A stretch of 37,415 bases of DNA, from contig JALVTJ010000021.1 of NCBI GenBank assembly GCA_027036005.1, positions 1 to 37,415 on the forward strand, in the 5' to 3' direction. The first letter of the stretch is position 1, and every line of letters starts with the position of its first letter. The notes under the pieces are model-generated. The model did no database searches. It had not been told where the DNA came from and worked only from the letters and a program-made list of their open reading frames with translations. The DNA comes from Nautiliaceae bacterium (GTDB lineage Bacteria; Campylobacterota; Campylobacteria; Campylobacterales; Nautiliaceae). Position numbers and translations under genes: made by a program. This document shows positions 1-37,415 of the stretch, piece by piece.

Positions 1-10
1 TAATAAACAT
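1..10 (-). CDS. Possible start of a further gene, cut by the window edge
   Basis: An ATG on the minus strand occupies 10..8, directly after the corA stop codon at 13..11, and the frame stays open to the edge. Only three codons are visible (Met-Phe-Ile). No clear Shine-Dalgarno lies in the corA tail, so this may be chance. No function can be given. Confidence 0.2.
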
Positions 11-775
11 TCAACTTTTCATCATTTTCCATATTGTAATAACAATCGGTATTTCAAGTATAAAAGCGACTATCACGGCTTTATACGTGCCATACGGATC
101 ATTAACCAACGGTAATCCACCGGTATTCATTCCGAAAAAACCAGTTATTAAGCTAAGAGGCAAAAAAACACCCGAAAGAATTGTTAAAATAAACATAATT
201 TTATTCATTTTTTCATCCTGCTGCGCTTTAAAAAATTCATATAAATAATTAAGTTTATCAATGGCATTTCTTGAAAAAGAAAATGCCCTATTTAAATGTT
301 CTTGTAAATCTTTGAATGCGTAATTTTCGCTAAGTTTATAATGTTTTAAAAATCTCTCAAACGCTATAAGCGCTTGTGCTATAAGTCTTTCTATTAGAAC
401 AAGATTTTTTTTTAGTTTAAGCCATTTTTTAGTAAACGATTTTTCAATAATCCCCTCATACATTTCATCTTCCATTTTTGCAATTTGCATATGAAAACTA
501 TTAAGTTTAGCCAAAATCTTATCCACCCTGACATCCAGATAATCATAAAAATTTTCAATCCCTCCAAGCTCTATGAAATCATTTGTTTTTCTATTGAAAA
601 AATAGATTTTCTCATTTTTAAACAAAAACACATAAGAAAATATCTCCACATTATCGTTTTTTATAAAAGGTAATCTTAAAATCAACAGCGAATATTCATT
701 GGAATAATCAAAATCACTCGGATGTTCACTGTTTAATATATCTTCTATTAAGAATTTGTTTTTTAAAAATTTCAT
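11..775 (-). CDS. corA: CorA-like magnesium/divalent cation transporter, short form
   Basis: 254-residue protein whose C-terminus has two hydrophobic helices joined by a loop. The GMN signature follows the first helix (TGFFGMNTGG), which is the hallmark of the CorA/ZntB channel family. The N-terminal part is soluble, charged and rich in helix (about residues 80-180), as expected for the cytoplasmic funnel. At 254 residues it is shorter than the roughly 320 of well-studied CorA proteins, the shortening lying in the N-terminal domain. The start chosen is the ATG at 775, which overlaps the asnB stop as ATGA. A longer reading to 820 would lie inside asnB and adds residues with no family resemblance. 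Family assignment is firm. Magnesium specificity is inferred, since ZntB-type zinc transporters share the fold and motif. It is probably translationally coupled to asnB. Confidence 0.85.
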   Translation of the reverse strand: MKFLKNKFLIEDILNSEHPSDFDYSNEYSLLILRLPFIKNDNVEIFSYVFLFKNEKIYFFNRKTNDFIELGGIENFYDYLDVRVDKILAKLNSFHMQIAKMEDEMYEGIIEKSFTKKWLKLKKNLVLIERLIAQALIAFERFLKHYKLSENYAFKDLQEHLNRAFSFSRNAIDKLNYLYEFFKAQQDEKMNKIMFILTILSGVFLPLSLITGFFGMNTGGLPLVNDPYGTYKAVIVAFILEIPIVITIWKMMKS

Positions 776-2469
776 AAAAATTCCTTTTCGAACCATCTTG
801 AAAAAAGATACAGCGTCCATAAATGTTGCTTATATCTTTTTTGGCCGGTTTTTATTATTTGTTTTAAATACTCTTCGTTAAATATTTTCGATTTTCTGTT
901 TATATCGACAATAAATTTTAATTCCCTCTCGGCTTTTAGCCATTCCAAAAAAGGATAGGCAAAACCTTTTTTTCTGCGGTTTATTATTTTTTGAGGCAGA
1001 TATTTTTTTGCTATCTCTTTAATTAAAAATTTATTGCTTTTTCTGATATTATCGCTGAGGCTAAAAACAAATTCAACCAAATTTCTATCTAAAAACGGAC
1101 TTCTTGCTTCAATCCCGTAAGCCATAAACATTTTATCAAGTTTCATAAGCAAAACTTCCCCTACCCAAATTTTCAGATCAAAATATGTAAAATCAAAACT
1201 TCCCCACCCTTTTAAAAATCTTTGATACTCAACCTCTTTTGCTTTTGATTTTAAAACTTTGTTAATCTGTTTTTGGAAAAAAACTTCATTAATACCTCTA
1301 AAAACCGGCTCGGAGGCAAAAAATCTTCTGAAAATTTCCCACTCTTTAATATCTTCCTGATGTCTTAGAAGATATTTTTTAAGCCATGTTTTGTTTGGTA
1401 AATAGGAATTTAAAAAGCCTAAAAACTCTTCGTATCTCCTGTATCCCAAAAACAATTCGTCGCTGCCTTCTCCGCTTAATACAACTTTAAGAGGAATTTT
1501 GGAAGCCAAAAAATTAGCCGGGAAAAAACTGCTATCCGCAATCGGTTCGTCCATATCGTTAAGAACTTTTTCAAAATGAGAAAAAAAATCATATTTTGTA
1601 TAATTGATTTCGTAATGATCCGAATTAATATATTCAGCCACGAATCTTGCATATTTTCTCTCGTCGTAATTTTCAAATCCCTCGTATCCTATGCTGAATG
1701 TTTTGATTTTTCTAAATTTTGATAAAATTGAAGCTATTAAAGAACTGTCAATCCCTCCACTAAGCAAAGAACCAATTTCAACTTCACCTTGCATTCTTTT
1801 TTGAATAGAAGCTATTAAAAAATCTTCTAATGTTTTTATAGAATTTTCCATTTTCCATTTTACATTTTCAACTCTTTTAAAGTCATACCACCTTTTAATC
1901 TCCCCGTCATAAAAACACCCGGCTGGAAGTTTGTATATTCCTTTAAAAACAGTATTGGGAGCAAGGGAAGAATTATAGGCAAGATATTCCGAAAGAGCAT
2001 CAAAATTAATATCTTTTTCAATAAACGGTAAAATAGCTTTTATCTCACTTGCAAAAATCCCGTTCTTTGTAAAATAAAGCGGTTTTTTTCCAAATTCGTC
2101 TTTAAAAAGATATAATTTTTTATCAAAAATCGCAATTACAAACATTCCATCAAGCTTTCGGACAAAATCTACGCCAAATCTTTTCCAAAGTTCAAAAATA
2201 ACTTCAATTTCTGTCTTTGCATTTAATTCGTATTTATCGATAAGATGTTTATAATTATAAATTTCACCGTTAAATACCGCCAATATATCATCTTTCAAAA
2301 AAGGCTGGTTATTTAGGGCAATATTTTCAATAGCAAGTCTGTTAAAACCGAATGTTGCTTTTGAATTAGTTTTTATATCCTGATAATCAACGCCTCTGTG
2401 TATCATTAAACTTAAAGCTTTTTTTGCTTTTTCTTTGTTTATTTCACATATTCCGAATATTGCACACAA
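772..2469 (-). CDS. asnB: Asparagine synthetase B, glutamine-hydrolysing
   Basis: 565-residue two-domain enzyme making asparagine from aspartate, ATP and glutamine in the cytoplasm. The N-terminus is Met-Cys-Ala-Ile-Phe-Gly, so Cys2 becomes the class II glutaminase nucleophile after Met removal. Other glutaminase landmarks are HRG near residue 24 and NGEIYNY near residue 67. The synthetase domain carries the PP-loop SGGIDSS at residues 237-243, and the family GEGSDE motif follows. The start is TTG, fixed by the requirement for Cys2 and by AAAAAAGGA a few bases upstream. The linker between the domains (residues about 200-210, VENVKWKMENS) is encoded by a simple AAAATGG repeat discussed separately. 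Its promoter lies in the 40-bp gap shared with the divergent membrane-protein gene. A paralogue used in surface-sugar modification cannot be excluded, but the sequence looks like a full AsnB. Confidence 0.92.
   Translation of the reverse strand: MCAIFGICEINKEKAKKALSLMIHRGVDYQDIKTNSKATFGFNRLAIENIALNNQPFLKDDILAVFNGEIYNYKHLIDKYELNAKTEIEVIFELWKRFGVDFVRKLDGMFVIAIFDKKLYLFKDEFGKKPLYFTKNGIFASEIKAILPFIEKDINFDALSEYLAYNSSLAPNTVFKGIYKLPAGCFYDGEIKRWYDFKRVENVKWKMENSIKTLEDFLIASIQKRMQGEVEIGSLLSGGIDSSLIASILSKFRKIKTFSIGYEGFENYDERKYARFVAEYINSDHYEINYTKYDFFSHFEKVLNDMDEPIADSSFFPANFLASKIPLKVVLSGEGSDELFLGYRRYEEFLGFLNSYLPNKTWLKKYLLRHQEDIKEWEIFRRFFASEPVFRGINEVFFQKQINKVLKSKAKEVEYQRFLKGWGSFDFTYFDLKIWVGEVLLMKLDKMFMAYGIEARSPFLDRNLVEFVFSLSDNIRKSNKFLIKEIAKKYLPQKIINRRKKGFAYPFLEWLKAERELKFIVDINRKSKIFNEEYLKQIIKTGQKRYKQHLWTLYLFSRWFEKEFL
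1841..1870 (-). repeat. AAAATGG-type simple repeat inside asnB
   Basis: Read on the coding strand this stretch is GAAAATG followed by two tandem AAAATGG units and AAAATTC, giving the residues ENVKWKMEN. It resembles the GGAGAATTGAGAATGG-like tracts at 3841-3901 and 4811-4845. It sits exactly in the linker between the glutaminase and synthetase domains, where extra residues should be tolerated. The repeat is visible; its origin by insertion is inference. Confidence 0.5.
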
Positions 2470-2509
2470 AACGTTCCTTTTTTGATAGAATTTTACAAAA
2501 AGGTTTGCA
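2470..2509. promoter_or_regulatory. Overlapping divergent promoters for asnB and the 2510 gene
   Basis: This 40-bp gap must serve both directions. On the plus strand TAGAAT at 2486-2491 is a candidate -10 box and AAAAAGG follows as Shine-Dalgarno. On the minus strand TAAAAT at 2495..2490 is a candidate -10 for asnB, with AAAAAAGGA as its ribosome site. The two -10 boxes overlap, so the polymerases would compete. No good -35 box is visible for either, which is common in Campylobacterota. Confidence 0.4.
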
Positions 2510-3298
2510 ATGAGAGAAATTTTTACTTACACGTTTTTAAGTGTTGCCGAATGGAAAAAATTCCTAATATTGACTTTAATATTTTCCATTTTCACATTAC
2601 TTGAAAGCCTGCCGTTTATTAATATAATCGTATATATTTTCGAAAAAATATTATATTTAAACGTCGGTGTTTTTTTAATTTATTTACTTAATCGCTCTTC
2701 AAGCGAAAATAATTATTATGAAAATTTACAAAACAATAAAATCTCCTCATTTCTTTTTCATTTTTTGCCCTCTGCAATGGGAATTATGTTCGGATTAATA
2801 TTAATAGCATTTTTTTGGTTTATCTTTTTTATTATAATTCTTGAATTTACAGGGGCAATGTTTATATTCGCAAACCCAATTAACTTCATACAAAGCATTG
2901 CCAAAACAGCATTCATAACAAAAATTTTAATAGGATTTTATCTTGTTTATCTTATGTTTTATAGTTATATATTCTTAGGGAAATTCGGAGAAGCCTTAAA
3001 TAAAGAAAATTTCAAAGACGCATTTTTATCTATAATTTATTCTCTTTTTGATTTTCAGTTTTGGATTAAAACATTCAATTTAAAATATTTTTTAATTTAT
3101 TTTATTTGGAGTTTAATTGTTTTTAGCATCTATTTAGTAATGATGTTTATTTATTTATTTGAAATTTTTCCAAGTATTCAATTAAATCCCAATTTATCGT
3201 TAATGATTATACCTCTTTTTAGCGCTATTTCAATAATTCTTGCATATTTTACGTTTTTCAGCGCTCATTTTGCATATATAAGTGCGAAAAATCAATAA
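2510..3298 (+). CDS. Multi-pass inner-membrane protein, function unknown
   Basis: 262-residue, strongly hydrophobic protein with about five or six membrane segments, at roughly residues 18-60, 80-115, 140-165, 195-222 and 230-255. A short polar loop (SSSENNYYENLQNN) follows the first hydrophobic block. I do not recognise the family and see no catalytic motif. The ATG at 2510 is supported by AAAAAGG about 6 bases upstream and directly follows the divergent asnB promoter region. The gene is alone on the plus strand. Its last bases overlap the end of the convergent membrane-protein gene by 7 bp, leaving no room for a terminator between them. It could be a permease-like or envelope-assembly protein, but nothing in the sequence decides this. 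Confidence 0.75.
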   Translation: MREIFTYTFLSVAEWKKFLILTLIFSIFTLLESLPFINIIVYIFEKILYLNVGVFLIYLLNRSSSENNYYENLQNNKISSFLFHFLPSAMGIMFGLILIAFFWFIFFIIILEFTGAMFIFANPINFIQSIAKTAFITKILIGFYLVYLMFYSYIFLGKFGEALNKENFKDAFLSIIYSLFDFQFWIKTFNLKYFLIYFIWSLIVFSIYLVMMFIYLFEIFPSIQLNPNLSLMIIPLFSAISIILAYFTFFSAHFAYISAKNQ

Positions 3299-3888
3299 TA
3301 TTTCTTCTTCAATAGTAAGATGGAAATCAAACTCACAGCAGGAACAATGCTTACACCAAATAAAAAAGAAAGCGTATCAAAAAGACCTTTTTTTATAAGC
3401 CATATAAATCCTGCGATTAAAAAAGCATATCCCAATATTCTTATAAAATTGAACCCGCCTTTAAATGAAAACAATAAAATCTCATACCATTTTAATTTTT
3501 TATTTTTTAGTTTTTCCAAATTTTTTTCATCTATTTTATCCTCTTCATCATCCATATTATAAGGATCTTCGTATTTTTTTAAAATATCTTCCCCTACATT
3601 TCCGTTTTCAAGATTTCTTCTAACACTGTTCGAATATCCTATGAACGATCCTATAATAATCAGTGCCGTGGAAAAAAATGCTATTTGAGTATTAACAAGC
3701 CAGATATTGTTTTGTTCAAGATAACAAAAAACAACCACCCCTACATCCACCGCTATTAAGATTTTTATCAAATCCAAAAATATATTTTTTTGTTTCAATT
3801 TTTCATTTTTCTCGACACACGTTTTTTGTATGTCGGGCTCACTTTGTTCGCATTCTCCATTTTCCCTTATCAATTCTCTATTTTCCAT
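3292..3888 (-). CDS. Small integral membrane protein with repeat-derived N-terminus
   Basis: 198-residue reading from the ATG at 3888, family not recognised. Membrane segments are seen near residues 40-60, 70-90, 145-165 and 170-195, with a charged acidic/lysine stretch (DDEEDKIDEKNLEKLKNKK) between the pairs. The first 35 or so residues (MENRELIRENGECEQSEPDI...) are not family-like: they are encoded by a GGAGAATTGAGAATGG-type repeat and an adjacent inverted repeat. That repeat also supplies GGAG 8 bases before the ATG. A TTG six bases upstream (3894) could serve instead, and a TTG near residue 33 could be the ancestral start. The gene follows the radical SAM gene closely and is probably co-transcribed with it. 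Confidence 0.6.
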   Translation of the reverse strand: MENRELIRENGECEQSEPDIQKTCVEKNEKLKQKNIFLDLIKILIAVDVGVVVFCYLEQNNIWLVNTQIAFFSTALIIIGSFIGYSNSVRRNLENGNVGEDILKKYEDPYNMDDEEDKIDEKNLEKLKNKKLKWYEILLFSFKGGFNFIRILGYAFLIAGFIWLIKKGLFDTLSFLFGVSIVPAVSLISILLLKKKYY

Positions 3889-3901
3889 TCTCAATTCTCC
3901 A
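3813..3901 (-). repeat. GGAGAATTGAGAATGG-type repeat with adjoining hairpin
   Basis: Read on the minus strand, 3901 to about 3848 is an alternation of GGAGAAT, TGAGAATGG, AAAATAGAG and AAAATGGAG units. It is followed by an imperfect inverted repeat at 3835..3813: arms of 8 bases with 7 pairs (CGACATAC against GTGTGTCG), closed by a seven-base AAAAAAC loop. The composite begins right at the stop codon of the radical SAM gene and reads through into the next gene. It looks like an intergenic element captured as coding sequence. Confidence 0.55.
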
Positions 3902-4810
3902 TTATATATACGCTTTATAAAATTTAATGCCGCCTACCCATACTTCTTCAAGTAAATTTTCCTTAATCAAATCGTTAAAAATTTTTTGCGTCCTCTCATC
4001 CAAGATATTCTCAACATCACTCTGGCTAAAAGGTCTTTTTTTAAGAGTGTTTAAAAGTTCTTCTTTTGTCAGATTTTCGATTTTATAATTTATATTTTCA
4101 CGTGTGGGAATAAAAATATGCTGATTTTTAATATATTCAGCAAGTTCAAAAAGCCTATCGATTTTTACGCCTTCAACATTGTAAGCAGGAGGCCTGTCAA
4201 TTGTGGAAATATCAACCCTATCAGGTTTGATTTCGGCTAATACTTTATTCAAAGCCTGAAATTCCTCAACCTTATCGTTAATTCCTTTTACCACTAAAAT
4301 TTCAATTATCAATTCGCCTTTGTATAATTTTCTGAATTCTTTCATTCCTTTTATAATATTTTGCAAAAGTATATTTTTATATGGCCTGTCTATTTTTTTA
4401 AATGTTTTTTCATTTGCACTGTCGAGTGAAAGTTTTACAATATCAAGTTTTTTAAGGGTATTTTGAATTTCTTTTTTATCTATCGTAGAAGAATTGCTAA
4501 GAATTAAAAGTTTTTTATTCAATGTTTTCAATTTATCTATGAGTTCGTTCAAATGAGGATATAATGTAGGCTCGCCGTTGCTTGTAATTGTTAAGACATC
4601 AAATTCATACAAATTAACGCCTTTTTTAATTTCTTCAAAAATTTCATCAGCACTCGGGGGATTATCATACGATTCAACCGGTTTGGCTTTTTCCAATTCG
4701 CAATAAATGCAATCGAAATTGCATCTTTTTTTATCTGGGCTAAGATCAATCCCAAGACTCATTCCAAAACGACGAGAAGCCACTGGCCCGAAAATATATT
4801 GATATGTCAT
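3902..4810 (-). CDS. Radical SAM protein, TYW1-like family
   Basis: 302-residue radical SAM enzyme. The cluster-binding motif is CNFDCIYC near residues 31-38, a CxxxCxxC pattern for the [4Fe-4S] cluster and S-adenosylmethionine. The glycine-rich SAM-binding region follows (TSNGEPTLYPHL near residue 76). The N-terminus FGPVASRRFGMSLGIDLSP is typical of a widespread bacterial group of small radical SAM proteins often labelled wybutosine- or TYW1-like. Their substrate is not known to me, and tRNA modification should not be assumed for a bacterium. The C-terminal 80 residues form a basic helical domain. The start at 4810 is preceded by CGGAGAA, itself part of a repeat, at a rather long spacing of about 12 bases. 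It lies after yqhA and before the small membrane protein on the same strand. Confidence 0.85.
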   Translation of the reverse strand: MTYQYIFGPVASRRFGMSLGIDLSPDKKRCNFDCIYCELEKAKPVESYDNPPSADEIFEEIKKGVNLYEFDVLTITSNGEPTLYPHLNELIDKLKTLNKKLLILSNSSTIDKKEIQNTLKKLDIVKLSLDSANEKTFKKIDRPYKNILLQNIIKGMKEFRKLYKGELIIEILVVKGINDKVEEFQALNKVLAEIKPDRVDISTIDRPPAYNVEGVKIDRLFELAEYIKNQHIFIPTRENINYKIENLTKEELLNTLKKRPFSQSDVENILDERTQKIFNDLIKENLLEEVWVGGIKFYKAYI

Positions 4811-4845
4811 TTTTTATTAATTCTCCGTTTTATATTTTCCATTTA
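4811..4845 (-). repeat. Degenerate GGAGAAT/AAATGGAAA repeat between yqhA and the radical SAM gene
   Basis: The minus-strand reading is AATAAATGGAAAATATAAAA followed by CGGAGAATTAAT. It shares the AATGGAAAA and GGAGAATT words with the tracts at 1841-1870 and 3841-3901. It provides the only plausible Shine-Dalgarno for the radical SAM gene. Confidence 0.4.
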
Positions 4846-5370
4846 TTAATGTTCGCCTTTATGCATATAATAAAGCGCAAGAGCCAAAGCCAAAATACTT
4901 CCCGCAAGATACAGCATTTCAAGGGGAGTTGAAAAATTCATATTAATAACTTTTTTAAAAAAACTGACAATCAAAACCATAACAACAACTTTTCCAAGCT
5001 TATCTTTAAGCTCATCCAAACTATGAATCGCTAAAATTTTACTCCCGGCCTCAGAGCTTTCGGCATCATCTATTTTACTTATAAAAAGTTCATATAAACC
5101 GAATGCGAATATAAGCATTACAACGGCAATCAGATACAAATCAACAGCCCCTATTATTCCTCCTATGATTTTAGCATGAAAATGCTCCGGATGATAATGA
5201 TGAAAAACAAATTTATAAACTTCGACCACTATATTCCATACATCAAAACTTGCTACGACAAATAGTGCAATCCCACCAAGCATTCCGAAAATTACGGCCA
5301 ATATGACAATAAGTCTGCTTTTCCACAAACTCCCTTCAAAAATAGATTCTAAAAAATTTCTATTTCCCAT
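4846..5370 (-). CDS. yqhA: YqhA/UPF0114 family inner-membrane protein
   Basis: 174-residue membrane protein of the UPF0114 (YqhA) family. The N-terminus FLESIFEGSLWKSRLIVILAV and the segment IGAVDLYLIAVVMLIFAFGLYELFIS are characteristic. Four membrane segments are seen near residues 17-40, 68-95, 125-140 and 150-168. The family's biochemical role is not established. The ATG at 5370 has AAGGA at good spacing and overlaps the end of asd by 11 bp, so translation is probably coupled. In Campylobacter jejuni a gene of this family also follows asd, which supports orthology. Confidence 0.9.
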   Translation of the reverse strand: MGNRNFLESIFEGSLWKSRLIVILAVIFGMLGGIALFVVASFDVWNIVVEVYKFVFHHYHPEHFHAKIIGGIIGAVDLYLIAVVMLIFAFGLYELFISKIDDAESSEAGSKILAIHSLDELKDKLGKVVVMVLIVSFFKKVINMNFSTPLEMLYLAGSILALALALYYMHKGEH

Positions 5371-6415
5371 ATTTATCCTTTAAAAATCGCTCTCCTTGCG
5401 TTTGTATCCATTTAAGTCCGATTCTTACCGCATTAGTAGCTGCACCTACTCTTAATTGGTCTGCTACATTAAAGAAATGCAATACATTATCTTCATATAA
5501 ATCTTTTCTAATTCTTCCGACATATACATAATCGGTATCGGTTGCAATAATCGGCATAGGGTATTCGTTTTTTTGAGGATTGTCAATTACCTTTATATCT
5601 TCAAAATCAGCCAAAACTTCCCTTGCTTTTTCAACACTTACTTCTTTTTCACAATAAATAGTAATTACCTCACTATGGCTTCTAAGCACGGGAACTCTTA
5701 CGCAAGTAGGAGCAACTTCAATATTAGTGTGCATAATTTTATTGGTTTCATTTACCATTTTAAGCTCTTCTTTACTCCAACCACCTTCCATAAATTTATC
5801 AATATGAGGAATAACATTAAGAGCTATTTGCCATGGAAAAACTTCTCTCTCTTGCACTTTTTTATCAAGTTTGAAATTAAATACCGCTCTCATCTGCTCA
5901 ATTAGCTCTTCCATTCCTTTTTTACCCGCTCCGCTTACGGCCTGATAAGTCGCCACATCCACTCTTTTTATATTAAATTCTTTATGAAGGGGGGCTAAAC
6001 TGATTACCATCTGAATAGTTGAACAGTTAGGATTTGCAATAATTCCCTTTTTTTTCCATAACGCTATATCTTCCGGATTGACTTCCGGAACCACCAAAGG
6101 AACGTCTGGATCCATTCTAAAATAGCTTGTATTATCAATCACAACCGCTCCCGCCGCCGCTGCACAAGGAGCAAATTTTGCACTTACACTTCCTCCCGCA
6201 CTAAAAAAAGCAATATCAATCTCCTCTTCTTTAAATACTTCGCAAGTTAGCTCTTTGACTTTTAAATTTTCACCTTTAAATTCAACTTCTTTTCCGACAC
6301 TTCTTGCACTTGCCAAAGGAACAAGTTTTTTTATGGGAAAATCATATTCTTCCAAAATTCTTAAAAATTCTTCTCCCACGGCTCCCGTTGCTCCCGCTAT
6401 CGCTACATTATACAT
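5360..6415 (-). CDS. asd: Aspartate-semialdehyde dehydrogenase
   Basis: 351-residue enzyme reducing aspartyl phosphate to aspartate semialdehyde with NADPH, the branch point to lysine/diaminopimelate, threonine and methionine. The N-terminal Rossmann motif is GATGAVG (residues 8-14). The catalytic cysteine is Cys131 in NPNCSTIQ, and QAVSGAGKKG near residue 158 is the substrate-binding segment. Length is normal for the family. The Shine-Dalgarno GGAG overlaps the last codons and stop of flgR, and only one base separates the two genes, so asd is downstream in the flagellar operon and likely coupled to it. The pairing flgR-asd is also found in C. jejuni. No odd residues were noticed. Confidence 0.97.
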   Translation of the reverse strand: MYNVAIAGATGAVGEEFLRILEEYDFPIKKLVPLASARSVGKEVEFKGENLKVKELTCEVFKEEEIDIAFFSAGGSVSAKFAPCAAAAGAVVIDNTSYFRMDPDVPLVVPEVNPEDIALWKKKGIIANPNCSTIQMVISLAPLHKEFNIKRVDVATYQAVSGAGKKGMEELIEQMRAVFNFKLDKKVQEREVFPWQIALNVIPHIDKFMEGGWSKEELKMVNETNKIMHTNIEVAPTCVRVPVLRSHSEVITIYCEKEVSVEKAREVLADFEDIKVIDNPQKNEYPMPIIATDTDYVYVGRIRKDLYEDNVLHFFNVADQLRVGAATNAVRIGLKWIQTQGERFLKDKYGK

Positions 6416-6416
6416 T

Positions 6417-7541
6417 TTAACTCCTTATTAAAAATAAATCTTCGGGTTTTATAATTTTTCCTTCGCTTAAAATCGCAGCCCTTTGAACCACATTAATTAA
6501 CTCTCTTACATTTCCGGGCCATGAATAATTCAAAAGCTCGTTTTCAGCTTCTTTTGAAAACTCTTTTTTTTCCAGATTATACTCTTTCACAGCCTTTTGT
6601 AATATAAATTTTGCAATCGGAAGTATATCATTTTTTCTTTCTTTTAAAGAAGGAATTTTTATAGGAATTGTAGAAAGCCTATAATACAAATCTTCTCTGA
6701 ATTTAGTCTCACTTATGAGTTTTTCGATATTTTGATTAGTAGCGCTGATTATTCTTACATCAAGTTTTTTAGCTTTCGTGCTCCCAAGTGGAAAATATTC
6801 CTTCTCTTGTAACACTCTTAATAGTTTTGCCTGTAAATTATAAGGCATTTCGGCTATTTCATCCAAAAAAAGCGTTCCTCCCTCGGCAAGTTCGAAAAGT
6901 CCTTTTTTATCACCTGTTGCATCGGTAAAAGCGCCTTTTTTAAATCCGAAAAGCTCGCTTTCAATCAAATTTTCAGGTATAGCACTCATATTGATGGCTA
7001 CAAAATTCCCTTTCCTGCCGGAATTATTGTGAATGAATCTTGCAAATTCCTCTTTTCCGACACCGCTTTGTCCCAAAAGTAAAACATTGACATTTTTTTC
7101 CGCCACTTTTTTTGCAATTTCCAAAACTTTTAAGGAATTTTTATCTTTTATTATAAATTTATCTTCAATATTGACTTTTTTGTTTTGGGTTTTTTCTTTG
7201 AAAATTCTTTTACTTTCGATCGCTTTTATCAAATCTTCTATTTCAAAAGGTTTTGTTAAAAAATCTTTAACTCCCAACCTTATACACTCTATTGCTCTTT
7301 CAAGAGAAGCGTTACCGGTTATCATTATTACTTCATATTCACCGCCAAGTTTTTTTACAAACTCAATCCCGTCCATTTTGGGCATTGTTATATCCGTTAT
7401 AATTAAATCTATGCTTTTATCGAGTTTTTTAAGAGCGCTCACGGCATCTCTAAATTCAACAATATCATATCCTTCTTCTTTAAGCGCAATAGAGAGAGAT
7501 TTTCTCATATTAATATCATCTTCCACAATCGCTATTTTCAA
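6417..7541 (-). CDS. flgR: Sigma-54-dependent flagellar response regulator FlgR
   Basis: 374-residue NtrC-family activator that, in Campylobacter and Helicobacter, is phosphorylated by FlgS and opens sigma-54 promoters of rod, hook and basal-body genes. The receiver domain is residues 1-115 with acidic residues at 8-9, phospho-acceptor Asp50 (IITDITMPKMDG) and a conserved Lys in FLTKPF. The AAA+ domain has Walker A GQSGVGKE at 157-164, the sigma-54-contacting GAFTDA loop at 203-208, Walker B GTLFLDEIAEM and a SWPGNVREL sensor II segment. The protein ends about 15 residues after the AAA+ region, with no Fis-type helix-turn-helix, as in H. pylori FlgR. The start is TTG, overlapping the flgQ stop as TTGA, with AAAGGGG upstream. 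It probably acts from solution rather than from an enhancer. Confidence 0.93.
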   Translation of the reverse strand: MKIAIVEDDINMRKSLSIALKEEGYDIVEFRDAVSALKKLDKSIDLIITDITMPKMDGIEFVKKLGGEYEVIMITGNASLERAIECIRLGVKDFLTKPFEIEDLIKAIESKRIFKEKTQNKKVNIEDKFIIKDKNSLKVLEIAKKVAEKNVNVLLLGQSGVGKEEFARFIHNNSGRKGNFVAINMSAIPENLIESELFGFKKGAFTDATGDKKGLFELAEGGTLFLDEIAEMPYNLQAKLLRVLQEKEYFPLGSTKAKKLDVRIISATNQNIEKLISETKFREDLYYRLSTIPIKIPSLKERKNDILPIAKFILQKAVKEYNLEKKEFSKEAENELLNYSWPGNVRELINVVQRAAILSEGKIIKPEDLFLIRS

Positions 7542-7918
7542 TTTTCCCCTTTAAGATAAAAATAAACATAATTGTTTTTTATAATAATATCAAAACGTTT
7601 TGGCAAATAAACTCCTTTTTCTCTTGAAACGATATAATTATTTTGTTTTAAAACAAATGAATTTATATGAAATTTTTCTTTTAAAAGATTGTCTATTATT
7701 TTATTTTTTTGTAATTTACAAATTTTTTCTATATCTTTATAAGGCGTTTTGAATTTAAATAGAAATTTTTTTTTAGAATAATTATTTACCATTGCCCTTG
7801 TGCAGTTAAAATGAAAAGAAATTATTTTTGAATTGATAGAAGTAAAATCGAAAGAAATAAAATAATCTCCAAAAAGAAGATTATTTAAAATTAAGATTAT
7901 TATCCCAGTTTTTAGCAT
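7538..7918 (-). CDS. flgQ: FlgQ-like flagellar accessory protein
   Basis: 126-residue protein with an N-terminal hydrophobic signal (residues 1-17, ending near LLFGD), so it is probably exported to the periplasm or outer membrane. The remainder is basic and beta-rich, with no motif I recognise. Identification rests mainly on position: between flgP and flgR, exactly where C. jejuni has flgQ, whose product stabilises FlgP and is needed for motility. The ATG at 7918 lies inside the flgP gene (38-bp overlap) and has no convincing Shine-Dalgarno, suggesting coupling to flgP translation. Sequence similarity to FlgQ was not tested, so the name is an inference from gene order. Confidence 0.65.
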   Translation of the reverse strand: MLKTGIIILILNNLLFGDYFISFDFTSINSKIISFHFNCTRAMVNNYSKKKFLFKFKTPYKDIEKICKLQKNKIIDNLLKEKFHINSFVLKQNNYIVSREKGVYLPKRFDIIIKNNYVYFYLKGEN

Positions 7919-8330
7919 TTAATTTTATACTCATTGTAACATAATATATTCCGTTTTTAAACTCTTCGTTTTCAATCACCGCGCCTTTAACCAAACCTTT
8001 GACATGTGCGCTTATTTGATTATCCGAACTCATCATATCTTTAACTTTGTCCTCTCCGTTGATTTCTATTCCGTAAATTTTTTCAGCAAGTTGTTCATAA
8101 GCATTCAGTATCGCAGCTCTTCTTGCCATTACCTTGGCCTGAGCCATATTACACATATTTTCACAAGGTGCAACCCCTGTTCCTACTACTTGAAAAACAA
8201 TATATTTATTAGCCGCTATTTGCAAATTTTTATTTTGAGAATTTAAAGGTCTTTTAACGCTTTTAGGATTTGGAATTGCGCAAGTGCAACCGACTAAAAA
8301 TAAAGTAAAAGATAAAGCGATTCTTTTCAT
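7881..8330 (-). CDS. flgP: FlgP-like LPP20-family flagellar lipoprotein
   Basis: 149-residue lipoprotein. The signal peptide MKRIALSFTLFLVGC ends in a lipobox with the acylated Cys at residue 15. The mature part has the LPP20/FlgP pattern: a segment with two Cys (GVAPCENMCNMAQAKVMARRAAILNAYEQLAEKIYG), then VKGLVKGAVI and a final YYVTMSI strand. In C. jejuni FlgP forms the large outer-membrane basal disk that supports high-torque motility. It is followed by the flgQ-like gene and flgR and preceded by gyrA, an order shared with C. jejuni. The ATG at 8330 has AAAGGA upstream; an out-of-frame ATG four bases earlier is ignored. The family call is strong; disk formation here is inferred. Confidence 0.88.
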   Translation of the reverse strand: MKRIALSFTLFLVGCTCAIPNPKSVKRPLNSQNKNLQIAANKYIVFQVVGTGVAPCENMCNMAQAKVMARRAAILNAYEQLAEKIYGIEINGEDKVKDMMSSDNQISAHVKGLVKGAVIENEEFKNGIYYVTMSIKLNAKNWDNNLNFK

Positions 8331-8358
8331 TCATATCCTTTTTCTTTTTAAATCGGCA

Positions 8359-10803
8359 TTATTCTTCATTTATTAACAGTTCTTCCTCTTTTTCACTCGG
8401 AGTTTTAGCAACACTAACCACAATATCGCTATTATCAAGTTTGACGATTCTTACTCCCTGAGTGTTTTTACCTGTTTTACTAATCGAATCGATGCTAACC
8501 CTTATCATTTTTCCGGAACTTGTCAAAAGCATTAAGTCATGCTCTTTTTCAGTGGCAACAACACCTACCAAATCTCCCGTTTTGTTTGTAAGCTTCATTG
8601 CAATTACACCTTTTCCGCCTCTGTTTGTAAGTCTGTAAAGACTGGCTTCTGTTCTTTTTCCAAATCCTTTTTCGCTAACGGTTAAAATCTCTTGGTTTTC
8701 ATCTCTTAATGAAAGCGCTCCGACTACCTCATCATCATCTTTTTTGAATTTAATTCCGCTAACTCCCCTTGCACTTCGTCCCATCTCCCTCACGGCATCA
8801 ACCGGAAATCTTATTGCCTGGCCTTTTTTAGTTACGATAAAAAGTTCCTTATCGTCAGGTTGAACGATTTTGGCCGTTACAAGTTCATCTTCCTCATCGA
8901 TTGTAATGGCTCTGATTCCTGTGCTTCTTATATTTTTAAACTCGCTCAAATTCGTTCTTTTTACAATTCCATTTTTAGTAAAAAAGGCCAAAGATTTATT
9001 TTCGTCAAAATCGCTTGTTTTGATAATTGTTTGAATTTTCTCATCCGGACTTAAATTAATTAAATTGACTATTGCTTTACCTTTGCTTGTTCTGCTGCCT
9101 TCTGGAATTTTATAAACTTTAAGCCAATGCAATTGGCCTTTGTCTGTAATTATCATTAACGTGTCATGCGCTTTTGCTATATAAAAATCCTCTATAAAAT
9201 CATCTTCGTAGGTTGTTAATGCCTTTTTACCTTTACCGCCTCTGTTTTGTCTTTCATAAACATTCAAAGGAACTCTTTTAACATAACCTCTGTGAGTTAT
9301 TGTCAATACCATTTCCTCATTAGGAATTAAGTCTTCAATGTTTATTTCGTCATAATCATCTTCTATTTCCGTTCTTCTCGGATTTGCATATTTTTTCTTA
9401 ATCTCTTCAAATTCGTCTTTAATTACAGAATTTAAAACGTTCTCTTCTTTCAAAATAGAATTAAGATAAGCGATTTTTTTCATAAGTTCGTTATATTCTT
9501 TTTCGATTTTTTCTATTTCAAGAGAAGTTAGCCTACTGAGTTTCATATCAAGTATAGCCTGAGCTTGAATTGCACTCAGTTCGAATCTATCTATAAGTTT
9601 CGTTTTTGCCTCTTTTGTATCTGCTGATTTTTTAATTAATTCGACCACTTCATCAATATTTGCAAGCGCTATTCTCAATCCTTCTAATATATGCGCTCTT
9701 TTTTTAGCTTCTTGCAACTCGTAAATCGTTCTTCTGATAACAACCGTCTTTCTGAATTTGATAAATGTTTCAAGTATTTCCATTAAATTGAAAAGTTTTG
9801 GCTCTTTATCTATAATCGCAAGCATATTTACACCGAAACTCACTTGCATTTGAGTGTGCTTGTATAAATTATTAAGAATAATTTCACTCATTGCATCTTT
9901 TTTAAGCTCGATCACAACCCTAATTCCTTCCCTGTCGCTCTCATCCCTTACTTCGCTTATCCCATCGATTATTTTATCTTTTACCAATTCGCTTATTTTC
10001 TCTATAAGTTTGGCTTTATTTACCTGATAAGGAAGTTCGTCTATTACAATAATATCCCTGTTGCCTCTGTGTTCAATATGATGTTTTGCACGAATTTTAA
10101 TTGAACCTCTTCCGGTTTTATAAGCCTCTATTATTCCGCTTTTGCCGAAAATTATCCCTCCTGTTGGAAAATCGGGCCCTTTTACGAATTTTAAAATTTC
10201 TTCGAGTTTGGAATCTTTATTATCAATCATATAAATCAATGCATCCAAAAGTTCTCCCAAATTATGAGGAGGAATATTTGTAGCCATTCCAACGGCAATA
10301 CCGCTACTTCCGTTAACAAGCAAATTCGGAAATCTTGCGGGTAAAACCACCGGCTCTCTTTCGCTTCCGTCATAATTCGGAATAAAATCAACCGTATCTT
10401 TGTCAATATCTCTAAGTAACTCTTCCGCTATTTTTGTTAGTCTTGCTTCCGTATAACGCATAGCGGCAGCATTGTCTCCGTCGATACTTCCGAAGTTACC
10501 CTGACCGTCGATTAAAGGCTCTCTCATTGAAAAATCCTGAGCCATTCTTACAAGTGCATCATAAACGGCCGTATCACCGTGAGGATGGTATTTACCTATA
10601 ACATCCCCGACTATTCTCGCTGATTTTTTATAAGGAGTAGAAGAGGTAATTCCCATTTTATACATTGCATAAAGAATCCTTCTATGAACCGGTTTAAGCC
10701 CGTCTCTGACATCCGGAAGAGCCCTTCCGACAATAACGCTCATAGAATATTCCAAATAACTTTTTGCAAGAGTATCTTCAATTCTTACCGGAATAATTTG
10801 CAT
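8359..10803 (-). CDS. gyrA: DNA gyrase subunit A
   Basis: 814-residue breakage-reunion subunit of gyrase, which introduces negative supercoils as GyrA2GyrB2. The catalytic tyrosine is Tyr117 in [11 protein letters not shown]. The quinolone-resistance region [12 protein letters not shown] has Thr78 and Asp82 at the positions of E. coli Ser83 and Asp87; Thr is the normal residue in Campylobacter, so no resistance mutation is implied. The GyrA box in the C-terminal wrapping domain appears as [11 protein letters not shown] near residue 520, supporting gyrase rather than topoisomerase IV. The tail is acidic ([12 protein letters not shown]). The ATG at 10803 has AAAAAAAGGA upstream and TATAAT further up. 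The neighbouring comF and flgP match the C. jejuni order. Confidence 0.98.
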
Positions 10804-10822
10804 TGATATCCTTTTTTTAATA

Positions 10823-10828
10823 ATTATA
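10823..10828 (-). promoter_or_regulatory. Candidate -10 box of the gyrA promoter
   Basis: TATAAT on the minus strand, preceded by TTTTGA, 20 bases before the gyrA start codon. The -35 position would fall on the first unit of the 8-bp repeat at 10845-10884 and does not resemble TTGACA. Confidence 0.55.
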
Positions 10829-10844
10829 TCAAAATAATCGGTGC

Positions 10845-10884
10845 ATTGGTATATTGGTATATTGGTATATTAGTATATTAGTAA
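10845..10884. repeat. Tandem 8-bp repeat, five units, upstream of gyrA
   Basis: Three exact ATTGGTAT units (10845-10868) are followed by ATTAGTAT and ATTAGTAA. The array lies in the 120-bp gap between comF and gyrA and starts where the gyrA -35 element would be. The period of 8 is not a multiple of three or of the helical repeat. Variants run from perfect units near gyrA to diverged ones near comF, as in arrays that grow by slippage. Confidence 0.85.
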
Positions 10885-10923
10885 TATGTTTTCCTATCTT
10901 TTCCTCATCTTTTCCCTGCTTTA

Positions 10924-11469
10924 TCAATTTTGCAAATTGGCCAAAACAACACTGAAAAGCACATTTACATTATGCTTTTTCAAAACTTCTTTTGCCTCTG
11001 CAATGGTAGAACCTGTTGTCAAAACGTCATCAAGCAAAACAACATCAATATTTTCAGCACCTCTGTATTCAAAATTTCTGGGATTGTTGAGTCTAAATTC
11101 CAAAGATTTACCAGCATAGTGCACTCTGTTTCGAGCCCATAATGAACCATAAATTATATTGTGATTTTCTATTACACTTGCCAAAACGGCTGTGTGTGAA
11201 AAGCCTTTTTGAGGATTATCGTCAATAGGTATTATATTCACTCTTTGCGGATACAAAGAAAAAAATTTTTGAATCGATTCTTTTGCCAAAATTTTCAAAA
11301 CCCTATTGCCGAATTTAGAGTATTTGTATTTAATAAGATTTTCTATTTCGTCATAATTATAAAAACTTATAACACCTTCTTTTTCCCTAAATTCCGGTTT
11401 TAAAAATTCCAGACAATTAGTGCATATAACTTGAAATGAAAACTCATTGCATAATATACATCTAAAAAT
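10924..11469 (-). CDS. comF: ComF-family phosphoribosyltransferase-like protein, ATT start proposed
   Basis: 181-residue ComF/GntX-type protein with an N-terminal zinc ribbon (CILC and CTNC about 10 residues apart) and a PRTase domain whose PRPP-binding loop is VVLLDDVLTTGST near residues 148-160. Family members take part in natural DNA uptake, though the reaction is not settled. No ATG, GTG or TTG precedes the zinc ribbon in frame before the upstream stop at 11515-11517. An ATT at 11469 has AAAAAGGA exactly 8 bases before it and gives Met-Phe-Arg-Cys-Ile-Leu-Cys, matching family N-termini. A TTG start at 11298 would remove the ribbon. The gene overlaps the preceding small membrane-protein gene by 8 bp. 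It lies upstream of gyrA as in C. jejuni. Confidence 0.75.
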   Translation of the reverse strand: MFRCILCNEFSFQVICTNCLEFLKPEFREKEGVISFYNYDEIENLIKYKYSKFGNRVLKILAKESIQKFFSLYPQRVNIIPIDDNPQKGFSHTAVLASVIENHNIIYGSLWARNRVHYAGKSLEFRLNNPRNFEYRGAENIDVVLLDDVLTTGSTIAEAKEVLKKHNVNVLFSVVLANLQN

Positions 11470-11680
11470 CTTCGTTATCCTTTTTCGGCGAATGTTTAAA
11501 TAACAAATATAGGGCTATACACCCCCCTATTGCAAACATACAAACACCGCTCCAAAAAAGTTTCATTTCTCCGCTTGCACTTCCGCCCATAATCATCCCT
11601 ACACCAAAAAACATTAAAAGTGCAGCACTTACCCCGGCTTTCTCCCCGGGTGTTAATTTTCTGTTTTTAATATCTTCCAT
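11462..11680 (-). CDS. Small two-helix membrane protein
   Basis: 72-residue protein with a polar N-terminus (MEDIKNRKLTPGEKAG), two membrane segments at about residues 17-32 and 40-60 separated by a short GSASGEMK turn, and a charged tail (KHSPKKDNEDF). The first helix has several Gly and Met residues (GVGMIMGG). Family not recognised and no function proposed. Its ATG overlaps the stop of the DUF3293-like gene by one base (TAATG), and its 3' end overlaps comF, so it sits in the middle of a tightly coupled three-gene unit. The tail codons of this gene contain the Shine-Dalgarno proposed for comF. Confidence 0.8.
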   Translation of the reverse strand: MEDIKNRKLTPGEKAGVSAALLMFFGVGMIMGGSASGEMKLFWSGVCMFAIGGCIALYLLFKHSPKKDNEDF

Positions 11681-12216
11681 TAAAATCCTTTAAAATGTTT
11701 CTCATAATTATATTTTAAAATATCCATACCATCTCTACATTTTGTTATTGTAATTTCTTTGCCGTTATTATAAAATATCGTATGCTGATCGAATTTTTCG
11801 GCTATATTCAAGGCGTCTTCTTTTGAAATATCGTATACGATAAAGCTCTCTTCTTTGTAATCAAAAAGTTCTCCCACACTTGTCATATATTCAAAACCAA
11901 GCGATTTGATAATACCTTCAAGCTCCGTATTTCTTATAAAATTTACAAATTCGTTAAATATCAAATCCTTAGGATTATGCGCTGTTATAACGGCAAAAGG
12001 TCTTCTTAAAAATTCATAATCATTCGGAATAAATTGAAAACTTATCCAGTTTCGCTCTTGCATAGTATTTATCAAAAATTTGGTGTATTTCAAATATTCT
12101 TTATATTTTTTCTTAAAATCAAGCACTGCTTTTCCATCTATCATTAAAGCGTCCTCCGCTTCGTCATATATACATTTTCCTATATAATCTCCTATGCCTA
12201 TAACTCTAAATTTCAT
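11680..12216 (-). CDS. DUF3293-like protein
   Basis: 178-residue soluble protein. The middle and end carry the pattern of DUF3293: FAVITAHNP near residue 74, then an extended spacer, EESFIVYDI and a final ALNIAEKFDQHTIFYNNG segment. The molecular role of that family is unknown to me. The N-terminus MKFRVIGIGDYIGKCIYDEAEDALMIDGKAVLDF is an added small beta-rich part. The ATG at 12216 is chosen because AAAGGG lies 7 bases upstream; a longer reading to 12243 lacks such a signal and would invade the divergent promoter region. It heads a likely operon with the small membrane protein and comF. Confidence 0.65.
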   Translation of the reverse strand: MKFRVIGIGDYIGKCIYDEAEDALMIDGKAVLDFKKKYKEYLKYTKFLINTMQERNWISFQFIPNDYEFLRRPFAVITAHNPKDLIFNEFVNFIRNTELEGIIKSLGFEYMTSVGELFDYKEESFIVYDISKEDALNIAEKFDQHTIFYNNGKEITITKCRDGMDILKYNYEKHFKGF

Positions 12217-12274
12217 TAATTTTCCCTTTTCTTTAAAACTCAAAAATGTTATAATAACTGAAAAAAGGTTATAT
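12217..12274. promoter_or_regulatory. Divergent promoter region
   Basis: 58 bp between the DUF3293-like gene and the divergent lipoprotein gene. On the plus strand TATAAT at 12250-12255, inside the short palindrome GTTATAATAAC, is a good -10 box for the lipoprotein, followed by AAAAAAGG as Shine-Dalgarno. The minus-strand signal is limited to AAAGGG before the DUF3293-like start; no clear -10 was found. Confidence 0.5.
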
Positions 12275-12727
12275 ATGAAAAAATTTGTTTTTTTATTAGC
12301 ATCAATAATTTTTCTTCTAAACGGATGTGCTATAAAATCAGCATTAAAACAAGATACGCTTTATGAAAAAACATTAAAATATACTGAGCGTTCTCAAATA
12401 CTAAATTCCCTCGAAACAAAAGCGTTAATTGATGCAATTTATTTAAATCCATTATACCAAGAAAAATTTAAAAATCCAACTTTTTTAATAGGCGTATATA
12501 ATGATTTTGACAACACGTTAATTAATTCAGAATTTAGTTTAACCCTTAATAATCAAGCACCTGTTAAAATAAGCTCTTCCATACCTTCATATATTCCGTA
12601 TAAATATTTTCCGTTTTATAATAAATGGATGAAATATTATATTGTAACATTTAAAAAAAGTTCAAAACCTTATATACTCGAATATAAAAGCAAATATTTC
12701 GGACAAGCTAAATTTATTTTCCAATAA
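12275..12727 (+). CDS. Small lipoprotein of unknown function
   Basis: 150-residue protein with a lipoprotein signal peptide, MKKFVFLLASIIFLLNGC, acylated at Cys18. The mature part (KSALKQDTLYEKTLKYTERSQ...) begins with a helical stretch followed by strand-like segments and ends FGQAKFIFQ. No enzymatic motif is seen and I do not recognise the family. The start is the ATG at 12275, since it begins the signal peptide and has AAAAAAGG upstream; the longer frame to 12194 runs back into the divergent gene. Its last 14 bases overlap the end of the convergent lytic transglycosylase gene. It stands alone on the plus strand with its own TATAAT promoter. Confidence 0.8.
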   Translation: MKKFVFLLASIIFLLNGCAIKSALKQDTLYEKTLKYTERSQILNSLETKALIDAIYLNPLYQEKFKNPTFLIGVYNDFDNTLINSEFSLTLNNQAPVKISSSIPSYIPYKYFPFYNKWMKYYIVTFKKSSKPYILEYKSKYFGQAKFIFQ

Positions 12728-14207
12728 TTTTTGAAAGTGTAACGCTTTTATTGCCAAAGATATGAGAATAGACAACAAAATTTGCCAAAACTTTTTTGCC
12801 GTATTCTCTTGATTCGTCGAGCGGTATAAGTTCCATACTCAAAAACGGCTCGAATTTTCCTTTATATTTAAAAAAAGGTAAAACTTTTCTCTTAACAAAA
12901 CCTATTCCTCCGTTATATGCATAAGCTACCATTAAAGGAGAATGTAAATTTTTAAAAAGCCATTTTATATATTTAACACCAAGTTTTATATTTTCTTTGT
13001 AATTAAATTGTTTAAATACATTTTCTTTATACATTCTAACCAAAAAAGGCATAATTTGCATCATCCCGAGTGCATAGCTTCTGCTGACACTTGCCGGTAT
13101 GAATCTACTTTCCTGCCTTGCAATTGCATAAACAAACGACTTTAACGTAAGATTTTTGTCATTGTATATATCCGGTGTTATGAAATAATTATATTTATAA
13201 TGATAAGCTTTATCCAAAACAATTGCTTTTAGTGCCATTGTTTTATTACAATCAAGTTTTTTTGCAAAAGCAAAAAGATTTTTGGAATTTTTCAATTCAT
13301 AAAAAAATTTCAAAACGTCCCAAGGATTAGTTTCATTGAACTTGGGATTTTTTACCGAATTATAAATAATATTTCTTTTTATTATAAAATTTTTTTTTGC
13401 TTTTTCATAAGCATAAAGAGTATAAAAATTTATTCTTGTTTGAGAAAGCAAATAATCAAAATATTTCTTTTTGCCTGTGAGTTTCCAAAGCCAAAAATTT
13501 ATTTTACTGTTTTTATTTTTAATAGATAAAAGAATGTTTTTTGCTCTTTTATAATTTTTAAGTGTCATTGAATTTAAAAAAAGCCACCATTTAACATTGT
13601 CATCAAAATTTTTATAATCTATTTTATCCAAAGAATGCTGAATTTTGTTCAATCGATATACTACGGCATTTTTAACAAACATATAAAAATAACTGTCTTC
13701 AAAAATAGAAAAATCATTTATATTTTGATCAATTCTTTTATTGGGAAATTGGATCATAAAATAATACCCCAAATCCCTATTTTTAAATACGTTTGAAAAA
13801 TTATTATCCAAAAAATCCTTAACTGCACTTCTTTGTTTTGAAGGAGGCAAATTTTTATAAAGATATAATAAATCGTTTTTATTTAATTTGGAAATTGTTT
13901 TCAGAGATAATCCGTCATTTAATATACAACTTATATTCACTTTTCTCAAATACTCTTTTTTTACATTTATACATTCATATATTTTTTTAAATTGAGGAAA
14001 TTTTGCCAAAAGTTTTGTATGTTTAAAAAGTTTAATCTTATAAAGAGCACTAAACGCTTTAAAAGCCAATACCGAATTATTGGTTTCTCGCATAAATTCG
14101 GTTAAATAAAAATCCCTAACATAACTTTTGGGTTTCGTTAACAAAAAAGAGAGATTTAAATCATAAGAAAATAAAACAAAAGGAATTAAAAACAAAAAAA
14201 ACTTCAA
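12714..14207 (-). CDS. slt: Soluble-type lytic murein transglycosylase
   Basis: 497-residue periplasmic enzyme cleaving peptidoglycan between MurNAc and GlcNAc to form 1,6-anhydro products. A signal peptide is present (MKFFLFLIPFVLFSYD). Residues 20-340 are helical repeats like the Slt superhelical U domain. The catalytic SLT domain starts near residue 355 with ARQESRF, Glu366 being the catalytic acid. It continues with YALGMMQIMP and the substrate-groove motif AYNGG near residue 431. The start is TTG at 14207, immediately after the yggT stop with no gap, supported by the signal peptide. The order gltX-yggT-slt matches C. jejuni Cj0845c-Cj0843c. The C-terminus overlaps the convergent lipoprotein gene. 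Confidence 0.92.
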   Translation of the reverse strand: MKFFLFLIPFVLFSYDLNLSFLLTKPKSYVRDFYLTEFMRETNNSVLAFKAFSALYKIKLFKHTKLLAKFPQFKKIYECINVKKEYLRKVNISCILNDGLSLKTISKLNKNDLLYLYKNLPPSKQRSAVKDFLDNNFSNVFKNRDLGYYFMIQFPNKRIDQNINDFSIFEDSYFYMFVKNAVVYRLNKIQHSLDKIDYKNFDDNVKWWLFLNSMTLKNYKRAKNILLSIKNKNSKINFWLWKLTGKKKYFDYLLSQTRINFYTLYAYEKAKKNFIIKRNIIYNSVKNPKFNETNPWDVLKFFYELKNSKNLFAFAKKLDCNKTMALKAIVLDKAYHYKYNYFITPDIYNDKNLTLKSFVYAIARQESRFIPASVSRSYALGMMQIMPFLVRMYKENVFKQFNYKENIKLGVKYIKWLFKNLHSPLMVAYAYNGGIGFVKRKVLPFFKYKGKFEPFLSMELIPLDESREYGKKVLANFVVYSHIFGNKSVTLSKIIGK

Positions 14208-14483
14208 TTATAATCTCACTATAATATTATTTATCAAAATTTGCAAAAATTCCAAAACCAAAATCAAAATAATAGGTGCAATATCAAATCCCCCTATAAC
14301 AGTAGGAATAAAACGCCTTATATATCGATAAATCGGTTCTGTTACATTCCATAAAAACCTGACAATGGGATTATAAGGGTTTGGCTGAACCCATGTAATT
14401 AGCGCAGCGATTATAACCACCCAAATATAAATTCCGATAATTAAATTAATAAATTGCAAAATACTGATTAATATCGCATTCAT
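14208..14483 (-). CDS. yggT: YggT-family membrane protein
   Basis: 91-residue inner-membrane protein with two hydrophobic segments (about residues 5-28 and 66-88) around the family signature ALITWVQPNPYNPIVRFLWNVTEPIYRYIRRFIP. YggT proteins are linked in other bacteria with osmotic tolerance and envelope or division functions, but the activity is unknown. The gene directly follows gltX with no gap, and its stop directly precedes the slt start. This is therefore the middle gene of a tight three-gene unit that is conserved in Campylobacterota. Confidence 0.92.
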   Translation of the reverse strand: MNAILISILQFINLIIGIYIWVVIIAALITWVQPNPYNPIVRFLWNVTEPIYRYIRRFIPTVIGGFDIAPIILILVLEFLQILINNIIVRL

Positions 14484-15785
14484 TTATCTTTCCTTTATTA
14501 TATTTTTTAAATAAGGCTTCATTGCATCATATAAATCTTTAATTTCCGCTCCGTGTTTTTCATTTATTAAAAGTTCACGAAGAGGCATAAAAAGATTTTT
14601 TCCTTTAAGAGAAGTATTGTTTTGAATGCGTTTTTTAAACTCTTCATAACTCTCTTCAAGCTCATTTTCCAAAATTTCTTTTTTAATAATTTCTCTTTCT
14701 TTTTCAAATTCCAAATCCGTTGATTTTTCAAACACTTTATCAAATTTTTCTTTAATTTGCTTTAATGTTGAACTTTCATTTTTAAAAATTTGCAAAAGTT
14801 CTTCATAAATTTCATTCACTCCAAATTTTTTTGAGAGATTATCTATTTTTTTCATATGCTCTTTATTCAAAAATTTAAGTTTTTCAATATCAAACTTTGC
14901 CGGAGCTTTCGAAATTTTACTCAAATCGAAAAATTCAACGGCTTCTTCAAGCGTAAAAATCTCTTTTTCGAAATTATTTCCTAACAAAATAAGATAATTC
15001 GAAATGGCTTCTGGCAAAAATCCTTCATTTAACAACCATTTCACACTGCTTGCATTATCTCTTTTGCTCATTTTTTTGCCTTTTTCATTAAGAATAATCG
15101 GCAAATGGGCATATTCAATCTCTTTTTCATAACCCAAAGCATTTCTGAGTGCTATTTGCTTGGGAGTATTGCTTAAATGATCTTCGCCTCTTATCACAAG
15201 CGAAATATCATAAATCATATCATCAATAGCACATGCAAAATTATATGTGGGTGTTAAGTCAGCTCTTAAAATCACAAAACTATCGATTTCGAAAGGTTCA
15301 AAGTCAAATTCACCTTTTATTAAGTCTTTAAATTTAACGGATTTTTGGGGTTTTTTAAATCTGATTACAAAAGGTTTTTTGTTTTTTATGTTTTCTTCGA
15401 CTTCTTTTGAGGTTAAATACTCGCATTTTCCGGAATATCTGTAAGGCTTTTTTTCAAGTTTCGCTTTTTCTCTTTCAATGGATATTTCATCTTCCGTGCA
15501 AAAACAGACAAACGCCTTTTTGCTATCTAAAAGTTTTTTTGCCATTTGTTCGTGAATATGAAAATTACCGGATTGATATACAACCTGATCGTATTTTATT
15601 CCAAAAGTATCAAGAATATCCAAAATTTCCTTATCTTTTCCTTCAATATTTCTTTGTTTATCGGTATCTTCAATCCTGATAAGCAGCTTTTCATTTCTTT
15701 GACGTGCAACTATATAATTAAAAATCGCTACCCTTAAATTACCTATATGCATATCTCCTGTCGGAGATGGGGCAAATCTTAACAT
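14484..15785 (-). CDS. gltX: Glutamyl-tRNA synthetase
   Basis: 433-residue class I aminoacyl-tRNA synthetase. The adenylate-binding signature is HIGN at residues 13-16 and the flexible loop is KMSKR at 238-242. The RIEDTD segment (37-42) binds glutamate and tRNA end. The beginning MLRFAPSPTGDMHIGN and the KMSKRD rather than LSKRHG loop resemble the Helicobacter HP0643-type enzyme, which charges tRNA-Gln with glutamate for GatCAB to amidate. Campylobacterota usually carry a second GluRS for tRNA-Glu. tRNA preference cannot be decided from this sequence alone. The protein is at the short end for the family. AAAAGGATATAA precedes the ATG at 15785. Confidence 0.95.
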   Translation of the reverse strand: MLRFAPSPTGDMHIGNLRVAIFNYIVARQRNEKLLIRIEDTDKQRNIEGKDKEILDILDTFGIKYDQVVYQSGNFHIHEQMAKKLLDSKKAFVCFCTEDEISIEREKAKLEKKPYRYSGKCEYLTSKEVEENIKNKKPFVIRFKKPQKSVKFKDLIKGEFDFEPFEIDSFVILRADLTPTYNFACAIDDMIYDISLVIRGEDHLSNTPKQIALRNALGYEKEIEYAHLPIILNEKGKKMSKRDNASSVKWLLNEGFLPEAISNYLILLGNNFEKEIFTLEEAVEFFDLSKISKAPAKFDIEKLKFLNKEHMKKIDNLSKKFGVNEIYEELLQIFKNESSTLKQIKEKFDKVFEKSTDLEFEKEREIIKKEILENELEESYEEFKKRIQNNTSLKGKNLFMPLRELLINEKHGAEIKDLYDAMKPYLKNIIKER

Positions 15786-15806
15786 TTATATCCTTTTATA
15801 ATTTAA

Positions 15807-16184
15807 TTAAAACGGTTTAAATAAACTTAATGAAATACTTAATATAAATAAAATATAACTTAACCAATAAAGTATTTCTAAAAATAATCTTGTAATTTTC
15901 TTTTTTTTGAAAAATTTCAAACTCAAATAAATATTTTCAAGCATTAATATGATTACAAAACTCAACTTTGTATGAAGCCAACCACTTTTTTTTGCAACAG
16001 CCGGATTCATTAATATCATTTTAATCCCCAAAAATAATACTATTAACATAAAAAAAAGACTTAAAAAATTAAAAATTACTTTATCTGCTTTTTTATCATA
16101 TTGAAACGTTTTAATAAACTGTAATAAAAAAACCATCCAACTAATTGCAGCTATCAAATGTAGATTAAAATACCAAAGATACAT
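15807..16184 (-). CDS. HemJ/CopD-like small four-helix membrane protein
   Basis: 125-residue membrane protein with four hydrophobic helices. Helix 1 has HLIAAISW with His9 and helix 3 begins SGWLHTKLSFVIIL. Both patterns resemble HemJ-type protoporphyrinogen oxidase and the CopD superfamily (HIIAVISW and GWLHAKL in HemJ), where the histidine and the GWLH-x-KL segment face the heme or copper site. The region after helix 3 lacks the usual YH pair of HemJ, so activity as HemJ is doubtful. I would treat it as a divergent family member. The preceding 56-codon gene ends one base before this ATG, and AAAGGA within its last codons is the Shine-Dalgarno. Confidence 0.65.
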   Translation of the reverse strand: MYLWYFNLHLIAAISWMVFLLQFIKTFQYDKKADKVIFNFLSLFFMLIVLFLGIKMILMNPAVAKKSGWLHTKLSFVIILMLENIYLSLKFFKKKKITRLFLEILYWLSYILFILSISLSLFKPF

Positions 16185-16185
16185 T

Positions 16186-16356
16186 TCAATCCTTTAATAT
16201 TTTTTCTAAAAAAGGAAATTTTCTAATCAATTCCTCGATAAATTTTTTTTCGGTAATATCTTCGATATACCATTCGTTTATATGATGAATTGCAGTGTCT
16301 ATTTTGTCTTTTTCAAGTTTTGAATTTTTTATTTTTTTTATTATTTTTTCTTTCAT
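16186..16356 (-). CDS. Small charged protein, 56 residues
   Basis: The ATG at 16356 has AAAAGG six bases upstream and opens a 56-codon frame ending in TGA one base before the next gene. The product is mostly charged helix: a lysine-rich start (MKEKIIKKIKNSKLEKDKID), then TAIHHINEWYIEDITEKKF and an end KFPFLEKILKD. There is no signal peptide or membrane segment. Correct Shine-Dalgarno spacing, tight spacing to the next gene and a sensible amphipathic composition argue that it is real. I do not recognise it; a small regulatory or partner protein for the downstream membrane protein is possible. Confidence 0.65.
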   Translation of the reverse strand: MKEKIIKKIKNSKLEKDKIDTAIHHINEWYIEDITEKKFIEELIRKFPFLEKILKD

Positions 16357-16465
16357 AAAAGGCCTTTTTGGCGTATTTTACTAAAATTAAATAAAAAATT
16401 AAAGCATATATTGTAAATTTTGCAGATTTGTTATTTGTATTAAAAATCGTAGAGGTATTGGAGGT
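16357..16465 (-). promoter_or_regulatory. Leader and candidate promoter of the small-gene operon
   Basis: AT-rich non-coding region. TAAAAT at 16380..16375 on the minus strand is a reasonable -10 box, about 20 bases before the start codon. No -35 is obvious. The part at 16449-16472 is a G-rich purine tract (GTAGAGG, TTGGAGG, TTGTAGAG) with internal repetition. No tRNA or other RNA gene is seen. Confidence 0.4.
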
Positions 16466-16518
16466 TGTAGAGTTTTAAACTCTTACAATAAGCAAGAGCC
16501 TTATTTAGGGTCTCTTGC
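16466..16518 (-). terminator. Two tandem hairpins at the end of clpB
   Basis: Hairpin 1 pairs GCAAGAG at the clpB 3' end (16518..16512) with CTCTTGC (16498..16492), extended by a CC/GG step and one bulged A, with the clpB stop codon in the loop. Hairpin 2, at 16466-16487, pairs AGAGTT with AACTCT across a 3-base loop, plus three outer pairs past a bulge. No strong U-run follows either, so intrinsic termination is uncertain; mRNA 3'-end protection is an alternative. Confidence 0.4.
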
Positions 16519-19104
16519 CACTTCAACGGAATTAACTTTTACAATAACACTTGTTTCATCAACGTCAAATTCGACTTTGTCGCCGTCTTTTACTTTTCCT
16601 TCAAGAATAAGCTCGGCCAATTTATCCTCAACCACATCCGCAAGCGCTCTTTTTAGAGGTCTTGCACCAAATACCGGATCAAATCCTACCTCGGCTACAA
16701 AATCTTTTGCCCTTTCGCTTAAAACAAGCTCGATTTCTCTTTCTTCAAGTCTGTTTTTGATTTTTCTTAGCAATATTTCAACAATTTGTTTAACTTGCTC
16801 TTTTCCAAGAGGATTAAATACTACCACCTCATCAAGCCTGTTTAAAAATTCCGGTTTCATTCTTCTTTTAAGCTCTGCCCATACCGCTTCTTTTCTTGCA
16901 TTGGAATCTTTTATTTCCATAATAATATCGCTTGCAATATTGCTTGTGAGGATAATAATCGTATTTTTAAAATCGACCGTTACGCCTTTATTATCTGTAA
17001 GCCTTCCGTCATCAAGCACTTGCAATAAAATATTAAATACATCTGGATGTGCTTTTTCAATCTCATCAAAAAGTATTACGCTATACGGTTTTCTTCTAAC
17101 CGCTTCGGTTAATTGACCTCCTTCTTCATATCCCACATATCCCGGAGCCGCACCTATAAGTTTTGATACGGAAATTTTATCCATATATTCACTCATATCA
17201 AATCTGATTAATGCTTTTTCATCATCAAACAAAAATCTTGCCAATGTTTTAGCCGTTTCAGTTTTACCAACCCCAGTAGGACCCAAGAACATAAAACTGC
17301 CTATTGGTCTATTCGGATCTCCAAGTCCGGCTTTATTTCTTTTAATTGCTCTCGCAACCGCTTTAATTGCCTCATCTTGACCTACAACCCATTTTTTAAG
17401 TTCATCTTCAATATGCAATATTTTTTCAAGTTCGCTTTTTAGCATTTTAGATACAGGAATTCCGCTCCATTTGCTTACAACATTTGCAACTGATTCTTCA
17501 TCAACCGCATTTTTAAGAAGCGTTCCTTCTTTTTGCATCTCTTCCCATTTGCTTTCAAGTTCGCTTAATTTTTTATTAAGCTCAACTACTTTTCCGTATT
17601 CTATTTCAGCGGCTTTTGCAAAATTTCCTTCTCTTTTTGCAATTTCGGCCTCTGTTTTTAATTTTTCAATCTGTTCTTTCAAATCGGCAATTGATTTTAA
17701 AACTCTTTTTTCTTCTTCATATTTGCTTTCTAATTTTCTTTTTTCTTCTTCAAGATTAGCAAGTTCTTTTTCTATCTCTTCCAATCTTTTTTTGATTTTT
17801 TCACTTTCACTTCCTTCCATTTCAAGAGCCTGTTTTTCAACCATCAATTGCTCTATTTCCCTTTTGATTTTAGAAAGCTCAAACGGTTCACTTTCAATTT
17901 GCATTCTAATTTCAGCCGCAGCTTCGTCTATTGCATCAATTGCTTTATCAGGTAAAAATCTATCGGTAATATATCTGTCTGTAAGTTTTGCCGCCGCTAC
18001 TAATGCTTCATCTTTAATAATAACCTGATGGTGAGCTTCAAGTCTGTCTTTAAGTCCTCTTAAAATCCTAATAGCTTCGTTTACACTCGGTTCATTTACC
18101 ATTACGGGCTGAAATCTTCTTTGAAGTGCTGCATCTTTTTCAAAATATTTTCTGTATTCTTTCAAAGTCGTCGCACCGATTGTTCTAAGCTCGCCTCTTG
18201 CAAGTGCGGGTTTTAAGATATTTGCAGCATCCATACTTCCCTCGCTTGCACCTGCTCCCACAATTGTATGAATCTCATCAATAAACAAAATAATATTCGG
18301 ATTGGCTTTTACCTCATCCACTACGGCTTTAAGTCTGTCTTCAAATTCACCTCTATATTTGGCACCTGCTATCAAAGCCGTCATATCAAGAGCGATAATT
18401 TTTTTGTTTTGAATGCTTGTTGGCACTTCTTTTTTAACAATTCTTTGTGCCAAACCTTCAACCAAAGCCGTTTTACCAACCCCGGGCTCTCCAAGTAAAA
18501 TCGGATTGTTTTTTGTTTTTCTAATCAATATCTGTGTCATTCTGTTAATTTCTTCATCTCTTCCGATAACCGGGTCAAGCTCGCCTTTTCTTGCTTTTTC
18601 TGTTAAATCTATTCCGTATTTGTTTAATGCGTCAAGATTTTCATCTGCACTTTTGCTCTCAATTTTTGCATCTCCTCTTATTGCTTGGAGAGTTTTTTTA
18701 AGCTCCATCAAATCAACAAATTTTCCCAGCGTCTCTTTAAAAGAGTTTAAATTAGCAATAAGCCATGTATCCACAGCCACATATTTATCGCCCATCTTTG
18801 TCGCAAGCGCTTCGGCTTGTTGAAGAGAATTGATAAGCTCTCTTCCAATTCTTATTGATTCTTTTGTTATGTTATCGACTTTCGGAAGTCTATCTACCGT
18901 GGATTTTATTTCAAGCTCTATTGCACTCTTGTCAACACCCATTTTATTAAGAGCCTGATTCAAAACGGTATTTGTATTTGTCAAAAGCCCCCATAATACA
19001 TGCAACGGATGAACTTCCGGATTTTTATTATGAAGTGCAAGACTTAATCCGCTTTCTATTGCTTCCATCATTTGATTTGTTAATTTTTCGAATAATTTTT
19101 CCAT
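16501..19104 (-). CDS. clpB: ClpB disaggregase chaperone
   Basis: 867-residue hexameric AAA+ protein that, with DnaK/DnaJ/GrpE, pulls polypeptides out of aggregates. Residues 1-145 are the Clp N-domain. NBD1 has Walker A GEPGVGKT at 205-212 and Walker B FIDEIHT. A long charged coiled-coil middle domain spans about 400-525, distinguishing ClpB from ClpA/ClpC. NBD2 has GPTGVGKT near 605, [10 protein letters not shown] and the pore loop YVGYEEGG. The C-terminal [12 protein letters not shown] segment is typical. AAGGAGGG precedes the ATG at 19104, one of the strongest ribosome sites in the window. The gene is divergent from dnaJ and has a consensus-like promoter, in line with heat-shock control in relatives. 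Confidence 0.98.
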
Positions 19105-19135
19105 ATTTCCCTCCTTAAAAGTTTTAGCTGATGTA

Positions 19136-19165
19136 ATTATAACAAGTTTAGTCTATTTATGTCAA
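19136..19165 (-). promoter_or_regulatory. Consensus-like promoter of clpB
   Basis: Minus strand: -35 TTGACA at 19165..19160, an 18-base spacer, and -10 TATAAT at 19141..19136, about 32 bases before the clpB start. Both hexamers match the sigma-70 consensus. Two CAAGTT words on the plus strand (19143-19148 and 19163-19168) are 20 bp apart and flank the spacer, so a regulator could bind on one face of the helix. No CIRCE element is present. Confidence 0.75.
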
Positions 19166-19221
19166 GTTATTTATTAATAGTTTTATTAAATAAAAATTTT
19201 AATTCTTTATTTTTTAATTGG

Positions 19222-19227
19222 TATAAT
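19222..19227 (+). promoter_or_regulatory. Candidate -10 box of dnaJ
   Basis: TATAAT preceded by TTGG, 25 bases before the dnaJ ATG, with TAGGAG at 19241-19246 as Shine-Dalgarno. The -35 region is only T-rich (TTTTAATTCTTTATTTTTTA), the usual Campylobacterota arrangement. Confidence 0.6.
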
Positions 19228-19251
19228 TCCAAAAAAATTTTAGGAGTTATA

Positions 19252-20340
19252 ATGGATTATTATGAAATACTTGGGATAAGCAAAAATGCGACAAAAATAG
19301 AAATCAAAAAGGCTTACAGACAACTTGCAATGAGATATCATCCGGATAAAAATCCGGGAGATAAAGAAGCCGAAGAAAAATTCAAACTCATAAACGAAGC
19401 TTACCAAGTATTGAGCGATGATGAAAAAAGAGCTATTTATGACAGATACGGAAAAGAAGGTTTGCAAGGCAGAGGTTATCAAACAAATACCTCCTTTGAA
19501 GATATTTTCGATATGTTTAACGATATTTTTGGCGGAGGCTTCGGATTTGAAACATATGAAGAAGATTTGCCTTATGATATCGATAAAGCTATAAAAGTCA
19601 ATCTCTCTTTTGAAGAAGCGGCATACGGAATTAGTAAAGAAATAGAATATGAATATTTTGCACTGTGTCCCGAATGTAAAGGAACCGGAGCAAAAGTAAA
19701 AGAAACATGCCCTTTGTGCCACGGCAAAGGTCAAGTTTTAATGGGCAACGGATTTATGAGAATAGCCCAAACCTGTCCTAATTGTAAAGGCAAAGGTTAT
19801 ATTATCAAAGAAAAATGTCCTAAGTGTAAAGGTAGAGGATATATTTTGAAAAAAGAAAAAACAAAAATAGATATTCCTGCCGGTGTAGATTCTGGAATGA
19901 GAATGAGAATTGCAAAAAAAGGAAATGAAGGTAAAAGAGGCAGAGGTGATTTGTATTTGATATTCAATGTAGCCCCTTCAAAAATTTTCAAAAGGAAAGG
20001 AAATAATTTAATTGTCGATGTGCCTGTTTTTTTCACTAGTGCCATTTTGGGAGATAAAATAAAAATCCCTACACTTGAAGGCGAAAAAGAGATAGAAATC
20101 AAACCTTTTATCAAAGATAAAACCCAAATCGTTTTGAAAAATCAGGGTCTTGCTGATCCTAATTCCGGATACAAAGGCGATTTGTATGCGATAATAAATA
20201 TCGTCTATCCGAAAAAACTAACTGATGAACAAAAAGAACTGCTTGAAAAACTGCACGAAAGTTTTACCGGAGAGATAAAAGAGCATAAATCAATTCTTGA
20301 AGAGGCAATCGATAAAGTAAAAAGCTGGTTTAAACATTAA
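19252..20340 (+). CDS. dnaJ: DnaJ co-chaperone, type I (Hsp40)
   Basis: 362-residue type I J-protein that delivers clients to DnaK and triggers its ATPase. The J domain is residues 1-70 with the HPD motif at 30-32. A G/F-rich linker follows ([11 protein letters not shown]). The zinc-binding domain has four CxxCxGxG-type motifs: [24 protein letters not shown] and CPKCKGRG. The two beta-sandwich client-binding domains follow to the C-terminus. The start at 19252 is set by TAGGAG and by the J-domain MDYYEILG; an in-frame ATG at 19159 would add unrelated residues across the promoter. dnaK and grpE are not adjacent. The stop codon shares the TTAA with the convergent M50 gene stop. Confidence 0.97.
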
Positions 20341-20996
20341 TGCAAAAGCCAGCTAATTAAAATTTCAGCAGGCCAAAAAATATAATTTGCAATAGGTGTA
20401 AAAAGTATTATAAGCAAAATCAACATTCCGTAAGGCTCTATTTTATTATAAAATTTAACCACTCCTTCCCATTTGAATTGCAAAGCCAGAAATTTAACGC
20501 CATTTGCCCCGTCAAGAGGAGGAATCGGCACTAAATTAAATACGGCCAAAATAACATTGACAACTACGGAATAATATAATAACAAAAATACAAATCCGCT
20601 CAAAAGACTATGAGCCGGATAAAAAAACGCAACCAAACTTGAAGCTATAAGCGCAACTACAAAATTATATGTAACGCCTGCAAGACTAACCGCAACACCT
20701 GCTATATATCCTCCATTTTCAATAACTGTAAACATATTAACAGGCACAGGTTTTGCCCAACCGAAAATTATAGGATTACTAACTCCTGCAAGCTTTTGGG
20801 AAAAATATAAAAGCAAAGGGAAAATTATACTACCGAAAGGATCAATATGCCTAAGAGGATTAATTGAAAGTCTCCCTGCTTTTGAGGCTGTCATATCGCC
20901 GTAATATTTAGCTACTAATCCATGCATAATTTCATGGCCTATTATTGCAATTAAAAAGGCTATAATTATTGCTAAATAATCAATTATTGATCCCAT
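20337..20996 (-). CDS. M50/site-2-protease family membrane zinc metalloprotease
   Basis: 219-residue multi-pass membrane protein of the site-2 protease family. The zinc motif HEIMH is at residues 21-25 in the first helix. The third ligand region is [13 protein letters not shown] near residues 155-167. The segment [11 protein letters not shown] is characteristic of the group of small, PDZ-less M50 peptidases. Four to six membrane segments are seen. Such proteins cut within membranes, but the substrate of this group is unknown, and RseP-like sigma-factor signalling should not be assumed. CGGAG precedes the ATG at 20996. Its stop codon and that of dnaJ occupy the same TTAA, one on each strand. 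Confidence 0.9.
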
Positions 20997-21145
20997 TATT
21001 AACTCCGTTTATTTATGTATTAGTTATTAGTTTACTATCAATTGATAATTTTTTATTGTTATAGGTCAAATTTTAGAGACACTAAATAACACCAACCTCT
21101 ACTAATTTTAAATACCTTTTTACTTTATACTTTTTATTTTTCACT
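20997..21145 (-). other. 149-bp non-coding gap with simple-sequence tracts
   Basis: No gene is visible. The minus-strand reading, from lepB onward, shows AAGTGAAAAATAAAAAG, then AGTATAAAGTAAAAAGG, then GTAGAGGTTGGTG, a perfect 12-bp palindrome TATCAATTGATA (21036-21047), and AGTAAACTAATAACTAATAC. These look like decayed simple repeats. The palindrome is not followed by a U-run and is unlikely to be a terminator. Confidence 0.5.
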
Positions 21146-21931
21146 TCACTTACATCCATCAGTAAGATAAGGCTTTTTACCTTCTCTTAATTCTTTTTCT
21201 ATTTCCTTAATGCTTTTTCCGACCCTGTTCCATCTGATTGTCCAATTTTTATCCCAGCTCATATAAATAAACCACGGCTTCCCGACAATATATTTGTATT
21301 TAACAGGTCCCCAAAACCTTGAATCATCGCTATGGTCTCTATTATCTCCCATCATAAAATATTCATCTTTCGGGACTATGATAGGTCCATAATTTACAAC
21401 TTGCGGAGGAAAATTTACATTCTTATCATGATGAATTCCTGGATATTTTTTCATATACGGATCAACCGCCCATATTTCTCCGTTTAAAATTTCTGTTTTA
21501 GCGCCCATTTTTTTTGCAAATTCAATAGTTTTTTGAGTATTGTTTTCAATCCTTAACAATAAATGTTTATTTCTTACCATTAACTCATCCCCGCCAACAG
21601 CTACACATCTTTTTACAAAATGCATAGATGGTTTAAGCGGCCAGCGAAATATTACAATATCACCTCGTTTAGGTCTAGGTCCGTCAATTAAATGTCCATC
21701 TCCCCTGAAATCCGGTAAAATAGGTATTTCAAGCCAAGGAATATGCGGAATAGGAATTCCATATGCGAATTTTTCGGCAAATAAAGCATCTCCCGGAAGT
21801 AAAGTTCTTTTCATACTCCCGCTTGGTATAACGAAAGCCTGAGCTAAAAAGAAAATAACCAAAAGAACAATTACTATCGTCCCTGTCCAAGTATTCGACC
21901 AATGATAAAATTTTTTTAATTTATCTTTCAT
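21146..21931 (-). CDS. lepB: Signal peptidase I
   Basis: 261-residue inner-membrane serine protease removing signal peptides from exported proteins. An N-terminal membrane segment (about residues 17-34) anchors it, followed by PSGSM with catalytic Ser39. The general base is Lys107 in HFVKRCVAVGGDEL. The conserved box MGDNRDHSDDSRFWG lies near residue 193. An inserted stretch between boxes (NNTQKTIEFAKKMGAKTEILNGEIW) is typical of the larger proteobacterial type. The ATG overlaps the folD stop as ATGA. The C-terminus has Cys-Lys as its last residues. Confidence 0.95.
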   Translation of the reverse strand: MKDKLKKFYHWSNTWTGTIVIVLLVIFFLAQAFVIPSGSMKRTLLPGDALFAEKFAYGIPIPHIPWLEIPILPDFRGDGHLIDGPRPKRGDIVIFRWPLKPSMHFVKRCVAVGGDELMVRNKHLLLRIENNTQKTIEFAKKMGAKTEILNGEIWAVDPYMKKYPGIHHDKNVNFPPQVVNYGPIIVPKDEYFMMGDNRDHSDDSRFWGPVKYKYIVGKPWFIYMSWDKNWTIRWNRVGKSIKEIEKELREGKKPYLTDGCK

Positions 21932-22782
21932 TTTTCCTCTTTTAAAAATTTTTTAGCCGCTTTTACGGTGTTTTTAAGAAGCATGGCAATTGTCATAGGC
22001 CCTACACCGCCAGGAACGGGAGTAATAAACGAAGCTTTTTTGCTGACATTTTCAAAATCAACATCACCGACAAGTTTTCCGTTTGGGAGCTTATTAATTC
22101 CAATATCCACAACAACTGCACCTTCTTTTATCATATCGGAGGTTATTAAATTTACTTTTCCCACTCCCACGATAACAATATCGGCTTTTTTTGTATGTTC
22201 TTTCAAATCTTTCGTTGCAATATGACATATATCGACACTTGCCATTTTATTAACCAAAAGAGCCCACATTGGTTTTCCTACAATATTACTTGCACCCACA
22301 ACACATACGTTTTTTGAATACACATCGATTTTATACTCTTCCAATAATTCCATTACCCCAAGAGGCGTGCATGGAGCAAATGTATCAAGACCTTCAACCA
22401 ATCTTCCCATATTATAAGGATGAAATCCGTCCACATCCTTAGTAGGAGAAACCCTTTCAAGAACTTTGGTTGTGTCAATATGACTTGGCAGAGGCAATTG
22501 AATCAAAAGCCCGTGAATATTAGGATTTTCATTTATCATATCAATGGTTGAGAAAAGTTCTTTTTCGCTTATGTTTTCCGGAAATTCATGAACAACAGAA
22601 TAAATTCCTACTTTTTGACAAGCTTCTTTTTTCATTCTAACATATGTTTGACTGGCGGGATCATTACCAACTAAAATAACCGCAAGACCCGGTGTTAAGT
22701 TTTTTGATTTTAACACTTCAACTTCTTTTTTAACTTCCGATTTTATTTTTTCCGAGAGTTTTTTCCCGTCCAAAATTGTCAT
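21928..22782 (-). CDS. folD: Bifunctional methylene-THF dehydrogenase/cyclohydrolase
   Basis: 284-residue enzyme interconverting 5,10-methylene-, methenyl- and 10-formyl-tetrahydrofolate with NADP. The family signatures are YVRMKKEACQKVG (catalytic Lys) near residue 50, and the PGGVGPMTIAMLL box near residue 258. The Rossmann segment VCVVGASNIVGKP lies near residue 155. Length is standard. It is the first gene of a folD-lepB unit, with the divergent cytochrome gene 52 bp away and a 14-bp palindrome between them. AAAGGAAACGAA precedes the ATG. In relatives folD and lepB are also neighbours. Confidence 0.97.
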   Translation of the reverse strand: MTILDGKKLSEKIKSEVKKEVEVLKSKNLTPGLAVILVGNDPASQTYVRMKKEACQKVGIYSVVHEFPENISEKELFSTIDMINENPNIHGLLIQLPLPSHIDTTKVLERVSPTKDVDGFHPYNMGRLVEGLDTFAPCTPLGVMELLEEYKIDVYSKNVCVVGASNIVGKPMWALLVNKMASVDICHIATKDLKEHTKKADIVIVGVGKVNLITSDMIKEGAVVVDIGINKLPNGKLVGDVDFENVSKKASFITPVPGGVGPMTIAMLLKNTVKAAKKFLKEEK

Positions 22783-22797
22783 TTCGTTTCCTTTTTG

Positions 22798-22811
22798 CTA
22801 AAATATTTTAG
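22798..22811. promoter_or_regulatory. 14-bp palindrome in the folD/cytochrome divergent region
   Basis: CTAAAATATTTTAG is a perfect palindrome in the middle of the 52-bp gap. It contains TAAAAT on both strands, so it could serve as a -10 box in either direction or as an operator. A second -10-like word, TAGAAT (22809-22814), follows on the plus strand. Confidence 0.45.
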
Positions 22812-22834
22812 AATTTTAACATAAAAGGTTTTTT

Positions 22835-23191
22835 TTGAGATTAATACTTATTTTAATTCCAATATTTTTATTTGCTAAAACAGATTGGTTTATTACAAAA
22901 CTTGAATACGGGAAAATGCTTTATAACAATCCCAGAGGTATTAGCTGTGCCAAATGCCACGGAGAAAAAGCCGAAGGAAAAATAATAGCAAAATATTATA
23001 TTCTAAAAAACAAACACAAAATTTTAAAAATTTTAAAAACACCAGATATTACAAATATTTCTTTTGAAAAATTTCAAAAAAAACTTTTTCATAAAAATTT
23101 ATCCGTTATGCCCAAATACGATTATTTAACCAACAAGGAAATAAGCGCAATTTATCTTTATATCCAATCCATTTCAAGGAATAAAAAATGA
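22835..23191 (+). CDS. Small monoheme cytochrome c
   Basis: 118-residue exported c-type cytochrome. The signal peptide is residues 1-14 (MRLILILIPIFLFA). The heme attachment motif is CAKCH at 38-42, and the probable distal ligand is Met91 in LSVMPKYDYLT, followed by the usual final helix (NKEISAIYLYIQSI). The region between is basic with ILKILKT-type repeats. The start is TTG at 22835, with AAAAGG six bases upstream, and the signal peptide supports it. The next gene overlaps it by 4 bp (ATGA), so the cytochrome and the CitE-like protein are co-expressed. The electron partner is unknown. Confidence 0.88.
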   Translation: MRLILILIPIFLFAKTDWFITKLEYGKMLYNNPRGISCAKCHGEKAEGKIIAKYYILKNKHKILKILKTPDITNISFEKFQKKLFHKNLSVMPKYDYLTNKEISAIYLYIQSISRNKK

Positions 23192-24078
23192 TTTTTGAAA
23201 ACACGAAAGAGCTTGAAGAAATAATAAAAAACAACGACATTAAAAAAGCTCTGAAACTTATAAAAAACCCTCATAAAACAAAACTACCCATTACAAAAAA
23301 ACGAAGCGCTTTAATGGTAAGCGGCCATAATATAAAACATTTAAACAAAATCGATGAAATTGAAGCCGACACAATAATTCTAAACCTTGAAGACGGTGTT
23401 CCGAAAGAAAAAAAAGAGATAGCAAAAATCATAATCGGAATATTTTTATCTCATTACAAAAACCCGAATAAAGAATTGGTAATAAGAATAAATCCTCTTG
23501 AAACAAGTGGTAAAGAAGAGATAAAATTTTTTGAAAAATTCAATATAAATGCATTTAGAATTCCCAAAGTAAACAGTATCGAAGATATTGACGATGTTTT
23601 TTTTCTTACAGATAAAGATTTACATATATCTATTGAAACAAAAGAAGTTTTCATTAACCTCCAAAATTTTACACATCCGAAAATAAAAGCTTTTTATCTT
23701 GGAATTTATGATTTACTTAACGAATTAAATATTTCGCATTCAATCATAAATGAACAAAATCCTTTTATACATAACTTGCTTTCTCATTTTTCTTTGTATT
23801 CAAATTATAACAACATAACGCCAATCGGCTTTGTTTATCAGCAATACAAAGACATTGAAGGCTTTAAAAACTGGTGCCTGATTCAAAAAAACACTGGAAT
23901 AAAAGGAGTGGGATGCATAACCCCGGCCCAAGTTGAAATCGCCAATAAAATTTTTGATGAAGATTTGGAATTTGCAAAAACAATTGTAGAAAGATTTGAA
24001 AAAGAAGGCCCGTTTACAATAGACGGTCTATATGTAGATGAGCCTATTTATAAAAATTATTTACTTTTACTACATTAA
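23188..24078 (+). CDS. CitE-like (HpcH/HpaI superfamily) lyase
   Basis: 296-residue protein of the CitE/malyl-CoA lyase group. The conserved segments appear in order: ALMVSGHNIKHLNK (residues about 42-55), ILNLEDGVPKEKK (about 68-80, with the metal-binding Glu-Asp), VIRINPLET (about 98), FRIPKVNS (about 120), IETKEVF (about 151) and FYLGIYDLLNEL (about 170). Members cleave or form carbon-carbon bonds of acyl-CoA thioesters such as citryl-CoA or malyl-CoA. No citrate lyase alpha or gamma genes are nearby, so a classical citrate lyase subunit is unlikely. The first 35 residues are an extra basic leader. It overlaps the cytochrome gene by 4 bp. Confidence 0.82.
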   Translation: MIFENTKELEEIIKNNDIKKALKLIKNPHKTKLPITKKRSALMVSGHNIKHLNKIDEIEADTIILNLEDGVPKEKKEIAKIIIGIFLSHYKNPNKELVIRINPLETSGKEEIKFFEKFNINAFRIPKVNSIEDIDDVFFLTDKDLHISIETKEVFINLQNFTHPKIKAFYLGIYDLLNELNISHSIINEQNPFIHNLLSHFSLYSNYNNITPIGFVYQQYKDIEGFKNWCLIQKNTGIKGVGCITPAQVEIANKIFDEDLEFAKTIVERFEKEGPFTIDGLYVDEPIYKNYLLLLH

Positions 24079-24079
24079 T

Positions 24080-24556
24080 TTATTCCCATCCCCTTTTATA
24101 AAGCCCCATCACAGAATCGGTATCTATTGAATATTTTTTTATATATTCAGCTACTATTTGCGGATTTATTTCTCTTGATAGATTAATTTCGGGAATACTA
24201 AGAGCATAAACGCTCAAAATATATCTGTGAGGATCTCCCGGAGGCGGACACGGACCGCCATATCCTATTTCTCCGTAATCGTTTATTGTTTGAAATCCCA
24301 AATCAAAATATTCACTTACAGGATTTCCAGCATTTCTCGGAAAAAACGTAACGTTTAAAGGAATATTCACAACAAGCCAATGCCACCATCCATGATCACT
24401 CGGAGCATCGGGATCAAAAAAAGTAAGAGCAAACGATTTTGTTTTAACAGGAGCATCTTCCCATTTAACCTCCGGGGAAATATTATCTCCGCCGCATAGA
24501 GGATATACCTGAGGCAAATGAATTTTTTCTTTAATATCGGGTGTATAAATTTTCAT
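24080..24556 (-). CDS. YbhB/YbcL-family PEBP-like protein
   Basis: 158-residue protein of the phosphatidylethanolamine-binding protein family, bacterial YbhB type. The signature segments are GGDNISPEVKWEDAP, FALTFFDPDAPSDHGWWHWLVVNIP and GYGGPCPPPGDPHRYILSVYAL, containing the conserved ligand-pocket Asp, His and Pro residues. There is no signal peptide, so it is cytoplasmic. The bacterial function is not settled; kinase inhibition is a property of the eukaryotic relatives. AAGGGGGG lies upstream of the ATG. It ends one base from the convergent CitE-like gene and follows the thioesterase on the same strand. Confidence 0.93.
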   Translation of the reverse strand: MKIYTPDIKEKIHLPQVYPLCGGDNISPEVKWEDAPVKTKSFALTFFDPDAPSDHGWWHWLVVNIPLNVTFFPRNAGNPVSEYFDLGFQTINDYGEIGYGGPCPPPGDPHRYILSVYALSIPEINLSREINPQIVAEYIKKYSIDTDSVMGLYKRGWE

Positions 24557-24580
24557 TTCAGCCCCCCTTTATTTTTTATA

Positions 24581-24985
24581 TTATAACACAAAATATTTTT
24601 CTATCAAATCTTTGGGTATTTTTTTGGGTCTGTGGGTTTTTATATCCACAAAAACCCACTCCGTCTCCCCATAAGCCAATAATATATCATTTTTGTAAAT
24701 TTCATATTTTCTTTTTGAAGTTATTTTTCCTACTTCGTCTATCCATGTTTTAATTATAAGCTCATCCCCTAAAAATGCGGGATGTTTATATTCGATATGA
24801 TGAGATTTTACAAACCAGGTTGAGCCCATTTTTTTATATGTATCGGGGGTAAAGCCGAGACTTTCTGAATGCTTGACGGCTGCATTTATCATCCATTCGA
24901 GATATTTCAAATTGTTTACATGTCCGTTGAAATCTATATCGTTTTTATTTACTCTAACTTTTTCCTTAAAAATTTGTGGTTTCAT
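24581..24985 (-). CDS. Hotdog-fold acyl-CoA thioesterase (4HBT family)
   Basis: 134-residue single hotdog domain. The N-terminal pattern VNKNDIDFNGHVNNLKYLEWM is the YbgC/FadM/4HBT signature, in which Asp (NDID) and the GHVNN segment shape the active site. The rest (HHIEYKHPAFLGDELIIKTWI, GETEWVFVD) fits the family core. Such enzymes hydrolyse acyl-CoA or acyl-ACP thioesters; chain-length preference cannot be read. The start has AAAAAAGGG upstream. It is the first gene of a pair with the PEBP-like protein, divergent from glyS across a 141-bp gap. Confidence 0.88.
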   Translation of the reverse strand: MKPQIFKEKVRVNKNDIDFNGHVNNLKYLEWMINAAVKHSESLGFTPDTYKKMGSTWFVKSHHIEYKHPAFLGDELIIKTWIDEVGKITSKRKYEIYKNDILLAYGETEWVFVDIKTHRPKKIPKDLIEKYFVL

Positions 24986-25009
24986 TTATAACCCTTTTTT
25001 ATTGGTTAC

Positions 25010-25034
25010 TTGATAATCTTGAATTATCGATCAA
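25010..25034. promoter_or_regulatory. Inverted repeat upstream of glyS and the thioesterase
   Basis: The arms TTGATAAT and ATTATC(G)ATCAA surround a CTTGA centre, with one unpaired G. It lies in the divergent 141-bp gap, 25 bp from the thioesterase start and about 90 bp from glyS. It could be an operator. The rest of the gap is AT-rich and holds no gene. Confidence 0.4.
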
Positions 25035-25101
25035 AATTTGTAATTATTTTCAAATCATCTTATTATTCATTCTTACCGCACATATTATACTACATTTTGA
25101 T

Positions 25102-25120
25102 AAAATTACACTAAAAAAGG
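25102..25120 (+). promoter_or_regulatory. Candidate -10 box and ribosome site of glyS
   Basis: TAAAAT at 25102-25107, preceded by TTTTGA, is a -10 box of the type seen before several genes here. AAAAAAGGA follows at 25112-25120, six bases before the glyS ATG. The resulting leader is only about 15 bases. Confidence 0.5.
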
Positions 25121-25126
25121 ATATTA

Positions 25127-27100
25127 ATGTTAAAACCTTTGTTAATTGAAATAGGAGTTGAAGAGCTACCCGCAATACCTTTACTTAAAGAGCTTCCGAA
25201 TATAGAAAAAAAATGGCTTTTTATTTTGGAAGAATACAATTTAAAAACAGATTTTGATTTTTTTTATACACCGAGAAGACTGACACTCTGGCACAGAGAA
25301 TTTCCCACAAAACAACCGGATAACACCCAAGAAATATGGGGAGCTCCAAAAACAATTGCTGAAAAAAACCCCAAAGCAATTGAAGGTTTTGCAAAAAAAG
25401 TCGGAATTTCGATAAATGAAATTGAATATAAAACAAAAAACAACCAGGAATTTTTATATTACAAAAAAGAAATAAAAGGTAAAAACGCAAAAGAACTCCT
25501 GCCTGAAATGATTGAAAAATGGCTAAAATCTCTAAATTTTGGCAAAACTATGAAATGGGGAAGATGTAAAAACGAATTCATAAGACCCGTGAGATGGATT
25601 TTGTGTATGCTCGAAAACGAAGCCATTACATTTAATTCTTTTTGCGTTACTTCAAGTAATTTCACCATGCCCCATAGAATTGTAAAAAAACCTATTTTTT
25701 TCGATTTTGCGGGAGAATATTTTTGCAAACTCGATAAAAACGGAGTAATTTTATATCCGGATGAGAGAAAGAAAAAAATATTGGAAGAAATTAAAAAAAT
25801 AGAAAAAGAAAATAATTTAAAAGTCCGAATTGATGAAGATTTATTAAATGAGATTATCGCTATTACCGAATATCCTACCGCACTTTTGGGAAATTTCGAT
25901 GAAGAATTTTTAATATTGCCTCCGGAAGTAATAATTACCTCAATGAAAGAGCATCAAAGATATTTTCCAGTATTTAAAGACGGAAAATTAACTAATAAAT
26001 TTATAGTTGTAAGCAACGCTTTTACAGATGATTTTTCAAAAATTATCAAAGGTAACGAAAGGGTATTAAAAGCCAGATTAAACGACGCTTTATTTTTCTA
26101 TGAAAACGATTTGAAAAACGGCCTTAAAATTGAAGGATTAAAAAATATCGTCTATATGGACAAACTCGGTTCACTTTACGATAAAGTAAAAAGAGAAGAA
26201 AAAATTATTGAATATTTGGCAAAAAATTATAAAGGAGATTTGGAAAAAGCCAAAAAAGCTGTAAATTTGGCAAAAGCAGACCTTTTAAGCGAAATGGTTT
26301 ACGAATTTACCGAACTTCAAGGAATAATGGGTTATTATTATGCCCTAAAAGAAGGAATAGATAAAGAAATTGCCGTTGCAATAAAAGAGCAATACGGCGA
26401 TTATGCCTCAAATAAAACATCTGCGCTTTTAAACATAGCAAAAAATCTGGATACTATTTTGGGGCTTTTCAGCATTGATAAAAAACCCAAAGGAAACAAA
26501 GACCCGTTTGGACTTAGAAGAGCGGCAAACCATATACTTAAAATATCAATTGAAAACAGCATCCCTATTGATATTAAAAAAACCGTAAAAGATTTAAAAG
26601 AAAATTACCGAAATTTGGATGAAAATGAAGTGATTGATTTTATTTTTGAGAGACTTTATAAATTTTATGATGTAAACCCTACGGTTATAAGAGCAGTTTT
26701 GGCAACAGGCGAAAGTAATTTGATACAAATAGACAAAAAAATAAAACTTCTAAATAATATTGTAACAAGCAGAGATTTTAACGACCTTTCAATAACTTTC
26801 AAAAGGGTTGCGAATATCGTCAAAGATTTTGACATTAATTCTATAAAAGTAGATGAAAATCTTTTTGAGAAAAAAGAGGAAAAAGAACTGTGGAGAGAAT
26901 TTCAAAAAGTAAAAGAGATTAAAGATATGGAAAAGAAACTTGATTTTTTAATTTCTCTAAAACCATTAATCGATAAATTTTTTGACAATGTTTTGGTAAA
27001 TGTAGATGATGAAAAAATAAAATTCAATAGAAAAAGCCTTATAGCTTCAATATATAAAGAATTTTTGGATATTGCAGATATTAAGGAAATAACAATATAA
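25127..27100 (+). CDS. glyS: Glycyl-tRNA synthetase beta subunit
   Basis: 657-residue beta subunit of the bacterial alpha2beta2 glycyl-tRNA synthetase, which binds tRNA while the alpha subunit (glyQ) holds the catalytic core. The N-terminus PLLIEIGVEELPAIPL and the segments FGKTMKWG, RPVRWI and MKEHQRYFPVF are diagnostic. DPFGLRRAANHILK lies near residue 464, and the end is the helical anticodon-binding part. Length is slightly under the usual 680-700. glyQ is not in the window, as is usual in Campylobacterota, where the two genes are separate. thiS follows 11 bp downstream and is probably co-transcribed. Confidence 0.97.
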   Translation: MLKPLLIEIGVEELPAIPLLKELPNIEKKWLFILEEYNLKTDFDFFYTPRRLTLWHREFPTKQPDNTQEIWGAPKTIAEKNPKAIEGFAKKVGISINEIEYKTKNNQEFLYYKKEIKGKNAKELLPEMIEKWLKSLNFGKTMKWGRCKNEFIRPVRWILCMLENEAITFNSFCVTSSNFTMPHRIVKKPIFFDFAGEYFCKLDKNGVILYPDERKKKILEEIKKIEKENNLKVRIDEDLLNEIIAITEYPTALLGNFDEEFLILPPEVIITSMKEHQRYFPVFKDGKLTNKFIVVSNAFTDDFSKIIKGNERVLKARLNDALFFYENDLKNGLKIEGLKNIVYMDKLGSLYDKVKREEKIIEYLAKNYKGDLEKAKKAVNLAKADLLSEMVYEFTELQGIMGYYYALKEGIDKEIAVAIKEQYGDYASNKTSALLNIAKNLDTILGLFSIDKKPKGNKDPFGLRRAANHILKISIENSIPIDIKKTVKDLKENYRNLDENEVIDFIFERLYKFYDVNPTVIRAVLATGESNLIQIDKKIKLLNNIVTSRDFNDLSITFKRVANIVKDFDINSIKVDENLFEKKEEKELWREFQKVKEIKDMEKKLDFLISLKPLIDKFFDNVLVNVDDEKIKFNRKSLIASIYKEFLDIADIKEITI

Positions 27101-27111
27101 ACGGAGTTTAA

Positions 27112-27330
27112 ATGAAAAGAGAAAATCTAATAAAAATAAAAATCAACGGAATTGAAAAAAAGATAAAACCTAATACTACGATTCAAACGCTTCTTAAAGA
27201 ACTCGAAATTCTTGATAAAACAATGGCGATAGCCGTCAATATGCAAATTGTTAAAAAAGAAAATTGGGATAAATATATTCTCAAAGAAGGAGATAAAATA
27301 GAAGCGTTAAATTTTGTAGGAGGGGGTTAG
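27112..27330 (+). CDS. thiS: Sulfur carrier protein ThiS
   Basis: 72-residue beta-grasp protein ending in Gly-Gly-Gly (NFVGGG). The C-terminal diglycine is adenylated by ThiF, converted to a thiocarboxylate and used to build the thiazole of thiamine. IKINGIEKKIKPNTTIQTLLKEL at the start, the AIAVNMQIVKKENW segment and the EGDKIEALNFVGGG end match ThiS better than MoaD, which is longer. ACGGAG precedes the ATG. The other thi genes are absent, and this copy sits behind glyS. The N-terminal MKRENL is a small extension. Confidence 0.88.
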   Translation: MKRENLIKIKINGIEKKIKPNTTIQTLLKELEILDKTMAIAVNMQIVKKENWDKYILKEGDKIEALNFVGGG

Positions 27331-27357
27331 TAAAAACCTCACCTATTACTATAAATT

Positions 27358-27816
27358 TTAAGCTTGTCCGCCAATTTGCCCGCTTAGAGTTTCATCGGGG
27401 GTTGCTTCTCTTTTCGTTACGATTTTCACATCAAAAGTCAAATCTTCTCCCGCTAACGGATGATTATAATCAACAACGACTTTTTGATCGTCAAAATCTT
27501 TAACTGTTACGGCAATAGTTTGTCCATCAGGAGTTTGACCATAAAGCGTCATTCCTTTTTGAAGTTCAATTCCTTCAAACTGATCTCTTGGAACTTCTTG
27601 AAGCATTTCTTCGTTATATTCGCCATATGCTTCTTTTGCAGGTATTGTAACCGTTTTTTCCTCGCCTACATTCATTGCTTCTATCTCTTTTTCAAGACCC
27701 GGTATTATCTGATTTTTACCTGAGATAAATTCTAACGGAGCTTGTCCTTTATTGGAATCTACCACTTCACCTTTTGAATTTTTCACCGTATATTCTATTC
27801 CATATACATTTGCCAT
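27358..27816 (-). CDS. slyD: FKBP-type peptidyl-prolyl isomerase, SlyD-like
   Basis: 152-residue cytoplasmic prolyl isomerase/chaperone. The FKBP core reads YTVKNSKGEVVDSNKGQAPLEFISGKNQIIPGLEKEIEAMNVGEEKTVTIPAKEAYGEYNEE, then the insert-in-flap (IF) chaperone domain (EVPRDQFEGIELQKGMTL... DYNHPLAGEDLTF). The His/Cys-rich metal-binding tail of E. coli SlyD is missing; the tail here is only EATPDETLSGQIGGQA. It is the last gene of the tol-pal run, as in C. jejuni Cj0115. A TATACT box at 27850..27845 suggests an additional promoter of its own. Confidence 0.93.
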   Translation of the reverse strand: MANVYGIEYTVKNSKGEVVDSNKGQAPLEFISGKNQIIPGLEKEIEAMNVGEEKTVTIPAKEAYGEYNEEMLQEVPRDQFEGIELQKGMTLYGQTPDGQTIAVTVKDFDDQKVVVDYNHPLAGEDLTFDVKIVTKREATPDETLSGQIGGQA

Positions 27817-27830
27817 TTGAATCCTTTAAA

Positions 27831-27850
27831 TTTAATTGAATTAAAGTATA
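27831..27850 (-). promoter_or_regulatory. Possible internal promoter of slyD with palindrome
   Basis: TATACT at 27850..27845 with a TGT just upstream could be a -10 box for slyD, giving a leader of about 20 bases. It is followed by the perfect palindrome TTTAATT-G-AATTAAA at 27831-27845, and AAAGGA precedes the start codon. Confidence 0.35.
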
Positions 27851-27855
27851 ACATA

Positions 27856-28725
27856 TTACTTTAATTTTGCCAAATCTTTTTTTGCCAAAGTAGCATATTT
27901 GGATTTAGGATAATCGGAAATAAGTTTTTCAAAAGAAAGTTTTGCCGCTTTTTTATTATTTAAATACAAAAACGCTTTTGCGCTATGATATAAAAGTCTG
28001 GATGTAAAAGAGGTTTTTTTAGAATATAAATCCACGCTTTTTTTATAATATGCAAGAGCCTCTTTATAATGTTTTTCTTTATATGCTATTTCGCCCAAAT
28101 AAAAAGCGGAAGTCGCTGGCATATAATTTTTTGAAAGTGTATAAGAAAAATATTTTTTCGATTCATTAAGATTACCATTAAAAAAATCTTTTCTTGCTAT
28201 TGCAAAAGCTTCTTTAAGAGAAAGAGGTTTTTGTTTGTTTAATCTTTTAACAATTTCAAAAATGCTTTGTTTTAATGTTTGAAAATTCTGATTTTGTATT
28301 TTTACTATCTCTTCTATACTTTCCTTAATTGAGGTCAAATTATTTTCCATTGAATTAATTTTCGTCTTTAAATTATCAATCTCAATTTTTAAATTATTAA
28401 TTTGAGATTGCGTTTGATTATATTCTTTTTTCAATGTTACTATATCATTCATAGCACTATCTATTTCATCAATTACTGTCGGAAATGCAGATAATTTATC
28501 ATTTATTATCTCATTATAATTAGAAAGTTTAAGTTTTATTTTTGCAATATCATTTTGAATATTTTGAATATTGTTATTCAATTTATTAATATTTTTTTTA
28601 TTTAAAAGTATTGCTTTTTCATCAGTAGTTAAACCATAAGGCGTACTTGAATTAAGATTACCCGCATTAAAAGGATTAACATCGGCAAAAATCAAAAGAG
28701 GGATTAAAATAAGAAATTTTTTCAT
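27856..28725 (-). CDS. cpoB: CpoB/YbgF-like Tol-Pal accessory protein
   Basis: 289-residue periplasmic protein with a signal peptide (MKKFLILIPLLIFADV), a long coiled coil at about residues 35-160 rich in Asn/Ile/Lys heptads, and a C-terminal block of TPR-like helices (about 170-289: AFAIARKDFFNGNLNESKKYF, YYKKSVDLYSKK, FEKLISDYPKSKYA). This is the CpoB layout, a factor linking Tol-Pal to septal peptidoglycan synthesis in E. coli. The coiled coil here is longer than in E. coli. The start codon and Shine-Dalgarno (AAGGA) lie in the 3' arm of a perfect inverted repeat, so translation may depend on pal. Confidence 0.88.
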   Translation of the reverse strand: MKKFLILIPLLIFADVNPFNAGNLNSSTPYGLTTDEKAILLNKKNINKLNNNIQNIQNDIAKIKLKLSNYNEIINDKLSAFPTVIDEIDSAMNDIVTLKKEYNQTQSQINNLKIEIDNLKTKINSMENNLTSIKESIEEIVKIQNQNFQTLKQSIFEIVKRLNKQKPLSLKEAFAIARKDFFNGNLNESKKYFSYTLSKNYMPATSAFYLGEIAYKEKHYKEALAYYKKSVDLYSKKTSFTSRLLYHSAKAFLYLNNKKAAKLSFEKLISDYPKSKYATLAKKDLAKLK

Positions 28726-28751
28726 ACAATTCCTTTTTTTAGGAATTGTAT
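28724..28751 (-). promoter_or_regulatory. Perfect mRNA hairpin enclosing the cpoB ribosome binding site
   Basis: On the minus strand an 11-base arm ATACAATTCCT (28751..28741) is followed by six A and the exact complement AGGAATTGTAT (28734..28724). The AGGA Shine-Dalgarno and the first two bases of the cpoB ATG are in the 3' arm. The 5' arm begins 5 bases after the pal stop codon. There is no U-run, so this is not a classical terminator. Its geometry fits ribosome-site occlusion relieved by a ribosome ending on pal. Confidence 0.75.
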
Positions 28752-28756
28752 CTAAT

Positions 28757-29335
28757 TTATGGTAGATATGTAAAATTATCTCTTCTGTTTAATCTCCAAC
28801 ACCATTTAGCATGAGCTGTACATACGGGATTTAATTCTCCGTAACTTATTATTGTAAGTTTTTTAGGATTGACTCCGAGTTTAATTAAAGCATTTTTAAC
28901 GGTATTTGCCCTTTTCAATCCCAAGGCGTAATTATACTCTTCCGTTCCCCATTCATCACAATTTCCTTCAATTCTAATTGTATAATTTGAAGAATTCGAT
29001 TTTAAAATTTTTGCAAGTTTTTCAACTTTTGGCCATTGGTCAGGTCTTATATTATATTTGTCAAAATTAAAATATATCACAATATTTGCTACCTTTTTGG
29101 CAAATTCTTGATTATTGGTAATTGCACTTACACTCGCAGCTCCCGGAATAGTTTGAGTTTGAACTTCGGCATTTTGAGTGTTTACACTTTCATTGGCATT
29201 TGATTGATTTTGTTCACTTTGCATTTGCATTGTATTATTGTTTGCATTTTGAGCATTTTCCAAACTTGGCTGTTTTGAACATCCGGTAATTAAAAACACT
29301 GCTGCAACAGCTGTAAATAAGATTTTTTTTCTCAT
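28757..29335 (-). CDS. pal: Peptidoglycan-associated lipoprotein Pal
   Basis: 192-residue outer-membrane lipoprotein. The signal peptide MRKKILFTAVAAVFLITGC is acylated at Cys19. A low-complexity Asn/Gln linker (residues about 25-65) leads to an OmpA-type peptidoglycan-binding domain: YFNFDKYNI, then RIEGNCDEWGTEEYNYALGLKRANTVKNAL and SYGELNPVC. GNCDEWGT replaces the GHTDERGT of enterobacteria, as in Campylobacter Omp18. Three cysteines in this domain (GNC, NPVC, KWC) might form a disulfide. It ties the outer membrane to the wall and works with TolB. AAAAAAAGGAG precedes the ATG. The final segment WRLNRRDNFTYLP is slightly shortened. Confidence 0.95.
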   Translation of the reverse strand: MRKKILFTAVAAVFLITGCSKQPSLENAQNANNNTMQMQSEQNQSNANESVNTQNAEVQTQTIPGAASVSAITNNQEFAKKVANIVIYFNFDKYNIRPDQWPKVEKLAKILKSNSSNYTIRIEGNCDEWGTEEYNYALGLKRANTVKNALIKLGVNPKKLTIISYGELNPVCTAHAKWCWRLNRRDNFTYLP

Positions 29336-29355
29336 GTTGTTCTCCTTTTTTTGTT

Positions 29356-30519
29356 TTACCAGTCAAACGATTGCAAAATTTTAGGCAATCGATAGTAAAA
29401 AATTTTGTTTTCATTTAAACGTATTATACCAATTTTACTGTAAAAATGCTCTCTTTTTATAAACATTATTGAATTTCCATCAACTGAAAAGTTAGGAAAC
29501 ATATTTTGCCCTCCGAATGTAAGCCTTTTAAGCGAATCATCATTTTGATTAAGCAAAAACAGATTAAATGTATTATCGCCAAATGCCTTATTCGTCTCCC
29601 TAGTGCTTACAACCATCAAATTTTTATATGTATCTACACCTACTTGATTTTTACCTTGATAAAGCACCCTTGTAATGTCTCCTGTTTTTAAATCTTTTTG
29701 AAATACATAAGGCAAACCGTATCTATCGGATATAAACACTATTTTATTACCCCAAAATTTACCGCTTACATCTATTCCCGGATATTTCGTTATTTGAATT
29801 AATTTATGATTTTTATACCAATAAACATCAGGATTTCCTTTTGGAGCCAATGTTAACAAAATTCCTTTTTTTGAATTCACATCAGAAACTATTAATAATC
29901 CTTGTGATGAAAGAATTTTTTGAAGTTTACCAGTATAAATATTAAATTTATATAATGTAGGAAGCCTTTGATACTTTGTAAAATAAAAACTCGTTTGATT
30001 TACATCAGCCCATCTCGGAAAAATATTTAGCCCCCCTGTGATTAGCAGTTTTTTATATGATAGTGTATAATCTGACAAATAAATGGACGCCTCCTTGGGA
30101 GCAGTTAAAATAGAATAAACGACTTTTCTAATTAAAAATTTGGCACTTGGCATATTAAAATATTTATTTATATCATAAACGGCTCTATGTACTAAAAAAG
30201 GAAAATATGCATAAGTTGTGGATTTATATCTTTTTTCCAAGACTAAATTATTATGTTGTAAATATTTAACATCCAAAAGTTTTTTGGATTTATTATAAGA
30301 TATATCAAACACCATAGCAGTATTATTTGTTTCATTGGTATCGTATTTAACATTAAAATGATTCAAAACAGTAAAATCCATTTTTAAAATTTTTTCAACA
30401 GGTTTTACACCTCTATAATTCACAATAATATTAGGCATATTTTCTAAATATTTCGTTATAACAAGTTCTTTTGAATATAATCCTACCAAAAATAAAAATA
30501 TTAAAAAAATTTTTCTCAT
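29356..30519 (-). CDS. tolB: Tol-Pal system protein TolB
   Basis: 387-residue periplasmic beta-propeller protein that binds Pal and is the target of the TolQRA motor. The signal peptide is MRKIFLIFLFLVGLYSKEL. An alpha/beta N-terminal domain follows to about residue 140. The rest consists of WD40-like propeller blades with the TolB motifs, such as GLNIFPRWADVNQ, APKGNPDVYWY, KIVFISDRYGLPYVF and GQNMFPNFSVDGNSIMFI. It is somewhat shorter than the usual 410-430 residues. Its ATG overlaps the tolA-like stop by 4 bp, and pal starts 20 bp downstream. Confidence 0.93.
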   Translation of the reverse strand: MRKIFLIFLFLVGLYSKELVITKYLENMPNIIVNYRGVKPVEKILKMDFTVLNHFNVKYDTNETNNTAMVFDISYNKSKKLLDVKYLQHNNLVLEKRYKSTTYAYFPFLVHRAVYDINKYFNMPSAKFLIRKVVYSILTAPKEASIYLSDYTLSYKKLLITGGLNIFPRWADVNQTSFYFTKYQRLPTLYKFNIYTGKLQKILSSQGLLIVSDVNSKKGILLTLAPKGNPDVYWYKNHKLIQITKYPGIDVSGKFWGNKIVFISDRYGLPYVFQKDLKTGDITRVLYQGKNQVGVDTYKNLMVVSTRETNKAFGDNTFNLFLLNQNDDSLKRLTFGGQNMFPNFSVDGNSIMFIKREHFYSKIGIIRLNENKIFYYRLPKILQSFDW

Positions 30520-31202
30520 TTGTTTACCTTTGTTTGAAATTTTATCGTTATATCTATATTTTTGTTATATTTTATATTTTTTATTCCTTCTATCAATTCT
30601 TTTTGTTTATCTATATTTAAATTGCTATCCAAAATTAAAACATTTATATTTCCATTATTATTTATAAATTTAATTATAGCGTATTCACCCGGAATAAATG
30701 AAATATTATTCCAAATTTCGTAAATTTTATTAATCAGTTCATTAATTTTTCCTTTTGAAACATTTGAATGAGTGTTATATGAAATGTTTATATTTATATT
30801 TATATTTTTTATCTTATTCAATTGTTTAAAAATCTGACCTTTAAATCTGCTCATACTATTCTGTTTTTCCAAATTTACTTTTTTTGTCGAAATATTATAA
30901 TGGACATTTTTAAATATATCATTAAAATTTACATTTCCTCCTTTTGTAAAAGAAGATTTTGAACCAATTTTCAATTTTTTTGTATTTTTTTTAGGTTTTG
31001 GAATTTTTTTTGCAGCTTTTGTATGGGTTATAACATTCCTTTTAATTAAACGATTTTGATTTAAATTGAAATTTTTAGTAACTATTGCCGTATGTATATA
31101 AACAATATTTTCTTTTTGAGGTTTACGATTAAAAATAAAATAAAAAAAAAGCAAAACCAAACCATAAGAAATCAAAGAAAGAACAAAAGCTACAAGTTTC
31201 AT
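30516..31202 (-). CDS. tolA: TolA/TonB-like energy-transducing protein
   Basis: 228-residue protein with one N-terminal membrane helix (about residues 2-22) and a basic periplasmic stalk (KAAKKIPKPKKNTKKLK). It ends in a TolA/TonB-type domain (ELINKIYEIWNNISFIPGEYAIIKFINNNGNINVLILDSN, residues about 150-195). It should carry motion of the TolQR proton channel to TolB/Pal. The stalk is far shorter than in E. coli TolA and lacks the long Ala-rich helix. The region around residue 130 has alternating Asn-Ile residues (NININIS). Position between tolR and tolB supports the TolA role over TonB. Both ends overlap neighbours by 4 bp. Confidence 0.8.
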   Translation of the reverse strand: MKLVAFVLSLISYGLVLLFFYFIFNRKPQKENIVYIHTAIVTKNFNLNQNRLIKRNVITHTKAAKKIPKPKKNTKKLKIGSKSSFTKGGNVNFNDIFKNVHYNISTKKVNLEKQNSMSRFKGQIFKQLNKIKNINININISYNTHSNVSKGKINELINKIYEIWNNISFIPGEYAIIKFINNNGNINVLILDSNLNIDKQKELIEGIKNIKYNKNIDITIKFQTKVNK

Positions 31203-31576
31203 TTAGTAAGTAATCCTATCTGGGTAAATCCGGTTTTTACGACAGATGAATATATTTTCATAAAAAGAGAATATTTTATATCTTTGTCCGCTGCTATATA
31301 AACAAGTGAATTTTTATTATAATTTCCATATTTCAGATTAAAATTTTCCAAAAAATTTTTCACCGGCATCCTTTGATTATTAACTAACACTTCTGCGTCT
31401 TTTTTAATAATTATTGTTATGGTTGCTTTTTTCATAGCCGGAGTTTTTTTGCTTCCCTGCGGCAGATTGACCGTTCTTTCTTGATAAGTGGAAACACTAA
31501 CAGATACCATAAGTATTGCAAGCAAAACAAGCATTATATCTACAAAGGGCGTAATGTTTAATTCTGGCTTTTTCAT
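31199..31576 (-). CDS. tolR: TolR/ExbD-family proton-channel subunit
   Basis: 125-residue protein with a short cytoplasmic N-terminus and one membrane helix containing the essential Asp: NITPFVDIMLVLLAILMV (Asp13). The periplasmic domain includes VNLPQGSKKTPAMKK and IAADKDIKYSLFMKIYSSVVKTGFTQIGLLTK, as in ExbD/TolR. With TolQ it forms the proton-driven stator. The family includes ExbD, but the gene order tolQ-R-A-B-pal decides the assignment. ATGA overlaps occur on both sides. Confidence 0.93.
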   Translation of the reverse strand: MKKPELNITPFVDIMLVLLAILMVSVSVSTYQERTVNLPQGSKKTPAMKKATITIIIKKDAEVLVNNQRMPVKNFLENFNLKYGNYNKNSLVYIAADKDIKYSLFMKIYSSVVKTGFTQIGLLTK

Positions 31577-32121
31577 TTGCTAAGATATATATCTCTTTGC
31601 ATTTTTAGTGTTGATATTAAATCGTCAATCTTTTTTGAAAGTATTTGATGAAAACTATATGCAGGCACCGCCGTAATAATACCGACTGCCGTTGCGATTA
31701 AAGCATCGGCTATTGATGGAGCAATCATATTAATAGTAGTAACGCTTTGCATACCATTAAATGCACTAAGTATTCCTATAACAGTTCCGAAAAGGCCTAT
31801 AAACGGAGCTGTTGAAGCTACTATACTTAAAAACACAAGTCCATTTCCTGCTTTTATTTTAGCCGCTTGAATACATGCATCAAAACTGTATTTATTTATT
31901 TTTTCTGATTTTTCAATACATGTTTTTAGTGAAGAATTTATAGAAAATGTATTATTTAAAAGTAAAGAATTAAATGCTTCTTTTTCTTTTTTTATCCAAG
32001 ACGAAAGATAAAACAATTTATAAAAAAATACAAAAAAAACGAAAAAAAGATAAATTCCGAGCCAACCCAAAACTATAATATTTATAGGATTGGCTAAAAA
32101 TTTAGAGATTTCTGGCAACAT
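31573..32121 (-). CDS. tolQ: TolQ/ExbB-family proton-channel subunit
   Basis: 182-residue inner-membrane protein with three helices, at about residues 10-30, 93-120 and 135-160. The conserved segment GNGLVFLSIVASTAPFIGLFGTVIGILSAFNGM and the pore helix PSIADALIATAVGIITAVPAYSFHQ are diagnostic of TolQ/ExbB/MotA proteins. The ATG at 32121 is preferred over 32157 because the extra residues (MHWWRQFLQRLR) are just the out-of-frame end of atpC. It still overlaps atpC by 20 bp and has no clear Shine-Dalgarno, so it probably depends on translation of the ATPase epsilon subunit. Confidence 0.92.
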   Translation of the reverse strand: MLPEISKFLANPINIIVLGWLGIYLFFVFFVFFYKLFYLSSWIKKEKEAFNSLLLNNTFSINSSLKTCIEKSEKINKYSFDACIQAAKIKAGNGLVFLSIVASTAPFIGLFGTVIGILSAFNGMQSVTTINMIAPSIADALIATAVGIITAVPAYSFHQILSKKIDDLISTLKMQRDIYLSK

Positions 32122-32482
32122 TCTCAATCTTTGCAGAAACTGTCGCCACCAATGCATCCGAATCGGTAGCGTCTTTTAATAATTGTTTTGCTTTTTCTAT
32201 TGCTTGTGCGATTGAACTTTCGTCAGGTCCGGCAATAGGAACGGCTCCATCAACCAACACGTTTACATGATCGGGTGTAACTTCCACATATCCCCAATTT
32301 ATTGCTATTATTTCCTTTTTTCCATCGGATTTTTTAATTGTTATAACTCCGGGTTTGAGATTGGTTACCAAGGGAGAATGGCCGTCAAGAACACCGAATT
32401 CCCCTTCACTTCCCGGAAATGTAGCTTCTGTTATTTCATCTTTAAAAACCCTTCCAAGAGGTGTAACGATATCAAGTTTCAT
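32102..32482 (-). CDS. atpC: ATP synthase F1 epsilon subunit
   Basis: 126-residue epsilon subunit, whose N-terminal beta-sandwich (LDIVTPLGRVFKDEITEATFPGSEGEFGVLDGHSPLVTNLKPG) is complete and well conserved. The C-terminal two-helix part is present but short (IAQAIEKAKQLLKDATDSDALVATVSAKIENVARNL). Epsilon couples the rotor to F1 and can inhibit ATP hydrolysis. It is the last gene of the atp operon, 9 bp after atpD, and its end overlaps tolQ by 20 bp. Confidence 0.96.
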   Translation of the reverse strand: MKLDIVTPLGRVFKDEITEATFPGSEGEFGVLDGHSPLVTNLKPGVITIKKSDGKKEIIAINWGYVEVTPDHVNVLVDGAVPIAGPDESSIAQAIEKAKQLLKDATDSDALVATVSAKIENVARNL

Positions 32483-32491
32483 ATTAAACCT

Positions 32492-33907
<1,416 letters not shown>

Positions 33908-34789
33908 TTATTTTTTCTTCATTGCTTCTATTGCAGTTACAATTTCAATCAATTCTCTTGTAACTGCTTCTTGTCTTGCTTTGTTAAATTCTAATGTAAG
34001 TTGATGCACCATTTCTTTTGCATTATTTGTTGCTGCATCCATAGCTTGCATTCTTGCACTATGTTCACCAGCTAAAGAATCCAAAAGGACATAATACATG
34101 GAATATTCAATATATTTTTTAACCAATTCTTCCAAAATAATTTCATAATCATCATTCGGCTCAACTTCCAAAAATTCCTGAGAATCCGTTTCGCTAACAT
34201 CAACAGGCAATAGCTCTTGGATATACACTTCTTGTGTTAACTTGTTTACATATCCGTTATGAATAATAATTATATTGTCTATTTCTTCGTTAACAAAATC
34301 ATTATATGACTTTTCGATAATTTGAGCGGCTTTTTCATAATCGGGAGAAGATGAAAGCCCTATATATTCTTCATACATTTCAATTCCGGTAAATTTAAAA
34401 TATTCAATAGCTTTTTTTCCTATTACTTTCAATCTTATTTTAATATTTTTATTTTTTAGTTCGTTTATCTTATTTAACGTAGCTTTGATTGTATGATGAT
34501 TAAATCCTCCGCAAAGACCTTTATCTGCGCTTACGACAATCAAATCTATTTTTTTTATTTCATTGATATTTGCAAAAGCTCTTAATGAAATAGTATCTTT
34601 AATCGAACAAAGTTTCGCTGAAATTTCATTCATAACTTCATTGATTTTTTTTGCATAATCACGTGAGAGAAGCAATGATTCTTCCGCCCTTTTTAATTTA
34701 GCGGTAGAAACAAGTTTCATTGCACGCGTTGTTTTTTGTGTATTTTTTACGCTGCTTATTTTTGTTTTTAATTCTTTTAATGTTGCCAT
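33908..34789 (-). CDS. atpG: ATP synthase F1 gamma subunit
   Basis: 293-residue central rotor shaft. The N-terminal coiled-coil start MATLKELKTKISSVKNTQKTTRAMKLVSTAKLKRAEE and the C-terminal helix HSARMQAMDAATNNAKEMVHQLTLEFNKARQEAVTRELIEIVTAIEAM are the two most conserved parts. The Rossmann-like middle begins IDLIVVSADKGLCGGFN. The gene is complete and lies 2 bp downstream of atpA, so translation is probably coupled. Confidence 0.97.
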   Translation of the reverse strand: MATLKELKTKISSVKNTQKTTRAMKLVSTAKLKRAEESLLLSRDYAKKINEVMNEISAKLCSIKDTISLRAFANINEIKKIDLIVVSADKGLCGGFNHHTIKATLNKINELKNKNIKIRLKVIGKKAIEYFKFTGIEMYEEYIGLSSSPDYEKAAQIIEKSYNDFVNEEIDNIIIIHNGYVNKLTQEVYIQELLPVDVSETDSQEFLEVEPNDDYEIILEELVKKYIEYSMYYVLLDSLAGEHSARMQAMDAATNNAKEMVHQLTLEFNKARQEAVTRELIEIVTAIEAMKKK

Positions 34790-34791
34790 AA

Positions 34792-36297
34792 TTATCCTTC
34801 TGGATTAAATTGTGCCTTAAATTCTTCCAACGCTTTTTTAATTAATTCTTCTGTATCAGCATCTATTTGTTTTTTGCTTCTTATATTTTCAAAAATTTCA
34901 GGATATTTTGTTTCTACAAAAGGATAAAGTTCGTTTTCAAAATTTCTAATTGCAGTTACGGGAATATCGTCAAGATAACCTTTTGTTCCAGCATAAATAA
35001 TTATTACCTGTTTTTCAATCGGCAACGGTTGATTTGCAGGTTGTTTTAAAATTTCAACTAATCTTTGTCCTCTTTCAAGCTGTTTTCTACTCGCTTCATC
35101 CAAATCGCTTGCAAACTGAGCAAACGCTTCAAGTTCTCTGTATTGCGCAAGGTCAAGTCTTAATGTTCCAGCAACTTGTTTCATAGCTTTGATTTGAGCA
35201 GCACCCCCGACCCTTGAAACTGACAAACCTACATTTATGGCAGGTCTTATTCCTTTATTAAATAAATTCGTTTCAAGGAATATTTGACCATCCGTAATAG
35301 AAATAACATTAGTAGGAATATAAGCTGCAACATCCCCACCTTTTGTTTCTATTATAGGAAGTGCGGTTAAACTTCCGGCACCAAGTTCATCATTTAATTT
35401 AGCAGCTCTTTCAAGAAGTCTTGAATGCAAATAAAATACATCACCAGGATACGCTTCCCTTCCGGGAGGTCTTCTAAGTAAAAGAGACATTTCTCTATAA
35501 GCATCGGCATGTTTACTTAAATCGTCATATACTATAAGCGCATGTCTTCCATTGTCTCTGAAATATTCACCCATAGTAACTCCGGCATACGGAGCCAAAA
35601 ATTTAAGTGAAGCCGCTTCACTTGCAGATGCATTTACAACAATCGTATAATCCATTGCCCCATGCTCTTGAAGCGTTCTAACTACATTCGCAACAGTAGA
35701 TTGTTTTTGACCAATTGCAACGTAAATACAAATAACATCCTGTCCTTTTTGATTTAAAATAGTATCGATTGCAACGGTTGTTTTACCAGTTTGTCTATCA
35801 CCGATAATAAGTTCTCTTTGTCCTCTTCCTATCGGAACCAAAGCATCAATTGCTTTAAGTCCTGTTTGAAGAGGCTCGTGAACAGATTTCCTAGCCATTA
35901 TTCCGGGAGCTTTTTCTTCAACATATCTGTATTCCACCGCTTCTATTTCACCTTTCCCGTCAATCGCTTCTCCCAAAGCGTTTACAACTCTTCCTACCAA
36001 TGCATCACCGACAGGAACAGAAATAAGTCTACCAAGTCTTTTTACCGTGCTACCCTCCGTGATATCGGTTCCTTTTCCAAGCACGACAACACCGACATTA
36101 TCTGTTTCAAGATTGAATACCAATCCCTTTTCACCTGTTTCAAACTCAACCATTTCGCCGGCCATTACATTACTCAGACCGTATACCTTGGCAATACCGT
36201 CAGCTGAATAAATTACTTTACCTACTTCTTCAACGTCAACTTTTAATTCAAAGTTTTCGATTTTTTCTTTTATAATAGAGGTTATTTCTTGCACCAC
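34792..36297 (-). CDS. atpA: ATP synthase F1 alpha subunit
   Basis: 501-residue non-catalytic nucleotide-binding subunit. The Walker A motif GDRQTGKT is at residues 166-173, and [48 protein letters not shown] is the highly conserved Walker B/interface region. The arginine finger segment SVSRVGG lies near residue 359. It also has the N-terminal helix that docks to delta. It follows atpH after 14 bp, with AAAGGAG upstream. Confidence 0.98.
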
Positions 36298-36311
36298 TTA
36301 GGCTCCTTTCT

Positions 36312-36827
36312 TTAAATTGCTTTTAGTATTTGGTTAACCAAATCTCTTTTTATTTTATTTTCATCCAAACCAACTTCAACATTCAATACATCAACAAACA
36401 CTCTTACACCGTTAAGATCGCTCTCCTTTAATTGAAGTTTAATTTTTGCATTAAATTTTTCGGAAAGTTTTTTTTCCAGTTCTTTTAAAACACTTTCTCC
36501 TACCTTTCCTTCCACTATACCCGCATATGTATTTAAATATTCGGAAACTTTTTCATATAAATTCTGATGAATTTCTCTTATTAAATCTATACGTTTATTA
36601 ATCAGTAATATTTTTAAAAAATTTACTAATTTTTTATCATCATTTTGAGCTAAATCTATCAAAAATTTTAATTTTTCATCTAAACTTAAAAGAGGAGATT
36701 TAACTATTAAAATAAATTTAGGATTATTAGCAACCAATGCAATTTTCGCAATAGCTTCATATATTTCTACTATTTCATCATCATTTAAAGAACTCATAAG
36801 AGCTTTTGTATATTTTTCCACTATCAT
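36312..36827 (-). CDS. atpH: ATP synthase F1 delta subunit
   Basis: 171-residue stator subunit joining the b-subunits to the top of F1. An N-terminal helical bundle (MIVEKYTKALMSSLNDDEI... PKFILIVKSPLLSLDEKLKFLIDL) is followed by the conserved C-terminal GIVEGKVGESVLKELEKKLSEKFNAKIKLQLKESDLNGVRVFV. It is recognisable although this subunit is the least conserved in the complex. The start overlaps the atpF stop by one base. Confidence 0.94.
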   Translation of the reverse strand: MIVEKYTKALMSSLNDDEIVEIYEAIAKIALVANNPKFILIVKSPLLSLDEKLKFLIDLAQNDDKKLVNFLKILLINKRIDLIREIHQNLYEKVSEYLNTYAGIVEGKVGESVLKELEKKLSEKFNAKIKLQLKESDLNGVRVFVDVLNVEVGLDENKIKRDLVNQILKAI

Positions 36828-37324
36828 TACGCTACCTTTAATATTAATTTAACTGCATCATCACTACTAATATGTATTTCGTCCAATGTTTTATCCAAAA
36901 ATTCTTTAACAACCTCTTTTTTGATTTTATTATGTTCCGTTTCTTTAAATTCTTCAAATTGTTTTTGTAATATTTTAATCTCTTCTTCGGTTTCTTGTTT
37001 TATTTTTTTATTTATAAGTTCGGTTTCCATTTTTGCATTTTCAATTATCTCTTTTGCTTTAACTTTCGCGTTTTCAAGTTCTGCTTTAAGTGCTTCTTTT
37101 CTTAATTTGGATTCTTTTAATTTATCTTCGATTTCACTGAATTTTTTTGCAATTTGTTCCTTTCTTTGTTTGAAAAAATTTATAGCTTTATTACCTACCA
37201 AATACCATAAAATTGCAGCATATATAATAAAGTTAATAGTTCTCGGAATAATATCGGTATGAGAAAAATCCCCCGCCAATGCAAAAACGGCAAATATTCC
37301 TAAAAAAACAATAATTTTTTTCAT
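36827..37324 (-). CDS. atpF: ATP synthase Fo b subunit
   Basis: 165-residue stator stalk subunit. The N-terminus has a hydrophobic stretch resembling a signal (MKKIIVFLGIFAVFALAG) and then the membrane anchor INFIIYAAILWYLVGNKAINFF. The rest is a long, highly charged helix (about residues 52-140) forming the dimeric stalk with b'. The two hydrophobic segments are usual for Campylobacterota AtpF. The ATG overlaps the b' stop as ATGA. Confidence 0.94.
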   Translation of the reverse strand: MKKIIVFLGIFAVFALAGDFSHTDIIPRTINFIIYAAILWYLVGNKAINFFKQRKEQIAKKFSEIEDKLKESKLRKEALKAELENAKVKAKEIIENAKMETELINKKIKQETEEEIKILQKQFEEFKETEHNKIKKEVVKEFLDKTLDEIHISSDDAVKLILKVA

Positions 37325-37415
37325 GCCACATCCCTTATTCTTTTTTCTATTAACATTTTTATACTTTCTTTTTCTTGTAAAAGTTCATTTAGTATTTTTT
37401 CTTTTTCTTGTTTAA
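37321..37415 (-). CDS. atpF': ATP synthase Fo b' subunit, C-terminal end only
   Basis: The last 31 codons of a gene continuing past the window edge. They encode a charged helix (KQEKEKILNELL... MLIEKRIRDVA) ending in TGA that overlaps the atpF ATG. Position directly before atpF and the helical composition identify it as the b' stalk subunit, as in C. jejuni Cj0102. The atpB and atpE genes are not in this operon in relatives. Confidence 0.75.
   Translation of the reverse strand, partial: KQEKEKILNELLQEKESIKMLIEKRIRDVA

Follow-up and report, generated by a model that had tools for sequence, protein, structure and literature searches.

A conserved hairpin over the start of cpoB in Nautiliaceae: a probable read-through insulator built on a predicted internal promoter

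Several genes are known whose ribosome-binding site (RBS) is hidden in one message and free in another. In the transposons IS10 and IS50, read-through RNA folds over the start of the transposase gene, whereas the element's own transcript does not. These transposons guard against activation from outside, unlike cpoB, the subject of this report, whose start lies within an operon. Among phage genes, I-TevI, segB, soc and e of T4 and mobE of Aeh1 combine a hairpin-hidden RBS with an internal late promoter (PMC2988022). The RBS of the T4 genes is hidden only in the long transcripts that come from upstream promoters; transcripts from the adjacent promoter are too short to fold. In Bacillus subtilis, a hairpin has been proposed to block translation of sigG from RNA reading through from the spoIIG operon, and this hairpin cannot form in RNA made from the sigG promoter itself (PMC5942855). 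A different arrangement is coupling by RNA unfolding, as in rpmI-rplT and the coat-lysis pair of MS2, in which structure covers the downstream RBS of a polycistronic RNA (PMC12548453).

The locus described here, a hairpin between pal and cpoB in Nautiliaceae, resembles each of these in part. As in the T4 genes and sigG, the RBS would be hidden in the long message and free in the short one. However, the T4 cases are phage genes timed by late transcription, whereas the Nautiliaceae cases are bacterial housekeeping genes at many loci, with an ordinary sigma70-type -10 (or a sigma54-type site). The sigG hairpin exceeds 20 bp, belongs to one sporulation gene of a different phylum, and is accompanied by a second small RBS hairpin in the gene's own transcript; at cpoB, unlike at sigG, the 5' arm overlaps the -10. 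As in coupling by RNA unfolding, structure covers a downstream RBS in polycistronic RNA, but there the upstream ribosome is the switch, whereas at cpoB the position of the promoter is the likely switch and the distance from stop to arm is not conserved. The mechanism itself is thus already known. Its apparent repeated use at promoters inside the gene runs of a bacterial family is something we did not find described, and the open-access literature yielded no description of such an element in tol-pal operons or in Campylobacterota.

The hairpin at the pal-cpoB junction

The window, that is, the whole stretch of 37,415 nucleotides analysed, carries tolQ/R-like genes, a TolA-position gene, tolB, pal and cpoB, all co-directional on the minus strand. 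The genes upstream of pal (29356..32157, identified as open reading frames with domain matches) would be the source of read-through into cpoB: ExbB/TolQ (31573-32157), ExbD/TolR (31199-31576), the TolA-position gene (30516-31202) and tolB (29356-30519). The open reading frame of pal (28757..29335, with its TAA stop at 28759-28757) encodes an OmpA-family peptidoglycan-associated lipoprotein, matching Pfam OmpA at 1.2e-18 and NCBIfam Pal_lipo at 7.2e-34, the latter slightly under the cut-off. That of cpoB (27856..28725, with its ATG at 28725-28723) is ybgF-like, encodes a coiled coil and TPR repeats, and matches NCBIfam tol_pal_ybgF at 3.3e-10, under the cut-off.

Read on the minus strand, the junction runs from the end of pal (CCA TAA) through a 5-nt spacer, ATTAG (28752..28756), a 5' arm, ATACAATTCCT (28741..28751), a loop of six A residues (28735..28740) and a 3' arm, AGGAATTGTAT (28724..28734), to a G. 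The arms pair in a perfect 11-bp stem (the hairpin spans 28751-28724), and the 3' arm holds the Shine-Dalgarno (SD) sequence AGGA (28734-28731) together with the first two bases of the start codon. The preliminary description of this DNA had reported the same perfect repeat, loop, SD position and 5-nt distance from stop to arm, and the coordinates agree. It had also held that the hairpin would hide the cpoB SD and part of the AUG in messages that pass through pal; the fold, the conservation and the opening energies given below all bear this out.

Folding confirmed that the hairpin forms on the mRNA strand (z = -3.4), and none of 200 shuffled sequences was equally stable. Indeed, the longest perfect SD-covering stems among 413 sampled starts from two Nautiliaceae genomes were those of cpoB and its ortholog, at 11 and 12 bp, and a stem of at least 11 bp was found at 18 of 20,000 random sites. 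The cpoB hairpin is not a chance match. Its stem includes three GC pairs and is followed by GAAAAAA on the mRNA strand. A reading as an intrinsic terminator was dropped, since there is no GC-rich stem and no U-run 3' of the stem on that strand; at this junction the mRNA strand showed no terminator-like site.

A pattern search that left the inner sequence variable matched 18 of the 21 Nautiliaceae genomes, exactly once each, and the reversed pattern, used as a control, gave 0 matches in the same genomes. The copy is at the start of cpoB in every case in which the surrounding locus was read. Outside the family, only two more matches were found among 399 genomes of the order, and their inner sequence is unrelated. 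In the arms, 21 of the 22 examined positions are invariant (mean pairwise identity 0.99); of the fourfold-degenerate sites in pal, only 1 of 23 is invariant and 22 vary (identity 0.53). The CpoB proteins of these relatives are 47-64% identical to that of the window. Because it occurs as a single copy in 18 of 21 genomes, with near-invariant arms beside drifting fourfold sites in pal, the hairpin is under selection.

The sole change in the arms is a C to T in two sister lineages, which keeps a G-U pair, and in 17 of 18 relatives a purine faces the U of the AUG. The preliminary description had named compensatory change as a check on the pairing. At pal-cpoB the arms are too conserved to covary, with one-sided changes and no two-sided ones; the check succeeded at other genes of the same design, described below. 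Between the arms lie 6 to 10 nt, a variation more easily accommodated by a loop than by a DNA dyad. Of the three family genomes without the pattern, G005 has no detected cpoB; in G015 the junction reads TAG-TTAAAGGGATTAG-ATG and lacks both the hairpin and the -10 described in the next section; the third is G010. In G010 the gene order is reversed, with cpoB before pal rather than after it (L028 / L047).

A predicted promoter within the 5' arm

The sigma70 promoters of the Campylobacterota C. jejuni and H. pylori have the -10 motif gnTAnaAT, with transcription starting 4-8 nt downstream and no -35 element (PMC3847290). The 5' arm and its flank, GATACAAT, fit this motif, a match that the preliminary description had missed. 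The predicted -10 hexamer of an internal cpoB promoter, TACAAT, occupies 28745..28750 on the minus strand within the 5' arm, and the last base of the spacer, a G at 28752, supplies the G of the motif. In the motif as a whole, GNTACAAT, this G lies outside the stem and is unable to pair, and it is kept in 17 of 18 relatives. The remainder of the spacer drifts in both sequence and length, so that TACAAT lies 5-7 or 16 nt from the pal stop. Moreover, the compact layout of the junction is that of first genes in the sampled Nautiliaceae stretches, where the -10 usually lies some 20-30 nt ahead of the ATG and an A-run and the SD come next; the distance from -10 to ATG at cpoB fits.

Other observations are less favorable. 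A generic promoter scan returned TTTACA-18-TACAAT, which is not above chance on its own. At sampled first-gene starts TATAAT is enriched as a -10 and TACAAT is not, and a C-to-T change within the hexamer, which would turn it into TATAAT while preserving a G-U pair, was never seen among the relatives. These last two points count against the promoter reading.

A start 4-8 nt past the -10 would land in the A-rich loop (28735..28740; predicted by the spacing rule in PMC3847290), and the internal transcript would lack the 5' arm. With a start in the A-run, its predicted 5' end is AAAAAGGAATTGTATG. As judged from sequence, then, the junction holds a candidate promoter whose transcript would omit one half of the hairpin. 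In the long transcript, the predicted fold places the stem over the SD and into the start codon.

The two messages were compared by the predicted cost of opening the SD and AUG, which we preferred because the mean unpaired probability of the SD bases is too coarse (0.04 in the internal transcript at 37 C). In all 18 species the cost at 60 C is 6.2-10.2 kcal/mol for read-through RNA and 1.3-2.3 kcal/mol for the internal transcript. At 37 C the internal transcript costs 4-7 kcal/mol to open, which would leave its leader partly structured. The hairpin itself, in its common forms, has a predicted energy of -5.6 to -6.4 kcal/mol at 60 C and about -3 to -4 kcal/mol at 70 C.

Together, these predictions suggest that the cpoB element is probably a read-through insulator built on an internal promoter. 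The promoter's -10 would lie in the 5' arm and transcription would begin in the A-rich loop, giving a short cpoB message that has no 5' arm and whose SD would be free. Read-through RNA from tol-pal would carry both arms, form a hairpin of 11-12 bp over the SD and AUG, and be poorly translated for cpoB. The dose of CpoB would then be set mainly by the gene's own promoter, independently of tol-pal read-through. The hairpin, its conservation, the -10 match and the energy gap, along with the recurrence and compensation reported below, are observations of sequence and prediction; from them we infer promoter activity, the start site, the silence of the read-through RNA and a physiological use. The near-invariance at cpoB would follow from every arm base being under two constraints, with TACAAT acting both as -10 and as partner of the SD-to-AUG spacer, and TCCT as partner of the SD.

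A frozen accident of the -10 and SD was considered as the sole cause of the conservation and dropped: TCCT after the -10 and ATTGT after the SD are equally invariant.

Hairpins of the same design at other genes

Recurrence was assessed in about 1,200 starts, taken from stretches of two genomes (G008 and G011) and from the window. We counted perfect SD-covering hairpins of <=-5 kcal/mol at co-directional gaps of 18-70 nt with TAnAAT at -36 to -14. With these hairpin thresholds, which were our own choice, and with crude calling of open reading frames, 8 of the 71 co-directional junctions that have a -10 carried an SD hairpin, against an expectation of 0.5 obtained by exchanging halves among genes. 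Of the 190 first-gene starts with this -10, none did. The difference between 8/71 and 0/190 has a Fisher p of 2e-5, which becomes 3e-4 with the three cpoB copies collapsed and 1e-3 without cpoB. One sample served both to find these junctions and to test them, so the independent test comes from comparing orthologs.

One such junction precedes a small gene located after atpB, behind a sigma54-like GG-N10-GC site. Here the hairpin, about two dozen nt past the atpB stop, is present in 5 of 5 species. Of its 9 pairs, 5 show two-sided changes, and pairing holds in 44 of 45 cells (counted from hand-aligned arms; MAFFT misaligns these short hairpins). The arm at this gene does not overlap a -10 hexamer, which leaves the outer pairs free to change together, as they do. 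The hairpin would shield the gene from atpB read-through. The gene (L189-L193), of unknown family, was detected with the cut-off used in 5 of the 21 Nautiliaceae genomes.

Downstream of flagellin, a flagellin-modification-like gene combines a -10 with a following SD hairpin in 15 of 18 species examined, including a C-G to G-C replacement. A hand count over 14 species gave 94 of 98 cells paired. The exceptions, L199, L202 and L209, have a hairpin, no -10, and an SD that is uncovered as called. In these three, among them the window's own genome (G000), the hairpin is a different one, CTCAAAAAGC/GCTTTTTGAG, and the start codon may be mis-called.

Elsewhere, presence of the hairpin follows the distance to the upstream gene. 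The gene for a UvrD/Rep-like helicase has one in 9 of 9 cases with a co-directional upstream neighbor within 32 nt (eight at <=-6 kcal/mol; the ninth is weak, at -4.3), and all 5 cases with an upstream gap of >=45 nt lack it. Likewise, the M48 protease gene has it in both cases with gaps of 26-33 nt and lacks it in other contexts. An exception is a thioesterase ortholog (L167), which has a -10 and a 25-nt gap and no hairpin. In all cases examined, the SD-pairing bases lie upstream of the expected start, and the opening costs of the two transcripts differ by about 5-10 kcal/mol at 60 C.

Genomes of other families were sampled too. One of another Campylobacterales family (G037) gave 3 of 16, against 0.25 expected; G023, at 57% GC, showed no excess and the AT-rich G028 was at chance. 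The G037 loci L257, L261 and L267 have a -10 and an SD hairpin at co-directional junctions, e.g., GCTACAATCTCCTAAAAATATGGAGGAGATTGGATG.

We lean, with some reserve, toward regarding these hairpins as a general class of insulator at promoters inside gene runs, found in Nautiliaceae and at least one other Campylobacterales family. Its most conserved member would be cpoB, and others would include the sigma54-type gene that follows atpB and the flagellin-modification gene downstream of flagellin. Its members would be evolving hairpins, unrelated in sequence, with their SD-pairing bases between the -10 (or the sigma54 -12) and the start site. Translation of each gene would depend on messages from its own promoter, to the exclusion of read-through from its neighbors.

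Some other starts in the sample are worth recording. At L112:5309, a second gene with a gap of 74 has a -10 inside the arm and its AUG in the stem (TACAATGCCGTAAAAAAAGGCATTGTATG). Divergent pairs (L080-L099 and the window) often have compact, near-palindromic promoters with facing, overlapping -10 boxes (e.g., accttttttgaTAAAATtatacaaaaaaaggt), each running directly into an A-run and SD. The start of a dnaJ-like gene in the window (divergent, gap 147), GGTATAATTCCAAAAAAATTTTAGGAGTTATAATG, has a -10 region that complements the SD-start region with one G-U pair; having no co-directional neighbor, it is a possible counter-example to the read-through rationale.

Competing readings and consequences

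The preliminary description had assigned the hairpin a different main purpose, translational coupling, in which cpoB would be silent until the ribosome ending pal opens the 5' arm, and the CpoB:Pal ratio would be held. On such a reading an internal promoter would be absent or irrelevant. Coupling by RNA unfolding is well documented (PMC12548453). At this locus, moreover, the hairpin begins 4-6 nt past the pal stop in 13 of 18 relatives. A terminating ribosome has a standard footprint of about 9 nt after the stop, and we modeled it by treating that many nucleotides past the pal stop as covered. The opening cost at 60 C then drops from 6-10 to about 3-5 kcal/mol in the short-spacer species (2.8-4.8 kcal/mol in these 13). 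In the other five, however, 15 nt separate the stop from the arm, and the footprint makes little difference to the cost (6.0-9.1 kcal/mol). Because the drop is confined to the 13 short-spacer species, coupling to pal would be partial at best, and the reach of the ribosome into the arm is not conserved.

The design is anchored to the downstream start and the -10, not to the upstream stop. Coupling is also implausible for the same design after atpB, before a sigma54-type gene, and it leaves unexplained the conserved G outside the stem and the joint loss of hairpin and -10 in G015. We therefore judge coupling unlikely to be what the element is for. As a secondary effect it may operate through partial opening of the stem in the 13 short-spacer species, with hardly any opening in the remaining five. 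The related claim that cpoB is translated mainly when pal is runs nearly opposite to our prediction, under which cpoB would be uncoupled from read-through and be expressed from a start of its own. What stands of the first reading, then, is a real, selected, SD-hiding hairpin; coupling as its main purpose finds no support.

Considerably less probable is a DNA palindrome, either a regulator's operator or a symmetric bidirectional promoter, of which the RNA hairpin would be a by-product. Near-invariant arms and the presence of TACAAT on both strands would suit such a site, as would the frequency of facing, overlapping -10 boxes at divergent genes of Nautiliaceae. However, an inter-arm distance that varies over several nucleotides is poor for a rigid dyad, there is a single copy per genome, and the hairpins of other genes are unrelated in sequence and carry compensatory changes. 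Moreover, transcription from an antisense -10 would enter pal on the opposite strand, where there is no gene.

We give still less credence to a hairpin that protects, processes or terminates the 3' end of pal mRNA. It lies close behind the pal stop, and a weak terminator-like call was made on the opposite strand, but no U-run follows the stem on the mRNA strand, the hairpin keeps its place relative to the cpoB SD and AUG rather than to the pal stop, and at other genes the hairpin is lost in relatives whose upstream gene is distant. Least credible of all is an RNA thermometer opening at high temperature, the preliminary description's other suggestion: the stem over the SD is AU-rich and Nautiliaceae are thermophilic, but the stem is perfect, needs a predicted 6-10 kcal/mol to open even at 60 C and should be stable to 70 C, an Rfam scan of the window gave no match, and loops and stems vary across the class without a common melting point.

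If insulation of an internal promoter from read-through is the correct reading, the packed gene runs of small genomes would be transcriptionally fused yet translationally separate, and would be so without terminators. Operon predictions based on spacing would then misjudge co-expression, as for cpoB with tol-pal or the flagellar-type gene with atpB. A repeated, covarying set of such hairpins on the chromosome would make a general layer of bacterial gene organization out of an arrangement known so far from single phage genes and sigG.
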